A DNA stretch of 64,000 nucleotides from Pantoea piersonii (GTDB lineage: Bacteria; Pseudomonadota; Gammaproteobacteria; Enterobacterales; Enterobacteriaceae): NCBI RefSeq assembly GCF_003612015.1, contig NZ_RARB01000002.1:185583-249582 (forward strand), written 5' to 3'. The notes beneath the pieces were generated by a model. It was not told where the DNA came from. It worked only from the letters and a program-made list of their open reading frames with translations, and searched no databases. Numbering within the stretch: the stretch's first letter is position 1; the number at the start of each line of letters is the position of its first letter. The translations under genes were made by a program, and so were the position numbers. Below, piece by piece: positions 1 through 64,000 of this stretch.

Positions 1-1
1 C

Positions 2-1150
2 CTGATGGCGATTATTAATCCGCGCGTCTCGCACACGGCGATTGACGGCGGCATGTTCCAGAATGAAATTACCGAGCGCAACGTGATGGGCGTTCCGGCA
101 GTCTACCTGAACGGCAAAGAGTTCGGTCAGGGTCGTATGAGCCTCGCCGAAATCGTCGGTAAGGTCGACACCAACGCGGACAAACGCGCAGCGGAAGAGC
201 TGAACAAGCGCGACGCCTATGAAGTGCTGATCGTCGGCAGCGGCCCGGCGGGCGCGGCAGCGGCGATTTACTCAGCGCGTAAAGGTATCCGCACTGGCCT
301 GATGGGCGAGCGTTTCGGTGGCCAGGTGCTCGACACCGTGGATATCGAAAACTATATCTCCGTACAGAAAACCGAAGGCGCTAAGCTGGCTGGTTCGCTG
401 CGCGCCCACGTTGACGACTACGACGTTGATGTGATCGACACCCAGAGCGCGATCAAGCTGATCCCGGCGGCGAAAGAGGGCGGCCTGCATGCGATTGAAA
501 CCGCGTCAGGCGCGGTGCTGAAATCACGCAGCATCATCATCGCCACCGGCGCGCGCTGGCGTAACATGGGCGTACCGGGCGAAGAGCAGTACCGCACCAA
601 AGGCGTTACCTACTGCCCGCACTGCGACGGTCCGCTGTTTAAAGGCAAACGCGTTGCGGTTATCGGCGGCGGCAACTCCGGCGTTGAAGCGGCTATCGAT
701 CTGGCGGGTATCGTCGAGCACGTTACGCTGCTGGAATTTGCTGGCGAAATGCGCGCCGACCAGGTGCTGCAGAACAAACTGCGCAGCCTGAAAAACGTCG
801 ACGTGATCCTTAACGCGCAGACCACGGAAGTGAAAGGCGACGGCAGCAAAGTGACCGGTCTTGCCTATATCGATCGCAACAGCCAGACGGCGCACGATAT
901 CGCGCTGAGCGGCATCTTCGTGCAGATTGGCCTGCTGCCGAACACCACCTGGCTGGAAGGCGCGGTAGAGCGCAATAAAATGGGCGAGATCCTGATCGAT
1001 GCTAAATGCGAAACCAGCCTGAAAGGCGTATTCGCGGCGGGCGACTGCACCACGGTGCCCTACAAGCAGATTATCATCGCCAGCGGCGAAGGCGCTAAAG
1101 CCTCACTGAGCGCTTTTGACTACCTGATCCGCACCAAACCGGCTGAATAA
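2..1150 (+). CDS. ahpF: Alkyl hydroperoxide reductase subunit F (5' truncated by window)
   Basis: NADH:peroxiredoxin reductase that recycles AhpC during cytoplasmic peroxide detoxification. The frame is open from base 2; about 380 C-terminal residues are present of the family's ~520, and the N-terminal tandem thioredoxin-fold domain with its CxxC lies mostly outside. Visible are the FAD-binding GSGPAG motif, the redox pair in YCPHCDG, the NAD-binding GGGNSG motif and the C-terminal [18 protein letters not shown] motif of the thioredoxin-reductase-like fold. Near-identity to enteric AhpF throughout. ahpC should lie just upstream of the window. An intrinsic terminator follows 28 bases after the stop. 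Confidence 0.97.
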
Positions 1151-1178
1151 GTTTAATTTTTTGCGATAGCCACGCAAC

Positions 1179-1211
1179 GGCCCCGTGATTTCTGTCTCGG
1201 GGCCTTTTTTT
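1179..1211 (+). terminator. Intrinsic terminator of ahpF
   Basis: A GGCCCCG/CGGGGCC stem (1179-1185 with 1198-1204) is followed by seven T's. It ends the ahpCF transcript and abuts the convergent AEC carrier gene, whose stop overlaps the T-run. Confidence 0.9.
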
Positions 1212-2169
1212 AATAGCCCGCCATCGACATCAGCATCATCCACACCGGTGTTGTCACCGCCGCAAACAGGGTAGAAAAGAGCATGCTGGCCGCCGCGGGA
1301 CCTGTCAGCACGTTAAACTTCTGCGACATCAGGTAGACATTCACGCCCACCGCCATCGATCCCAGCAGGACCACGACCCGGCTTTCCAGCGGCGGAAGGT
1401 GCACCAGCCAGGCGATCGCCCAGATCGTCATCGGCTGTAAAATCAGCTTGAACAAACAGATGGTATAGCTTTCACGCAGACCGTCGCGCACGCGGTAGTG
1501 CGCCAGACTCATGCCGAGCGTTACCAGCGACAGCGGCGCGGCAATGGAGCCGAGCATACGCAGCGGTTCGGCGGCGATAGTTGGCAGCGGCTGTTTTAAA
1601 AAGCTCCACGCGGTGCCGCTGAGGATGCCGATAATGAGCGGATTTTTCGCCACGCTGAGCAGCGTATGACCGATGCCTTTTAGCGAGAAGCTACCCTGTT
1701 TCGCCCACTCCACGGAGAGCGTCAGCAGCGTCCAGAGGATAAGGCTGTTGAACACCAGCACCAGCGCTACCGAAGGCAGCGCCTGCGGGCCGAGCAGCAC
1801 CGTCGCCACTGGAATACCCAGCATCACGTTGTTGGAGAAGATGCCACCGAGCGCGAAAACCGTACCTGCAACGCCGTCGAGCTTAAACAGACGCGCGCCC
1901 ACGATACGCCCGAGGATAAAAATCAGCAGGCAGCTGCCGAAAAAGGCCAGCAGCAGCCGCACATCCACCGGCGGGCTTTTATAGAAGTCGCTCATAACGC
2001 GGAACAGCATGCAGGGCAGGGCAACGTTAAACACGAAGCGGTTCATGCCTTCGCTGATGGTTATCGGCCATTTGCCGATGCGCGTCAGGGCATAGCCAAG
2101 GAGAATCAAAATAAACAGCGGAGCGGAAAGGTAAATCTGATGGGTAAGCGTATCAAGCAAGCTGGGCAT
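1210..2169 (-). CDS. AEC (auxin efflux carrier) family transporter
   Basis: Hydrophobic protein of 319 residues with about ten predicted membrane segments and a central polar break, as in the AEC/BART carriers (relatives of E. coli YfdV and MdcF) that export or exchange small organic acids. The segment SNNVMLGIPVA in the first half and the C-terminal repeat are typical of the family. I prefer the ATG at 2169 (protein starts MPSLLDTL) because the 10-residue extension from 2199 is polar and unlike family N-termini; neither start has a strong ribosome site. Convergent with ahpF. Substrate cannot be deduced. Confidence 0.85.
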   Translation of the reverse strand: MPSLLDTLTHQIYLSAPLFILILLGYALTRIGKWPITISEGMNRFVFNVALPCMLFRVMSDFYKSPPVDVRLLLAFFGSCLLIFILGRIVGARLFKLDGVAGTVFALGGIFSNNVMLGIPVATVLLGPQALPSVALVLVFNSLILWTLLTLSVEWAKQGSFSLKGIGHTLLSVAKNPLIIGILSGTAWSFLKQPLPTIAAEPLRMLGSIAAPLSLVTLGMSLAHYRVRDGLRESYTICLFKLILQPMTIWAIAWLVHLPPLESRVVVLLGSMAVGVNVYLMSQKFNVLTGPAAASMLFSTLFAAVTTPVWMMLMSMAGY

Positions 2170-2245
2170 GGCACGTCTGTTTTCTGCATCGGGTAACATC
2201 AGCCTAACATGACGTTGCCAAAAGCGTCACCTTGCAACAGGCTCT

Positions 2246-2443
2246 TTAACCCAGCCAGCGTCGCGCCTGCGCATCGCTGATATCACGGTAATAGATGCGA
2301 TGAATAATTTCATCGCAATGTCGACAGCGGGCGGAAATAAAAGTAGAGAAAAAGGATCGGCCGTTGGGCGCAACGGCGTAAGCGCGAGAAATATGAATAT
2401 CCTGCCAGCGGTGGCAATGCGGAATAAACGGAAAAAACGTCAT
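2246..2443 (-). CDS. Small conserved-type protein with CRHC pair, function unknown
   Basis: Predicted protein of 65 residues with a CRHCDE segment and two further Cys/His positions near the N-terminus (PHCHRW), suggesting a small metal-binding or zinc-ribbon-like fold. An AGGA ribosome site seven bases before the ATG supports translation. It is aromatic- and Arg-rich. I do not recognise the family. It sits between the AEC carrier gene and the thiM promoter, so it belongs to the core chromosome, not the element. Confidence 0.6.
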   Translation of the reverse strand: MTFFPFIPHCHRWQDIHISRAYAVAPNGRSFFSTFISARCRHCDEIIHRIYYRDISDAQARRWLG

Positions 2444-2746
2444 TTTGCTTTCCTGAGCCTGGCGGCGATTGAATGAATATATTTAATACATTGATAATTA
2501 TAATTATTATTCACTGTCTCAGGCAGGTGGGGTTTATGCGGCAGACAGGGCAGCCTGGCGAAAGCAGAGGTTTCGCTCGCGGTTTCCTGATCTCTATTCC
2601 CGGCTCGCTAATATTTAATAAAATATTTTGCTGGCAGCCGCTTAATTTAAAACCCGCAGCATTAAGCCCTTTTTTTCTTCCAGGCTGGTTGATCGAGATC
2701 ATGCTGAACTACGCTAACTGGTAATACCTCTTTAGAGGTAGCTATA
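2444..2746. other. A+T-rich intergenic region upstream of thiM promoter
   Basis: About 300 bases with no convincing gene. It holds an A+T-rich stretch around 2490-2512 and a near-perfect dyad (TACCTCT, 2 bp, AGAGGTA at 2725-2740) that ends just before the -35 of the thiM promoter and could be an operator. An 83-codon plus-strand frame here has no ribosome site and no recognisable features. Confidence 0.5.
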
Positions 2747-2775
2747 TTGCTTTCGCTGGCCGCCTCTCTTATGCT
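2747..2775 (+). promoter_or_regulatory. Original thiM sigma-70 promoter, now facing the integrase
   Basis: TTGCTT (2747-2752), 17-bp spacer, TATGCT (2770-2775), fifteen bases before the TPP aptamer. The same two hexamers recur upstream of the rebuilt riboswitch at 13647-13676. With the element inserted, this host promoter transcribes the aptamer remnant and then the integrase gene. Confidence 0.6.
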
Positions 2776-2789
2776 GCTGGCGTACCATT

Positions 2790-2863
2790 CGACTCGGGGT
2801 GCCCTTCTGCGTGAAGGCTGAGAAATACCCGTATTACCTGATCTGGATAATGCCAGCGTAGGG
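2790..2863 (+). promoter_or_regulatory. TPP riboswitch (thi box), native copy cut at attL
   Basis: Contains the thi-box landmarks ACTCGGGGTGCCC, GGCTGAGA and CCTGATCTGGATAATGCCAG. The P3 arm sequence is essentially that of the enteric thiM riboswitch. After GTAGGG the sequence diverges into element DNA (CCACCGTC), so the expected P1 3' strand (AAGTCA) is missing. It is therefore the chromosomal 5' part of the thiM riboswitch, left at attL and followed by the integrase rather than by thiM. Ligand binding is probably impaired because P1 cannot close. Confidence 0.9.
2836..2863 (+). repeat. attL core, 28-bp direct repeat
   Basis: Identical to 13750-13777. It spans the conserved P4/P5 half of the TPP aptamer (ACCTGATCTGGATAATGCCA and the following GCGTAGGG). 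Flanks differ on both sides, as expected for a site-specific crossover within it. Confidence 0.88.
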
Positions 2864-2883
2864 CCACCGTCAAAGACGTAAAT

Positions 2884-2915
2884 GTAACCCGTTTTTATTA
2901 AAAACAACGGGTTAC
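2884..2915 (+). terminator. Strong hairpin between attL and integrase
   Basis: GTAACCCGTT (2884-2893) pairs perfectly with AACGGGTTAC (2906-2915). Only a short pyrimidine stretch follows, so it may be a weak terminator or attenuator shielding the integrase from the captured thiM promoter, or a protein-binding dyad. Confidence 0.4.
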
Positions 2916-2943
2916 TTATCTCTCATTGCTCTCTAATTTTCAC

Positions 2944-2960
2944 TGAGGTCAAATGAGGGT
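2944..2960 (+). repeat. Putative integrase arm-type site near attL
   Basis: TGAGGTCAAATGAGGGT shares TGAGGTCAA plus a G-rich tail with two tandem copies near attR (13550-13570, 13574-13594). It overlaps the integrase leader, where occupancy could also autoregulate int. Confidence 0.5.
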
Positions 2961-2966
2961 GACATT

Positions 2967-4259
2967 ATGAGGTATAAATCTCTTCGTTATACGTTTCAGC
3001 GTTCGAATACGTATTACATCCAATTCCGTTTCTCTGACGGTAAATCTTTCAAACGTAGCCTCGACACTGATAGCTATCGTGTTGCCAGCGCGATGATGGC
3101 TTCGCTGATTCCTCTGGTTCCATTTGTCCAAGATCAAACTCTTGCACTGACAGATTTCACAAAACGCATTGATGCAATCAAATCCTCACTAGCAGGGGAT
3201 TTGAAAAGTGTCCTTTCGTTTGCAGGTGGTAAATCAAAGTCTGAGAAAGCTGTGAAGCCTAAAGAGGTAAAGTCGGGTTTGTCACTCGTCAAAGCCTGGG
3301 AAATGTATAAGGCGGCGAAAGGAACTAAATGGAGTCGTGGAATTGCACAGGCCAATGAGCGCTTCATGGAGGTTTTGTTTGTTGTGCTGGGCAAGGAGAA
3401 GGATGTAATCACGGTCAACAAACATGACATCAAGCAAGTAATGGAAGTAGTTGAAAATCTGCCTAAGCGTGTAGTGCAGCCATACCGCTCTATGACGCTG
3501 GAACAATTGATAGCGCTTGAAGACGTTCCAGAGGCTGATCTTGTTGGTGATGAGGCGATGCATAAGCATCTGAAGATCTACAAAAGCCTGTTCAAAACCT
3601 TCCTTACTGATGACAAGGGAATACTTGAAAAGAGTCCTACAGACGGCATTTCCGCTTCAGCCTCTAAAGCACGTTATGGCGCTTACTCTGCATCTGAGAT
3701 GAGGAAGTTTGTTCAGTGGGCTATTGGGCAGCCGGAGGGCTGGGAGAAATGGATCATGCTGCTGCTTGCTTACACGGGGTGCAGAAGAGGTGAAATAGCC
3801 ACATTACGTAAGCAGCAAATCAAGTATGACGAAGATAGCAAACGTCACTACCTTCTTATTGCTGAAAATGGGCAGGGCAAGACAGACAATGCTACCCGTA
3901 GAGTTGTAATACACTTGCACCTGATTGAATGGGGCTTCTTGGACTTTGTAGCGCAATCTGATGATGTTCTTTTCCCTGATGTCTCAGGAAGCAACATGAC
4001 GAAGATAGGTAAGACGTTTTCTGATGTCAGAGATCAACTTGGTATTCCTTATCTTGATGATCACCAGCAAAGAAGGTTACTTCATTCAATGCGCCACGCT
4101 GTAGCCACAACCTCAATGGCGGGTTGGGTGAAAAACGTTGCTCACCTACAAGCTACATTAGGGCATCAAATGACAGGGATCGGAGTTACCAAACGATATT
4201 TACACTCATTCCCATTATCAGCGATTCATTACGTGATTGATGGGTTAGATTGGAGCTAA
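2967..4259 (+). CDS. int: Tyrosine recombinase (integrase)
   Basis: Site-specific recombinase of 430 residues, presumed to integrate and excise the element at the TPP riboswitch core. The C-terminal catalytic domain shows the first Arg in TGCRRGEIATL (residues ~270-280), the HxxR box in HSMRHAVAT (~375), the second His in LGHQMTG (~398) and the Tyr nucleophile in TKRYLHSF (~410). The N-terminal ~200 residues form arm-binding and core-binding regions of low similarity to known enteric phage integrases. It is the first gene inside attL and reads inward. Substrate specificity for a riboswitch is inferred from position. Confidence 0.93.
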   Translation: MRYKSLRYTFQRSNTYYIQFRFSDGKSFKRSLDTDSYRVASAMMASLIPLVPFVQDQTLALTDFTKRIDAIKSSLAGDLKSVLSFAGGKSKSEKAVKPKEVKSGLSLVKAWEMYKAAKGTKWSRGIAQANERFMEVLFVVLGKEKDVITVNKHDIKQVMEVVENLPKRVVQPYRSMTLEQLIALEDVPEADLVGDEAMHKHLKIYKSLFKTFLTDDKGILEKSPTDGISASASKARYGAYSASEMRKFVQWAIGQPEGWEKWIMLLLAYTGCRRGEIATLRKQQIKYDEDSKRHYLLIAENGQGKTDNATRRVVIHLHLIEWGFLDFVAQSDDVLFPDVSGSNMTKIGKTFSDVRDQLGIPYLDDHQQRRLLHSMRHAVATTSMAGWVKNVAHLQATLGHQMTGIGVTKRYLHSFPLSAIHYVIDGLDWS

Positions 4260-4522
4260 ACTTAAAGGGCTAAAGTTACTCCAGACTCACTTATAGTGAG
4301 TTTCGTCTATACGCCAATTGCAATAAATCTCGTCTAGATTAACTTCGCTTGTGGCGGGATTTTGCTATTACCTCCACCTACCCGGGATATTTTGACGCCC
4401 CCTTCCGAACACACACGCAAAGCGTTAAGCCGCGCAAAACCCCGCCGCCAAAATGAACAGGTCGAACCAGCCAAATATCTGAAGGTGAACATTTCTCTTT
4501 AGGGTATACCTCAAAAATAGTT
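4260..4522. other. Intergenic region with inverted repeats, int to serine recombinase
   Basis: No gene seen. A hairpin ACTCACT/AGTGAGT (4285-4301) lies just after int and may end its transcript. A 13-bp inverted repeat with one mismatch (4353-4365 GGCGGGATTTTGC, 4434-4446 GCAAAACCCCGCC) encloses 68 bases. Either could be a recombination or regulatory site. Confidence 0.4.
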
Positions 4523-4544
4523 ATGAGAATGGTCTCATTAGGGT
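4523..4544 (+). promoter_or_regulatory. Operator-like dyad, copy 1
   Basis: ATGAGA-N4-TCTCAT followed by TAGGGT. The same 22-bp arrangement recurs exactly 50 bp downstream and the dyad again at 5648-5663. Its position before the serine recombinase suggests a repressor or recombinase site. Confidence 0.55.
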
Positions 4545-4572
4545 GTTATTTTCACCTTATTGACTACGAAAA

Positions 4573-4594
4573 ATGAGATGCGTATCATTAGGGT
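4573..4594 (+). promoter_or_regulatory. Operator-like dyad, copy 2
   Basis: ATGAGA-N4-TATCAT followed by TAGGGT; one mismatch in the right arm relative to copy 1. It ends 27 bases before the recombinase ATG. Confidence 0.55.
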
Positions 4595-4621
4595 CACTTA
4601 GATGAACCTTTGAGAGACTTT

Positions 4622-5266
4622 ATGGTTAATACATTGATTTATGCTCGTGCGTCTACTGCTGGACAGAACAGCTCTCGTGCGCTGCCTTCACTGCGTGAGT
4701 TCGCTGGTGCTCGTGGTTGGCACGTTAGTGGTGAGTATGTGGAGAATGCTTCAGGTGCAAAGCTGGCACGTCCAGAACTGGATAAGCTACTGTCAGATAG
4801 TAAAGCTGGTGATGTGCTGCTGGTGGAGAGTATCGACCGCCTGAGCCGTCTTGAGGCTACACAGTGGGAAGTGTTGAAGCGTAACATCCAGGATAAGGGA
4901 CTGTTGCTGGTGGTGATGGATTTGCCTACTTCGTGGAATATGCTTCAGGGTGAAATGACCCCGGTGATCGCTGGTGTGTTGAAAGCCGTCAACTCTATGC
5001 TGATAGACATTCTGGCGACTATGGCACGTCAGGACTATGAGACACGCCGCGCACGTCAGGCGCAAGGGATTGCTAAGGCTAAAGAAGCTGGCGTTTATGC
5101 TGGTAAGCCGAAGGATGAGGAAGCGCGTGAAATGGTTCGAGATCTGCTGGAGAAGGGCGTAGGACCTGCACGTATTATGAAAGCTGCTGGTATTAGCCGT
5201 GCCACTTACTACCGAATCAAAAAAGAGTTGGCTGTGAATGAAAAAGATTCCCGGACAACCAGATAA
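4622..5266 (+). CDS. Serine recombinase (resolvase/invertase family)
   Basis: Small serine recombinase of 214 residues. The N-terminal catalytic domain has the nucleophile Ser in YARASTAGQ and the arginines of ESIDRLSRLEATQW; a long helical segment follows; the C-terminus carries a helix-turn-helix (GPARIMKAAGISRATYYRIKKE). Length and order match Tn3-type resolvases and DNA invertases. The ATG at 4622 is preceded by GAGAG. Two 22-bp dyads lie just upstream and could be its site or that of a regulator. No invertible segment is obvious, so its target within the element is unknown. A/G-rich codon use differs from the host genes. Confidence 0.88.
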   Translation: MVNTLIYARASTAGQNSSRALPSLREFAGARGWHVSGEYVENASGAKLARPELDKLLSDSKAGDVLLVESIDRLSRLEATQWEVLKRNIQDKGLLLVVMDLPTSWNMLQGEMTPVIAGVLKAVNSMLIDILATMARQDYETRRARQAQGIAKAKEAGVYAGKPKDEEAREMVRDLLEKGVGPARIMKAAGISRATYYRIKKELAVNEKDSRTTR

Positions 5267-5388
5267 GGATTGCTAGTCCGGGGTGCCCCCAGTAAGGCAA
5301 TGTTCACACAGCAAGAAGGGAAATCACCGCGAATAGATTTCCCTCCCAACATAGCTTCCTGCCATGCTAACGGCACTATCTCATTATT
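5267..5388. other. Hairpin-rich spacer after serine recombinase
   Basis: A CCCGGAC/GTCCGGG inverted repeat straddles the recombinase stop (5250-5256, 5275-5281), and GGGAAATC (5318-5325) pairs with GATTTCCC (5336-5343). Neither is followed by a T-run, so termination is uncertain. Confidence 0.35.
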
Positions 5389-5559
5389 TCACAATACTTT
5401 CAGGCGTTTTTTTATGTTCTTTTGCCTTTCTGCAAACTCATGACGCAGATCATCTTTTAATACCGCTTCAATGAAGGCTAACTGCTTTTCATTAAATTCC
5501 CAGCCATCCAGTTTTTGAGCTTCCACTTCTTTTAGTTTGTTGCCCAATACAGTATGCAC
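5389..5559 (-). CDS. Small charged helical protein, unknown
   Basis: A 56-residue frame starting with GTG at 5559 and preceded by GGGGGGAG with four bases of spacing, a strong ribosome site. The product is Lys/Glu-rich and predicted helical (segments EVEAQKLDGWEF, EAVLKDDLRHEF and a basic C-terminus KNIKKRLKVL). It may be a small DNA- or protein-binding regulator. It is divergent from the short frame at 5674, with the third ATGAGA-N4-TCTCAT dyad between them. I do not recognise a family. Confidence 0.5.
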   Translation of the reverse strand: MHTVLGNKLKEVEAQKLDGWEFNEKQLAFIEAVLKDDLRHEFAERQKNIKKRLKVL

Positions 5560-5647
5560 AAAGCTCCCCCCATGCCAGTGAACAAAAAAGTAAAAGAAGT
5601 AACCACGTCAATCTCCGTGACATTGAACCTTTGTAAAATCATACAAG

Positions 5648-5663
5648 ATGAGAATTATCTCAT
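5648..5663. promoter_or_regulatory. Operator-like dyad, copy 3
   Basis: Perfect ATGAGA-ATTA-TCTCAT, same arms as the dyad at 4523. It lies between divergent short frames (5559 minus, 5674 plus), a typical place for an operator. Confidence 0.5.
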
Positions 5664-5673
5664 AAGATCATAA

Positions 5674-5826
5674 ATGGACCTGGCTTTAGGATTAGTCCTA
5701 GATCTTTTTGTAGAAGATTTGACGTTAAAGCTGGGAGTTATAGCTCATAAGCGAGCTAAGAAAAGTAACCGGCAACGTATAAGGAGTAACACGAAGCCGG
5801 GGCCTGGAGTGGCAAGGGCGGCTTAA
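5674..5826 (+). CDS. Possible 50-residue protein
   Basis: ATG at 5674, eleven bases after the dyad. The product has a hydrophobic N-terminal half (LALGLVLDLFVEDL) and a strongly basic tail (HKRAKKSNRQR). The ribosome site is poor, so this is a candidate only. The region could instead be a structured leader or RNA. Confidence 0.25.
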   Translation: MDLALGLVLDLFVEDLTLKLGVIAHKRAKKSNRQRIRSNTKPGPGVARAA

Positions 5827-5916
5827 GCCACCGACGTTGGTATCACGAGGAAGATTCAAAATCCTCGGCACTAAATCATTATAACAATAAAACATAACTT
5901 ATACATTTAAATTATT

Positions 5917-5937
5917 AAAAATACCTCTTTTGAGGTA
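5917..5937 (-). terminator. Intrinsic terminator of the minus-strand element operon
   Basis: On the minus strand TACCTC-AAAA-GAGGTA (5937-5922) is followed by TTTTT (5921-5917), six bases after the stop of the 140-residue gene. Confidence 0.7.
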
Positions 5938-5942
5938 ATCAA

Positions 5943-6365
5943 CTAAGGGCGGTGCACCTGCCGTAAATCATCTGCCAAAGTGCAAGGCCACGCCTTAAAA
6001 TCCCAACTCTCCAATGTCCAGGCTGTTCGCCATTTCACAACAAACCATTCCCAACTTTGACTGATGCTGTTTGCGTCAACTTGTTCGCGTTGCTCGTCCG
6101 ATAGCTTACGCTCTCCGCTCACATAATCTTCGAAGTTGTCCTGATGGATCAGGTAGCCCGGTGAGTATTCAATGAAGGGCGTCCCATCAATACGGCGGGG
6201 GCACGGTATTTGCTTCTCTCTGGCTTTCTCAGGCGCTTTCGGTTGTTCTTGTATGTTGATGTTATCTAACTTGTTTAGATCGTTTCTGATGGCGCTGATG
6301 CGACTTGCTGCATCTGCGTTCAGGTATTCGCTTGCGCGTTGGTTGTAGTCTTTACGTTGTCCCAT
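5943..6365 (-). CDS. Unknown element protein, 140 residues
   Basis: Soluble, hydrophilic protein with a perfect GGAGG ribosome site before the ATG at 6365. The N-terminal half is Asn/Asp/Lys-rich and probably helical; the C-terminal half is Trp-rich (SWEWFVVKWRTAWTLESWDFKAWP). Last gene of the minus-strand operon, ending six bases before an intrinsic terminator. No family recognised. Confidence 0.72.
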   Translation of the reverse strand: MGQRKDYNQRASEYLNADAASRISAIRNDLNKLDNINIQEQPKAPEKAREKQIPCPRRIDGTPFIEYSPGYLIHQDNFEDYVSGERKLSDEQREQVDANSISQSWEWFVVKWRTAWTLESWDFKAWPCTLADDLRQVHRP

Positions 6366-6520
6366 TGAGCCTCCGGGCAGTTATTGGCGCTGCGGCTGTA
6401 TGCCGAGGATTAGTTGCGACCGTTGATTATTAAAATTAAAACTAAGTAGTGGTATGACCAGCGGTCAAACTGCGGTATGAAAAAGCTGTTTTGAATAAAA
6501 CTTTTGAAGATGAAATGTTG

Positions 6521-7792
6521 TTAAGCAAAGCGGTAATCTGAAGGCACAATCCCATACTGGAGAAACGTAAAGCTGTCTGACTGCCATTGCGCCACTCTGA
6601 TAAAAAGATCCTGCCAGATGCTTTCTGCGGTGCCTGCTGGCAACTTCTTATTAGCCTGAACAAAGGCTCTTGGAACGATGCTATTTTGTTTGTGAGGGTT
6701 CGCTGCGTCTGCCAGACTAGACAGGAGGTTTTCTTGATCTGCATCCATTGTTGACAGTTGGGTGTGATAGGGTGGATAGGCCAGGAAGTAGTTGTATCCT
6801 CCACGGCACAGCGCATAACCTTCCTTAACCAGCGATTGAGCATACCGCTGTTGTTGACTGCCTGACGGGTAAAGCTGTGCGAATCGAATCAGTTCGCGCA
6901 GATAAACTTCTGCTACTTTCTTCTCCGGGTAAACCGGGAGTGCTTCCCTGTGGTCGGACGATTCAAGGCGTTTCCCCGTGGCTTTGTTGTAACGGGTGAT
7001 TTCTTGTTCTAAGTGGTTCATATCGTGTTCCTCATTCTCAGTGTATGGCTCGCCAAAGTGCTCGCGTATCTGCACCATGACTTCTTTGTTATGTAATTGG
7101 GAAGCAATCTCCAGTAATCGAAAGAACGGGAGATTCTCCAGATTGGGGATTTTTGCCTTTAAAGACTTGTAGGTGATTTCTTTTTTACCGCGCTCAACGC
7201 CTGATGCACGAAGAAACTCCTCCCAGATACCTTGTTCAGTAAGGTATGTGCGGATTTTGGCTCTGATGCTGCTGTCGCTTGTGTTGGCGTCAATACGGTA
7301 TGGCATCTTGAGGTATCCGGCTGCAATGCTGACGCCATGACCCTGAACAGGCATTGCTGCCTGTGCTGCACGGTTATTGCTGGCTGGTGCAACAAAGAGA
7401 TTGTTTGGGTGAAGTGTGCCGATCCTGCCTTTTACTTTCTTGCCGGGGTAGATGTGGCAAATGTCATAGTTGAAACCATCCTTCGCATACGGCAAACGCG
7501 ATTGTTTCCATCTCACCAGATGGAACAGGGCAAGCATTTCTGCTTTGGTGGCTGGAAGGATTTCGACTGTTTTACTTCGCTTGCATTGCTTCACCAGCCA
7601 GTCTGATACACCTGAACGAAAGAAGGCAGACTCCAGATCTTCAAGTGGTGTCTCTGATTGTTTGGTTGATGTTTTGGATGATTTTGTTGGTTGTTTTCTT
7701 GATGCTGCTTTCCGGCAATTGACGCTGCAATAGACTGCTGTGGAACGTTGAGGCTGAAACTCAACTCCACACTGTTTGCAATGAATGTTCAT
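6521..7792 (-). CDS. Unknown protein with N-terminal zinc ribbon and HNH-like segment
   Basis: Predicted 423 residues from the ATG at 7792, chosen for its AAGGAG site; an upstream frame to 7840 lacks one. The N-terminus carries four cysteines spaced as a zinc ribbon (HCKQCGVEF, then VYCSVNCRKAAS). Around residues 105-145 DICHIYPG, a Gly-rich gap and HPNNLFVAPASNNRAA follow the H...N...N pattern of HNH nucleases, though the usual second Cys pair is missing. The C-terminal 250 residues have no recognisable motif. It is the largest protein of the minus-strand operon and may be a DNA-binding or nicking enzyme. Function is inferred from motifs only. Confidence 0.75.
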   Translation of the reverse strand: MNIHCKQCGVEFQPQRSTAVYCSVNCRKAASRKQPTKSSKTSTKQSETPLEDLESAFFRSGVSDWLVKQCKRSKTVEILPATKAEMLALFHLVRWKQSRLPYAKDGFNYDICHIYPGKKVKGRIGTLHPNNLFVAPASNNRAAQAAMPVQGHGVSIAAGYLKMPYRIDANTSDSSIRAKIRTYLTEQGIWEEFLRASGVERGKKEITYKSLKAKIPNLENLPFFRLLEIASQLHNKEVMVQIREHFGEPYTENEEHDMNHLEQEITRYNKATGKRLESSDHREALPVYPEKKVAEVYLRELIRFAQLYPSGSQQQRYAQSLVKEGYALCRGGYNYFLAYPPYHTQLSTMDADQENLLSSLADAANPHKQNSIVPRAFVQANKKLPAGTAESIWQDLFIRVAQWQSDSFTFLQYGIVPSDYRFA

Positions 7793-7814
7793 ACACTCCT
7801 TGTGAAATAGATTA

Positions 7815-8057
7815 AGGGGTAATGTCGTGACTGATGTCACTCCAAAGAATACCTGTGAAACAGGCCTTAGCGTGACATATTCTTACCCCTGCTAGATCAT
7901 CATTCTTTTTGGGGTAAAACCCAGTAATGACGCGGGTTTAGAGGTCATTAATTGCTGTTCAAAAAATAACCGACCTCCGAAAAATGGCCCTTTTTTACCT
8001 CTATTTTACTCCCCCATTTTCGAGACTTTTATCTAAGAAGGGAGTAAAATTTTTCGG
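7815..8057. promoter_or_regulatory. Dyad-rich leader between two element genes
   Basis: Region of about 290 bases without a gene. AGGGGTAA (7815-7822) pairs with TTACCCCT (7883-7890) around CCTGT/ACAGG. ATTTTACTCCC (8003-8013) pairs perfectly with GGGAGTAAAAT (8040-8050), and CCGAAAAAT (7977-7985) pairs with ATTTTTCGG (8049-8057). The last two share two bases and could be alternative structures. It lies upstream of the zinc-ribbon gene on the minus strand. Confidence 0.5.
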
Positions 8058-8086
8058 TGCTGATGTGAGAGATAACTGTGTTCATT

Positions 8087-8554
8087 TTACTCACTCTCAC
8101 TGTCTGCCAGTGCCGCCCGGATACGTTCGCGCATACTTGGGGCTTCTGCTTCCAGTGTTGCGGCTTCCTCTGCTGCTTTTGCTTCCATTTCTGCACGGTG
8201 GCGGGCTGCATACACCTGACTGATTTCATCGGTGATTTCGTCCATCAGTGCAGCTTCGGCTGCTGCCTCGAGCTCTACACGATCTGCATCGATGACAGAC
8301 TGAGGGCGGTCGAGAACAACGCGCATCATTGGACTACCCGGAATGAAGATGTCCTGTGATCGCAGGTCTGCAATGCGGTATCCGTTGAGGATGTGCTCTT
8401 GCAGGCGCACTAAACTGATCGGATGGGGTTCTGTTAGCTCGACACGCTCACGCAAGTGACGACGGACATACTCGGATACGTATCCGTCTCGTTCTGCCTT
8501 GTAGATGGCTTTGATTTCTTTTACTGCTGCTGGTGGTAGTGAGAATGGTTTCAT
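8087..8554 (-). CDS. Unknown helical element protein, 155 residues
   Basis: Acidic, Ala/Glu-rich protein with a predicted coiled C-terminal half (AARHRAEMEAKAAEEAATLEAEA). An AAGGAG ribosome site lies just before the ATG at 8554, and the ATG overlaps the stop of the preceding gene (ATGA), implying translational coupling. No family recognised; probably a phage-type regulatory or accessory protein. Confidence 0.7.
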   Translation of the reverse strand: MKPFSLPPAAVKEIKAIYKAERDGYVSEYVRRHLRERVELTEPHPISLVRLQEHILNGYRIADLRSQDIFIPGSPMMRVVLDRPQSVIDADRVELEAAAEAALMDEITDEISQVYAARHRAEMEAKAAEEAATLEAEAPSMRERIRAALADSESE

Positions 8555-8931
8555 TGTTGTTGCTCCTTAATTTCTAAAAGTCGTTTGATGTTGATTCGGT
8601 TGCAGCTTTTGCACGTAAAGGGTGATTTGTTATCTGCCGCGTATTCGGTGACGTAATACCAGGTGCCATCGTAGTAATCCTTTCGGATGAGGGCAGATTC
8701 TAGCCACTGATTTAAAACACGATGAGGGTTGCCGTTATCCCATTCCTGAATGAAGTCTTCCCAGGTGAAGCAGTGCTTCATCATCTGTTCAGCCCAATAC
8801 AGGAAGGCCACACGGGTTGGGGTTGTCGGTAGGTTATGACTGCGGAGGCGGTCACGGTAAACGTGATATTCAAATCGAGGTAGCCACGTCTCGATGAGGT
8901 GCAGCGAATTGCTGCTGTCTGTGTCATTCAT
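8551..8931 (-). CDS. Unknown element protein, 126 residues, C-terminal CxxC
   Basis: Trp/Tyr-rich small protein ending in a CKSCN pair, possibly a half zinc site. The ATG at 8931 is chosen; the longer frame to 9039 begins with TTG inside a structured leader. GGAA sits somewhat far upstream. It is the first gene after a near-consensus minus-strand promoter and overlaps the next gene by four bases. Confidence 0.65.
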   Translation of the reverse strand: MNDTDSSNSLHLIETWLPRFEYHVYRDRLRSHNLPTTPTRVAFLYWAEQMMKHCFTWEDFIQEWDNGNPHRVLNQWLESALIRKDYYDGTWYYVTEYAADNKSPFTCKSCNRINIKRLLEIKEQQQ

Positions 8932-8959
8932 CTGTATGAGATTTCCTTTTGTTAAGATG

Positions 8960-9047
8960 AAAAAATCCCACGCGAAAGGAAAGCCCGGTTCATTACGGAG
9001 ACACTGCTTGGATGACAGTTTTGATAATGAACGCGGCAATCGCGTGG
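8960..9047 (-). terminator. Attenuator-like stem with T-run in operon leader
   Basis: In the minus-strand transcript CCACGCGA (9047-9040) pairs with TCGCGTGG (8975-8968) around a 64-base loop, followed by GA and six U's, ahead of the first gene. A long-loop intrinsic terminator would make the operon conditional. Confidence 0.4.
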
Positions 9048-9179
9048 AACTTTTTGGGTTTCACTGGTGTGAAGGTTTGCTATGAAATGGTGCTGTGTGA
9101 CGCGATCACGGCTGGGCCTGTGATGCCCAAAGCTCGATAGGGGAAAGTAAACTCTGAGCTTTGCTTACCCTACACCCTC

Positions 9180-9208
9180 ATAATAACAGATTTAGCACAA
9201 AATGTCAA
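9180..9208 (-). promoter_or_regulatory. Near-consensus sigma-70 promoter of the minus-strand operon
   Basis: Minus strand TTGACA (9208-9203), exactly 17 bp, TATTAT (9185-9180). The inverted pair ATAACAGA (9183-9190) and TCTGTTAT (9229-9236) brackets the promoter and is a likely repressor operator. The transcript would have a leader of roughly 240 bases before the gene at 8931. Confidence 0.75.
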
Positions 9209-9442
9209 TTGTTATTTATTGACTTGATTCTGTTATCTGTGATAGGGAAGGTTATTGCTGAGTGGTATCTAATGGGAATAAAGGTTGCTTGAATGACGGC
9301 TGTTTTGTAAACATAGTATCTCACTATTAGAGCGAGTTATGGGATCAAGGAGCAGGCTATCACTATCAGGGACGAATGCTTTCGATACATACGGCACGGT
9401 GTTAACAATGGCGGTAAGGATGACTGGCGCACGCCGTTTCAG

Positions 9443-10027
9443 TTGTTAAGGGAATTAGACAATGAATTTGATTTCACGGTTGATGCAGCAGCAGATGCTG
9501 ATAATGCAGTGTGTGATCGTTATTGGGATGCTGGTGCTGACGCACTAAAACAGAGCTGGAAAGGTGAGAGGGTGTTTTGCAATCCTCCTTTCTCAATGAC
9601 GGCTGATTTCCTTACAAAAGCAGGTGAGGCTGACTTATCCATATTGGTGATTGCAGCTAGGCCACAAGCTACATATTTTCTCTCTGGCGTGTTCGCTAAC
9701 CCTCACTGTCACGAAATCAGGTTTCTGCATCGTGGCGTCAAGTTCATCCATCCTGCACGGCTTGAGAGCGTCAGATCACCATTACCAATCTGTGTTGTTG
9801 TGTTTAGAAAAGAACATTGTGCAGGAGATAAGCGCGTAACTGTAGCTTGTGCCGATTCAGGGAAGGAGTTATGCACGGTAGCAGGACGTAAGCCTGGCAA
9901 ACCTTCAACGCACACATTCTCAATCAAGGATAAGGTTATTCAGGACTTTAGGAGAGGCATTAAGGTAGGTGAATTAGTGGAGCGGCATAAAGTGAGTAGG
10001 GCAACCATTTACAGATGGGTCAGATAG
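9443..10027 (+). CDS. Phage-type N6-adenine DNA methyltransferase with added C-terminal HTH
   Basis: Member of the phage Dam-like family: LDNEFDFTVDAAAD is followed by the catalytic FCNPPFS (N-P-P-F) and a substrate region with HPARLESVRSPLPICVVVF. The last ~45 residues (VIQDFRRGIKVGELVERHKVSRATIYRWVR) form a resolvase-type helix-turn-helix like that of the element's serine recombinase, not usual for this family. The first in-frame start is TTG at 9443, yet the conserved KDDWRTPFQ block is encoded upstream at about 9416-9442 in the same frame with no ATG, GTG or TTG before a stop at 9314. Either a rare start or a 5' frameshift is involved (an ATG at 9339 is out of frame). Confidence 0.8.
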   Translation: MLRELDNEFDFTVDAAADADNAVCDRYWDAGADALKQSWKGERVFCNPPFSMTADFLTKAGEADLSILVIAARPQATYFLSGVFANPHCHEIRFLHRGVKFIHPARLESVRSPLPICVVVFRKEHCAGDKRVTVACADSGKELCTVAGRKPGKPSTHTFSIKDKVIQDFRRGIKVGELVERHKVSRATIYRWVR

Positions 10028-10148
10028 CTCCTGTGATGTTCTAAGAAACACGCTTAACAGAATTGGTTGTTGGGTCAAGGTTGGAGAATAGAGTGCATAA
10101 GAAGGGCATTACAGGAAGTGTAAGATGTTGTGAGTTATCTCAGCAGGA

Positions 10149-10355
10149 TAACCTTAAGGTTAACTGTATTGTGTTTCATCTGTTAGATCAGAGAGGTTAG
10201 AACTAACGTTAGTTAGCACTAGAGTTAAGGTGATGTATCTAACCACTCACTAACCTTGTCCCTTTATCTTAAACAGGAAGGGATACATTAATTAGCTATG
10301 TTCCATTCCGTAGACTCCTATCTACGATAGTCATCTACTACATGAAACATAGCTA
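10149..10355. promoter_or_regulatory. Palindrome cluster, possible origin or control region
   Basis: Noncoding stretch within 10028-10513. It holds perfect palindromes TAACCTTAAGGTTA (10149-10162) and AACTAACGTTAGTT (10201-10214), several further CTAAC/GTTAG half-sites up to 10260, and a 10-bp inverted repeat TAGCTATGTT (10293-10302) with AACATAGCTA (10346-10355). Iterated half-sites suggest a replication origin or regulator array; no gene is visible here. Confidence 0.4.
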
Positions 10356-10513
10356 GAGAGAATATTTAAATAAAAGGATTACCATACTCGCTATCGCTCG
10401 CAACTTCGGCGTTAAAATACCACAAACAAAAGTAAAAGTCAATTAAATTCTCTTGCTTTTTATCTGGTTGTATGCTCGCAAATGGCTAGACAATTTTTTG
10501 TTTTGCCACATAA

Positions 10514-10660
10514 CTCAAAGTTAAGGGCAGACGTTGACATCCGGCGCGGATAACCCGAGCTTACAGCAAGATAACGGTGCTTTTGCCATCTTCTGAGGGT
10601 TCCTGTTTCATCGGATGGCCTAAAAACTCCGCTCCTCCACAGGCAATAACGGCATGCCCT
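10514..10660 (-). ncRNA. Candidate TldR guide RNA (scaffold from the tldR 3' end plus guide)
   Basis: Beyond the tldR stop the minus strand has an ATCCG-CGC-CGGAT hairpin (10551-10539) and GTCAA, like the right end of IS605-family elements that closes TnpB omega-RNA scaffolds. The next bases (10533 down to 10514) would be the guide: CGTCTGCCCTTAACTTTGAG. Its complement contains AAAGTT, as in sigma-28 -35 elements, and GACG, as in the -10 of the adjacent flagellin promoter, but the 9-bp gap between them is not the canonical arrangement. The scaffold 5' boundary is not visible; 10660 is nominal. The RNA probably overlaps the tldR 3' end and may be processed from its mRNA. Confidence 0.6.
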
Positions 10661-11685
10661 GCCGCTAGAATCTTCTCAGCCCTAAGCCTGCCATAAAGGT
10701 TGCTTGAGGCGTTATCTGAAACTGGCTTGAAATTGTTATCGCGTTCGCGCACGGTCATAAGTTCGCCACCATTCCAATTCAGCTTGTAATCAAGCTGCCT
10801 TTTTAATTCATAAGTCTCGTTGGATAGGAAACGTTTAGTGCTCTTAGGACGCTTTGATAAAGAGGTTGCAGCCTCAAGATTTTCGATCACAACAATCGCG
10901 TGGTTTTTGCTTAGTGTTGTTGAAATCTTATGAAAATGGTCTTTACGCATATTTGAGATGCGATTTAACAAGCGGTTTACTTTATGCCTTTGTTTGACCC
11001 AATTAGAGCTAAATCTCTTCTTCTTGCGCAGACGCTTAATGTTTTTCTCAAGAGACTTTTCCATTTTGGGTAAAGATGCTTGAGACAAAAAATCAGTGCT
11101 GTCAGAAGTGGTGATGCATTCAATGTTGCTGGCATCAAGACCTATCATTGATGATTGCTGCGATGAAGGTTCATCAACCTCAGCTTCGGTCTGCAAACTC
11201 ACATACCACTTGTCCAGCTTCATTGAAACTGTGACGTTTTTAATCACGCCTGTAATGGAGCGACTTTTTCTGTAACGCACCCAACCTAACTTAGGCAATT
11301 GGATTCTTTCATTGCCTTCATCAAGCTTCACGCGCTGAGTGGGATAACGGAATGCATCATTTTTCCCTTTCTTTTTTGGGGAAGGAAAGGTTGCTCTACG
11401 TGAAAAGAGATTGTTGAATGCTTTATCAAGATCCTTCAATGTTTGTTGAAGGATCTGGGAAGGGGCATTACTCAACCAGGACATTTCTTCTTGGCTTTTC
11501 CATTCAACAAGCCACGGTGCCATTTTATTATAAGGTATGTAGCGATCACCATTTCTCCAGATGTCGCTTTGCATAGTTAGAGCACGATTGTAGACAAAAC
11601 GACAAGCACCAGCGAATGACTTCATAGAAGCAATCTGTTCTGGATTTGGTTTCAACTGAAACTTGTATGCTTGACGCCTGATCAT
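10561..11685 (-). CDS. tldR: TnpB-like nuclease-dead repressor (TldR), flagellin-associated
   Basis: IS605 OrfB/TnpB homologue of 374 residues. The N-terminal helix-turn-helix/WED region starts RRQAYKFQLKPN. The RuvC core keeps the first Asp (MIGLDAS) and the Glu (VVIENLEAA). The segment between YKLNWNGGELM and KILAAGHAVIACGG is shortened: the CxxC...CxxC zinc finger is gone and the third catalytic Asp of the usual D-x-N-G-A-x-NIL motif is replaced (GRLRAEKIL). No tnpA and no left end accompany it. Together with the adjacent flagellin gene this matches TldRs, RNA-guided repressors that silence host fliC. Separated from fliC by a terminator and a 16-bp palindrome. Nuclease inactivity is inferred from missing residues. 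Confidence 0.9.
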   Translation of the reverse strand: MIRRQAYKFQLKPNPEQIASMKSFAGACRFVYNRALTMQSDIWRNGDRYIPYNKMAPWLVEWKSQEEMSWLSNAPSQILQQTLKDLDKAFNNLFSRRATFPSPKKKGKNDAFRYPTQRVKLDEGNERIQLPKLGWVRYRKSRSITGVIKNVTVSMKLDKWYVSLQTEAEVDEPSSQQSSMIGLDASNIECITTSDSTDFLSQASLPKMEKSLEKNIKRLRKKKRFSSNWVKQRHKVNRLLNRISNMRKDHFHKISTTLSKNHAIVVIENLEAATSLSKRPKSTKRFLSNETYELKRQLDYKLNWNGGELMTVRERDNNFKPVSDNASSNLYGRLRAEKILAAGHAVIACGGAEFLGHPMKQEPSEDGKSTVILL

Positions 11686-11744
11686 TTCGACAACTATTTA
11701 ACCTAAAAGTAGACTTCAAATTATGTGTATTTCATCAGTAAACA

Positions 11745-11760
11745 CATTGCAATTGCAATG
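11745..11760. promoter_or_regulatory. 16-bp perfect palindrome upstream of tldR
   Basis: CATTGCAATTGCAATG lies between the flagellin terminator and tldR, about 60 bases before the tldR start. It embeds TTGCAA, usable as a -35, so it may be an operator over the tldR promoter. Confidence 0.45.
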
Positions 11761-11771
11761 CTTTTACGGTT

Positions 11772-11804
11772 GAAATAAAGCCCCCCGCGAATACGGGGAG
11801 CCTT
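11772..11804 (-). terminator. Intrinsic terminator of element flagellin
   Basis: Minus strand GCTCCCCG (11801-11794) pairs with CGGGGGGC (11787-11780), one G-U pair, followed by TTTATTT. It separates fliC from tldR; readthrough could still feed tldR. Confidence 0.8.
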
Positions 11805-11809
11805 TGCTA

Positions 11810-13318
11810 TTAGCCCTGAAGCAGAGACAATACCTGCTGTGGAACCTGATTAGCTTTAGCCAACACTGAGTTACCTGCCTGCTGGATGATCTGTGCTTTA
11901 GACATGTTTGAAACTTCAGTAGCGTAATCTGCATCCTGAATACGAGACTGCGCTTCAGAAAGGTTAGTAGTGGTGTTGTTCAGGTTAGTTACCGCTGAAT
12001 CCAGACGGTTCTGAACAGCACCTAAGCTTGAACGGAACTTATCAACCTGCGCGATAGCAGCATCAAGTGCTTTTAAAGGATCCGTTGTTGTTGTGGTGCT
12101 TACTTCAGCTAGGGGGCTTGAGGTGTCAGAGAAATCATGTTTAGATGCTTTAGATGCAAGATAAGTCTTACTACCAATAGTAGCAACCTCAGTATGACCG
12201 TCGATTCCCCCTAATTCTACAGCAGCTTTAGAGCTGGCACCTACTGATGAAGTATAGGAAATTGTCTTGGCATCGAGAGTGGTGCCATTAGTTCCATCAT
12301 AATCCGTTGCATAGAGTTTACCACCTGCAGCCTGCAAGGCATAACCAGCATTAGAAGTATTGCCATTGGTATCAGTTTCGGTCAACTTAACAAGAGTAAG
12401 GTCATCTGCGCCGTTAGTTAATGTCACGCCTGCTGCAGCCAAGGTAGAAGCAGCCTTAGTCAAGTCAATTGCATTGCCTGAACCTTGTTGAACAAACGTT
12501 ACAGCGGTCGCTCCAGTTGGAGAGGCTGTCTTATTAGAAACTTTGACGCTTCCATCTGTTCCAACTGTAGCCTCATAAGTTCCGCTAATAGATCCAGTAG
12601 ATGCTGTATCATTCACCGCAGCATAATATTTACCTGAGTCCTTATCGAAGGTTACTCCTGTGACAGACAAGGTGCCACCTGAACCTGCGGTTAAATCTGA
12701 TGTGTCAGCTGAACCAGTATTTATAGAGGTTGTTGTATTGGAATAAGTCAGTCCAGTTACAGCTTCTGAAGTAACAGATGTTGGTTTTTGGACATTAAAT
12801 CCAGAAAGTCCAAGTGTGGAAGAGTCAATTTTCTGCAAATCAATGCTAATAGTCTGCCCATCGTTTGCACCCACTTGGATTGACATTGAGTTATTAGCCT
12901 TTGATAGAACGCTTACTCCGTTGAACTGGGTTTGACCTGAAACGCGGTCAATCTCGTCCAGACGTGAGGTGATTTCGTCTTGGATTGAAGACAAGTCGGA
13001 ATCAGAGTTGGTGCCGTTCTGTGCTTGAACAGTCAGTTCACGAACACGCTGTAAGTTGTTGTTGATTTCTGACAGTGCGCCTTCAGTGGTCTGCGCCAGT
13101 GAGATACCGTCGTTGGCGTTACGCGCAGCCTGAGTCAGGCCATTAATGTTTGAGGTGAAACGGTTAGCTATTGCCTGGCCCGCTGCGTCATCTTTGGCGC
13201 TGTTAATGCGAAGACCAGAAGACAGACGCTCAATTGATGAAGATAGAGCAGACTGGTTCTTGTTGATGTTGTTCTGAGTGATCAGCGAGAGGCTGTTGGT
13301 GTTAATTACTTGAGCCAT
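11810..13318 (-). CDS. fliC: Flagellin carried by the mobile element
   Basis: Full-length flagellin of 502 residues, filament subunit exported by the flagellar type III system. The conserved N-terminal D0/D1 (AQVINTNSLSLITQNN, ERLSSGLRINSAKDDAAG) and C-terminal D1/D0 (QNRLDSAVTNLNNTTTNL, ending QVLSLLQG) are intact; residues ~180-400 form a Thr/Ser/Gly-rich variable surface region. No other flagellar gene is nearby, so it must use host export and assembly. It has its own sigma-28 promoter, and its neighbour tldR is predicted to repress the host copy, replacing the filament antigen and phage receptor. Lower G+C in the variable region. Confidence 0.96.
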   Translation of the reverse strand: MAQVINTNSLSLITQNNINKNQSALSSSIERLSSGLRINSAKDDAAGQAIANRFTSNINGLTQAARNANDGISLAQTTEGALSEINNNLQRVRELTVQAQNGTNSDSDLSSIQDEITSRLDEIDRVSGQTQFNGVSVLSKANNSMSIQVGANDGQTISIDLQKIDSSTLGLSGFNVQKPTSVTSEAVTGLTYSNTTTSINTGSADTSDLTAGSGGTLSVTGVTFDKDSGKYYAAVNDTASTGSISGTYEATVGTDGSVKVSNKTASPTGATAVTFVQQGSGNAIDLTKAASTLAAAGVTLTNGADDLTLVKLTETDTNGNTSNAGYALQAAGGKLYATDYDGTNGTTLDAKTISYTSSVGASSKAAVELGGIDGHTEVATIGSKTYLASKASKHDFSDTSSPLAEVSTTTTTDPLKALDAAIAQVDKFRSSLGAVQNRLDSAVTNLNNTTTNLSEAQSRIQDADYATEVSNMSKAQIIQQAGNSVLAKANQVPQQVLSLLQG

Positions 13319-13396
13319 GGTAAAAGTTCCTATTAATCAAGTCATTTGGTTAAGGTTTGGGCTTAAACCCCTTCGGCTTCAGCGCCGTCATACCTA

Positions 13397-13423
13397 CTAT
13401 CGTCACCCCTCAGAAAAACTTTA
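13397..13423 (-). promoter_or_regulatory. Sigma-28 (FliA) promoter of element flagellin
   Basis: Minus strand TAAAGTTT (13423-13416), exactly 11 bp, GACGATAG (13404-13397), against consensus TAAAGTTT-N11-GCCGATAA. The leader to the flagellin ATG is about 70 bases. Hence it is expressed with late flagellar genes under host FliA. Confidence 0.88.
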
Positions 13424-13549
13424 ACTTCCTTTTTATTTCTTTTTCCAAACTAACGTTCGGTAGGGGCTTGCATCAGGCAGCCTGTCAACCAGCCATCTTT
13501 ATTAATCGGCACATTGGCTCATTTCCTTAAACTTTTGGATAATGCCTAG

Positions 13550-13570
13550 GTGAGGTCAAGGGTGGGGTAA
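13550..13570 (+). repeat. Arm-type direct repeat, attR side, copy 1
   Basis: GTGAGGTCAAGGGTGGGGTA and one more A; repeated 24 bp downstream with one substitution and related to the site at 2944. Probable integrase or excisionase binding site. Confidence 0.55.
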
Positions 13571-13573
13571 AAC

Positions 13574-13594
13574 GTGAGGTCAAAGGTGGGGTAA
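13574..13594 (+). repeat. Arm-type direct repeat, attR side, copy 2
   Basis: Second 21-bp copy (TGAGGTCAAAGGTGGGGTAA with leading G), start-to-start spacing 24 bp from copy 1 and about 155 bp from the attR core. Confidence 0.55.
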
Positions 13595-13646
13595 TCAGGC
13601 TTTATCCGTTTCCGGCGATCAAGAAGGCGAATGTGGAGAGGCTAGC

Positions 13647-13676
13647 TTGCTTTGCAAGCGACACTTCCCGTATGCT
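13647..13676 (+). promoter_or_regulatory. Element-supplied promoter now driving thiMD
   Basis: TTGCTT (13647-13652), 18-bp spacer, TATGCT (13671-13676): same hexamers as the native thiM promoter at 2747 in a different context. It lies inside the element, left of the attR core, so thiM expression now depends on mobile DNA. Confidence 0.6.
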
Positions 13677-13705
13677 GGTGAAAAGTAATGAGAGATTTAC
13701 TTTAA

Positions 13706-13783
13706 TGACTCGGGGTGCCCCTGTATACAGGGCTGAGATACACCCGCTGACCTGATCTGGATAATGCCAGCGTAGGGAAGTCA
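13706..13783 (+). promoter_or_regulatory. Hybrid TPP riboswitch upstream of thiM (attR)
   Basis: Complete thi box: TGACT (13706-13710) closes P1 with AGTCA (13779-13783); GGGGTGCCC, a self-complementary P3 arm CCCTGTATACAGGG, GGCTGAGATA and the CCTGATCTGGATAATGCC core are present. Everything left of the 28-bp core is element DNA; everything right of it is chromosomal. The thiM ATG is only 46 bases beyond, with GGGAG in between, consistent with translational control as in enteric thiM. Confidence 0.93.
13750..13777 (+). repeat. attR core, 28-bp direct repeat
   Basis: Identical to 2836-2863; flanks diverge immediately (CGCTG left, AAGTCA right). Marks the right junction of the element within the aptamer. 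Confidence 0.88.
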
Positions 13784-13829
13784 GATGCCTGACCGCATTC
13801 GCCTTCTTGTTCGCCGGTTGGGAGTAATA

Positions 13830-14624
13830 ATGATCCACCAACCTCAACGCTTTTCCGACGCGCATTTCGCGCCCGTTCTCGCCCGTTTCGTTCAGCAGCA
13901 GCCGCTGGTTCACTGTATGACCAACGATGTCGTGCAGAACTTCACCGCCAACGTATTGCTGGCGCTTCACGCTTCGCCCGCGATGGTTATCGACCCTGAT
14001 GAGGCCGCGCAGTTTGCCGCGATAGCCGATGCGTTACTGATCAATGTCGGCACGCTGACTCGTGACCGTCGCGATGCGATGCTGGCGGCGGTACAGGCCG
14101 CTGAGGCATCGCAGACGCCCTGGGTGCTCGATCCGGTCGCGGTCGGGGCGCTGCGGCTGCGCACTGAATTCAGCCAGCAACTCCTTGCGCGGCGACCTGC
14201 CGCGGTGCGTGGCAATGCCTCTGAAATCCTCGCGCTGGCGCAGCAGAGCGTCGGCGGGCGTGGGGTAGATACGCAGCATCAGGCGGAAGCGGCGCTGGAG
14301 GCGGCGCACAGCCTGGCGAAGCGCGCGCAAACGCTGGTGGTCGTCAGCGGCGAGGTCGATTACGTCACAGACGGAGATACGACCTTGAGCATACCCGGCG
14401 GCAGCGCACTGATGACCCGCGTGGTGGGCACCGGCTGCGCGCTTTCCGCCGTAGTGGCGGCCTTTTGCAGTTTGCCCGGCGAACGGCTGCACAACGTCGC
14501 CAGCGCCTGCCGCGTGATGGCGTGCGCAGGTGAATGCGCCGCTGCGCAGACAGGCGCGCCGGGCAGCTTCGCCACGCTGTTTATTGATGCCTTATGGCAG
14601 CTGGCACAGGAGGCGCGCGCATGA
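13830..14624 (+). CDS. thiM: Hydroxyethylthiazole kinase
   Basis: Phosphorylates 4-methyl-5-(2-hydroxyethyl)thiazole in thiamine salvage. The ATG at 13830 gives 264 residues, the family length, and has GGGAG five bases upstream; the frame extends to 13785 without a ribosome site. Conserved segments: [17 protein letters not shown] near the N-terminus, [24 protein letters not shown], and the ATP/catalytic [13 protein letters not shown]. Preceded by the TPP riboswitch and overlapping thiD by four bases. Now expressed from an element-provided promoter and hybrid aptamer. Confidence 0.96.
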
Positions 14625-15421
14625 AGCGTATCAACGCCCTGACTATTGCCGGAACCGACCCCAGCGGCGGCGCAGGCATTCAGGCCGATCTCAAGGCTTT
14701 TTCAGCGCTCGGCGCCTATGGAACCAGCGTCATTACCGCGCTGGTGGCGCAGAATACCTGCGGCGTGCAGTCGGTCTATCGTATCGATCCGGACTTTGTG
14801 GCGGCGCAGCTCGACTCGGTGCTGAGCGACGTGCGCATCGATACGGCGAAAATCGGCATGCTCTCGGAAACCGCCATCGTGCAAAAAGTGGCGGAAAAGC
14901 TGAAACGAGCCGACATCCCTTTTGTGGTGCTGGATACGGTGATGGTGGCGAAAAGCGGCGATCCCTTACTCTCGCCAGACGCGATCGCCAGCGTACGCGA
15001 GCTGCTGCTGCCGCAGGTGTCGTTAATTACGCCGAACCTGCCGGAAGCGGCCGCACTGCTTGAGTGCGCGCCAGCGCGCAGCGAAGAGGCGATGCTGGAG
15101 CAGGGCAACGCGCTGCTGGCGCTCGGCTGCCAGGCGGTGCTGATGAAAGGGGGGCATCTTGGCGACAGCGAAAGCCCGGACTGGCTGATCACGCGCGAGG
15201 GCGCAGAGCGCTTTACCGCGCCGCGCGTCAACACGCGCCATACACACGGCACCGGCTGTTCGCTCTCCGCCGCGCTGGCGGCGCTACGCCCGCGTCATGA
15301 CAGCTGGGCGCAAACGCTGCGCGAGGCGAAAGCGTGGCTGCAACAGGCGCTGATGCAGGCCGATACGCTGGAAGTAGGCAAAGGCATCGGGCCGGTGCAC
15401 CATTTTCATCGCTGGTGGTAG
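14621..15421 (+). CDS. thiD: Hydroxymethylpyrimidine/phosphomethylpyrimidine kinase
   Basis: Phosphorylates HMP and HMP-P for thiamine pyrophosphate synthesis and salvage. 266 residues, ribokinase fold: substrate segment [16 protein letters not shown] at the N-terminus, [14 protein letters not shown] in the middle, VLMKGGHL, and the [13 protein letters not shown] catalytic motif. Its ATG overlaps the thiM stop (ATGA), so the two are translationally coupled and share the riboswitch. Confidence 0.96.
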
Positions 15422-15569
15422 GGCAGAACGCCCTGGAATGAGAAATCTTGCTACGGATCCGTCTGAAAAATGGAGTCAGCAATTTGCGTCGTGATGCTGC
15501 GACGTTCAGGCTGTGGTGGCTCGCGCCGGTCTGCGCCGGCGCATCACCTCTTTTCTGACAGGAGTTAAC

Positions 15570-16622
15570 ATGACGGACATCGTACAGTTACTGGGCCAGG
15601 ACGCGGATTCTCTTCTTCAGCATCGCTGTCTGGCCCTGCCCGCGGAAAACCTCTATTTGCCCGGCCCCGATTATGTCGATCGCGTGATGATCGACAATAA
15701 CCGTTCGCCTGCGGTGCTGCGTAATATGCAGACGCTATACAACACCGGCCGCCTCGCGGGCACCGGCTATCTGTCAATCCTGCCGGTCGATCAGGGCGTG
15801 GAGCATTCGGCGGGCGCCTCCTTTGCCGCCAACCCGCACTATTTCGATCCCAAACATATCGTTGAGCTGGCGATTGAAGCGGGCTGTAACTGCGTGGCGT
15901 CAACCTATGGCGTGCTGGCCTCGGTGGCGCGCCGTTACGCGCATCGCATTCCCTTTATGGTGAAGCTGAACCACAACGAAACCCTGAGCTATCCGACGCA
16001 GTATGACCAGACGCTCTATGCCAGCGTCGAGCAGGCGTTCAATATGGGGGCAGTCGCCGTCGGTGCCACGATCTATTTTGGTTCCGAACAGTCGCGCCGC
16101 CAGATTGAAGAGATCGCCGCCGCTTTCGAGCGTGCGCACGAACTGGGCATGGTCACGGTACTCTGGGCTTATCTGCGCAATAACGATTTCAAAAAAGATG
16201 GCGTGGACTATCATGCCAGCGCCGATCTCACCGGACAGGCTAACCATCTGGCGGCGACCATCGGCGCGGATATCGTCAAGCAGAAGCTGGCGGAAAATAA
16301 CGGCGGCTACAAGGCGGTGAAGTTTGGGCATACCGATGAACGCGTTTACAGTACCCTGACCACAGACAACCCGATTGATCTGGTGCGCTACCAGCTGGCG
16401 AACTGCTATATGGGCCGCGCCGGGCTGATTAATTCCGGCGGCGCGTCGGCGGGCGAAACCGATATCGCAGAATCGGTGCGCACCGCGGTAATCAACAAGC
16501 GCGCGGGCGGCATGGGGCTAATCCTGGGGCGCAAGGCGTTTAAAAAGTCGCTTAAGGATGGCGTGGCGCTGATTAATGCGGTGCAGGATGTTTATCTCTC
16601 TAAAGAGGTCACCATCGCCTGA
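15570..16622 (+). CDS. fbaB: Class I fructose-bisphosphate aldolase
   Basis: Schiff-base aldolase of the archaeal-type FbaB family, used mainly in gluconeogenesis. The ATG at 15570 follows GGAG and gives 350 residues as in E. coli. Visible motifs: [11 protein letters not shown] near the N-terminus, FMVKLNHNE, the region of the catalytic lysine in AVKFGHTDE, and [12 protein letters not shown] phosphate-binding loop followed by [12 protein letters not shown]. About 150 bases separate it from thiD, so it is probably a separate unit. Convergent with rspR across a shared terminator. Confidence 0.95.
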
Positions 16623-16691
16623 TTAAACCCGGCTTCGCCAGGGGTTTAAGGGGTCTGGATAAGGAGTTTACGGATCCTGCGACGAAGAGAT

Positions 16692-16722
16692 GAAAAAGGC
16701 CAGCGGACGCTGGCCTTCTTTA
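16692..16722. terminator. Bidirectional terminator between fbaB and rspR
   Basis: GGCCAGCG/CGCTGGCC stem (16698-16705 with 16708-16715), with A-rich 5' and T-rich 3' flanks, so it can stop transcripts from both convergent genes. Confidence 0.85.
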
Positions 16723-16730
16723 TTATGAGA

Positions 16731-17417
16731 TTACAGCGACTCAAACCACTCGCTGTTGCGCTCGGCAATGGGCGTAATGGAGAAAATCATCTCCTGCAGA
16801 TGACGGCGCATTGCCGCTTCGGCAGCGTCGGCATCGTGATTTTTTAACGCCGACAGAATCTCCTCGTGCTGCTCTATCAGGCTGTCCGGCGGCGAGACTT
16901 CGCTCAGCGTCAGGAAGCGCACGCGGTCCATCGCCGCTTTGATATTTTCTACCGTCTCCCACGCCAGCGCGCAGTTAATGCTCTCGGCAATCAGCCGATG
17001 GAACTCATCGTCGAGGCCCAGAAACGCCTGGCTGTCCTGACGGCTGGCCGCCATTTTCTGCAGCTGAAGATTGTGCTCCAGCGTCATCAGCGCCGCAGGC
17101 TCAATCTCCAGCGCCGCACGCCGCACGACCGAAACCTCTACCGCTTCGCGAATAAACCGGCCATCCGCTACGCGGCGCGCAGAGATTTTCCGTACGAAGG
17201 TGCCGCGCTGCGGCAGTACCTGCACCAGACCCGCCTCTGCCAGCTTGATAAAGGCTTCACGCACCGGCTGGCGCGACACGTTAAACCGGGCTGAAACTTC
17301 TTTTTCTGACAGCAGCGAACCCGGCTGGATGACGCAGGTCACGATATCCTTCCGCAGATAACGATAGATCTGCTGGTTAACCGGTTCGCTGGTGGTAATG
17401 GTATAGGCGATTGACAT
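16731..17417 (-). CDS. rspR: GntR/FadR-family regulator RspR
   Basis: Transcription factor of 228 residues, the length of E. coli RspR (YdfH) and colinear with it. The N-terminal winged helix reads SEKEVSARFNVSRQPVREAFIKL; the C-terminal FCD domain has the metal-binding pattern (LDDEFHRL, IEQHEEIL, MRRHLQEM). It probably represses the adjacent rspAB-type operon and is released by a sugar-acid ligand. Last gene in this minus-strand series, 100 bases past ydfI. Confidence 0.9.
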   Translation of the reverse strand: MSIAYTITTSEPVNQQIYRYLRKDIVTCVIQPGSLLSEKEVSARFNVSRQPVREAFIKLAEAGLVQVLPQRGTFVRKISARRVADGRFIREAVEVSVVRRAALEIEPAALMTLEHNLQLQKMAASRQDSQAFLGLDDEFHRLIAESINCALAWETVENIKAAMDRVRFLTLSEVSPPDSLIEQHEEILSALKNHDADAAEAAMRRHLQEMIFSITPIAERNSEWFESL

Positions 17418-17517
17418 GCGGCATATCCGTATTACGGCTGGCCGTAGCCAGCCCGTTGGGAAAGTGTCAGTCTAATCAGCGCGCTGCGACTGCGCCAGCG
17501 CTTTTGATACTGAACAA

Positions 17518-18978
17518 TTACAGCGAATGGACAATCTGCGCCACGGTGGCGCGTGCGCCATGCTCGCGCAGCTGCAGCCAGAAGCGCGTCAGCGTGGCGA
17601 CGACTTCCGCATTCTGCGCCAGATCTTCGCCAAATACCGCTTTCATCCCCAGCAGCGCTTTCACGCGCGCTTCACCTTCGGCGCTGGCAGCTACGCGCTC
17701 CGCCAGCTCCGCTTTCAGCGGATCGCGGATCTCGATCGGCGCGCCTTGCTCATCCACGCCGCCGACATAGCGCATCCAGCCCGCTACGCCCAGCAGCAGC
17801 AGGTCGCAGTTGCTGCCGTTGCGCAGGTGCCAGCGCACGCTGTCGAGCAGGCGCTGCGGCAGCTTCTGCGTGCCGTCGGTTGCGATCTGCCAGGTGCGGT
17901 GCTTAATCGCGCGGTTTTCGTAACGCGCGATCAGCGAGTCGGCGTAGGCGGTGAGATCGACGCCCGGCGTGCGCAGCGTCGGCGCCTGCTGCTCAAGCAT
18001 TAGCCTGCGGGCGGCGGTGCGCAGGCTGGTATCGGCCATACAGTCGCTGATGTATTCATAGCCGGACAGGAAGCCGAGATAAGCCAGAAAGGAGTGGCTG
18101 CCGTTAAGCATCCGCAGCTTCATCTCTTCAAACGGCAGCACGTCTTTAACCAGTTCCGCGCCCGCCTGCTCCCAGGCTGGCCGACCGCTGACGAAATTAT
18201 CCTCGATGACCCACTGGAAAAAGGGTTCCGCTTCGACCGCGACCGGATCGCTACAGCCGAGGCGGTCGGCAAGCTGAGCAAAGGCGCTGTCGGTCATCGC
18301 CGGAACGATGCGATCGACCATGGTGGAAGGGAAGGTGACATGTTGCTGAATATAGTCCGCCAGCGCGCCATCCTGCCGCTGCGCCAGCTGTACAATCACA
18401 TTGCGCGTGACGTGGCCATTTTCCGGCATATTGTCGCAGGACATCACGCTGAACGGCGGCAATCCCGCGTCGCGGCGTCGGCGGATCGCCGCCAGAATCA
18501 GGCCCGGCAGCGAACGCGGCGCATCGGGATGGGCCAGATCGTGCTGGATATCGGGATGTTCATGGTTGAGGTCGCCGCTGGCGGGATGATGGCAGTAGCC
18601 TTTCTCTGTTACCGTCATAGAGACAATCGCCACGTCCGGCTGGCTCATGGCGGCGATGACCGCCTCAATGCCGTCGCCTTTGCCGTGCAGCGCTGAAGTG
18701 ATGACGCCGATGACCCGCGTATTTAGCGAGTCGTCAGCCATTTCCGTGAGGGTATACAGGTGATCCTGCTGACGCAGCGCCTGAATCAGCTCGCCGCTGT
18801 TGAGGTTGACTTCACAATAGCCCCAGTCACTGCCCTGTTCCGCCAGCTTGTCGCTGCACAGCGCCTGGTGCGCGCGGTGAAAAGCGCCGAAGCCAATATG
18901 CACCATGCGGGTTTTCAGTTTGCTGCGATCGTAGCGCGGGCGCTGCACGTCGGCGGGAAGGCGATCAATCTCTAACAT
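17518..18978 (-). CDS. ydfI: Mannitol dehydrogenase family oxidoreductase (YdfI/UxuB type)
   Basis: NAD-dependent long-chain polyol/hexonate dehydrogenase of 486 residues, the length of E. coli YdfI. The N-terminal dinucleotide fold has VHIGFGAFHRAHQ; the catalytic region includes PSTMVDRIVPA and the family signature KLRMLNGSHSFLAYLG with its Lys and Asn/His. The substrate is probably a mannonate/fructuronate-type pair, judging from RspA upstream. Cotranscribed with the MFS carrier. Confidence 0.92.
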   Translation of the reverse strand: MLEIDRLPADVQRPRYDRSKLKTRMVHIGFGAFHRAHQALCSDKLAEQGSDWGYCEVNLNSGELIQALRQQDHLYTLTEMADDSLNTRVIGVITSALHGKGDGIEAVIAAMSQPDVAIVSMTVTEKGYCHHPASGDLNHEHPDIQHDLAHPDAPRSLPGLILAAIRRRRDAGLPPFSVMSCDNMPENGHVTRNVIVQLAQRQDGALADYIQQHVTFPSTMVDRIVPAMTDSAFAQLADRLGCSDPVAVEAEPFFQWVIEDNFVSGRPAWEQAGAELVKDVLPFEEMKLRMLNGSHSFLAYLGFLSGYEYISDCMADTSLRTAARRLMLEQQAPTLRTPGVDLTAYADSLIARYENRAIKHRTWQIATDGTQKLPQRLLDSVRWHLRNGSNCDLLLLGVAGWMRYVGGVDEQGAPIEIRDPLKAELAERVAASAEGEARVKALLGMKAVFGEDLAQNAEVVATLTRFWLQLREHGARATVAQIVHSL

Positions 18979-19042
18979 AGTCCGTCCTTATGGCAAACGG
19001 GGCGTCCTGCGCCCCGTGATTCAGTCATGTAAAACGTTCTGC

Positions 19043-20326
19043 TTATACCGAAACCGGCTTCTTGCTCGCTTTCGGGCTGCGGATAACGAACAGCACCAGG
19101 AAGGCGCCAACGGCGGCGACGCAGCCGGCCAGTACAAAGGCGCTGTCAAACTTGCCGGTATGCTGCACGATAAAGCCGGTGACGATCGGGCCGATGATGC
19201 CCGAGAGGCTGCCTACCAGATGAATAAAGCCGCTGATGCTGCCGACGCGGCTCTTGTGCACCACGTCCTGAATAATCGCCCAGTAGATGGCCCCGGTGAT
19301 ATAGAGGAAGAAGATCGATATCGACATCATCATCACTGCAGAGTTGACCTCTTTTACCGTACCCGCCAGTGCCACACAAACGGCGGCGGCGAACAGTGAG
19401 ACCACCAGCACAATTTTACGGGACAACAGTAACTTGCCGGTAATATTGAAGATCTTGTCTGAGATCCAGCCGCCCAGCGCCAGACCGACGAAGCCGACAA
19501 TCCACGGGATCATGGTGGTGATCGACATCGATTTAATATCGAGGCCGTGCGCCTGCACCAGATAGGCCGGGAACCAGCTCAGGAAGAAGAACAGAATATA
19601 GTTGTAGCAGAAGAAGGCGAAGGCGGTGACCAGAATAATCGGCTGACGCAGATAGTAGCCGAAGCCGTGGGACGCCTGTGCCAGATCCGCTTCTTCGCCC
19701 GGCTGCTCGGCTTTCAGTTTATCAACCAGCGCGCGCTCTTCATCCGAGACATGCTTGCTCTTTGCCGGGTTGTCTGCTGAAACGAACAGCCAGATCCCCA
19801 TCCATACCAGACCAATCAGGCAGATAATAACGAAAGCCGGACGCCAGCCGAAGGCGAGAGCGAGGTAGCCGATAATGGGGCCCGCTACCGCGCCGCCCAG
19901 CGGCGAACCGGCGCTCAACAGGCCCATCGCGGTGGCGGCCTGTTTTTTCGGGAACCAGCCGTTAATCGCTTTGTTGGCTGAGGCGCAAATAGGGCCTTCC
20001 GCCATGCCGAACAGTACGCGCAGGATCAGCATCGACCAGAAGCCGGTCGCCAGCGCGGTCATGCCGCAGAACAGCGACCACATGCCAACCGCCAGGCCAA
20101 GCACGATTTTCGGGCCAAAGCGGTCAGTGGCGACGCCGCCGATGAAGTTGAACAAGGCATAGCCGAAGAAGAAGCTGCCGAAGATCATGCCGAACTGTTC
20201 GGCGTTGATCGCCAGATCTTTTTCTACCAGCGGCAGAGTAAGGGAGAGGGCGACACGATCGAGGTAGTTGATCATGTAAACAAGAAACAACAGCAGTACA
20301 ATTGTCCAGCGCAGATTTTTAAACAT
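19043..20326 (-). CDS. MFS transporter, anion:cation symporter type (YdfJ/ExuT-like)
   Basis: Twelve-TM major facilitator of 427 residues. It starts with a cytoplasmic FKNLRW, the TM1 motif YLDRVALS, and the loop 2-3 motif DRFGPK. The long central loop (~200-225) and the second-half motif GGWISDKI place it with sugar-acid carriers. It most likely imports the hexonate degraded by the neighbouring RspA, RspB and YdfI proteins. Confidence 0.9.
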   Translation of the reverse strand: MFKNLRWTIVLLLFLVYMINYLDRVALSLTLPLVEKDLAINAEQFGMIFGSFFFGYALFNFIGGVATDRFGPKIVLGLAVGMWSLFCGMTALATGFWSMLILRVLFGMAEGPICASANKAINGWFPKKQAATAMGLLSAGSPLGGAVAGPIIGYLALAFGWRPAFVIICLIGLVWMGIWLFVSADNPAKSKHVSDEERALVDKLKAEQPGEEADLAQASHGFGYYLRQPIILVTAFAFFCYNYILFFFLSWFPAYLVQAHGLDIKSMSITTMIPWIVGFVGLALGGWISDKIFNITGKLLLSRKIVLVVSLFAAAVCVALAGTVKEVNSAVMMMSISIFFLYITGAIYWAIIQDVVHKSRVGSISGFIHLVGSLSGIIGPIVTGFIVQHTGKFDSAFVLAGCVAAVGAFLVLFVIRSPKASKKPVSV

Positions 20327-20403
20327 AGTGGCTCCAACGCTTTTTTATAGTGATAGTAGGCCGGCAGCGCGCTGCCGGCTGAATCCCCGGTGAGGCAAGG
20401 CGG

Positions 20404-21411
20404 CTACATCTCTAAAACGACCTTACAGCAGGTGCGGGGGTCTTTTTCGAACAGCGTCATCGCGCGTTCGATTTCGTCGAGCGAAAAGTAGTGCGTAACC
20501 AGTTTTTCTGGCTGGATCAGCCCCTGTTCCATCCACTCAATGACCTGTGGAAAGCGATGGCTGTTAAGGCGAGAGGTAAACAGCGACAGCTCTTTGCTGG
20601 TGAGACTTTGTTGCGTGATGCTACACGGCTCGCCGGAGAAGCCGAGCAGTCCGATACGCGCGGCGGGCGAGGCGATCGCCGCTGCTTCTGCCAGAATCGA
20701 CGGATGGCAGGCGGCATCAATAATCAACGTCGGCTGCACCCCTTCCAGCTGCGCCGCCAGCGCCACTTCGGCGTTGTTGAAGACGCGATCCGCGCCGCTG
20801 GCCTGCGCCAGCTCAAGACGCTCCGGCAGACGATCCACCACCAGCACCTGCGCTACCTTATAGACTCCTTTCAGCACCTGAATCGCCGTCAGGCCCATCG
20901 GACCCGCGCCGTAAATCAGCGCCACATCCTGCGGCTGCGGCTTAAGGAACGCGGTAATATTGGCCGCGATAGTGAAAGGTTCCACCATACTGGCCAGCCT
21001 GTCAGGGATGGTCGTCGGCAGGGTATAAGCGTTGCTGGCGGGCGCGACGCTATACTCGCTGAAGCCGCCGTCGCGATGTACGCCGATCACGCTCAGCGTG
21101 GTGCAAACGTTAGGGCGGCCTACCGAGCAGGGATAGCAGTGGCCGCAGCTGACGACGGGATCGACCGCCACGCGTTCGCCGATGCGGCTGGCGTCAACAC
21201 CGTCGCCGACGGCATCAATCACGCCGAAAAATTCATGGCCGATGACGCGCGGATATTTAGCGAAAGGGTTATGGCCATGCCAGATATGCACGTCGGAGCC
21301 GCAGATGCTGGCGTATTTCACCTTTACGCGTACTTCGCCCGCAGCGGGTGCAGGTAACGGACGCTCCGCCAGAACCAGCGTGCCGGGTTGTTCTATAACA
21401 ACGCTTTTCAT
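20404..21411 (-). CDS. rspB: Zinc-type alcohol dehydrogenase RspB
   Basis: Medium-chain dehydrogenase of 335 residues. Catalytic zinc ligands in SICGSDVHIW and GHEF, structural zinc cysteines in SCGHCYPCSVGRPNVC, and a Rossmann GAGPMGLTA motif. ATG at 21411 has AAGGAG nine bases before; the longer frame starting at 21579 only overlaps rspA. Ten bases separate it from the rspA stop, so the two form an operon as in E. coli. Confidence 0.93.
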   Translation of the reverse strand: MKSVVIEQPGTLVLAERPLPAPAAGEVRVKVKYASICGSDVHIWHGHNPFAKYPRVIGHEFFGVIDAVGDGVDASRIGERVAVDPVVSCGHCYPCSVGRPNVCTTLSVIGVHRDGGFSEYSVAPASNAYTLPTTIPDRLASMVEPFTIAANITAFLKPQPQDVALIYGAGPMGLTAIQVLKGVYKVAQVLVVDRLPERLELAQASGADRVFNNAEVALAAQLEGVQPTLIIDAACHPSILAEAAAIASPAARIGLLGFSGEPCSITQQSLTSKELSLFTSRLNSHRFPQVIEWMEQGLIQPEKLVTHYFSLDEIERAMTLFEKDPRTCCKVVLEM

Positions 21412-21421
21412 GATGCGCTCC

Positions 21422-22636
21422 TTACCAGTTCCACAGTGTGCCGTCTTCCAGACGGGCCACTGGCAGATAAGCGGGTTCATAGGGATATTTCGCCGCCAGC
21501 TTTTCATTAAATTCGATACCCAGCCCCGGCTTGTCGCCCGGATGCATAAAGCCATCTTCGAAGCGCCAGTTGGCGTCAAACAGCTCCATCATCTGCTCGG
21601 AGAAGCCCATATACTCTTGCACGCCGAAATTCGGCACCCACAGGTCAAAGTGGAGCGCCGCCGCCATGCAGACCGGCGAGAGATCCGAGGGGCCGTGCGA
21701 GCCGGTGCGTACCTGGTAGAGCGAGGCGAAATCGGCGATGCGGCGCATGCCGGTGATGCCGCCTGCGTGGGTGATGGTGGTGCGGATATAGTCGATCAGC
21801 TGCTCTTCAATCAGCTGCTTGCAGTCCCAGATACTGTTGAACACTTCGCCGACCGCAATCGGCGTGACGGTATGCTGGCGGATCAGGCGGAAGCACGCCT
21901 GGTTTTCAGCGGGCGTCGGGTCTTCCATCCAGAACAGGCGGTAATCTTCGACGCTTTTGCCGAAGCGCGCCGCTTCGATCGGCGTCAGGCGGTGATGCAT
22001 ATCGTGCAGCAGGTGTTCGTTGAAGCCGAATTTATCGCGGATGGCTTCAAACAGCTTCGGCGTAAAGTCGAGGTACTTCTCCGTTGACCACAGCTGCTCT
22101 TCCGGCCAGTTCCCTTTGGTTGCTGGCTCATAGGCCAGCCCTTTGCCTTTCGCCATGCCGTAAGTGGTTTTCATGCCCGGCACGCCGCACTGGGCGCGAA
22201 TCGCTTTGAAGCCCATCTCCTTGTGCTTTGCGTAGTCATCCATCACTTCATCGATGGTATGGCCGGTGGTGTGGCAATAGACCATAACGCCGGTGCGCGA
22301 GGCGCCGCCCAGCAGCTGGTAGAGCGGCATATTGGCGGCTTTGCCTTTGATATCCCACAGCGCCGTATCGACCGCAGAGATAGCTGACATGGTGACCGGC
22401 CCGCGACGCCAGTAGGCGCCTTTATAGAAATATTGCCAGATATCCTCGATCTGATGCGCGTCGCGGCCAATCAGCTGCGGACACACATGATCTTTCAGGT
22501 AGGAGGCGACCGGCAGTTCGCGGCCGTTAAGGGTCGCGTCGCCGATGCCGGTAATGCCTTCATCGGTGGTGATTTTCAGCGTAACGAAGTTTCTGCCTGC
22601 GCAGGTAACAAAGACTTCAGCGTTAACAATTTTCAT
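21422..22636 (-). CDS. rspA: D-mannonate dehydratase family protein RspA
   Basis: Enolase-superfamily acid-sugar dehydratase of 404 residues, same length as E. coli RspA. N-terminal capping domain ([21 protein letters not shown]) followed by the barrel with metal ligands in [17 protein letters not shown] and AVGEVF, and HGPSDLSP. Probably converts D-mannonate or a related hexonate to a 2-keto-3-deoxy product. First gene of the operon, with a CRP site 81-96 bases before its start. Confidence 0.93.
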
Positions 22637-22716
22637 TTTTCCGTGGCCTTCATTCAGCAATCAATGCTGAAAAAGTACGCGCATTTATACTACCATACAA
22701 GTTGAGGTTGCAGAGT

Positions 22717-22732
22717 TGTGAAGACAATCACA
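22717..22732. promoter_or_regulatory. CRP-cAMP site upstream of rspA
   Basis: TGTGA-N6-TCACA with both half-sites perfect (read on the minus strand). A nearby A+T-rich stretch with TATAAA (about 22683-22690, minus strand) could be the -10 and overlap an RspR site. Implies catabolite control of the hexonate operon. Confidence 0.8.
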
Positions 22733-22814
22733 GAGAGAATTTCAGGGCTGGCGCGCAGCTCTTAAGCCCGCGCCAGCGGCAGAAAAGCTAACAAGCAGGC
22801 AGCACGCCCCGAAA

Positions 22815-22850
22815 AGCAAAACGTCCCGCGCCGTGAATGACGCGGGACGA
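22815..22850 (-). terminator. Terminator of yegS
   Basis: Minus strand GTCCCGCG (22848-22841) pairs with CGCGGGAC (22830-22823), followed by GTTTTGCTTTT. Lies 110 bases past the yegS stop. Confidence 0.7.
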
Positions 22851-22959
22851 GCAGACAGGGATAGTCTCTTTTGCCTTTATGTCACTGGGTGATGCTGCGC
22901 ACGTCAGCGCAGCCGGTTTAGCCAGAGCGGCGCTTGACTCAGCGCCCGGGAGGCTAACG

Positions 22960-23859
22960 TCAGGCCAGCAACGCGCACTGCGGCGGCAGACGGCAGCTAA
23001 GCGCGCCGGGTAGTACCTCAATGTCGAACTCGCGGCCGGAGAGCGGTTCGCCATCCAGGTTAAAGGTCATCTCATTTGGCGAAACGATGCGCAGCGAAGT
23101 GAGTTTAGCGGTCACAATATTCGGATTGTCGTCGTTGCTGGTCAGCGAGTGCAGCAGGGTGGGCAGCAGCTCCTGCGCGGTGACGATGCTGACGTCCAGC
23201 AGGCCGTCATTGATCAGCGCCGATGGACACAAACGCTGGCCGCCGCCCGCCTGACGCCCGTTGCCGACGCCAATCGCCAGCGCGTCGCCCTGCCAGTGAA
23301 ACTCAGGGCCGGTAATCTCGCAGCTATCGGGTTTCAGCGTGTCCATCCGCATCAGTCCGTGAATAAAATAGGAGACGCCGCCCAGCGCAGACTTCAGCTT
23401 CTCCGGCGTTTCGGTCGTGATGCGGGTGCCGAAACCGCCGGTCGCCATATTAATGAAAAAGCGATCCTGATTAACCCGCGCCAGGTCGATAACGTGAGCC
23501 TTGCCCTGAACCGCCAGGCGCAGCGCGGGCTCCATTTCGGCAGGAATGCCGACGCTGGTGGCAAAATCGTTGGCGGTGCCAAGAGGAAGAATGCCCAGCA
23601 CCGGCCGTCGGGCGGCATCAACGGCGGTCAGCGCGGTGGCGATTTCGTTAATAGTGCCGTCGCCGCCGCCAGCAACGATGGTCTCTGCGCCCAGTCGCAG
23701 CGCTTCCTCGACGTAACGTTCGCCGTCGCCTTTCTCCCAGGTAACGCGCACGGCGATGGCAAAGCCCTCATCGCGCAGCGTCGTGACAGCCGCGCGCAAC
23801 TCCTCGTTACCTGCGCCTTTGCCGTTAAGAATTATTAGAGTAAGCGATTGTTTTTCCAT
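22960..23859 (-). CDS. yegS: Lipid kinase YegS
   Basis: Diacylglycerol-kinase-fold lipid kinase, phosphatidylglycerol kinase activity reported for the E. coli protein. ATG at 23859 gives 299 residues, the family length, with AAGGA upstream. Motifs: nucleotide-binding [34 protein letters not shown], and the C-terminal [10 protein letters not shown]. Transcribed alone and followed by a terminator. Confidence 0.95.
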
Positions 23860-23934
23860 TATCCATTCCTTGAAAACCCACAAAGATTTCTGCTTATAGC
23901 ATAGTCAGGAGGGAAAATTTACGGGAGAAAAGCG

Positions 23935-23970
23935 GAAAAAAGAAAACCCGCACGGGGGAGCCGGGCGGGT
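23935..23970 (-). terminator. Terminator of yegQ
   Basis: Minus strand ACCCGC (23970-23965) pairs with GCGGGT (23951-23946), G+C-rich loop, then TTTTCTTTTTT. Confidence 0.75.
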
Positions 23971-24081
23971 GAATGAGGTGGTTCCTGATACAACAGCTAT
24001 TAGTTGTTACTCGTTCGCAGCAGGCGCGACTATAAAGGAGCGCGCAGCGGCGGTCTGTGATCCTGTTCTAACTTCGTCTGT

Positions 24082-25443
24082 TTACTTGCGCGACGTGAGT
24101 AATTTGCTATGGGGATCCCGCGTGCTGCTGCCGTCGGTGAAATTGCGCAGCAGCAGGCCAAACGCCAGCCCGACATCCGCAGGCACCGGTATCCAGACGC
24201 GATGGCCGTCGCCAGGCGCGACGTCAATGGCCGCGCCGCGCGCATCCTGCATCGCTTCCAGCCTGCAGTTCAGATTGCCGTTGGGCGTCATGATCTCCAG
24301 GCTGTCGCCGAGCAGAAACTTATTTTTTACCGCCACTTCCGCCCAGTCGCCGCGACGCTCGCCGGTAAATTCGCCGACAAACTGCTGGCGTTCCGAGATC
24401 GAATAGCCCTGCGCGTAGTTCTGGTAGCTGTCGTGCGTATGGCGGCGCAAAAAGCCCTCGGTATAGCCGCGATGCGCCAGCCCCTCCAGCGTGGTCAGCA
24501 GCTCGGGATCGAAGGGTTTCCCGGCCGCGGCGTCGTCGATAGCGCGGCGGTAAACCTGCGCCGTACGCGCGCAATAGTAGAAGGATTTGGTACGGCCTTC
24601 GATTTTCAGCGAATGAACTCCCATTGCGCTCAGGCGCTCGACGTGCGCTACCGCGCGCAGATCCTTAGAGTTCATAATGTAGGTGCCGTGCTCATCTTCA
24701 AAGGCGCTCATGACCTCGCCCGGCTTCATCTTCTCTTCCAGCAGGAACACCTTATCGGTGGGCTGGCCAAGACCCAGCGTCGGCGTCACCTCCTGCACCT
24801 CGACGATATTGCCTGCCTCGTCCTGCTTCCCTTCCTCAACCTTATATTCCCATCGGCAGGCGTTGGTGCAGGTGCCCTGATTCGGGTCGCGCTTGTTCAT
24901 ATAGCCTGAAAGCAGACAGCGACCGGAGTAGGCCATACAGAGCGCTCCGTGTACGAAGATCTCAATTTCCATCTCCGGCACCTGCTGGCGGATCTCGGCG
25001 ATCTCCTCCAGCGACAGCTCGCGCGACAGGATCACGCGCGTCAGCCCCATCTGCTGCCAGAATTTCACCGTCGCCCAGTTGACCGCATTGGCCTGCACGG
25101 AAAGGTGGATCGGCATCTGCGGAAAAGCTTCGCGCACCAGCATAATTAAACCGGGATCGGACATGATCAGCGCATCGGGCTGCATCTCTACGACCGGCGT
25201 CAGGTCGCGAATAAAGGTTTTCAGCTTGGCGTTATGCGGCGCGATATTGACCACGACATAGAATTTCTTGCCCAGCGCGTGCGCTTCAGCGATCCCTTTG
25301 GCAAGGTTGTCATGGGTAAATTCATTATTGCGCACGCGCAGGCTGTAGCGCGGCTGTCCGGCATAGACCGCGTCTGCGCCATAGGCAAAGGCGTAACGCA
25401 TATTCTTCAGCGTTCCCGCTGGAGAAAGCAGTTCTGGTTTCAT
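24082..25443 (-). CDS. yegQ: tRNA hydroxylation protein, peptidase U32 family (YegQ/TrhP)
   Basis: 453 residues, identical in length to E. coli YegQ (TrhP), which takes part in 5-hydroxyuridine formation at tRNA position 34. Conserved U32 signatures include GADAVYAG near the N-terminus, the Fe-S-type cysteines in HGALCMAYSGRCLLS and the nearby TNACRWEY, and SLKIEGRTKS. Ends before a C-terminal beta-barrel segment typical of the family. Stands alone between yegS and baeR. Confidence 0.94.
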   Translation of the reverse strand: MKPELLSPAGTLKNMRYAFAYGADAVYAGQPRYSLRVRNNEFTHDNLAKGIAEAHALGKKFYVVVNIAPHNAKLKTFIRDLTPVVEMQPDALIMSDPGLIMLVREAFPQMPIHLSVQANAVNWATVKFWQQMGLTRVILSRELSLEEIAEIRQQVPEMEIEIFVHGALCMAYSGRCLLSGYMNKRDPNQGTCTNACRWEYKVEEGKQDEAGNIVEVQEVTPTLGLGQPTDKVFLLEEKMKPGEVMSAFEDEHGTYIMNSKDLRAVAHVERLSAMGVHSLKIEGRTKSFYYCARTAQVYRRAIDDAAAGKPFDPELLTTLEGLAHRGYTEGFLRRHTHDSYQNYAQGYSISERQQFVGEFTGERRGDWAEVAVKNKFLLGDSLEIMTPNGNLNCRLEAMQDARGAAIDVAPGDGHRVWIPVPADVGLAFGLLLRNFTDGSSTRDPHSKLLTSRK

Positions 25444-25563
25444 GGTGTTCTCACTGATGTCAGGTCAGCATGCCGCCTGGCGCGGCACGTGCAGCGGTCG
25501 TCACCTTAACGGCCCTGCAAAAGGTGCGGAATTGTAGGCGGCGGAGAGAGCAAATCAATTGAT

Positions 25564-26274
25564 CTAGATCAACTGACACAGATCCGCTTCCCAGCGATAG
25601 CCCATGCCGTACACGGCGCGGATAAACGGCTGGTCGGCGTCGAGGCTTTCCAGCTTGCGCCGCAGATTTTTAATATGGCTGTCGATGGTGCGATCGGTGA
25701 CGACGCGGTAGTCGTCGTAAAGATGATTCAGCAACTGCTCACGCGAAAAGACTTTTCCCGGCTCCAGCGCCAGGGTTTTCAGCAGGCGGAACTCGGCGGG
25801 CGTTAGCTCCAGCGGCTGGTCGTGCCAGCTCGCCTGGAAACGGTTCTCGTCAATTTTCAGCAGCGACGCTTTGCCCGCTTCTTCCGGCGCGCGTCTGACG
25901 CGGCGCAGAATGGTTTTCACCCGCGCCACCACTTCGCGCGGGCTGAAAGGCTTACAGATATAATCATCCGCGCCGATTTCCAGGCCGAGCAGGCGATCGA
26001 TCTCCTCGGTGCGCGCCGTCACCATAATGATCGGCAGCTCAGAGAAGCGGCGGATTTCGCGGCATAGCGTCAGGCCGTCGCTGCCGGGCAGCATCAGGTC
26101 CAGCAGCATCAAATCGGGCGGCGTCTGCTGGACGAAAGGCAGCACGTCGTTGCCGTGGGCAATATGATGGGTGCGGTAGTTAGAGGCTTCCAGATAGTCG
26201 ATCATCAGCTGCGCCAGCTTCGGCTCGTCTTCCACTACCAGAATCAGCGGGTCGGTTTTTTCGGGGTTCATCAT
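25564..26274 (-). CDS. baeR: Response regulator BaeR
   Basis: OmpR/PhoB-type regulator of envelope stress and multidrug efflux. Receiver domain with acidic pocket in VEDEP, phosphoacceptor Asp in LLLDLMLPG and Lys in YICKPFSP; C-terminal winged helix with [20 protein letters not shown] and GMGYRWEAD. 236 residues. Three bases follow the baeS stop; last gene of mdtABCD-baeSR. Confidence 0.96.
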
Positions 26275-26277
26275 CAG

Positions 26278-27666
26278 TTACGGCTGGGGGACATAGCGCA
26301 ATTGTAGCGTGATTTTCAGTCCACCTAAATCAGAGTGCTCCGCAGCGATATGGCCGCCGTGCGCGTCGACGATGTTTTTGCAGATAGCCAGCCCCAGCCC
26401 TGAGCCGCCGCTGGCGCGATTGCGCGACCCTTCGGTGCGGTAAAAACGCTCGAAAATTTTCGCCTGCTGCTGCGCGTCCACGCCCGGCGCGCTGTCGGCA
26501 AAACTCATCCGCCAGCAGGGCGCTTCATACCAGAGCCGCACCTCAACCTGGCCCGGCGCGTCGGTATAGCGCAGGCTGTTCTCCAGCAGGTTGGTGAACA
26601 GCTGCATCAGGCGGTCGGGATCGCCGAAAAAGGGGGCTTCGTCCGGCATTTGCAGCGTCAGCGTCAGGCCGTGGCTGCGATAGCGCTCGTTAAAGCTGCC
26701 CGCGCTCACTTCCAGCAGCTGCACCAGATCGGTGGCCTGCTTGCGATAGGCGAGGGCGCCCTCGTCTGAAAGCGAAAGCTGATGCAGATCGTCCACCAGC
26801 TTGCTGAGCACGCCGACTTCGCTCAGCAGCGAGCCAATCGCCTCCGGCGTCAGCTGGCGTACGCCATCCTGCATCGCCTCCAGTTCGCCGCGCAGGATCG
26901 CCAGCGGCGTGCGCAGCTCGTGGGAAATATCGGCCATAAAGGCGCGACGCATGCTCTCGTTCTTCTCCAGCGAGCTGGCGAGGCGGTTAAAATCCTGCGC
27001 CAGCTGGCCCAGTTCGTCGCGGCTGCCGACTTCGACGCGCGTGGCGAAGTTGCCCGCCGCCAGATGGTGCGTGCCCGCCACCAGCCGTTTGACCGGTGCC
27101 AGCAGGCCGCGCGACATTAGCCAGGTCACCAGCGCCGCCAGCAACGTCGACAGGCCGACGATCAGCCAGCTGGTGCGCCTTTGTTGATGATCGAAGTTAA
27201 TATCGGTGCTGCGCGTCAGGCGCTCCGGCGGCGAACCGACCACCCAGCCAACTATTTTGCCGTTGCTGGTGGTGATATTGCGCCGTGAACCTTCCGGCGG
27301 TACCGGCGCGCGCGGCCCCGCCAGCACCTTATACTGCTGGTCGATAATCCAGAACTGGGTACGCCAGCCATGCGGCGGCAGCTGGTTGCTGCTGTCGGGA
27401 TTCTGCTCCAGCGAGCGCAGCATGGTGTACACCAGCCGATCGTTATGGCGCAGAAAATCCCAGCTGCCGTGCTGTTCATATTGATCGGCCAGCGCGTCGC
27501 CGAGCATGGCGAGCCGCTGCTCGTTGCCGCGCTTGATATAGTCGACGAAGCCGTGCTCGAAACTCAGACGCACGCCCCAGTGCATGGTGATCAGCACCAG
27601 CATGCAGGTAGAAAAAATCGCTAAAAAAAGTTTGGCGCTGATGCCCAGGCGCAAAGGGGACTTCAT
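26278..27666 (-). CDS. baeS: Sensor histidine kinase BaeS
   Basis: 462 residues, two transmembrane segments (about 12-32 and 165-187) around a periplasmic sensor, then HAMP, and the phosphoacceptor His in [15 protein letters not shown]-binding boxes: N in [20 protein letters not shown] and [13 protein letters not shown]. Start ATG overlaps the mdtD stop by four bases. Confidence 0.96.
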
Positions 27667-29069
27667 GGTTTTCTCCGGCGTCGCAGATCGACGTTTTTAC
27701 TGGTTTCCTTCGGCACGCGCCAGAACACCAGCGCGGGCAGGGCGATAATCAGCGCCATGCAGGCGTAAGCGGTCATAAACAGCGTATGGGTATTGTCGCT
27801 GCTGCCCAGCGCCTCCTGGCCGAAAGCGCCCAGCAGCAGACCGGCGATGGTGACGCCAATACTCATCGACAGCTGCATAATCATCGACAGCAGGCTGTTG
27901 CCGCTGGAGGCGAGCTCGTCCGGCAGATCTTTCAGCGTCAGCGTGTTCATGGAGGAGAAGCGCAGCGCGTTCACCATGCCCTGCATCAGCAGCACCAGCG
28001 GCAGCAGCCATATCCAGCCGAGCAGCGCCACTACCGGGAAAAGCAGCACCACTACGGCGAGCGCCAGGGTGGTGCCGACCAGCGTATTGCGGTAGCCGAA
28101 CAGGTTAACGATGCGCACCACCACGCGTTTAATGCCCATATTGCCAAGCACCATCGGGATCATCATCAGCCCGGCGTGAAACGGCGTATAGCCCATGCCA
28201 ACCTGCAAAAAAATCGGCGTCATAAAAGGCAGCATGCCGCTGCCGATGCGGCCGAGGAAGCTGCCGAGAAGACCAATCGAGTAGACAGGGCTGTCGAACA
28301 GTTTCAGGCTGAACAGCGCGTTGTCGTTGCTGCGCGCATGCATCAGATAAAACAGCAGCGAGAAAACGCCGATCAGGATCATCGCGCCCAGCAGCAGCGG
28401 CGAACCACCGCTGCTGCGCTGGCCGTCGAGCGCCATCGTCAGCGTCGCCATACCGGCAGCCAGCAGCAGAAAGCCGAGAAAGTCGAAGCGCCGCGTCTTC
28501 ATTGAGTAGTTCGGCATCAGCGTGATAGTGGCGATAGCGCCAACAATGCCGACGGGAATATTAATCAGAAAGATCCAGTGCCAGCTGGCATACTCCACCA
28601 GCACGCCGCCGAGCGCCGGGCCGACCAGCGGGCCGATCTGTCCCGGCAGGGTCACAAAGGTCATCGCTGACATATACTGCTCGCGCGGCACGATTTTCAT
28701 AACGGTTAAGCGACCGACCGGCACCATCATCGCGCCGCCGATGCCCTGCACCACGCGCGCCATCACCAGCTGGTCCAGCGTTGAGGAGAAGGCGCAGAGC
28801 AGCGAACCGACGCTGAACAGCACGATAGCGCTGAAGAAGATGTTACGCACGCCGAAGCGGTCCGCCAGCCAGCCGCTCATCGGCAGCGTCACCGCTACCG
28901 TCAGCAGATAGGAGACGATCACCGAATGCATATGCAGCGGACTGACGCCCAGATCATGCGCCATCGACGGAATGGCGGTGTTGACGATGGTGGTGTCCAG
29001 CGTTTGCATAAAGAAACCGAAAGCGACAATCCATAGCTGCCAGCGAACCGTGGCTTTTTGGGCATTCAT
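27663..29069 (-). CDS. mdtD: MFS efflux protein MdtD
   Basis: DHA2-type, 14-TM major facilitator of 468 residues, cotranscribed with MdtABC in enterics (linked to citrate/iron export in E. coli). Motif [15 protein letters not shown] in TM1, WLADRFGVR in loop 2-3, and motif [12 protein letters not shown]. Overlaps baeS by four bases and follows mdtC after 20 bases. Confidence 0.94.
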
Positions 29070-29089
29070 TCTTCTTTTCTCTCCTCTCC

Positions 29090-32000
29090 TTAACTCTCCA
29101 CCGGGCAGGCTACTTTGCCGCGCCTGCGCCGCAGCTTATCCATATAGAGATAGACCACCGGCGTGGTGTAGAGCGTCAGCAACTGGCTCATAATCAGCCC
29201 GCCAGCGATGGTGATGCCGAGCGGCTGACGCAGCTCTGCGCCGTCGCCGCTGGTGAGCACCAGCGGCAGCGCGCCGAACAACGCGGCAAGCGTGGTCATC
29301 AGAATAGGGCGGAAACGCAGCAGGCACGCCTGAAAAATAGCGTCGCGCGCGCTCAGATTGCCGCTGCGCTGCGCATCCAGTGCAAAATCCACCATCATAA
29401 TGGCGTTCTTCTTGACGATGCCGATCAGCAGCAAAATACCGATAAGGGCGATGAGGCTGAAAGGCGTATTGAACAGCGTCAGCGCCAGCAGCGCGCCGAC
29501 GCCCGCCGAGGGCAGCGTCGAAAGGATCGTCAGCGGATGAACGTAGCTCTCATACAGGATCCCCAGCACGATATAGACGGCGGCGATAGCGGCGAGCATC
29601 AGCCAGAGCTGGCTGCTCTGCGACTGCTCAAACACCTGCGCAGTACCGGCAAAGCTGCCGCGTACGCTGGAGGGCACGCCGAGCGCAATCATCGTGCGGT
29701 CGATCGCCGCAGAGGCTTCTGACAGCGAAACGCCCTCTGGCAGGTTGAAGGAGATGGTCGAGGCGGCGGAGAGCCCTTCATGGTTTACCGACAGCGGCGC
29801 GTTGGCGGGCTGCCATCGGGCGAACCACGACAGCGGAACCGCCTTGCCGTCACCGTTAATCACAAACATCTGATTCAGCGCGCTGATATCCTGGGTGTAG
29901 CGCGGATCGACCTCCATCACCACTTTGTACTGATTCAGCGGCTGATAGATGGTGGAGATCTGCCGCTGGCCGAAGGCGTTGTTCAGCAGCGCGTTCGCCT
30001 GGGAGACGTCTATGCCGAGACGCGACATGCTTTCACGATCGTAGAGCAACGCCATTTCGCTGCCTTTATCCTGCTGATCCGAGTTTACGTCCGCCAGCTG
30101 CGGCAGCGCGGAGAAGGCCTGGCGGATTTTCGGCTCCCATTCGCGCAGCGCGGCGAGGTCGTCGGAGAGCAGCGAATACTGATAGCTGGCGTTTGATTCG
30201 CGGCCGCCGGCGCGCAGATCCTGTACCGCATTGAGATAGAGATTCGCGCCAGGCTCTTTCGCCAGCTTCGCGCGCAGTCGGGCAATAACCGCCTGGGCGT
30301 TTTCGCTGCGCTCCGAAAGCGGCTTCAGCGAAATAAACATCGAACCGCTGTTGGTGCGCATCCCGCCGGTAAAGCCCACCACGCTCTCCACTGCCGGGTC
30401 AGCTTTCACGATCACCATAAAATCCTGGAGCTTCTGGCGCATCGCCTGAAAGGAGATGCTCTGATCGGCGGAAATAGAGCCGGAGAGCCGGCCGGTATCC
30501 TGTTCTGGCATAAAGGTTTTCGGCACCTGAATAAACAGCCAGACGGTGAGGGCGATCGTGCCGAAAAGCATCAGCAACACCCAGCGCGCATGGTTCAGCA
30601 CCCAGCCCAACGAGCGGCCGTAACCCTGCTGGATCGCCAGCAGCATGCGGCCCGCGCCGCGCCGACGCGGCTGGCTGCGCGCCCTGTGCGGTTTCAGCAG
30701 GTAAGCGCACATCATCGGCGTCAGGGTAAGCGAGACCACCATAGAGATGGCGATCGCGACCGACAGCGTAATGGCGAACTCCGAGAAAAAGCGGCCTATC
30801 AGCCCGCCGATCATCAGCAGCGGCAAAAAGACGGCGATCAGCGACAGGCTCATCGACAGCACGGTAAAGCCTACCTCACGCACGCCGGTCAGTGCCGCCT
30901 GCAAAGGCTTCATGCCCGCCTCGACGTGGCGCGCGATATTCTCCAGCACCACAATGGCGTCATCCACCACGAAACCGGTAGCGATGGTCAGCGCCATCAG
31001 CGACAGGTTATTCAGGCTAAAGCCGCAGAGGTACATCGCGGCAAAGGTGCCGATCAGCGATACCGGCACGGCGGCGGCGGGGATGAGCGTAGCGCGCCCG
31101 GATCGCAGAAAAACGAATACCACCATAATGACCAGCACCACGGCGATGGTCAGGGACTGCTCGACCTCATGCAGCGAGGCGCGGATGGTGGGCGAGCGGT
31201 CCTGCGCGATCTGCAGATCAATGGCGGCGGGAATGGTTTCGTGTAGTGTCGGCAGCTCGGCGCGAATGCGGTCGACGGTATCGATCACGTTCGCCTCTGG
31301 CGTTTTACGCACCAGTAGCAGCACGGCGGGCTTGCCGTCCGCCATCCCTGCGTTGCGCACGTCCTGCACTGAGTCCCGCACGCTGGCGACGTCGGCGAGC
31401 TTAACCGCCGCGCCGTTGCTGTAGTGCACCACCAGCGGCGCATAGTCGCTGGCGGTTTTCAGTTCGTCATTGGTGCGCAGCTGCCAGCGCTGCTGGCGAT
31501 CCTCCAGCGCGCCCTGCGGACGACGCTGGTTGGCGTTGGCGATCGCCTCACGCACCGCGTCCAGCGAAACGCCCTGGTTAAACAGCGCCTGCGGATTCAG
31601 CGCAACGCGCACCGCAGGCAGCGAGCTGCCGCCGACCGTCACGTCGCCGACCCCTTCAATTTGCGACAGTTTCTGCGCCAGCTGGGTGGAGGCATAGTCG
31701 TAAAGCTGGCCGGGATTATAGATATCCGACGTCAGCGTCAGGATCATAATCGGCGCGTCCGACGGGTTAACCTTGCGGTAGGTCGGGCGGCTCGGCATCC
31801 CGGTCGGCAGCAGGCTTTGCGCCGCGTTGATGGCCGCCTGCACGTCGCGCGCCGCCCCGTTGATATCGCGGTCAAAGTCGAATACCAGAATAATGCGCGT
31901 GCTGCCGAGCGAGCTGGTGGAGGTCATTTCGCTGACGCCGGCGATGCGTCCCAGCGAGCGCTCCAGCGGCGTCGCCACTGACGAAGCCATAATTTCCGGC

Positions 32001-32164
32001 GACGCGCCCGGCAGCGAGGCGGAGATGACAATCACCGGAAAATCGACCTGCGGCAGCGGCGCCACCGGTAGCAGCCGAAAACCGAGCGCACCCGCCAGCG
32101 CAATGGCGATAGTCAGCAGCGTGGTGGCGACCGGGCGATGAATAAAGAGCGCAAAGAGCCTCAC
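29090..32164 (-). CDS. mdtC: RND multidrug efflux permease MdtC
   Basis: 1024 residues, HAE1-RND pump partner of MdtB in the heteromultimeric MdtABC-TolC pump (bile salts, novobiocin, metals). Begins [16 protein letters not shown], has proton-relay region [14 protein letters not shown] and two large periplasmic loops (~35-330, ~560-860). Start overlaps the mdtB stop by four bases. Confidence 0.97.
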
Positions 32165-35100
32165 TGCTCCGCCTCCCGGCCGCTAAAGCGGCGGCGCGCG
32201 GCCTGACCCAGTCGATCAAACAGCAGATAGATCACCGGCGTGGTAAACAGCGTCAGCACCTGGCTCAGGATCAACCCGCCCACCATCGCGATGCCGAGCG
32301 GATGGCGCAGCTCCGCGCCGACGCCGGTGCTGAGCATCAGCGGCAGGGCGCCCAGCAGCGCCGCCAGCGTGGTCATCAGAATCGGACGAAAACGCAGCAG
32401 GCACGCCTGATAGATAGCGTCAAAGGGCGCCATGCCCTGTTCGCGCTCGGCGGCCAGCGCGAAGTCGATCATCATAATGGCATTCTTCTTCACGATGCCG
32501 ATCAGCAAAATAATGCCGATAATGGCGATGATATCCAGCTCGCCGCCGCTCAGCATCAGCGCCAGCAGCGCGCCAACGCCAGCGGTGGGCAGCGTCGACA
32601 AAATGGTGATGGGGTGGATAAAGCTCTCATAGAGCACGCCGAGCACGATATACATCGCGACGATGGCCGCAACGATCAGCCAGACAGTGCTGGTCAGCGC
32701 CGCCTCGAACGCCAGCGTGCTGCCCTGGAACTGAGTCATCAGCTCCGCAGGCATGCCGAGCCGCTCTTCCGCCGCGCTGACCGCTTTCACCGCGTCGCCC
32801 AGCGAGTAGCCGTCGGCGACGTTAAAGGAGAAGGTCGCCGACGGGAACTGATCGAGATGGTTAACGCTGAGCGCGCTGTGGCGCTGCTCAATTTTCGCGA
32901 TGGCGCTGAGCGGCACGCTACCGCCGTCGGCACTGGCCAGGCGGATGCCTTCCAGACCCGCCAGGCCCGGCGTGGCGCGGTTATCCTGTTCCAGCACCAC
33001 GCGGTACTGGTTCGCCTGCGTGTAAATGGTCGAAATCAGGCGCTGGCCGAAGGCGTTATAGAGCGCGTTATCAATATCGGCCATGCTGATGCCGAGGCGG
33101 CTGGCGCTGTCGCGATCGACGTTAACGTACGCCTCCAGCCCCTGATCCTGCCAGTCGCTGCTGATATCGCGCAGTTCAGGGGACTGACGCAGCGCGTCCA
33201 GCAGCTTCGGCACCCAGCTACTGAGCGACGCCAGCGAGCCGGACTGGAGCGTAAACTGATAGGGCGTGCGGCTCGACTGGGTTTCAATCGTGAGATCCTG
33301 CACCGGCTGCAGCCACAGCGTTACGCCGGGCAGGTGGCTTACCTGCTGCTGCAGCCGCTGCTGCACCTGTGGGATGCGGTCATCGCGTTCGCTTAGCGGC
33401 TTCAGGTTAATCTGCAGGCGCGCGCTGTTAAGCGCCGCATTGGTGCTGTCCACGCCGACGAAAGAGGTCATGCTCTGCACCGCCGGATCTTTCATAACCA
33501 GCGAGGCGACGTCGCGCGTGCGCTCCGCCATGCTGGCGTAAGAGGCGCTCTGTGGCGCCTGCAGCGTACCCTGAATAATCGAATTATCCTGCTGCGGAAA
33601 AAAGCCTTTCGGAATAAGGATCCACAGCAGTACGGTAAGCAGCAGCGTGCCGAGCGCGACCGACAGCGTCAGCCAGGGGTGCGCCAGCACCTTGCGCAGC
33701 CAGCGGCCATAGCCAGCGATCACCCGTTCGAAAAAGGCTTCGCTGGCACGCGAAAAGCGGTTCTGCTTGCGCAACGATTCGGCGCTCAGCATACGCGCGC
33801 ACATCATCGGCGTCAGCGTCAGCGAGACCACGGCGGAGATAAGGATCGCCACCGCCAGCGTGACGGCGAACTCGCGGAACAGACGGCCAATCACATCGCC
33901 CATAAACAGCAGCGGGATCAATACCGCGATAAGCGAAAAGGTGAGGGAGATAATGGTAAAGCCGATTTCGCCTGCGCCCTTGAGCGCGGCAACAAGAGGC
34001 GTTTCGCCTTTCTCCAGGTAGCGCGTAATGTTCTCAATCACCACGATAGCGTCGTCCACCACGAAGCCGGTGGCGATAGTCAGCGCCATCAGCGTCAGGT
34101 TATTGATGGAGAAGCCAAGGAAGTACATCGCGGCGAAGGTGCCGACCAGCGATAGCGGCACGGCGACCGCGGGGATAAGGGTCGCAGGCACGTTGCGCAG
34201 AAACAGATAAATAATCATCACCACCAGGCCAATCGCCAGCATCAGCTCGTGCTGGGTATCGGTGACCGAGGCGCGGATATTGGTCGTGCGGTCGCTCAGC
34301 AACTGCACCTTCACCGACTTCGGCAGCGTAGCGGTGAGCGATGGCAGCAGCGCGCGGATATTATCGGCGGTGGCGATAATATTGGCGCCCGGCTGCCGCT
34401 GTACGTTAAGCACGATGGCGGCCTCGCGGTTCGCCCAGGCACCGAGCCAGCGGTTCTCCGCCCCCTGTTCGATCGTCGCGACATCACCCAGCCGCACCGG
34501 CGCGCCATTTTTATAGCTGATAATCAGCTGGCGATAATCCTCCGCCGACTTCATCTGATCATTGGCGGAAAGAGTAATGGCGCGTTCCGGGCCGTCGAGG
34601 CTGCCTTTCGCCGAGTTGACGTTGGCGCTGCTGATGGCGGTACGTACCTGTTCGCTGGTGAGGCCCAGCGACGCCAGCGCCTGGGCGTTCATCTGCACGC
34701 GAACCGCCGGGCGCTGACCGCCGGAGAGCGTCACCAGACCAACGCCGGAGACCTGAGAGATCTTCTGCGCGACGCGCGTCTCCACCATATCCTGCACCTG
34801 AGTCAGCGGCATGCTGCTGGTGGTGACCGCCAGCGTCATGATCGGTGGGTCGGCGGGGTTGACCTTGCTGTAGACCGGCGGATTGGGCAGGTCATTGGGC
34901 AGCAGGCTGGTGGCGGAGTTGATGGCAGCCTGCACTTCCTGCTCGGCGACGTCGAGCGGCAGCGTGAGCTGGAACTGCAGGGTGATAACCGATGCGCCGC
35001 CGGAGCTTTGCGACGCCATCTGTTTCAGTCCCGACATCTGGCCGAACTGGCGTTCAAGCGGCGCGGTTATGGAGGAGGTCGTGACATCCGGGCTGGCGCC

Positions 35101-35283
35101 GGGGTAGAGCGTCACTACCTGTATAGTGGGGTAGTCCACTTCCGGCAGCGCCGAAACCGGCAGAAACCGGTAGCCGAGGATGCCCGCCAGCAGAATCGCG
35201 ATCATCAGCAGCGTGGTGGCGACCGGACGTAAAATAAACTGACGCGACGGCCCGCCGCTGGCGTCAGGAGGCATAACCTGCAT
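32161..35283 (-). CDS. mdtB: RND multidrug efflux permease MdtB
   Basis: 1040 residues as in E. coli, colinear from [17 protein letters not shown] to the end. TM4 acidic pair in [16 protein letters not shown]. Start codon overlaps the mdtA stop by one base (TAATG), supporting strict coupling of pump subunits. Confidence 0.97.
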
Positions 35284-36506
35284 TACTCGCGCGCTCCTTT
35301 CGCCGGTTGCGCCGCGCGACTGCTTTTCAGCGCGGTGCTTTGCGGCGCAACCACTTCAACCTGCGCCCCTTCCGTCAGGCGATCCAGACCGTCGGTGACC
35401 ACGCGTTCGCCCGCGCTGAGCCCGGCGGTGATCACCACCTGGCGGCTATCTTGCAGTCCGGCAGTGACGCTTTTCTTGCTCACCTTGTTGTCGCTGTTGA
35501 CCACCCAGACAAAGTGGCCCTCATTGCCCATCTGCAGCGCGGCGGTAGGGATCACAATCGCATCCTGCAGGGTATTGACCTTCAGCCGCGCGTTAACGAA
35601 CTGGTTAGGAAAGAGCTTGTCGTCCTGATTGTCAAAGCGCGCCTTCATCTTGATGGTGCCGGTTGTGGCGTCAATCTGGTTGTCGATGCTGAGCAGCGTG
35701 CCCTGTGTCAGCAGCGTCTGGTTGCTGCGGTCCCAGGCTTCGACCACCAGCGGCTGGCCGCTTTTTTGCGCCTGCATAATGTCGGACAGGTCATTTTCCG
35801 GGAGGCTAAATAAAAGGTCGATGGGATGGGTCTGGGTGATGACCACCAGCCCGTTGGTGTCGCCGCTAGTGATGTAGTTGCCTGCATCGACCTGTTTCAG
35901 GCCGACGCGGCCCGCAATCGGCGAGGTAATGCGGCTGTAGGTAAGATTAAGCTGCGCGCTGGCGACGCTGCCTTCGTCCGCCTTGATAGTACCCAGGGTT
36001 TCGCTCACCAGTGAACGCTGGGTATCCAGTTCCTGCTGCGACACCAGCGAGGTTTTCGCCAGTTTCTCAAAGCGCGCGAGATCGCGGCGAGCGTTGGCCA
36101 GCGTCGCCTGGTCTTTCGCCAGCTGGCCCTGCGCCTGAGTTAAGGCGACCTGATAAGGTCGCGGATCGATCTCCGCCAGCAGTTGACCCGCTTTGACCTG
36201 CTCTCCTTCCTGAAAGTGAATCGCCATCAGCTCGCCGTCGACGCGGCTGCGTACCGTAACGGTGCTGGCGGCGGTCACGGTGCCGAGCCCGCTGAGAAAG
36301 TGCGGCACGCTCTGGCTAACGGCGGTGGCAGCCTGAACCGGCGCTGGCGCGCTCCCTGCACCCCCTTTGCCGCGGTGCGGTCGGGCGGCGGCCTGAGGAT
36401 CGGCGTCGGGCTGCGCCGGATGATGCCACCAGTAGTATCCGCCTGCGGCGGCAGCAATGACCGCCAGCACCAGCAGGCTCTTTTTCAACAAGGAAGGTCG
36501 GTTCAT
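35283..36506 (-). CDS. mdtA: Membrane fusion protein MdtA
   Basis: Periplasmic adaptor of the MdtABC-TolC pump, 407 residues from the ATG at 36506. N-terminal membrane anchor ([20 protein letters not shown]), lipoyl halves around [25 protein letters not shown], a short coiled hairpin (~130-190) and beta-barrel [14 protein letters not shown]. First gene of the operon; a candidate BaeR box lies upstream. Confidence 0.95.
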
Positions 36507-36662
36507 CTTATCGTTTGCTCTCCAGCAGTAGCGAAATCCCCAAAACGCAGGCTGAAACGCGGCAGCCTGCAAATAGCAGAGTGTAGACCCGCAAAGCGGG
36601 CAGAAGTTGAAGGAATTAAGGATATCTGTCAGTACGGCCTGAGTATCCCTCCTGGAACAAAC

Positions 36663-36671
36663 TTATGGAGG
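36663..36671 (-). promoter_or_regulatory. Candidate BaeR box upstream of mdtA
   Basis: Minus strand CCTCCATAA differs at one position from the described BaeR consensus TCTNCANAA. It lies about 157 bases before the mdtA start, in the divergent spacer shared with the aldo/keto reductase. Confidence 0.35.
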
Positions 36672-36744
36672 AATTACGTATAAAGGGATGTTTTGGCTTT
36701 TGCTATGCTTTTGGACAGGTCATTTATTGCAGAAGGAGAAAAGG

Positions 36745-37704
36745 ATGAGTCAGGTTGAAACCCGTCAGCTCGGCGATACGGGCATTCAGGTGCCACTGCT
36801 GACGTTCGGCGGCAACGTTTTCGGCTGGACCCTGGATCAGGAGCAGTCGTTTTCGTTGCTGGATGCGCTGGTGGAAAAAGGGCTGTGGTTTATTGATACC
36901 GCCGACGTCTATTCGCGCTGGGCGCCGGGCAATAAAGGCGGCGAGTCAGAGACCATTATCGGCAACTGGCTGAAAAAGAGCGGCAAACGCGACCGCATCG
37001 TGCTGGCGACCAAGGTAGGCATGGAGCTGTCGCCGGAGAAAACTGGCCTGAAACCGCAGTATATCCGTCAGGCGGTGGAAGATTCGCTGCGCCGTCTGCA
37101 AACCGACTATATCGATCTCTATCAGGCGCATCGCGACGATGAAGATACGCCGCTGGCGGAAACCCTGGCCGCGTTCGATTCGCTGATCAAAGAGGGCAAA
37201 GTACGCGCCATCGGCGCCTCTAACTACAGCGCGCCGCGTCTGCAGGAGGCGCTGAAGATCAGTGAAGAGCAGGGTCTGGCCCACTACGCGACCCTGCAGC
37301 CTGAATATAATCTCTACGATCGCGAAGGCTATGAGTCGGCGCTGGAGGCGGTGGCGACGCAGCACGGTCTCGGCGTGATTAACTATTATTCGCTGGCAAG
37401 CGGCTTTCTGAGCGGCAAATACCGCAGCGCCGCGGACGCGAGCAAAAGCGCGCGCGGCCAGGGCGTGGTGGAGAAGTATCTCAATCCGCGCGGCCTGAAG
37501 ATCCTTGCCTCCCTTGATGAAATCAGCCAGGCGCATAACGTGACGCCGACCCAGGTAGCGCTGGCGTGGCAGATTGCGCGACCGAGTATTACCGCACCGA
37601 TCGTCAGCGCCACCTCGCTGGCGCAGCTGGACGATCTGATCGGCGCGACGCAGCTGCGTCTAACGCCGGAAGAGATCGAAAAACTGGCGCAGGCCAGCAG
37701 CTAA
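36745..37704 (+). CDS. Aldo/keto reductase
   Basis: NADPH-dependent (beta/alpha)8 reductase of 319 residues from the ATG at 36745, which has AGGAG; the upstream frame to 36688 lacks one. Catalytic tetrad Asp (FIDTADVYSRW, Asp and Tyr), Lys (VLATKVGM) and His (YQAHRDD). Near YajO/Tas-like enzymes; substrate unknown. Divergent from mdtA and followed by a terminator. Confidence 0.92.
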   Translation: MSQVETRQLGDTGIQVPLLTFGGNVFGWTLDQEQSFSLLDALVEKGLWFIDTADVYSRWAPGNKGGESETIIGNWLKKSGKRDRIVLATKVGMELSPEKTGLKPQYIRQAVEDSLRRLQTDYIDLYQAHRDDEDTPLAETLAAFDSLIKEGKVRAIGASNYSAPRLQEALKISEEQGLAHYATLQPEYNLYDREGYESALEAVATQHGLGVINYYSLASGFLSGKYRSAADASKSARGQGVVEKYLNPRGLKILASLDEISQAHNVTPTQVALAWQIARPSITAPIVSATSLAQLDDLIGATQLRLTPEEIEKLAQASS

Positions 37705-37712
37705 TCGCGTTA

Positions 37713-37741
37713 GACGGGGCGTTTACGCCTCGTCTTTAATT
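37713..37741 (+). terminator. Terminator of the aldo/keto reductase gene
   Basis: GACGGGGCG (37713-37721) pairs with CGCCTCGTC (37726-37734) with one G-U, then TTTAATTT. Confidence 0.85.
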
Positions 37742-37916
37742 TGCGTGCCATATAATGCGTTCGTCTTAACCGCGTTTCCGTTCAGCGATCCCCTTCACAT
37801 TTGTTTGAAGAAACTGTCTCTTTGCTTATTCGTGCGCACTTTTTTACAAAAGTTGAACTTTTCGCAGCACTATCCTCTGCGTGGAAATAACCTTCATTCA
37901 GATAAGAAGAACGATT

Positions 37917-39257
37917 ATGAACAGAAAAAAAGCAGTGCAACATTTCCCGCTGCGCCGTGTTGCGGCCGGCTCCCTGATGTTCGCCATGCTTAGCGCATCT
38001 GCTGTGGCCGCAGACGCGTTCAGCTACGACTCGCCTTACATGTTCGGCGACTGGGGCGGCACGCGAACGCAGCTGGAAAACGACGGTATTAAATTTGACG
38101 TTAATTACACCATGGAAAGCGCATCGAACCTCGGCGGCGGCGCCGATACCAACACGTCAATGCGCTACAGCGATCAGTGGGCGTTCGGCGCCAATTTCGA
38201 TCTGCAGAAGCTGCTCGACTGGCAGGATGCACAGTTCCAGATGACCATCACCAACCGCGACGGCCAAAATATTTCCGATCAGGTGGCCGATCGCCGCACC
38301 GGCATGCTCTCTTCAGTGCAGGAAGTGTATGGACGCGGACAAACCTGGCGTCTGACACAGTTCTGGCTGAGCAAAGGACTGTTTGACAACGTTGTGAACC
38401 TGAAAGCGGGTCGCGTCACCGTCGGTGAAGATTTCGATAACTTTGACAGCAAGTTCCAGAACCTGGCGTTCGGCAGCGGGCAGGCGGGCAACTGGCGCGG
38501 CGACCGCTGGTTTAACTGGCCGGTATCGCAGTGGGGCGGCCGCGTAAAAGTTAACATCACGCCGGAAGTCTTCTTCCAGGTCGGTTTCTATAACCAGAAC
38601 AGCGCCAACTACGATCGCGGCGATGGTTTCCGTCTGGATACCAGCAACTCCGAAGGCAATATGGTGCCGGTGGAACTGGGCTGGAAACCGACGCTGGGTC
38701 CGGACAAGCTGCCGGGTAACTACCGCATCGGCTACTACTACTCGTCGGTTAACGGCGACGTTTACGGCAGCTGGCGCGACGGCGGCTATCAGGATAAAGA
38801 TCACGCCTATGGCGGCTATGTGCTGTTACAACAGCAGCTGACCGCGCAGGGCGGCGACGTTAGCCGCGGTATCGGCGTGACCGTTCAGGCAGTAATGAAC
38901 GATCACAAAACCTCGAAGACCGATAACTATCAGTCGATCGCCTTTACCTGGGCAGGTCCGTTTGACGCGCGTCCGGAAGATGAGATCGGTATTGCCGCGG
39001 GTCGTATTCACGTCAACAGTGATTACACGCGCGCGCAGCGTCAGCAGAACGCCGCCAACGGCGAGACGGACTTCAACAGCCCGACCTATCTGCCGATTCA
39101 GGATGGTTCGGAATATAACTACGAGCTTTACTACAACGTGAAGCTGGCGAAATGGCTGCAGGTGCGGCCGAACCTGCAATATATCGTTGCGCCGGGTGCG
39201 GTGAGCGAAGTGAAAGATGCTTTTGTTGGCGGCATCAGCGCCAATATCAACTTCTGA
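37917..39257 (+). CDS. OprB-family carbohydrate-selective porin
   Basis: Outer-membrane 16-strand porin of 446 residues. Signal peptide with cleavage after about residue 33 (SASAVAA/DAF). The mature start SYDSPYMFGDWGGTRTQLENDGI is the OprB opening motif, and the chain ends in the aromatic residue of SANINF as porins do. Monocistronic, with a long upstream spacer and a strong terminator. Sugar specificity cannot be read from sequence. Confidence 0.92.
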   Translation: MNRKKAVQHFPLRRVAAGSLMFAMLSASAVAADAFSYDSPYMFGDWGGTRTQLENDGIKFDVNYTMESASNLGGGADTNTSMRYSDQWAFGANFDLQKLLDWQDAQFQMTITNRDGQNISDQVADRRTGMLSSVQEVYGRGQTWRLTQFWLSKGLFDNVVNLKAGRVTVGEDFDNFDSKFQNLAFGSGQAGNWRGDRWFNWPVSQWGGRVKVNITPEVFFQVGFYNQNSANYDRGDGFRLDTSNSEGNMVPVELGWKPTLGPDKLPGNYRIGYYYSSVNGDVYGSWRDGGYQDKDHAYGGYVLLQQQLTAQGGDVSRGIGVTVQAVMNDHKTSKTDNYQSIAFTWAGPFDARPEDEIGIAAGRIHVNSDYTRAQRQQNAANGETDFNSPTYLPIQDGSEYNYELYYNVKLAKWLQVRPNLQYIVAPGAVSEVKDAFVGGISANINF

Positions 39258-39266
39258 TAAAACTGC

Positions 39267-39293
39267 AAGCGGCCCGCGATGGGCCGCTTAATT
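39267..39293 (+). terminator. Terminator of the OprB porin gene
   Basis: AAGCGGCCC (39267-39275) pairs with GGGCCGCTT (39281-39289), followed by AATTTTG. Confidence 0.8.
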
Positions 39294-39385
39294 TTGTCCC
39301 TGTCGCGGGCTGTTTTGCTCTTCGAACCACGTCTTCCGCTTCCTGAACGTCTCCGCTCTCTGTAACCCCCACCCAGGCTGGCACG

Positions 39386-40738
39386 TTAACGAAACATTAC
39401 CTCTGCCCAGCGCGCCAGACCGGCCGTTACCGAACCGAAATCATCGCCGCTGGCGACGGGCGTATCCGGCAGCGCCTGCTGCAGCGCGGCGCGCAGCACC
39501 GGCGAACGCGCGCTGCCGCCCGTCAGATAAATTACCTCTGGTTTTGCGTCGCAGCTGGCGAGCGCCAGATGCACCTGCTCCAGAATCCGCTCCAGCGGCT
39601 GGTTGATCGCCTCCTGCAACATTCCGTCGCTGATGACGGCGTGCAGCTGCGGGGCGATAAAGTCGAGGCTGGCGTCGAAGGAGGCGCGATCGGAAAGGGC
39701 GATTTTGCTCTCCTCCGCGGCGCGCACCAGACGATAGCCGAGCTTCTGCTGCCACACCTTCAGCAGATGCGCCACTGGCTCGCCCTGTTCCGCGTCGCGC
39801 ACCAGATCGCGCAGCAGTTTGCCGCAGGCGGCGGAATAGAATTCGCTTTGCGCTGGCACGTCGTTAATCGCCACCGCGTTCCACCACGGCAGGGCGGGCA
39901 GGGCAGTGCCTTTTTGCGTCTTGCCGCCCAGCCCGAGCAGCGGCATCAGGGTTTTAAACGCCAGCATAATGTCGAGATCGTTGCCGCCGACGCGGCAGCC
40001 GCTGTGGCCGAGCAGGCTTTGACGACGGTCCGACAGCTTACGCCACTCCGGCCCCATCAGCAGCATCGAGCAGTCGGTGGTGCCGCCGCCGATATCCACC
40101 ACCAGCACGCGCGTCTCTTTATCCAGCGTTGCTTCGAAATCGAGCCCTGCCGCGACCGGCTCAAACTGAAACTCCACGTCGCGGAAACCGGCGCGCTTCG
40201 CGGCACGCAGCAGAATGCCCTGCGCCTGTGCGTTGGCTTCGTCGCCGCCCAGTCCCTGAAAGTTGATGGGACGGCCGATGACCGCCTGGTCGATAGTGCC
40301 GTCAAGCTGCGCTTCGCCCTGCTCGCGGATATGGCGCATCATGGCGCAGACCAGATCTTCAAACAGCGCGATCTGCTGCGGTTTCAGCCCGCTGGCGCCG
40401 AGAAAGGATTTTGGGGATTTAACGAACCAGGTCTCTTCCGGGTCGACCATATAGTGCTGCAGCGCGTTCAGTCCGAACTGCACGCTGCCGGCCGATACTT
40501 CGATGTCCTCTTCGCGGTTATAGCGCAGCGCGCGCTGCAGCAGCGCGGTGGTTTCCGCATCCGGCGTCGCGACCTGATGATGGCGGTAGAGCCATTCGCT
40601 CACCGCTTCGCGCGTGGGTGCGGCAATCATCGACGGCAGCAGGCGCTGGCCCTTCTCCAGCGCCAGCAGGCGCGGCATGCCGTTTTCGCACACCGCAATG
40701 GAACAGTTCGCCGTACCATAATCGAAACCAATGAACAT
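39386..40738 (-). CDS. yegD: Hsp70-like protein YegD
   Basis: 450 residues, the same as E. coli YegD: actin/Hsp70-like ATPase without the usual peptide-binding domain. Phosphate-binding loops FIGFDYGTANCSIAV and VVDIGGGTTDCSM, adenosine motif YLTGGSARSP. Role unknown; chaperone-like by fold. Downstream of yegE on the same strand, 63 bases apart. Confidence 0.94.
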   Translation of the reverse strand: MFIGFDYGTANCSIAVCENGMPRLLALEKGQRLLPSMIAAPTREAVSEWLYRHHQVATPDAETTALLQRALRYNREEDIEVSAGSVQFGLNALQHYMVDPEETWFVKSPKSFLGASGLKPQQIALFEDLVCAMMRHIREQGEAQLDGTIDQAVIGRPINFQGLGGDEANAQAQGILLRAAKRAGFRDVEFQFEPVAAGLDFEATLDKETRVLVVDIGGGTTDCSMLLMGPEWRKLSDRRQSLLGHSGCRVGGNDLDIMLAFKTLMPLLGLGGKTQKGTALPALPWWNAVAINDVPAQSEFYSAACGKLLRDLVRDAEQGEPVAHLLKVWQQKLGYRLVRAAEESKIALSDRASFDASLDFIAPQLHAVISDGMLQEAINQPLERILEQVHLALASCDAKPEVIYLTGGSARSPVLRAALQQALPDTPVASGDDFGSVTAGLARWAEVMFR

Positions 40739-40801
40739 CTGATGCCCCTCCCGGAAAAAAGGGGGCGACTTTAGCGCAGCTGAGCGGGGCTGGCAAGCGG
40801 C

Positions 40802-43366
40802 TCAGTGCGCTTCTGGTGCATAGATCGTCAGCCGCCCGCGTCCCGCTTTTTTGGCGTTATAACAGGCGATATCCGCCTGCGACAATACCTCTGCGCCGAC
40901 GCCGTTGGTGGCGGAGAACTGCGTCAGACCGGCGCTGGCACCGACCTGAAAAATGTCGTTCTGCCAGTTAAAGGTGTAGCCATTGACTGCCGAGACGATG
41001 CGCTGCACCACCTCACACCCCTGCGCTATCGGGCACTCCGGCAACAGCAAGGCGAACTCGTCGCCGCCGAGGCGCGCCAGAAAATCGGTGCCGCGCAGGT
41101 GCCGCTGCATCAGCCCAGAAAGTTCGCGCAGCAATGCATCGCCTGCCGCGTGCCCGGCGCTGTCGTTGACCGCTTTAAATTTATCAAGATCGATAAAAGC
41201 CAGCACATGCTGATGCTGATGCTCAACGGCGTCGTTCAGCAGGCGCTGAAGCTGACGGTCGAAGCTGGCGCGGTTCGGCAGGCCGGTCAGGGTATCATGC
41301 AGCGCGCTATAGCTGAGATGCTTCATCATTTTGCGCGATTCGCTGACGTCCTGAATGACCATTACCGCGCCGATCTCCTCGCCTTCCAGGGTGCGCAGCG
41401 GCGTTATGCTGTAGTGAATCTCTACGACGCCGCCGTCAGCGGCGTGCAGCACCAGCTCGTCATCCAGCTCGGGCGTCGTTTTTTCCGTTGGCAGGCGGCG
41501 GAGCAGCAGGTTCTCAACCGGCGGGCCGTGACGTCCCTGGGTGATATGCAGCAGTTCGCTCAAGGGTTTTCCCGCCGCCTCTTCCTGACGCCAGCCGCTC
41601 ATCTTTTCCGCAACCGGGTTCATAAAGGTCACGCGCATTTCGCTGTCGGTGCTGATGACCGCTTCGCCGATGGAGTCCAGCGTGATCGCCATCCGCTCTT
41701 TTTCCTGAAACAGCGCGTCGGTAAGGTTACGCAGGTGGGTCACGTCCTGACAGATGCCCAGCATACGTTCAAGGCGTCCGTCCTGACTGAAGAAGCGGCG
41801 CGCCTGCGTGCGCAGCGTGTGTACGCCGTCGGCGCGCTGAATGCGGTACTCAATATCGAAAACGTCGGCGCTTTCCTTTGACGTCATCAGCGCCAGATCG
41901 AGCCGCTCGCGATCTGCCGGATGCACCTGGCTGCGCCACAGCTCGCGGCTGGGCTGCTGGTGCGCGGGCAGGCCGAACAGCGCGTACATATGGCGGTCCC
42001 ACATCATCTCATTGCGCACAAGGTTCCACTCATAGACGCCGATTTCGCCCGCTTCGTTCGCCAGCGTAATGCGCTCCATCAGATGACGATTGACCTGCTC
42101 GCTCTGCTTCAGCTCTGAGATATCGATAATCTGGGAAATAAAGTAGAGCGGTTTACGCGCGGCGTCGCGCACCAGCGATACCGTCAGGCGCGCCCAGACA
42201 ATTTCGCCGCTTTTGCGAAAGTAGCGTTTTTCAATGGTATAAGCGTCAATATCGCCGCGCAGCAGCCTGTCCGCATGTTGCAGATCGTTCTCCAGATCGT
42301 CGGGATGAGAGATCTGCTGGAAGGTGAGCTTTTTCAGCTCGGCGGCGGGAAAGCCTAGCGTCTGGCACAGGGAATTATTGACCTGTAGCCAGACCCCTTG
42401 CGGCGATACCAGCGCCATGCCGATAGCGGAATACTCCATCGCGTGGCGAAACCGGGTTTCGCTTTCGCTGATATGGTGCTTCTCGCGCTGAAAGGCATCC
42501 ATGACCAGCGACATCACATGGCTCGGCATCAGCACCAGCAGAAAGGGGAGCCAGTTAGCTATCTGACCGGGCGCATTGCCGGGCGTTTCAATGCTTACCA
42601 GGCCGAGCGCCAGAACCAGCGAAATAGTACAGGCGTTAAGCAGAAACAGCAGAAACGCCTCCCGCTTCGGCAGGCGTACGGCGCACCAGAACAAAATCAC
42701 CACGATAAAGGTGAATGGCCAGGGCATAAAGCGCAGCGCCAGCCAGCTCGCGCCAGCGGTCAGCAGCAGGTTAAAAAGGAACTCTGCCAGGCGTCGCACG
42801 CTAATTGAGCCGATCCTGAGCGGCCAGGGCATCAGTAACAGCACCGGACCCAGCGCCAGCATGCCGATGACTTCGGAAATCACCCAGGTTAAGAGAAAGG
42901 GCAACGTGCCGCTGCCGTGGATGTTCAGCATCCACAGCGCCAGCAGCCCGCCCAGAAGAGGAGTGAGAACGCCTACCGACAGGACAAAACGCAGCCAGTC
43001 GAGCAGGGAGTTAAGCGGCGCCTGACGACTGAGCAGCCCGCGCAGTAAAACGCCGCCGAGGATCGCCTGCAGCACATTCAGCAGCGTGAATTTCAGATTC
43101 GCCAGTTCAGGTCCGATTATCAGCGCATTCGCCAGGCCGGTGCCCGCCACGCAGCCCAGCAGCAGCAACGGCGCATGGCGGGAAGGCGCGCGAAATGCCA
43201 CGATAGTCATCAGCGCGGTCGCGAACCAGAGTGGCGAAATGCGCCCGCTGAACACGATCAGCTCCAGACAAAAAAGCGTCAGCACAAAAGCGAGCACGGC
43301 CAGAATCAGGGCGCTCAGCAGGCGGTTTTGCGGTTTGTCCAGCGAGGACAACAGTTCAACACTCAT
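40802..43366 (-). CDS. yegE: YegE-type diguanylate cyclase lacking EAL domain
   Basis: Membrane c-di-GMP synthase of 854 residues. MASE1 with eight to ten membrane segments (~1-300), three PAS/PAC units (~300-660), and a GGDEF domain (~685-850) with intact ARLGGDEFALLL and an I-site RGTD five residues upstream for product inhibition. E. coli YegE (DgcE) is about 1100 residues and has a degenerate EAL domain after GGDEF; here the gene stops right after GRGRLTIYAPEAH. Probably an input to EPS and biofilm control; the EPS operon is 7 kb away. Confidence 0.92.
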   Translation of the reverse strand: MSVELLSSLDKPQNRLLSALILAVLAFVLTLFCLELIVFSGRISPLWFATALMTIVAFRAPSRHAPLLLLGCVAGTGLANALIIGPELANLKFTLLNVLQAILGGVLLRGLLSRQAPLNSLLDWLRFVLSVGVLTPLLGGLLALWMLNIHGSGTLPFLLTWVISEVIGMLALGPVLLLMPWPLRIGSISVRRLAEFLFNLLLTAGASWLALRFMPWPFTFIVVILFWCAVRLPKREAFLLFLLNACTISLVLALGLVSIETPGNAPGQIANWLPFLLVLMPSHVMSLVMDAFQREKHHISESETRFRHAMEYSAIGMALVSPQGVWLQVNNSLCQTLGFPAAELKKLTFQQISHPDDLENDLQHADRLLRGDIDAYTIEKRYFRKSGEIVWARLTVSLVRDAARKPLYFISQIIDISELKQSEQVNRHLMERITLANEAGEIGVYEWNLVRNEMMWDRHMYALFGLPAHQQPSRELWRSQVHPADRERLDLALMTSKESADVFDIEYRIQRADGVHTLRTQARRFFSQDGRLERMLGICQDVTHLRNLTDALFQEKERMAITLDSIGEAVISTDSEMRVTFMNPVAEKMSGWRQEEAAGKPLSELLHITQGRHGPPVENLLLRRLPTEKTTPELDDELVLHAADGGVVEIHYSITPLRTLEGEEIGAVMVIQDVSESRKMMKHLSYSALHDTLTGLPNRASFDRQLQRLLNDAVEHQHQHVLAFIDLDKFKAVNDSAGHAAGDALLRELSGLMQRHLRGTDFLARLGGDEFALLLPECPIAQGCEVVQRIVSAVNGYTFNWQNDIFQVGASAGLTQFSATNGVGAEVLSQADIACYNAKKAGRGRLTIYAPEAH

Positions 43367-43533
43367 TTACTAACCCGGCAACGCGCACGGCGTCAAAATG
43401 ACGAAAAATGCGCCAGTCATACTCTTCCGCGCATGCTAGCACATCACCGTCGCTGTGGGTTTGTTAAATCAAATTTCTGCGATATTCAACGAATTGACTG
43501 GCTCTGTCGCCGCAAAAAAAAGCGGCGAAAAGG

Positions 43534-44148
43534 TTACTGGCGGAACAGATCGGCGCGGGTAAAAGGCTTTTCCAGTCCGGCCAGATCCGCAGAGAAACGT
43601 TCAAGAAACTGCTGCGTGGTGGCAACGCGGCCATGGCCCATCAACAGCAACGGCACTAAAAAGGCCGCGCCGACCTGCGGCCAGCTAAAGCCCTTCAGCG
43701 CGGTGCGGCGCTGGCTGAGCAGAAAGGCGGAACTGAGGGTAAAGCCCAGCAGCAGCCCGGTCGCCACTTCACTGGCGGAGTGCGCATGCATCACCAGGCG
43801 CGAGAAGCCCACCATAAGCGGTATAAGGTAGCCGACGCCGATGGCGAGCAGACGCAGCAGGGTCGGCCAGCGGCCGGAAACCAGCCACAACATAACCGGC
43901 CAGAGCGTCGCCGACATCGCGCTGTGGCCGCTAAAGCCGGTAAAATTAAAGCGGGCGCTGCCGATGCCGAAACCGAGAAAGAGAATCTTCGACAGGCTTA
44001 CCAGCAGACCGGCAAGGCCAAAGGCGAGCAGCCAGTACCAGACCGTGCGGCGATTATCGCTCTTCCACGGCAGGATCAGCGCGATGATCACCGCAGTCGG
44101 GATCAACAGCATGCTGTCGCCAAAATAGGTCAGTGTTCTCCAGTGCAT
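43534..44148 (-). CDS. PAP2-family membrane phosphatase
   Basis: 204 residues with about six membrane segments. Contains PAP2 motifs FSGHSAM (motif 2) and SRLVMHAHSASEVATG (motif 3, His before the acidic residue); motif 1 is less clear. Could act on phosphatidylglycerol phosphate, undecaprenyl pyrophosphate or another lipid phosphate. Confidence 0.82.
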   Translation of the reverse strand: MHWRTLTYFGDSMLLIPTAVIIALILPWKSDNRRTVWYWLLAFGLAGLLVSLSKILFLGFGIGSARFNFTGFSGHSAMSATLWPVMLWLVSGRWPTLLRLLAIGVGYLIPLMVGFSRLVMHAHSASEVATGLLLGFTLSSAFLLSQRRTALKGFSWPQVGAAFLVPLLLMGHGRVATTQQFLERFSADLAGLEKPFTRADLFRQ

Positions 44149-44444
44149 AATCTTCCTTTAGTGTGGGCTGGCATGAATTTTCCCGCGTCATTAGCGGGCG
44201 GGAACGCGCTTCCGCTGCCTGATGCGCCAGCCGCATAAATAAAAACAGAACTGCCTGTTAGTTTATCGGGTTATGGTTTCGGTTTGAAAAGGGGAAATTC
44301 TGAAATCCCGACAGCGGCTTTTCTCTGGCGTCAAAAGAATGAAATCCCTATACTTAGCGCCTACTAAACCCTCTCCATCCCGTCCTGCGTCAAAACGCTT
44401 AATCCGCGTACAGCGCAGGCTCCAGTATCAGGTCGTTAAAAAGT
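44149..44444. other. Divergent spacer with udk promoter region
   Basis: No gene. It contains TATACT at about 44350, a possible -10 for udk; the matching -35 is unclear. Confidence 0.35.
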
Positions 44445-45086
44445 ATGACTGACAAGTCTCATCAGTGCGTGATTGTGGGCATTGCCGGTGCCTCCGCATC
44501 CGGAAAAAGTTTAATCGCCAGCACGCTCTATCGTGAAATCCGTGATCAGGTCGGTGACGAGCATATCGGTGTCATCCCCGAAGATGCCTATTATAAGGAC
44601 CAGACCCACCTCACCATGGAAGAGAGGGTAAAAACCAACTACGACCATCCCAGCGCGATGGATCACGACCTGCTGCTGCAGCATCTGCAGGCGCTGAAAG
44701 CGGGCCAGGATATCGATTTACCGGTTTACAGCTACGTCGAGCACACCCGCACGCGCGACAGTATCCACCTGAAGCCGAAGAAAGTAATTATCCTTGAAGG
44801 CATTCTGCTCTTAACCGACGCGCGCCTGCGTCAGGAGCTGAACTTCTCGATTTTCGTTGATACCCCGCTGGATATCTGCCTGATGCGCCGCATGAAGCGC
44901 GACGTTAACGAACGCGGCCGCTCTATGGATTCGGTGATGAGTCAGTATCAGAAAACCGTGCGTCCGATGTTCCTGCAGTTTATCGAACCCTCGAAACAGT
45001 ACGCCGACATTATCGTGCCGCGCGGCGGGAAAAACCGCATCGCCATTGATATCCTCAAGGCTAAAATAAACCAGTTTTTTGAATAG
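44445..45086 (+). CDS. udk: Uridine kinase
   Basis: 213 residues; salvages uridine/cytidine to UMP/CMP. P-loop [12 protein letters not shown], catalytic DHDL region and lid with [13 protein letters not shown]. Enteric order udk-dcd-asmA conserved. Confidence 0.96.
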
Positions 45087-45169
45087 GCGCGTCGGGTCTG
45101 ACGCGCGGCGAACCGCCTGGCAGGCGAGTTTCAGGCAGTTCGCTACACTTATATCATGGAGACAGGTTA

Positions 45170-45751
45170 ATGAGATTATGTGACCGCGATATTGAAGCCT
45201 GGCTGGATGATGGCCGCTTAGCCATCGATCCGCGTCCGCCGGTAGAGCGCATTAACGGCGCAACCGTCGATGTCCGCCTGGGCAACCAGTTCCGGACTTT
45301 CCGGGGCCACACGGCGGCGTTTATTGATTTAAGCGGTCCAAAAGATGAAGTGAGCGCTGCGCTGGATCGCGTCATGAGCGATGAAATTGTGCTGCCGGAA
45401 GGCGAAGCCTTTTTCCTCCATCCTGGTGAACTGGCGCTGGCGGTGACCTTCGAATCGGTCACTATTCCGGACGATCTGGTGGGCTGGCTGGATGGACGCT
45501 CTTCACTGGCGCGTCTGGGGCTGATGGTGCACGTCACTGCGCACCGCATCGATCCGGGCTGGCAGGGTCGCATCGTACTGGAGTTTTATAATTCCGGTAA
45601 GCTGCCGCTGGCGCTGCGCCCCGGCATGCTGATTGGCGCGCTGAGCTTTGAGCCGCTTTCCGGCCCGGCGGCGCGTCCTTATAACCGTCGCGAAGACGCT
45701 AAATATCGCGGACAGCAGGGTGCTGTCGCCAGTCGTATCGACAAAGATTAA
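45170..45751 (+). CDS. dcd: dCTP deaminase
   Basis: 193 residues; makes dUTP from dCTP. Conserved [14 protein letters not shown] with Ser-Arg catalytic loop and HRIDPGWQG substrate motif with the catalytic Glu in IVLEFYN. GGAG ribosome site. Confidence 0.96.
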
Positions 45752-45771
45752 ACCGCGAATATGGGGATGTA

Positions 45772-47595
45772 ATGAAGAGAGTGATAACCACGCTGGCCAT
45801 TTTACTGGTGGTCATCGTTGCAGGCATGACCGCGCTAGTGCTGTTGGTCAATCCAAACGATTTTCGCTCCTATATGGTGAAGCAGGTCGAGCAACGCAGT
45901 GGTTATCGGCTGGAAGTGAGCGACGATTTGCGCTGGCACGTCTGGCCTAAGCTCAGCATTCTGGCCGGGCGCATGAGCCTGACCGCGCCCGGCGCTTCGC
46001 AGCCGCTGGTTACGGCGGAAAATATGCGGCTCGACGTTAACCTCTGGCCGCTGCTGTCGCACCAGCTTAGCGTCAGCCAGGTCATGCTGAGCAACGCCGT
46101 AGTGCGCGCCACGCCGGAGAGCGAGCCGCAGCAGCCGCAAAACGCCCCGATCGCTCCCGGACGCAGCGATGCCGCCGCGCCAGCCAGCGGCTGGTCGTTC
46201 GACATCAGCCAGCTCCGCGTTGCCAACAGTCTGCTGATCTGGCGCCAGCCGGGCGGCGAAGAATATAATTTCCGCAACCTCAATCTCAACCTGAATCAGG
46301 ACGAGCGCCATCTGGCGAACATTGAGCTCAGCACCAGCCTGACGCGCAATCAGCGCAACGCCACGCTGTCGCTGAAAGGCCAGCTCGACGCCGCGCAATA
46401 TCCGCAGCGCCTGAGCGGTAAAATCGACGAGCTTACCTATGCGTTAAGCGGCGCCAATATACCGCCACAGGGCATTAAGGGCACGCTGAGCGCGCAGGGT
46501 AGCTGGCGTGCCGATACGCAGCAGTTCACCTTAAGCCAGATGCAGCTCAGCGCCAATGACAGCGCGTTAACGGGCGAGGCGACCGGTTCCCTGACGCCGC
46601 CGCAGCAGCTGGCGCTTCAGCTGCACGCAACGCAGCTTAACTTCGACAACCTGATGGCCAACGCGCCGCAGATCCGCAACAGCGGGGAGCAGCACGCGAC
46701 GGTGGCGCGCGCGCCGGTCATTGCGACGCCGCGCGTGCAAAACAATGTTGATTCGCCGCTTAACGACATGAACCTGGCGGTGAATTTAAAAGCGGACAGC
46801 GCCGTGTGGCGCGGCCTGTCGCTGCGCGACTTTGCCCTTGACGTGACCAGTCAACAGGGGCTGATAACGCTGCGCGTGCTAAACGGCAAGCTGGGCGACG
46901 GCGATTTCTCCGCGCCGGGCACGGTCGATATTCGTCAGCCGGAAACTCGCGTCGCGCTGCAGCCGGTGCTGAATCATGTCGCTATTCAGCCGCTGCTCGC
47001 CGCTTTCGATATGCCGCAGACGATGCAGGGCGCGGTTTCGCTTAATGGCGATCTGAGCGGCGAAGGCCTGACGCTGGAGGCGGCTAAGCGCCACTGGCGC
47101 GGCGAGGCGCAGCTGAACGCCAGCGACGTCAGACTGGCGCAGATCAACCTGCAGCAGATGGTGCGCCGCGCCGTTGAGCGCGCCAGCGATCGGGTCAGCA
47201 GTGACGAGAGCAGCGAACAGGGCATTCGCCAGCTTGGTGGCACGCTGGCGCTGAATAATGGCGAGCTGCGCTTTAGCGATCTGAAAGGGGAGGGCGATCG
47301 CCTGAAACTACAGGGCGGTGGCGAGGTGAATATACCGACACAGCAGCTGGATGTGACTTTCGGCCTGACGCTTACCGGCTGGAAAGGCGACGACCGACTG
47401 GTTACGCTGCTGTCGCAGCAGGCAATTCCGCTGCGCATGTACGGCAGCTGGAATAACGTTCAGTATTCGCTGCCGGTCGATGAAGTGTTGCGCCAGCAGC
47501 TACAGAGCGAGGCGAAGTCGCGTCTGAACGAGTGGCTGGATCGCCAGCCGAAAAACAGCGACAAAGAGAGCCTGCGCAAGCTGCTGCGTCCTTAA
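45772..47595 (+). CDS. asmA: AsmA family outer-membrane assembly protein
   Basis: 607 residues. N-terminal membrane anchor (VITTLAILLVVIVAGMTALVLLV), then a long periplasmic beta-rich repeat region with AsmA-N sequences such as SGYRLEVSDDLRWHVWPKLS. Proposed bridge for phospholipid transport between membranes. Directly convergent with yegH: one base separates the stops. Confidence 0.94.
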   Translation: MKRVITTLAILLVVIVAGMTALVLLVNPNDFRSYMVKQVEQRSGYRLEVSDDLRWHVWPKLSILAGRMSLTAPGASQPLVTAENMRLDVNLWPLLSHQLSVSQVMLSNAVVRATPESEPQQPQNAPIAPGRSDAAAPASGWSFDISQLRVANSLLIWRQPGGEEYNFRNLNLNLNQDERHLANIELSTSLTRNQRNATLSLKGQLDAAQYPQRLSGKIDELTYALSGANIPPQGIKGTLSAQGSWRADTQQFTLSQMQLSANDSALTGEATGSLTPPQQLALQLHATQLNFDNLMANAPQIRNSGEQHATVARAPVIATPRVQNNVDSPLNDMNLAVNLKADSAVWRGLSLRDFALDVTSQQGLITLRVLNGKLGDGDFSAPGTVDIRQPETRVALQPVLNHVAIQPLLAAFDMPQTMQGAVSLNGDLSGEGLTLEAAKRHWRGEAQLNASDVRLAQINLQQMVRRAVERASDRVSSDESSEQGIRQLGGTLALNNGELRFSDLKGEGDRLKLQGGGEVNIPTQQLDVTFGLTLTGWKGDDRLVTLLSQQAIPLRMYGSWNNVQYSLPVDEVLRQQLQSEAKSRLNEWLDRQPKNSDKESLRKLLRP

Positions 47596-47596
47596 T

Positions 47597-49171
47597 TCAC
47601 ACCTCATAATCGAGATCCTGCGGCTGTTGCAGGATCTCGACTTTCTGTACGCGATGGTTTTCCACCTGCAACGTGCGCAGCAGATAGCTGCCGACCTGCA
47701 GGGTTTCGCCCTCTTCAGGAATATGCTGCAACGTGTCCATCAGCAGGCCCGCCAGCGTATGGTAGCTCCGCCGCTCATCCAGCGGCAGCCTGATGTAGAG
47801 CGCCAGGTCTTCCAGCGGAATATTGCCGTTAACGATCCAGCGCCCTTCGCCCTGCGGTTGCACATCATAGCGGGCGTCGATCTCTTCGCCTTCAAGCGGT
47901 AAATTGCCGGCGATGGTTTCCATCAGATCGCTGAGCGTGACCACCCCTTCCACCGAGCCGAACTCATCCACGACAAAAGCAAAATGGGTGCGCGCCTGAC
48001 GAAACTGCTCCAGCGCCTGCAGCAGCGTCAAACGCTCCGGAAAGATCAGCGGCTGACGGATCAGCGCGCGTAAATCCAGCGACTGGTGATGCAGCGACTG
48101 GTGCAGCAGATCGATAGCGTGCACCACGCCCAGCAATTCATTGCCCTGATCGGTGATCAGCAGACGGGTATGCTGGTTGCGGTCGAGGCGCGCCATAATC
48201 TCCGCCGGATCGTCATCCAGGTTAATATGCTCAATATCGTGACGTGACGTCATAATGGTGTTGACGTGACGCTGGGCGAAGTTGAGTACGCGGGCGATCA
48301 TCACGCGTTCCTGACGGTTGAACAGCGCGTGTTGATCGCTGTCGGCAATCAGTAACGCGCTCTGCGGGTCCAGTTCGGCGTGGTCCGCTTCGCCGCGCAG
48401 CAGCCGGAGCACGGTTTCCGCGGTACGCTGGCGCAGCGGACGCCCGGCCGAGAGGGCGCGGCGGCGGTTACGCTGCGCCAGCTGGTTGAACGCCTCGATC
48501 ACGATTGAGAAACCGATCGCCGCATAGAGATAGCCTTTGGGAATGACAAAACCGAGTCCCTCCGCCACCAGGCTAAAGCCGATCATCAGCAGAAAGCTCA
48601 GGCAGAGGATGACGATGGTGGGATGGCGGTTGACGAAGCGCGTCAGCGGCTTGCTGGCCAGCAGCATCAGCAGAATGGCGATGGTAACCGCCGTCATCAT
48701 AACCGGCAGCTGGTTCACCATGCCGACGGCGGTAATGACCGCGTCCAGCGAAAAAATAGCGTCCAGCACCACGATTTGCGCCACGACTGGCCAGAATTTA
48801 GCGCCGCGATTATGTTGATTCTGCGCGTGATCCTGCCCCTCCAGCCGCGTATTAAGCTCGGTTGTCGCCTTAAATAACAGGAACAGACCGCCGAGCAGGA
48901 GCAGCAAATCGCGCGCGCTGAAGGGGTGGCTGTACAGGGTAAACAGCGGCTGCGTCAGCGTGACCAGCCAGGAGAGCGACGCCAGCAGCAGCAGGCGACA
49001 CAGCAACGCCAGCAGTAAACCGATAACGCGCGCCCGATCGCGATCTTTACCTGGCAGCTTTTCCACCAGAATAGCGATAAACACCAGGTTATCGATCCCC
49101 AACACCAGTTCAAGAACGATAAGCGTAATTAACCCCGCCCACAGCGAAGGATCCGCAAACACCTCCAACAT
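47597..49171 (-). CDS. yegH: TerC/CBS/CorC-domain membrane protein YegH
   Basis: 524 residues. TerC-type membrane domain (~1-230; [17 protein letters not shown] and [16 protein letters not shown] metal-site-like acidic residues), CBS pair (~300-420) and a CorC/HlyC C-terminal domain. Putative inner-membrane metal-related transporter. The 3' end of the gene contains an 11-bp perfect hairpin (47611-47621 with 47629-47639). Confidence 0.93.
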
Positions 49172-49493
49172 GCCTTAGCCGCCTGAATATATCGAAGTCA
49201 GTAAAATCTGAGGATAGTGGAGTGAAGGGCAGGGCACAACTTGTCGCCGCGCCTGATGTTCTGCGCAACGCGGGATAATAATGGAAAGATGCTGCGCGTT
49301 TTCTTTCACCATTATGACAGCATGATGTAAAGGAGAAGATTGCGATGCGGTGAATAACTGATGAATCGATTTGAAATGCATCGCAGCAGCGAGGCAATTT
49401 ATTAGCGGGGTGAATATGGAATTAATCTGATTTTTGCGCAGGGTATTGCACTTTCAAATTTGCCGAATGGCGGGCCTCAATACTAATGACTGG

Positions 49494-49507
49494 TAGTCTT
49501 TTTCCTA
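49494..49507 (+). promoter_or_regulatory. Candidate RcsAB box
   Basis: TAGTCTTTTTCCTA matches TAAGAATATTCCTA at 9 of 14 positions with a perfect right half TTCCTA. Distance to the first gene (about 470 bases) is in the range reported for amsG of Erwinia amylovora. Confidence 0.4.
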
Positions 49508-49701
49508 AAATAGTCAGGGGACGGCGGGGCCTACTTGTAAAGAAGCCAGTAATAACTAGTATAGCAACGTGCTGTTAAAAGTCTGCGCTTATGTTGATAT
49601 TCGCCCACAGATTTGGCACCCAATGTTGTGAATTGTGATCTGTCCCGTGGGTATGCATCAGGCAGCCGGTCCGGGAATGACAGGCCGGAAACAGGATATC
49701 A

Positions 49702-49740
49702 AAAGCGGTATTGGCAGCGACAGCCAAGGGCGGTAGCGTG
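49702..49740 (+). promoter_or_regulatory. JUMPstart with ops element (RfaH recruitment)
   Basis: Ends in an exact ops core GGCGGTAGCGTG (49729-49740) preceded by JUMPstart-like sequence. Indicates RfaH-dependent antitermination of the long EPS operon. Confidence 0.85.
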
Positions 49741-49969
49741 CCTGAAGCGCCTTTTACGTTTAGAAAATAATCAGTGCGTCACGGCAGGTTAAGTCAGAGT
49801 AATCTGTTGGTATTTATAAAAATTTTCTTGTTTGCTTGATAAGGAAATTGGCGTGAACGCACCCTGGAACTCCCCTCAGTTACGCATATGTCGACGAGAA
49901 ACTGATTCGCTCAATTATTACACAGCTCAGGGCGTCATGGGTTAAAGGAAATAAAATAAAGAGTTAAAT

Positions 49970-51403
49970 ATGCGCGATACTGAAATTACGTTTAAAAGTC
50001 TTTTCACTAAATTGTTGTTGGCCGGTTCGGATTTAATTTGTTTTAACGCCGCTTTATTCATAGCGCTGGCGTTAATTAATATGATGTCTGATTCGCCACT
50101 GGCAGATATTTCTGAAAAAGATCTGCATTTGAAAATTGCTACGCATATTTTCCTGTCGGTAATTTGCGTCGGATGGTTCTGGGTCAGGCTGCGTCACTTT
50201 ACCTACCGCAAGCCATTCTGGTTCGAGCTGAAAGAAGTTTTTCGTACCATTCTTATTTTTTCCATTATCGACCTGTCGATTACCGCGCTGTCGCAGTGGC
50301 AAATGTCGCGTTTCGTCTGGTTCCTGACCTGGCTGCTGGCGCTGGTGTTAATTCCGCTGTCACGCGCTGTGGTTAAACACATGCTGAATCATTATGGCCT
50401 GTGGAAAAAGCAGACCATTATTATCGGCAGCAGTAAAAACGCGCAGGAAGCCTGGCAGGCGTTACAGAGCGAAGAGGTGATGGGCTTCGACGTTATCGCC
50501 TTCTACGATGTAGACGGCTCCTGCCCGCAGGCGAGCATCACCGGCGTGCCGGTGCTGCGCGAAGAGGCCGAACTGTGGAACCTGACCCACAGCGAAACGC
50601 AGTTTATCGTGGCGGTAGAGTATGAACAGAGCCAGTACCGCGACGTGTGGCTAAAAAACCTGGCGATGCATAACTGCCGCTCGGTCTCCGTTATCCCGAC
50701 GCTGCGCGGCGTGCCGCTTTACGGCACCGACATGGCCTACATTTTCAGCCATGAAGTGATGATCCTGCGCGTCAACAACAACCTGGCGAAACGCACCTCG
50801 CGCTTCCTGAAGCGGGCATTCGATATCGTCGGCGCGCTGTCAATCATTATCATGCTGCTGCCTGCGCTGCTGGTGCTTGGCTTCCTGGTGGGACGCGACG
50901 GCGGACCGCCGATTTACGGTCACGAACGCGTCGGCATGAACGGCCGCAAGTTCAAATGCCTGAAGTTCCGCTCAATGGTGATTAACTCCAAAGAGGTGCT
51001 GGAAGAGGTGCTTCGCACCGATCCGGTAGCGCGCGCCGAGTGGGACAAAGATTTCAAACTGAAAAACGATCCACGCATCACCAAAGTCGGTCACTTCATC
51101 CGTAAAACCAGTCTGGATGAGCTGCCGCAGCTGTGGAACGTCGTGCGCGGCGACATGAGTCTCGTCGGTCCGCGCCCGGTAATTGAAGATGAACTTTGCC
51201 GTTATGCCGGAGATGTCGACTACTACCTGATGGCGAAGCCAGGCATGACGGGATTGTGGCAGGTCAGCGGTCGTAACGACGTTGATTACGAAACGCGTGT
51301 CTATTTCGATTCGTGGTACGTAAAAAACTGGTCGCTGTGGAACGATATCGCCATTTTGTTCAAAACGGTCGGTGTCGTACTGAAGCGCGATGGGGCGTAT
51401 TGA
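49970..51403 (+). CDS. amsG: Undecaprenyl-phosphate sugar-phosphate transferase (AmsG/WceG, WbaP family)
   Basis: Initiating glycosyltransferase, 477 residues. Four N-terminal membrane segments, a central nucleotide-binding-like domain ([15 protein letters not shown]), a fifth hydrophobic segment, and the C-terminal catalytic domain with [22 protein letters not shown] and VGPRPV. Transfers galactose-1-phosphate (or glucose-1-phosphate) to the lipid carrier. First gene of the operon. Confidence 0.93.
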
Positions 51404-51701
51404 TAGCAGGCGAGTGCGGGGAGCGAAGTACGGGCGCTCCCTGATTTCTGGCGCCGCCGCTGGCAACGTCATTGGTGATAGCTGCCATTATCGTGGCTGA
51501 AGGAAGCCGTTAATTGATGCAGAAGGTAATAATACGCATTTGCTTATTCCATCCTGTTAAACGGCAGCAACAAAAAGAGTTAGGGAGCAAGTGATAATGA
51601 CAGACATTTTCAGTGCTTAGGCTGGCGAGTTTATTTTTTTTCAGCGCTTACACAGCGGCGTTTTCGCCTCTATCAATCAATAACTGATAGCGAAGATCTA
51701 G
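51404..51701. other. Spacer between amsG and wza
   Basis: Nothing coding except a seven-codon frame at 51598 with GGGAG. A hairpin GGGAGCG/CGCTCCC (51419-51441) follows the amsG stop and may be a partial terminator or processing site. Confidence 0.35.
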
Positions 51702-52841
51702 ATGATTACAATCAAAACGAAATTGATACCCATGCTGGTATCCGCCACATTTCTCTCAGGGTGTACGGTTGTTCCTGGCCAGCACCTTTCCACTAGCGGA
51801 AAAGATGTCGTTGAGCAGCAGGACAGCAACTATGACATCGACAAATATGTCAACGTTTTCCCGTTAACGCCGCGTCTGGTCGAACAGATGCGTCCTAAGC
51901 CGCTGGTGGCGCAGGCCAACCCGGGGCTGCAGAACGAAATCCAGAACTATGAATACCGCATCGGCATCGGCGACGTGATTAACGTGACCGTATGGGATCA
52001 CCCCGAGCTGACGACGCCTGCCGGTCAGTACCGCAGCGCCAGCGATACCGGCAACTGGGTGCACTCCGACGGCACCATCTTCTATCCCTATATCGGCAAG
52101 GTTCGCGTAGTCGGCCGTACGGTTACCGAAGTGCGCAGCGAGATCGCGCGCCGCCTCGCGCAGTATATCGAGAGCCCACAGGTCGATGTCAGCATCGCCT
52201 CCTTTAAGTCGCAGAAAACTTACGTGACCGGCGCCGTGACCACCTCCGGTCAGCAGCCGATCACCAACGTGCCGCTGACGGTGCTGGACGCCATCAACGC
52301 TGCGGGCGGTCTGGCAGCGGACGCTGACTGGCGCAACGTGGTGCTGACGCACAACGGTACCGAGCAGCGCGTCTCTCTGCAGGCGCTGATGCAGAACGGC
52401 GACCTGAGCCAGAACCATCTGCTCTACCCTGGCGATATCCTCTATGTGCCGCGCAACGACGACCTCAAAGTCTTCGTGATGGGCGAGGTGCGCCAGCAGT
52501 CGACGCTGAAGATGGACCGCAGCGGCATGACGCTGGCGGAAGCGCTGGGCAACGCGCAGGGCATGGATCAGACGGCCGCAGACGCTACCGGCGTCTTCGT
52601 TATCCGTCCGATTCGCGGTACCAACCGCACCAAGATCGCCAACATCTATCAGCTGAACACCAAAGATGCGGCGGCCATGGTAATGGGTACCGAATTCCAA
52701 CTTGAGCCTTACGACATCGTATATGTCACCTCCACGCCGCTGACGCGCTGGAACCGCGTGATTTCGCAGCTGCTGCCGACCATTGCCGGCATCAACGATG
52801 CGAGCGAAGCGGCGCTGCGTTTCCGCAACTGGTCGAACTAG
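51702..52841 (+). CDS. wza: Polysaccharide export outer-membrane lipoprotein (Wza/AmsH)
   Basis: 379 residues; octameric outer-membrane channel for EPS. Lipoprotein signal with lipobox LSGC (Cys ~21), polysaccharide-export domain with [23 protein letters not shown] domains ([24 protein letters not shown]) and a C-terminal amphipathic helix region ending RFRNWSN. Confidence 0.95.
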
Positions 52842-52849
52842 GTTTAGCC

Positions 52850-53284
52850 ATGATTACGTCCGTGTTAGTGGTCTGCGTCGGCAACATCTGCCGCTCCCCA
52901 ACCGGGGAGCGCTTACTGAAGTGCGCGTTGCCGGAAAAGCGAGTCGCTTCGGCGGGTCTGGGCGCCCTGAAGGGCTATCCGGCGGATCAAACCGCCAGCG
53001 AGGTGGCTGCACGTCATGGCCTCTCGCTGGAGGGGCATCATGCGCAGCAGTTAACCGCCAGTATGTGCCGCGATTTCGATCTGATTCTGGTGATGGAGAA
53101 ACGCCACATCGAACAGGTCAGTCGCATCGATCCAGCCGCGCGCGGAAAAACCATGCTGCTTGGGCACTGGCTCAACCAACAGGAAATCGCGGATCCGTAC
53201 AGAAAGAGTCGTGAGGCCTTTGAAGAGGTTTACGGGTTACTGGAAAACGCTACCCAGAAATGGGTCAACGTACTAAGCCGATAG
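52850..53284 (+). CDS. wzb: Low-molecular-weight protein-tyrosine phosphatase (Wzb/AmsI)
   Basis: 144 residues; dephosphorylates Wzc. P-loop VCVGNICRSPTGE at the N-terminus and catalytic Asp in IADPYRKS. Eight bases after wza. Confidence 0.95.
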   Translation: MITSVLVVCVGNICRSPTGERLLKCALPEKRVASAGLGALKGYPADQTASEVAARHGLSLEGHHAQQLTASMCRDFDLILVMEKRHIEQVSRIDPAARGKTMLLGHWLNQQEIADPYRKSREAFEEVYGLLENATQKWVNVLSR

Positions 53285-53296
53285 TTGGGATTATCC

Positions 53297-55474
53297 ATGA
53301 ATATTAAAAATAAGGTTATGACCGCGCCAAGAGAGGAGTCGACGGGATTCGATCTTGGCCACCTTTTGGGCCAGTTGATCGATCATCGCTGGATCATTGT
53401 CGCCGTAACCGCCTTCTTTATGCTGGTGGGAACGCTCTACACACTGTTTGCCACACCGATTTACAGCGCCGACGCGATGGTGCAGGTGGAGCAGAAAAAC
53501 GCCAGCACCGTGCTCTCCGATCTGCAAAGCATCATGCCGGCGACGCCGGAGTCCGATACGGAGATTCAGATCCTGGAATCGCGTATGGTGATCGGCAAGA
53601 CCGTGAGCGATCTCGGTCTGGACACCGTCGTCGAGCAGAAATATTTCCCGATTATCGGGAAAGGGCTGTCGCGCCTGATGGGCAACAAACCGGCGCAGAT
53701 CGCTATCTCGCGTCTGGAAATCCCGCGTACCGTCGACAAGCGCAGCGTCGAGCTGGAAGTGAACAGCCCGACCACCTATACCGTGAGCAAAGATGGCGAC
53801 GAGCTGTTTAAAGGTCAGGTAGGACGCCTTGAGCAGCACGGCGAAATCACCATGCTGGTCAGCGACATTCAGGCGGACAAAGGCACCAGCTTTACCGTCA
53901 CCAAACTGAACGAGCTGCAGGCGATCAACTCGGTGCTGGCGAACCTCACCGTGGCTGACAAAGGCAAAGACACCGGCGTGCTGGGTCTGGAATACCTGGG
54001 TGAAGATCCTGACCACATCAGCAAGGTGCTGAACCAGATCGTCAACAACTATCTGCTGCAAAACGTTGAGCGCAAATCTGAGCAGGCTGAGAAGAGCCTC
54101 GAGTTTCTGCGCAATCAGCTGCCGCAGGTGCGCGCCAAGCTGGACGACGCTGAGAACAAGCTGAACGCGTTCCGCCGTCAGAACGAATCGGTGGATATGT
54201 CGCTGGAAGCGAAATCGGCGCTCGACTCCTCCGTCAGCGTGCAGAGCCAGCTGAACGAGCTGACCTTCCGTGAAGCGGAAGTATCGCAGCTGTTCACCAA
54301 AGATCACCCGACCTACCGCGCGCTGCTGGAAAAACGCAAAACGCTGGAAGGCGAGCAGGCGCAGCTGAACAAGAAAATCTCCCAGATGCCGCAAACGCAG
54401 CAAGAGATCCTGCGTCTGACGCGCGACGTGCAGTCGGGTCAGGAGATCTACATGCAGCTGCTGAACCGTCAGCAGGAGCTGGGCATCAGTAAAGCCAGCA
54501 CCGTCGGCGACGTGCGCATCATCGATAACGCGGAAACGGCCAACTCACCGGTCGCGCCGAAGAAAGCGTTGATTATCGTTGCCAGCCTGATGCTGGGCCT
54601 GATCGTCTCCGTGGGTCTGGTACTGCTGAAAGCGCTGCTGCATCACGGCATCGAGAACCCGGAACAGCTGGAAGAGCTGGGCATGAACGTCTATGCCAGC
54701 GTGCCGCTGTCCGAGTGGCAGCGTAAAAAGGATACCGAAGCGCTGGCGCGTCGCGGTCATAAAGTGAAAACCGATCCGCACGAAACGCTGCTGGCATTGG
54801 GCAACCCGACTGACCTCTCTATCGAAGCGATCCGTAGCCTGCGTACCAGCCTGCACTTCGCGATGATGGAAGCGAAGAACAATATCCTGATGATCACCGG
54901 CGCGAGCCCCGGCATTGGTAAAACCTTTATCTGTGCCAACCTGGCGACGCTGGTAGCGAAAGCGGGTCAGCGCGTGCTGTTCATCGATGGCGATATGCGT
55001 CGTGGCTATACCCACGAGCTGATCGGCGCGGAGAACAAGTCTGGTCTCTCTAACCTGCTGTCGGGTAAAACCGAGTTCAGCCCGGCGCTGATTCAGCGTG
55101 GCCCTTATGGCTTTGACTTCCTGCCGCGCGGCCAGGTGCCGCCGAACCCGTCGGAGCTGCTGATGCACCGCCGCATGGGTGAGCTGCTGGACTGGGCGAG
55201 CAAGAACTACGACCTGGTGCTGATCGATACGCCGCCGATTCTGGCCGTAACCGATGCCTCGATTATCGGCAAACTGGCTGGCACCTCGCTGATGGTGGCG
55301 CGCTTCGAAACCAACACCACGAAAGAGATCGACGTCAGCTTCAAGCGCTTCGCGCAGAACGGCATCGAGATTAAGGGCGTGATCCTCAACGCCGTGGTGC
55401 GTAAGGCCGCCAACTCGTACGGTTATGGCTACGACTATTACGACTACGAATATGGCAAGCCGACCAAAAGCTAA
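53297..55474 (+). CDS. wzc: Tyrosine autokinase / chain-length regulator (Wzc/AmsA)
   Basis: 725 residues from the ATG at 53297. Wzz domain with two membrane segments (about 33-53 and 420-445) around a periplasmic coiled region, then the BY-kinase: Walker A ASPGIGKTFICAN, Walker A' VLFIDGDMRRG, Walker B LVLIDTPP, and a Tyr-rich tail SYGYGYDYYDYEYGK. Controls polymer length with Wzb. Confidence 0.95.
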   Translation: MNIKNKVMTAPREESTGFDLGHLLGQLIDHRWIIVAVTAFFMLVGTLYTLFATPIYSADAMVQVEQKNASTVLSDLQSIMPATPESDTEIQILESRMVIGKTVSDLGLDTVVEQKYFPIIGKGLSRLMGNKPAQIAISRLEIPRTVDKRSVELEVNSPTTYTVSKDGDELFKGQVGRLEQHGEITMLVSDIQADKGTSFTVTKLNELQAINSVLANLTVADKGKDTGVLGLEYLGEDPDHISKVLNQIVNNYLLQNVERKSEQAEKSLEFLRNQLPQVRAKLDDAENKLNAFRRQNESVDMSLEAKSALDSSVSVQSQLNELTFREAEVSQLFTKDHPTYRALLEKRKTLEGEQAQLNKKISQMPQTQQEILRLTRDVQSGQEIYMQLLNRQQELGISKASTVGDVRIIDNAETANSPVAPKKALIIVASLMLGLIVSVGLVLLKALLHHGIENPEQLEELGMNVYASVPLSEWQRKKDTEALARRGHKVKTDPHETLLALGNPTDLSIEAIRSLRTSLHFAMMEAKNNILMITGASPGIGKTFICANLATLVAKAGQRVLFIDGDMRRGYTHELIGAENKSGLSNLLSGKTEFSPALIQRGPYGFDFLPRGQVPPNPSELLMHRRMGELLDWASKNYDLVLIDTPPILAVTDASIIGKLAGTSLMVARFETNTTKEIDVSFKRFAQNGIEIKGVILNAVVRKAANSYGYGYDYYDYEYGKPTKS

Positions 55475-55489
55475 ACTTTGACGATTAAC

Positions 55490-55513
55490 GGGGCGGTGAA
55501 ACCGCCCCTTTTT
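55490..55513 (+). terminator. Terminator/attenuator after wzc
   Basis: GGGGCGGT (55490-55497) pairs with ACCGCCCC (55501-55508), followed by TTTTT. Comparable stem-loops after wzc in enteric capsule operons reduce transcription of later genes unless RfaH is bound. Confidence 0.85.
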
Positions 55514-55713
55514 ATCGTCGCTTAAAGACGACACGCAACGATGTACACAGGTGATTCTGTGTTTCGCGCCAGACGCCACGCATAACACGCATAACCGGGC
55601 GGGCGCCCATAACAGAATGGTTCAGCAACAGGCAGACGCTTTCGGGCGCAGCTTCGCGCCAGTGGCGCAAAAGCCTGTCGGGCTGGCAACGTGTGGAATT
55701 AAGGAATCACACC

Positions 55714-56850
55714 ATGGCTCCATATTGGTATATATCAGGGTTTCTGCTGCTGATTTCGATCGTGGAAATCCTGCTGAAAAAAGACGAACGCACTACGCAC
55801 GTCTTGACTTATCTGCTCTGCATCGCCGCAGCGACGCTGGTGGTGTTCGGCGGTATCCGCGGTCTTGGCACCGGCATGGATGATTATCAGTACCGCAGCT
55901 TTTTCGCCGATTTTATCAACCGTATTCAGGTCAACGGCTTTGCCAATACGGTGGCGTTTTTCCGCTATGAACCGCTGATTTTCGTTCTGGCGTATCTGAC
56001 GACGCTGTTTTCCCACAACGCCGATATTTTCCTGTTTATCTTCTGCCTGCTGGCGGTAACGATAAACGCGGTCTTCTTTAAGAAGATGTCGCCCTATCCG
56101 GTGCTGGCGCTGGCGCTCTACTCGGCGCATATCTTTATCAACAAAGATATGAACCAGATCCGCTTCGGTCTGAGCTCGGCGCTGTTTCTCGGCGTCATCT
56201 GGTATATCTACCAGAAGCGCTATCTGCTGGCGCTGGCCTTTACGCTGCTGTCGTTTTTCAGCCATAACACGGCGGTAATGGTCGTCACTATCGTGCCGTT
56301 CCTGTTTATCCGCGACTCGCGCTGGTGGCCGGTGGCGATTATCCTGCTGAGCATCCCCGCCTCTAAGGTCGGCGGCACCAGCTTTATCGCGCTGATTTCA
56401 TCCCATCTGGGTTCGATGGGGGAAAGGGCTGAAGGCTACAGCAATGAAACCTCCAATACGGGCGAGGGCAGTATCTTCTCAGTGTCGAACCTGAAGAACA
56501 TTATGCTGGTGTTTATCTTCGTCTACTTCCTGCTGAGCAACGAGATTAAAAAGTATAACTACCAGCAGTATCGCCTTAACTATCTGCTGGTGCTGACCTT
56601 CGCCATCGGCGGCGGGGTCCGTATCTTCTTCTATAACTATTCGTCGGGTGCGCGCCTCTCCAACTACCTGTTGCAGGTCGAACCGATTATTTTAGCCTCG
56701 CTGGTGTATCAGGTGCGACCGATGCTCAAGCCGGCGATGTTCGCGATGTTCGCTTTCTTCCTTGTCTACTACCTCTACTACAACACGATTTCCCTTAAGC
56801 AAGCCGTTGTCGGCTATGAAGTGGCTAAGGAATTCAGGCTGTTCCATTAA
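55714..56850 (+). CDS. wzy: EPS polymerase, EpsG/Wzy type (AmsC/WceL-like)
   Basis: 378 residues from the ATG at 55714 (AAGGA site), about ten membrane segments, EpsG-family pattern including RGLGTGMDDYQYRSFF early, KDMNQIRFGLSSALF in the middle. Position after wzc matches amsC/wceL; polymerises repeat units in the periplasm. Confidence 0.85.
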   Translation: MAPYWYISGFLLLISIVEILLKKDERTTHVLTYLLCIAAATLVVFGGIRGLGTGMDDYQYRSFFADFINRIQVNGFANTVAFFRYEPLIFVLAYLTTLFSHNADIFLFIFCLLAVTINAVFFKKMSPYPVLALALYSAHIFINKDMNQIRFGLSSALFLGVIWYIYQKRYLLALAFTLLSFFSHNTAVMVVTIVPFLFIRDSRWWPVAIILLSIPASKVGGTSFIALISSHLGSMGERAEGYSNETSNTGEGSIFSVSNLKNIMLVFIFVYFLLSNEIKKYNYQQYRLNYLLVLTFAIGGGVRIFFYNYSSGARLSNYLLQVEPIILASLVYQVRPMLKPAMFAMFAFFLVYYLYYNTISLKQAVVGYEVAKEFRLFH

Positions 56851-56863
56851 CCAGAGAGGTAAC

Positions 56864-57589
56864 ATGACTAAATCAATTATTGCCGCTGTGATCCTGTCCG
56901 CCTCCTGCCTCGCGCAGGCCGCCGACGATCGAGGCGCATTTATTATCGACGCCTACGGCGACTCCACCACCGCAGGCGTGATGTCTTCGGGCGGTAAAAA
57001 TATCATCACGCCGGGCAACGAGATGGCTAATCTGCAAAAAATGCTGCAAAGCAAATATGGCAGCGCCATCGAAGTGAAAAACCACGGCGTGCCTGGCGCC
57101 CAGGCGGCGGAGCTGCTCTATAACAAGGGCAAAGACGATCCCAGCGGCTGGAGCGAGCGTATGGCTCATTCCGATGCGAAGCTGATCCTGCTCAACTACG
57201 CCATCAACGATGCGCGTCACTTCTACTTTAAAGACAAAAACACGCATCTGGAAAGCCCGGAAGAGTACGGCCGCATCATGACGACGCTGGTCAGGGAGGC
57301 GAAAGCGCACAACAAGCTGGTAGTGCTGCAGGAGCCGAACCCGATTTGCGGCAAAGTCGAGCGCTGGAACGTCTGGCCCTACGTTTATCAGCTCAATGAG
57401 GTGGCGAAAGCGGAAGGCGTGCCCATTGTGAAGCAGTGGACGGCGATTAAAGCGCGGCGCGACTGGCAGAGCGGCATGTCGGCGGATTGCATTCATCCTT
57501 CCGAATCGCTCTATCAGCAAAAAGCGCAGCAGACCTTTGATGTGATCAGTGCCAACTTCGGTAAGGAACTGTCGCAGTCCGGCAGCTAA
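56864..57589 (+). CDS. Secreted SGNH/GDSL-type hydrolase
   Basis: 241 residues. Sec signal peptide (KSIIAAVILSASCLAQAAD), catalytic Ser in IDAYGDSTTAG, Asn/Gly block NHGVPGAQAAELL, NYAINDARH, and the Asp-His pair in DCIHPS. Likely an acyl esterase acting on the EPS in the periplasm. GAGAGG ribosome site; fourteen bases after wzy. The amylovoran cluster I recall has no such gene at this place. Confidence 0.87.
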   Translation: MTKSIIAAVILSASCLAQAADDRGAFIIDAYGDSTTAGVMSSGGKNIITPGNEMANLQKMLQSKYGSAIEVKNHGVPGAQAAELLYNKGKDDPSGWSERMAHSDAKLILLNYAINDARHFYFKDKNTHLESPEEYGRIMTTLVREAKAHNKLVVLQEPNPICGKVERWNVWPYVYQLNEVAKAEGVPIVKQWTAIKARRDWQSGMSADCIHPSESLYQQKAQQTFDVISANFGKELSQSGS

Positions 57590-57622
57590 ACCCAACCCGT
57601 ATCTGTGGCTTCAGGAGTTGTC

Positions 57623-58825
57623 ATGTATGTATTAATCATGGTGGTGTCGTTCTGTCTGGCGCTGCTTATTCTGCGCGCGACCTCGTACCATAAAGGCATT
57701 TATAACGGCAGCGGCATTAAAAGCATCTCCGGGCTGCGCGCGCTGCTGGCCAGCATCGTCGCCTTTTCCCATCTGGTGCACTATCTCTATTCTCTCGACG
57801 GCACCTGGGTTTTCGATAAGGACTACTTTGCCTGGTTCTCCGAAGGCAACTTTTTCGTCAACTCTGGCAAGTTCGGCGTGCTGCTGTTCTTTATGATTTC
57901 GGCGTTCCTGTTCTATCGCTGGCTGGATAACGACGGCATGCCGGCGAGCCAGCTTACCTGGAAGCTCCTGAAATCGCGCGTGCGCCGTATTGTGCCGATG
58001 TTCTGGTTCTCCGGGCTGGTGATCATTCTGGTGGGCCTGATGCAGGGCGGGTTGCATATTAATGCCCGCAGCATTACTGACGCCGTGCTCTGGCTGCTGT
58101 TCGTCGGCAGTTATCATATGGGCGATTTTCTGACGGCTGACGTTAACGCCGGCGTGGAGTGGACGCTGCGTCTGGAGTGGCTGCTCTATCTGTCGATTCC
58201 GCTGATTTTCGTGGTGAATCGCGCGACAAAGGGCAAATACAAAACCCTGCTGATACTTGGCTCAATCGGCCTGATTTTCTGTGTCGCCGTGGGGCTGCGT
58301 CTGTGGGGCAAAACCTACACCGACCCGCGTCCGGTACTGGGCTTCGCCATGGGCTACTTCGCTTACACCTGGCGCGATCGGCTGGCGCGCTTTAAAAACT
58401 CGCGCAGCGCAGGCGTGCTCTGCATCCTGCTGGCGGTTTTCGCGCTCGCCTTCACCAGCAACGCGTTCTGGTATCTGGTGTTCCTCTGCTGCCTGACGGC
58501 GATCTTCTTTGTGGTGAGCAGCGGCAACAACCTGCTGGGCATGCTGGAGAACAAAACCCTGATGTCGATCGGCGAGGTGAGCTACAGCCTCTACCTGATC
58601 CACGGCGTGGTGCTCTACTTCATTAAAGATATTCCGCTCAGCATGGTGCCGCACAATATCGTGGTTTACACCCTGATCTCCACGCTGTTCTTCGTCGTCT
58701 CATTCTACGTGGCGAAGATAACCTATCTCTTTGTCGAAAAGCCCTTTATCGGCAGCAACAACAAGAAGAAGGTGGCGGCCGAAGTGTCGCCGACAAAGCA
58801 GGATCGCTCCGGTAACCCTTACTGA
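57623..58825 (+). CDS. Acyltransferase 3 family membrane protein (OafA-like)
   Basis: 400 residues, about ten membrane segments, AGGAG site at the ATG 57623. Acyltransferase_3 signatures: ISGLRALLASIVAFSHLVHY near the N-terminus (catalytic-type His), FFMISAFLFYRW, KSRVRRIVPMFW, and a C-terminal YSLYLIHGVVLY. Probably O-acetylates EPS repeat units; pairs with the preceding esterase. Confidence 0.9.
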   Translation: MYVLIMVVSFCLALLILRATSYHKGIYNGSGIKSISGLRALLASIVAFSHLVHYLYSLDGTWVFDKDYFAWFSEGNFFVNSGKFGVLLFFMISAFLFYRWLDNDGMPASQLTWKLLKSRVRRIVPMFWFSGLVIILVGLMQGGLHINARSITDAVLWLLFVGSYHMGDFLTADVNAGVEWTLRLEWLLYLSIPLIFVVNRATKGKYKTLLILGSIGLIFCVAVGLRLWGKTYTDPRPVLGFAMGYFAYTWRDRLARFKNSRSAGVLCILLAVFALAFTSNAFWYLVFLCCLTAIFFVVSSGNNLLGMLENKTLMSIGEVSYSLYLIHGVVLYFIKDIPLSMVPHNIVVYTLISTLFFVVSFYVAKITYLFVEKPFIGSNNKKKVAAEVSPTKQDRSGNPY

Positions 58826-58908
58826 TTGACGGGACTGCGTCCGCCGCCGCCGCGCGGTACGCAGTCCGTTTTTTATAGATTTCAGCCCTGTTTTTAAGAG
58901 GTACTGGC

Positions 58909-59826
58909 ATGAAGGACATTCGTTTCTCCATTGTAATACCCGCGTATAACGCGTCGCAGTCGATTGTCGCGACGCTGGATTGCGTCAAGGCGCAGAGCTA
59001 CCGCAATTTCGAAGTGATTATCGTTGACGACAAATCCGCCGATGCGGCGGCGCTGGCGGAGGTAGTCAACAGCGAGCGCTATCAGGATTTGGGCATCAAT
59101 CTGGTGCTCTCTGAGGTGAAACTGAACGGCGCAGGCGCGCGCAACAAGGGGATCGAGCTGGCGACGGGCGACTATATCAGCTTTCTCGACGCCGACGATG
59201 AATGGCACGCCGACAAGCTGCTGGAGACCAGCCGCAAAATCGAGGAGCTGGAAGCGCAGGGCAAAAGCAAATTCGTTATCTACAGCCAGGTTAACATCTA
59301 TCAGGACGGCACTTTCCTGAAGGTCATGCCGATGCAGACGCCGGGTAAAAACGAAACCGTGGCGGAGTATCTGTTCGGCTGTTACGGCTTTATCCAGACC
59401 AGCACCATCGTGCTGAAGCGCGAAGACGCCGCGCGCATCCAGTTCGATACGCGCTATATCCGCCATCAGGATTATGACTTCTGCATTCGTGCCGATCGTC
59501 TCGGTTATGAATTTGTCATGATTGCGCGTCCGCTCGCCACCTACCATCTGGTCACGAAATTTGGATCCAAGCATAAAGGCGAATCGGTGAAATATTCGCT
59601 TTTCTGGCTGGATGCCATGAAACCGCACCTGACCTCGCGCGATATCGATACCTACAAGGCTTTCAAGCTGCCGCTGCGTTACAAAATGGACGGCAAGTCG
59701 CTGATGGCGAGCCTGACCTTCGCGCGCTACTTCTTTCTCACCAATAAAGACAACCGGGCCTATTTCCTTAACCGCGTGAAAGACAAGTTAAGGGCGCGAC
59801 TGGGCGGTGAAAAAGCGGTTTCCTGA
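58909..59826 (+). CDS. amsB: Family 2 glycosyltransferase (AmsB-like)
   Basis: 305 residues, GT-A fold: SIVIPAYNAS, VDDKSADAA, and DXD-like SFLDADDEWHADKL. Near-colinear with AmsB of Erwinia amylovora, including the C-terminal KYSLFWLDAMKPHLTSRD. Adds a sugar to the lipid-linked repeat in the cytoplasm. Confidence 0.9.
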   Translation: MKDIRFSIVIPAYNASQSIVATLDCVKAQSYRNFEVIIVDDKSADAAALAEVVNSERYQDLGINLVLSEVKLNGAGARNKGIELATGDYISFLDADDEWHADKLLETSRKIEELEAQGKSKFVIYSQVNIYQDGTFLKVMPMQTPGKNETVAEYLFGCYGFIQTSTIVLKREDAARIQFDTRYIRHQDYDFCIRADRLGYEFVMIARPLATYHLVTKFGSKHKGESVKYSLFWLDAMKPHLTSRDIDTYKAFKLPLRYKMDGKSLMASLTFARYFFLTNKDNRAYFLNRVKDKLRARLGGEKAVS

Positions 59827-59885
59827 CCCCTTCTTGCTCCCCGACGCGGGAGCGTTTTCCCGGAACGATACTTTTTTATTCAGGT

Positions 59886-60644
59886 ATGAATATGACGAAT
59901 CATGTTGGCACCGTAGGCATTGTGATGCCGATGTATAACGCACGTCAGACGGTTTTACGCGCCGTGCAGTCGGTGATGAACCAGACCTGGCCGGACTGGC
60001 ATCTTTACTTGATCAACGACAAATCTACCGATGATTCGCTGGCGCTGGTGCGCGAGCACTGTAACGATCCGCGCATTACCATTCTCGACAACGAGGTGAA
60101 CCTCGGCGCGGCGGAGACCCGCAACGTCGGGCTGCGCGCGGCGAAAGAGGAAATTATCGCCTTCCTCGACAGCGACGATGAATGGCATGTCGACAAACTG
60201 GCGCAGCAGGCCGCCGCTATCGCTGCGGGCGATGATTTCGTGATCACCGAATATCACTATAAAACTAAAAACGCCGATCACGACATCACCTACAGCAAAC
60301 CCTTTCTGCAACAGGAGAGCTTTGTGAAGAAGCAGTATCGCGTCTGCTTCTCCTCCGTCTGCTTCCGCCGTCCGCCGCAGGGTATTTTCTTCCAGCGCAA
60401 AGGGCACGAAGACTTCTTGTTTCTTTATGAACTCTTCACCCGTTACAAACAGGCGCGCGTGATCCAGAGCATTCTCGTCAACTATTACGAACTGGGCGAT
60501 TCCCTGTCGCGCAACAAGAACAAAGCGGCTAAGTGGCACCTAGAATTATTAAGAATTATCTATAAAAACAATCCTTTAAAAATCTATTACTATTACGGCT
60601 GGTATATGGTGAACGGCGTGCTGTTTACCCTCAAGCATCGATAA
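59886..60644 (+). CDS. Family 2 glycosyltransferase
   Basis: 252 residues; GIVMPMYNARQTV, LINDKSTDDS and AFLDSDDEWHVDKL are GT2 motifs. ATG at 59886 with a second in-frame ATG two codons later. Its place between AmsB and the GT4 gene resembles wceM/amsE-type genes, but the exact orthologue is uncertain. Confidence 0.87.
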   Translation: MNMTNHVGTVGIVMPMYNARQTVLRAVQSVMNQTWPDWHLYLINDKSTDDSLALVREHCNDPRITILDNEVNLGAAETRNVGLRAAKEEIIAFLDSDDEWHVDKLAQQAAAIAAGDDFVITEYHYKTKNADHDITYSKPFLQQESFVKKQYRVCFSSVCFRRPPQGIFFQRKGHEDFLFLYELFTRYKQARVIQSILVNYYELGDSLSRNKNKAAKWHLELLRIIYKNNPLKIYYYYGWYMVNGVLFTLKHR

Positions 60645-60684
60645 CCGGATTGTCTTTTTACTCTTTTGAGGTGGGTAGCGTTAA

Positions 60685-61719
60685 ATGAAAAAAATCGTCC
60701 TGGTGATCAAAGATGCCTATTCGTACGCCGGCACTGAGAACATCTGTAACTTTATGTCCGAGTGTCTGGGCGAAACGCATGACGTCACCATCTACTCGCT
60801 GGAAGGCAGCGGTAAAACCTTCTATCCCTTTGAGCATGTCAAAAATATCGTCAGCTTCGAGGGACACAGCAACCCGATCAAAAGCATTGTGAAGCGTATT
60901 CACAGCGAAGAGGTCGACAGCGTATTTCTCATCAGCATGGGGCGTCTGAGCGTGATGTTCGCTTTCTGGAGCCTGCTCTCCGGCAAGAAGAAACGCTTTA
61001 AAGCCTATGCCTGCGAACATATTGCCATTAACTCCTTCAGCAAGCCGATCAAACTCCTCAAGTACCTGCTGCTGCGCTACTACGATCAGGTCATCGTCCT
61101 GACCGATAAAGACCATCAGGTCTTTTCCCGCTGGCGCATTCCAAGCAAGCAAATCCCTAACCCGGTGGTCTTTAAATCTTTTGAACGCAAGACGCGCAGC
61201 CGTCAGGCGCTGGCGGTCGGCCGCCTCGATCACCAGAAAGGGTTCGATCTGCTGCTGGATATCTGGCGCGACTTCGCGCAAACCCATCCGGACTGGACGC
61301 TGGTCATCGCCGGCGACGGCGAGCTGCGCCAGCAGCTGGAAGATCAGGCGGCGGCGCTCGGCATCAGCGGCAGCGTTAACTTCGTCGGCCGCGTCAGCAA
61401 TATCAACGACTACTACCGCGACAGCGATATGGCGCTGATGACCTCGCGCTACGAAGGGCTGCCGCTGGTATTGCTGGAAGCTAAATCCTGGTCGCTGCCG
61501 GTAGTGGCCTATGACTGCCCGACCGGTCCGCAGGAGATTATCAACCAGGGCGAAGATGGTTTCCTGGTGCCGATGAACGACAAAGCGACCTTCCTGGCGC
61601 GTATGGATCAGCTCGCCAGCGACGACGCGCTTTTCTACGCCATGAGTCAAAAAACAAAAATTACCGCGCTGAAATTTGACGGTAAGCAGATCAAGCAGAG
61701 CTGGCTGGCGCTGGTTTAA
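60685..61719 (+). CDS. Family 4 glycosyltransferase (AmsD/WceN-like)
   Basis: 344 residues, GT-B fold. Sugar-nucleotide region ALAVGRLDHQKGFDLLLDIW and C-terminal ERYEG-type motif TSRYEGLPLVLLEAKSW, with PQEIINQGEDGFLVP. GAGGT upstream. Probably the amsD counterpart. Confidence 0.88.
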   Translation: MKKIVLVIKDAYSYAGTENICNFMSECLGETHDVTIYSLEGSGKTFYPFEHVKNIVSFEGHSNPIKSIVKRIHSEEVDSVFLISMGRLSVMFAFWSLLSGKKKRFKAYACEHIAINSFSKPIKLLKYLLLRYYDQVIVLTDKDHQVFSRWRIPSKQIPNPVVFKSFERKTRSRQALAVGRLDHQKGFDLLLDIWRDFAQTHPDWTLVIAGDGELRQQLEDQAAALGISGSVNFVGRVSNINDYYRDSDMALMTSRYEGLPLVLLEAKSWSLPVVAYDCPTGPQEIINQGEDGFLVPMNDKATFLARMDQLASDDALFYAMSQKTKITALKFDGKQIKQSWLALV

Positions 61720-61809
61720 CGGCGGCAAGGGAAGGGCCTGATTGCAACGTGCCTCAGGGAACACTGTTATGGCCCATTGCGCGGCCCCATCGACTACGGG
61801 ATTAGATGC

Positions 61810-64000
61810 ATGAAAAGAAGAGAAGTCTTGCAGACCGCAGCCTCCTCCATTGTTGCCGCACTCTCCGTCAGTGCGTTTTCCAGCCATGCTGCGAAAAACA
61901 GCGGCGTCGCCCTGAAAACGGTAGACCCGTCGGCAGTGCCGAAGGGCGACGTGCCGATTCTGACGCCGGAGAACCTTTATGCCATGCCGCCGCAGTTCTG
62001 GCAGAGCTTCGAAGGACAGCTCTGGATCGGCAAAGCGGGCAGCGACGCCAGTCAGGCCGGTAATCAGATCCCGGTCTTTCTGCGCGACGACAGCGGCAAG
62101 CTGGCGCAAATCACCCAGCCCATCGCACTCAATAAAGGCAGTTTCGCGCGTTTCGTTCAGGGTAACGCCGCGCTAATCGCCGATCCGACGCACTCAATGA
62201 CGGTGAAGGATAACGACGGTAATACGCTGTTTAACATTCCCGACGTCAGCCGACCGGGCCAGGCCGCGTTCAGCCAGCGCCTGGCGCAGCCGGACGGCTA
62301 TCAGCTGATTGGCGAAATTGCCTCGGTTGAGGAGCTGCGCAAAACCCGCCCGCTGTTTGAAGGGGCGAAGATCAAGCTGAAAAGCTGGCATGAAGGACTG
62401 GAAGTAGGCGGCGGCGAGTTTATCGGCAGCTTCCAGACGGGCCGCGACGACGGCGGCGTCAACTTTGCCGGTGAAGGCTTTTCCTGGCGACGCGTCGTGG
62501 ACGATTTTAACCGGCTTTCGCTGTTTGACTTCGGCGCCATCGCCGATGGCAAAACCGACGCCGCGCCCGCCATCAAGGCGATGTATCAGTGGTCCGAACA
62601 GGCGCAGCAGCCCATCTGCGTGCAGTTTCCCGCGGGCACCTTCTTTGTCTCCGCCTGCGATTTAGGCAGCGAAGGCCGCCGCTTCTTCCGCCTCTCCGGC
62701 GCGATGGTCAATTTCGGCTACTTCCCGGCCACGACCATTGTCTCCGACGGCCAGTCAGACTTTATTTTTGACGTTAATGCGCGCTGGGTAGAACTCTCCA
62801 ACCTGATCTTTAACGGCAACAGCGACAAGCATCCCAACAAGCAGGGCTTGTTCCGCAACACCTGCGAAGGCGGACAGTTCTTCCGCGGCGCCTGCCTGCG
62901 TTTTAACGCGGTCGGCGGCACCGCGCTCAGCCTGCTCGATACGCTGGACTGTAAAATCGACCAGTGGTACGCCTCGCGCTGCACCGGCGACGTCATTAAA
63001 GCGGGCTGGTCAGGCCGCAAAGCGGGCGCCTGGGATCACAGCACCGCTATCGAGCTCTCTAACTTTAACGCGCAGAACTGCCGCGGCGGCATGGTGCTGA
63101 ACCTGCCGCGCTGCAGCCAGTCGCTCATTCACAACGGCTGGATCGAGCACTGCGACCATCCGGGCGACATCTCTAACGGACAGTGGATCATCGATGCGCT
63201 GAGTCTGGAAGACTGCAAAAACCCGCTGATCGCGCACAACTCGCGCCTCAATATGCGCCAGACTAATCTGCAGTCCGGCAGCTGGATCGATAACTCCGAG
63301 CAGGGCGAGCGCTGGCTTAACGTCTGGGAGATGGGATCGACGCGCGTTGAATCTTACGGCGTCGCCATCGACGGCAGCCTGAAGTACAACTACATCACTT
63401 CGCGCTGGCGGCTGGAGAACAACAGCGATCAGCAGACGTGGTTTGAGCTGGGCACGCTCTATTCGCCGTCGGTTGGCGACGCCTGGGAGATCGAAATCTT
63501 CGGCCAGTCGGAGTTCAGCAACGGCAGCACCAGCCAGCCGCTGATGAACCCGATCGCCGATCGCTCGACCGGCGGTCGCGCGGTGATCCATGTCCAGCGC
63601 AAGAAGAGCAAGGCGGAAGCGAGCTGGTCTGCTGAAGGCAGCAGCCCGGTGGTCGAGGTGCGCTACGTCGCCGCCAACGACAACGACGTGCGCCTCTTCG
63701 TTAAGCTGGCAGGCTGGACGCCGTCGGCGGTGGTGCTGATGAAAACCACCAGCAAGGACCGTTTCGCCACCGGCCGCTGCGCGCGCGTCAGCGCCATCAT
63801 GGAAAAAGGCGTGCCGCCGTCCGGCAACGTGGCAGCGCCGCAGCGCTTCAGCCTGCATAACGGCAAGGCGGGCATCGGCGGCAACGAGCAGGGCGACCTG
63901 CTGCTGGCGTCGCGCGCGCTTAACGCCGGGCAGGTCGATACCAGCAAGCCGAAAGGGTTTATCTCTATGGTGATTAACGGCGAACAGTGCGCCGTGCCCT
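61810..64000 (+). CDS. amsF: Tailspike-like exported EPS-modifying protein (AmsF/WceF family), 3' truncated by window
   Basis: At least 730 residues, open to the window end. Twin-arginine-like signal (KRREVLQTAASSIVAAL, cleavage near SHAA). Residues ~80-145 (VFLRDDSGKLAQITQPIALN, HSMTVKDNDG) resemble the head-binding domain of P22-type phage tailspikes; from about 230 (FDFGAIADGKTDAAPAIKAM) a right-handed parallel beta-helix of pectate-lyase type begins. WceF of Pantoea stewartii is a described EPS-cleaving member. Probably trims or releases polymer. Confidence 0.88.
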   Translation, partial: MKRREVLQTAASSIVAALSVSAFSSHAAKNSGVALKTVDPSAVPKGDVPILTPENLYAMPPQFWQSFEGQLWIGKAGSDASQAGNQIPVFLRDDSGKLAQITQPIALNKGSFARFVQGNAALIADPTHSMTVKDNDGNTLFNIPDVSRPGQAAFSQRLAQPDGYQLIGEIASVEELRKTRPLFEGAKIKLKSWHEGLEVGGGEFIGSFQTGRDDGGVNFAGEGFSWRRVVDDFNRLSLFDFGAIADGKTDAAPAIKAMYQWSEQAQQPICVQFPAGTFFVSACDLGSEGRRFFRLSGAMVNFGYFPATTIVSDGQSDFIFDVNARWVELSNLIFNGNSDKHPNKQGLFRNTCEGGQFFRGACLRFNAVGGTALSLLDTLDCKIDQWYASRCTGDVIKAGWSGRKAGAWDHSTAIELSNFNAQNCRGGMVLNLPRCSQSLIHNGWIEHCDHPGDISNGQWIIDALSLEDCKNPLIAHNSRLNMRQTNLQSGSWIDNSEQGERWLNVWEMGSTRVESYGVAIDGSLKYNYITSRWRLENNSDQQTWFELGTLYSPSVGDAWEIEIFGQSEFSNGSTSQPLMNPIADRSTGGRAVIHVQRKKSKAEASWSAEGSSPVVEVRYVAANDNDVRLFVKLAGWTPSAVVLMKTTSKDRFATGRCARVSAIMEKGVPPSGNVAAPQRFSLHNGKAGIGGNEQGDLLLASRALNAGQVDTSKPKGFISMVINGEQCAVP

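What the first reader, a model, noticed from the sequence alone, without database searches (positions are those of the whole stretch)
10514..13423. Flagellin plus TnpB-derived RNA-guided repressor module (fliC-tldR) on a mobile element
A full flagellin gene with a sigma-28 promoter is followed on the same strand by a TnpB homologue that has lost the RuvC-III Asp and the whole zinc finger, with no tnpA. This is the gene pair of TldRs, in which phage-borne loci use a guide RNA to repress host fliC and substitute their own filament protein. It would let the element change the host's H-antigen and flagellotropic phage receptor. Here it sits in a small element without phage structural genes, a context I do not know to be described.
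Basis: partly seen in the sequence, partly recalled or inferred. Interest (0 to 1): 0.97.

Follow-up and report, generated by a model that had tools for sequence, protein, structure and literature searches.

The report
Flagellin-swapping RNA-guided module on genomic island
A likely mobile DNA island, inserted in the vitamin-B1 riboswitch of a bacterium that is probably Pantoea, carries a spare flagellin gene and a relative of RNA-guided DNA-cutting enzymes that has lost cutting residues and is predicted to use a short guide RNA to silence the host's own flagellin, a swap that the one study I could read describes for a phage.

Summary
Window 10561-11685(-) encodes a TnpB relative without the RuvC-III Asp and zinc finger (RuvC-I D184 and RuvC-II E268 remain); 11810-13318(-) is an intact flagellin with its own sigma-28-type promoter. 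The island's own flagellin promoter breaks both TAM and seed. The same guide stands in three related viral contigs, where tldR lies near phage tail genes. The tldR body is under purifying selection (dN/dS about 0.1); dS falls about threefold where the guide scaffold would overlap the gene. The carrier is not a prophage but a 10.9-kb island whose integrase family sits in the TPP riboswitch upstream of thiM; relatives carry other cargo, several with defence genes. The module is a known kind (fliC-associated TldR; FRphi prophage, PMC13418256). The riboswitch island as its carrier, and the probable Pantoea host, I found in no paper searched, but the original TldR paper was not held. Repression and filament replacement are inferred.

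The parts
2836..2863 (+). attL: 28-bp core of the direct repeat, inside a TPP riboswitch aptamer (2785-2881)
2864..13777 (.). the island, 10,914 bp with one copy of the repeat counted
2967..4259 (+). tyrosine integrase of a family found in thiM TPP-riboswitch islands
4610..5266 (+). serine recombinase (resolvase/invertase type)
5943..6365 (-). ORF of unknown function
6521..7840 (-). ORF of unknown function, weak NinG/HNH-like N-terminus below Pfam's cut-off; one homologue cluster found
8087..8554 (-). ORF of unknown function
8551..9039 (-). ORF of unknown function
9443..10027 (+). Dam-type adenine methyltransferase with a C-terminal HTH match below Pfam's cut-off
10521..10533 (-). 13-nt guide (reads 10533 down to 10521), matches the host fliC promoter
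10534..10680 (-). predicted guide-RNA scaffold (5' limit approximate), overlapping the 3' end of tldR
   Evidence: no RNA measured
10561..11685 (-). tldR: TnpB-derived, RuvC-III Asp and zinc finger missing
11810..13318 (-). fliCP: intact flagellin of the island
13397..13423 (-). sigma-28-type promoter of fliCP, TAM and seed positions altered
13750..13777 (+). attR: second copy of the 28-bp core, inside the TPP riboswitch (13701-13795) upstream of thiM

Best explanation
This is a likely mobile 10.9-kb genomic island, inserted in the TPP riboswitch upstream of thiM in a chromosome that is probably Pantoea's, which carries an intact flagellin gene and a TnpB-derived gene that has lost its RuvC-III and zinc-finger residues and is predicted to bind a short guide RNA and silence the host's own flagellin promoter. 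Shown by sequence: the lost residues, the 13-nt guide and its GTTAT-flanked site on the host fliC promoter, the altered site at the island's own flagellin promoter, the selection pattern, the repeats at both ends and an empty site in a relative. Inferred: the guide RNA is made from the 3' end of tldR and the bases after it; TldR would bind between -10 and -35 of host fliC and keep sigma-28 polymerase off; the island's flagellin, which keeps the conserved ends, would then build the filament. Inferred too: the island moves by its integrase and not as a phage.
For: Lost RuvC-III Asp and zinc finger in the window and in all 10 close relatives aligned. A 13-nt match, the longest between 10300-10800 and two flagellin loci, falls on the host fliC promoter with GTTAT before it; GTTATCGTCTGCC occurs once in the genome. 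The guide is invariant in the four loci aligned and the sequences diverge soon after it. Own flagellin promoter: 2 TAM and 2 seed mismatches; L009's: 2 and 1. dN/dS 0.08-0.11 in codons 1-335, dS 1.03-1.07 there and 0.33-0.39 in codons 336-374, for the three pairs with the window. Up to 2 mismatches, the 18-nt site is in 48 of 61 genus genomes against 7 of 61 for the reversed pattern; 18 of 20 loci read lie 76-78 nt upstream of a flagellin start, and all 18 keep TAM and 6-nt seed. Island: 28-bp repeats in two TPP aptamers, empty site in L129, 433 bp without a gap at 89%, integrase by a TPP core in 14 of 14 fetched relatives. The mechanism is published for FRphi (PMC13418256).
Against: No RNA, binding or expression data. 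The 181-nt stretch with the guide folds no better than shuffles (z -0.68), and none of 55 predicted pairs shows a two-sided change in four sequences. Promoter and terminator scans found no more than shuffles, so the tldR promoter is unknown. The structure model failed (mean pLDDT 37). TAM plus seed alone also occurs at four other places in the genome (not followed up). tldR was seen in 1 of 61 genus genomes and 1 of 394 order genomes, own only, so I have one example of this carrier and no proof that it moves.
Confidence: 0.85

Rival explanations
1. The island is a remnant of an FRphi-like prophage that lost its structural genes, so the context is decay and not a different carrier.
For: The three viral relatives have tldR near tail genes, and the published carriers are prophages (PMC13418256). 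The island holds phage-like genes such as an integrase and a Dam-type methyltransferase.
Against: Besides fliC and tldR, none of the queried island proteins matched the fetched stretches of those three viral contigs (up to 14 kb each, not whole contigs). The integrase belongs to a family found in thiM TPP islands of 2.7-17 kb with other cargo. Both ends are intact 28-bp repeats, and fliC and tldR are intact.
Confidence: 0.12
2. The pair works as a switch between two flagellins (phase-variation-like) and not as a constant replacement of the host filament.
For: Only an inverted repeat and no clear promoter lie before tldR; the FRphi paper leaves varying expression in vivo open. The island also has a serine recombinase, though no invertible promoter was looked for.
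Against: In the studied Enterobacter lysogen TldR and FliCP expression appeared constitutive in the laboratory (PMC13418256).
Confidence: 0.15
3. tldR is a decaying tnpB that has lost its function, and the guide match is an accident.
For: Part of its C-terminal catalytic region is gone, and the RNA fold gives no signal.
Against: dN/dS about 0.1, guide invariant in four loci, a site that occurs once in the genome and sits on the fliC promoter, escape changes at the island's own promoter.
Confidence: 0.03

Closest known systems
fliC-associated TldR with its guide RNA, as in FRphi of Enterobacter sp. BIDMC93 (PMC13418256; abstract, introduction, three further sections, part of the legends and found passages seen)
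   Same: Flagellin gene beside a TnpB-derived protein with a lost nuclease; a guide to the host fliC promoter; 6-nt seed intact at the site
   Different: There a 53.5-kb infectious phage carries it; here a 10.9-kb island without phage structural families among the ORFs scanned. Host probably Pantoea; the paper's text holds no mention of Pantoea (listing)
TnpB of IS200/IS605 elements (P0012 and others; solved structure 8bf8)
   Same: HTH_OrfB and OrfB domains; sequence match over about residues 1-307; conserved 3' end of the gene
   Different: RuvC-III Asp and zinc finger missing; about 47% identity; no tnpA seen; the guide is fixed across loci
Tyrosine-integrase islands in the TPP riboswitch upstream of thiM (L033-L046 here; no name found in print)
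   Same: Integrase about 110-130 bp from a TPP core, second core by thiM in 11 of 14
   Different: Cargo: here fliC-tldR; in the others, where scanned, PD-Lambda-2, a type II restriction-modification pair, AbiJ or SMODS domains, among others
csrA-linked TldRs of gut commensals (PMC13418256)
   Same: TldR tied to a flagellin gene
   Different: Chromosomal, with csrA, and targets inside fliC reading frames; csrA was not seen among the island ORFs scanned

Membership tests
fliC-associated TldR | TnpB homologue with a lost RuvC active site | tested here: met
   RuvC-III Asp and zinc finger missing; D184 and E268 remain. Loss of cutting itself was not measured
fliC-associated TldR | flagellin gene beside tldR, no tnpA | tested here: met
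   fliCP 11810-13318 and tldR 10561-11685 on one strand; no tnpA among 9 ORFs scanned
fliC-associated TldR | guide that matches the host fliC promoter next to a TAM | tested here: met
   13 of 13 nt, GTTAT before it; that GTTAT is this clade's TAM is recalled, the held paper's text does not give the letters
fliC-associated TldR | guide RNA bound by TldR; repression of host fliC | not testable with these tools
   needs RIP-seq, ChIP-seq and RNA-seq
FRphi-type flagellin remodeling prophage | carried by a phage with structural genes | tested here: not met
   no structural family hit among the 9 island ORFs scanned
IS200/IS605 transposon | tnpA with tnpB and active nuclease motif | tested here: not met
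   no tnpA hit; RuvC-III Asp lost
thiM TPP-riboswitch island (this report's grouping) | integrase of this family beside one TPP core, second core upstream of thiM | tested here: met
   empty site in L129
thiM TPP-riboswitch island (this report's grouping) | excision and transfer | not testable with these tools
   no reads or circle junctions available

The most novel reading that the evidence does not exclude
A non-viral family of small islands that insert in the TPP riboswitch of thiM, and that elsewhere carry anti-phage genes, has taken up the RNA-guided flagellin swap as cargo: programmable remodelling of a cell organelle spreads without a virus, with a fixed guide that fits the fliC promoter of much of the genus.
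Probability: 0.65. Interest if true: 0.75.

Novelty: new variant of a known kind. Interest (0 to 1): 0.66.

Why it matters
If true, the fliC-TldR swap is not tied to phage life, so its benefit must reach the bacterium or the island itself. A carrier without virions lets the cost and gain of flagellar remodelling be measured apart from induction and lysis. It also exposes an integrase family that uses a riboswitch as its landing site and appears to rebuild it for thiM, with cargo that in some relatives includes defence systems.

Tried and rejected
Structure prediction of TldR from a 12-sequence alignment gave mean pLDDT 37 and was not used; no fold search was made. Folding of the guide-RNA stretch gave no signal above shuffles and no two-sided changes. 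The idea that the guide fits many genera failed: GTTATCGTCTGCC occurs in 62 of 392 family genomes, own included, but only 1 of the 20 loci read lies by a flagellin, so most are probably chance; the fit is seen within the genus. Searches for the island in E. coli genomes and plasmids gave short matches (about 5% of the query in the rows listed, at flagellin genes) or none. The largest unknown ORF stayed unknown: no relative in viral contigs, phages or plasmids and one homologue cluster among proteins. A search of genome contigs with TldR gave one distant locus only. That the integrase might be under thiamine control through the hybrid aptamer at attL was left as a note: the int-side aptamer reaches Rfam's cut-off in the window and 3 of 7 islands scanned. 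P0001-P0010 could not be seen in context, as no contig fetch by protein was on hand.
Full report
WHAT IS THERE. On the minus strand of the window, 11810-13318 is an intact flagellin gene and 10561-11685 a TnpB-like gene. Pfam gives Flagellin_N, Flagellin_C, FLIC_barrel and Flagellin_D3 for the first, and HTH_OrfB_IS605 and OrfB_IS605, but no zinc ribbon, for the second. In the alignment the window protein keeps D184 and E268, the first two RuvC acidic residues, and lacks the four-Cys zinc finger and the Asp of the third motif that TnpB P0012 has. All 10 close relatives aligned there lack them too; two of them (P0005, L011) have also changed the first Asp. One search found 3735 proteins and listed 120: P0001-P0010 (70-98% identity) lack the zinc-ribbon domain, the other 110 (44-51%) carry it. 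By sequence the protein matches solved TnpBs over about residues 1-307 (8bf8, E 2e-33).

THE GUIDE. A search for shared words of 11 or more between window 10300-10800 (minus strand) and two 8-kb flagellin loci of the same genome gave one match of 13 nt, window 10533 down to 10521, and six of 11 nt, all in the other locus. A 13-nt match somewhere in that search space is not very rare (about 0.2 expected by my arithmetic); its place is what counts. It starts right after a stretch that is invariant in all four loci aligned (GGATGTCAA), is itself invariant in all four, and the sequences begin to diverge one base later in L011 and a few bases later in the others. On the host side it lies in the fliC promoter, which reads TAAA-N15-GACGATAA, and the five bases before the match are GTTAT. 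One fixed 13-mer would match somewhere in the 140 nt upstream of fliC, either strand, about 4 times in a million (my arithmetic). GTTATCGTCTGCC occurs once in the genome; GTTATCGTCTG, TAM plus seed, five times. The island's own flagellin promoter has 2 TAM and 2 seed mismatches, that of L009 2 and 1, so the repressor would spare them. The second host flagellin locus (L007) has no site with fewer than 6 mismatches of 18.

SELECTION. Between the window and L009, L010 and L011, codons 1-335 of tldR have dS 1.03-1.07 and dN/dS 0.08-0.11; codons 336-374 have dS 0.33-0.39. Of the six pairs five were printed; the two printed pairs without the window agree (dS 0.40 and 0.74 against 0.04), and the sixth had dS 0 in the last block. 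The identical-codon fraction at conserved residues is 0.90 in codons 341-360 and 0.94 in 361-374, against 0.48-0.87 in the other blocks. In one search most of the short DNA matches to other genomes start at window 10674 and end near 10591, in the 3' end of tldR. This is what a guide-RNA scaffold that overlaps the end of the gene would give. No RNA was measured, and folding and covariation gave no support.

TARGETS IN THE GENUS. With up to 2 mismatches the 18-nt site is in 48 of 61 genus genomes, the reversed control in 7 of 61; exact in 16 of 61, own included. Of the 56 places listed I read 20: 18 lie 76-78 nt upstream of a flagellin start, and all 18 keep GTTAT and the 6-nt seed; two lie by no flagellin. 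Among the 36 not read, some have a change in TAM or seed. In the family at large the fit is poor.

THE CARRIER. The pair lies in a 10,914-bp stretch bounded by a 28-bp perfect repeat (2836-2863 and 13750-13777). Both copies are the core of a TPP riboswitch aptamer (59.9 and 75.2 bits, cut-off 54.3); the right one is upstream of the ORF that I read as thiM. In genome G411 (L129) the joined flanks align without a gap across the junction (433 bp, 89%): the empty site. The aptamer half now upstream of thiM (13701-13749) differs from the host-type half left at attL, so the island seems to bring its own half and rebuild the riboswitch. The integrase has relatives in 24 of 392 family genomes at E up to 1e-60 and 5 of 61 genus genomes at E up to 1e-120, own included. 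I fetched the 14 closest of the 24 places outside the own genome: in 14 of 14 a TPP core (up to 3 mismatches of 28) starts 111-120 bp from the integrase match, and in 11 a second core lies by thiM, 2.7-17 kb away; in the other 3 the contig ends first. Of the 133 ORFs in those 11 islands I scanned 20 with Pfam (10 had a hit) and 10 with PADLOC. Hits include PD-Lambda-2 proteins (L041), a cytosine methylase beside an ATPase protein with restriction-enzyme matches (L042), an AbiJ N-terminal domain (L044), a SMODS domain (L034) and domains of unknown function. None of the 20 hit a phage structural family in Pfam. The window's island also carries a serine recombinase, a Dam-type methyltransferase and four ORFs of unknown function. 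GC is 0.44-0.46 in the island against 0.56-0.60 in the flanks.

THE VIRAL RELATIVES. L009, L010 and L011 encode TldRs 81-85% identical to the window's. Eight of their ORFs near tldR that I chose for a PHROGs scan all hit tail or baseplate families; L009 also has an integrase-like ORF by my reading. Their other genes do not match the seven other island ORFs queried, within the fetched stretches.

HOST. An 8-kb stretch of its 402-kb contig is 98.8% identical over its whole length to a Pantoea piersonii plasmid, NZ_CP115896.1, and the two close tldR relatives that carry a name are from Pantoea. I take the host to be P. piersonii or close to it.

RELATION TO PRINT. The one held paper on flagellin TldRs that my searches found is PMC13418256; I saw its abstract, introduction, two results sections and the discussion, part 1 of the legends, and passages found by term. 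It reports that FRphi, a 53.5-kb phage, swaps flagellin by TldR in Enterobacter, with a 6-nt seed. The text holds no mention of Pantoea (listing). The original report (Nature 2024, recalled) is not held, so a Pantoea or island-borne copy may be listed there. Five searches for a riboswitch or thiM as an integration site (listings and starts of abstracts only, capped lists) showed no paper on it; a term search in PMC10121019 on E. coli defence hotspots found neither thiM nor riboswitch.

VERDICT. The module meets every feature of the fliC-associated TldR kind that I could test by sequence; its function is inferred from that. The carrier is a different kind of element from the published one, seen here once. 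The interest lies in the carrier, the host and the riboswitch landing site more than in the mechanism, which is known.

Noticed in passing
2785-2881 and 13701-13795: Integration leaves two TPP aptamers: one upstream of the integrase (59.9 bits) and one upstream of thiM (75.2 bits). The integrase may be read through a hybrid riboswitch; the int-side aptamer passes the cut-off in the window and 3 of 7 islands scanned.
   Followed up: partly
L034, L041, L042, L044: Islands at the same thiM riboswitch site in other genomes carry SMODS, PD-Lambda-2, type II restriction-modification and AbiJ-type genes; the site looks like a hotspot for defence cargo.
   Followed up: partly
4523-4544, 4573-4594 and 5648-5669: Partly palindromic repeats (ATGAGA...TCTCAT type) around the serine recombinase gene, a candidate binding or resolution site.
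   Followed up: no
10293-10355: 30-nt inverted repeat (77% complementary, 3-nt loop) in a stretch without ORFs of 60 aa or more, downstream of the guide.
   Followed up: no
6521-7840: 439-aa ORF with a weak NinG/HNH-like N-terminus; one homologue cluster (P0121, about 90% identical, 12.3-kb contig) in the protein search.
   Followed up: partly
L007:3495-4964: The host has a further, divergent flagellin on a 402-kb contig similar to a Pantoea piersonii plasmid; no guide site with fewer than 6 mismatches of 18 in that 8-kb locus.
   Followed up: partly
P0011: A 563-aa protein with the zinc-ribbon domain scores far above the other zinc-ribbon TnpBs against TldR (533 bits, 44% over 79%); its make-up was not examined.
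   Followed up: no
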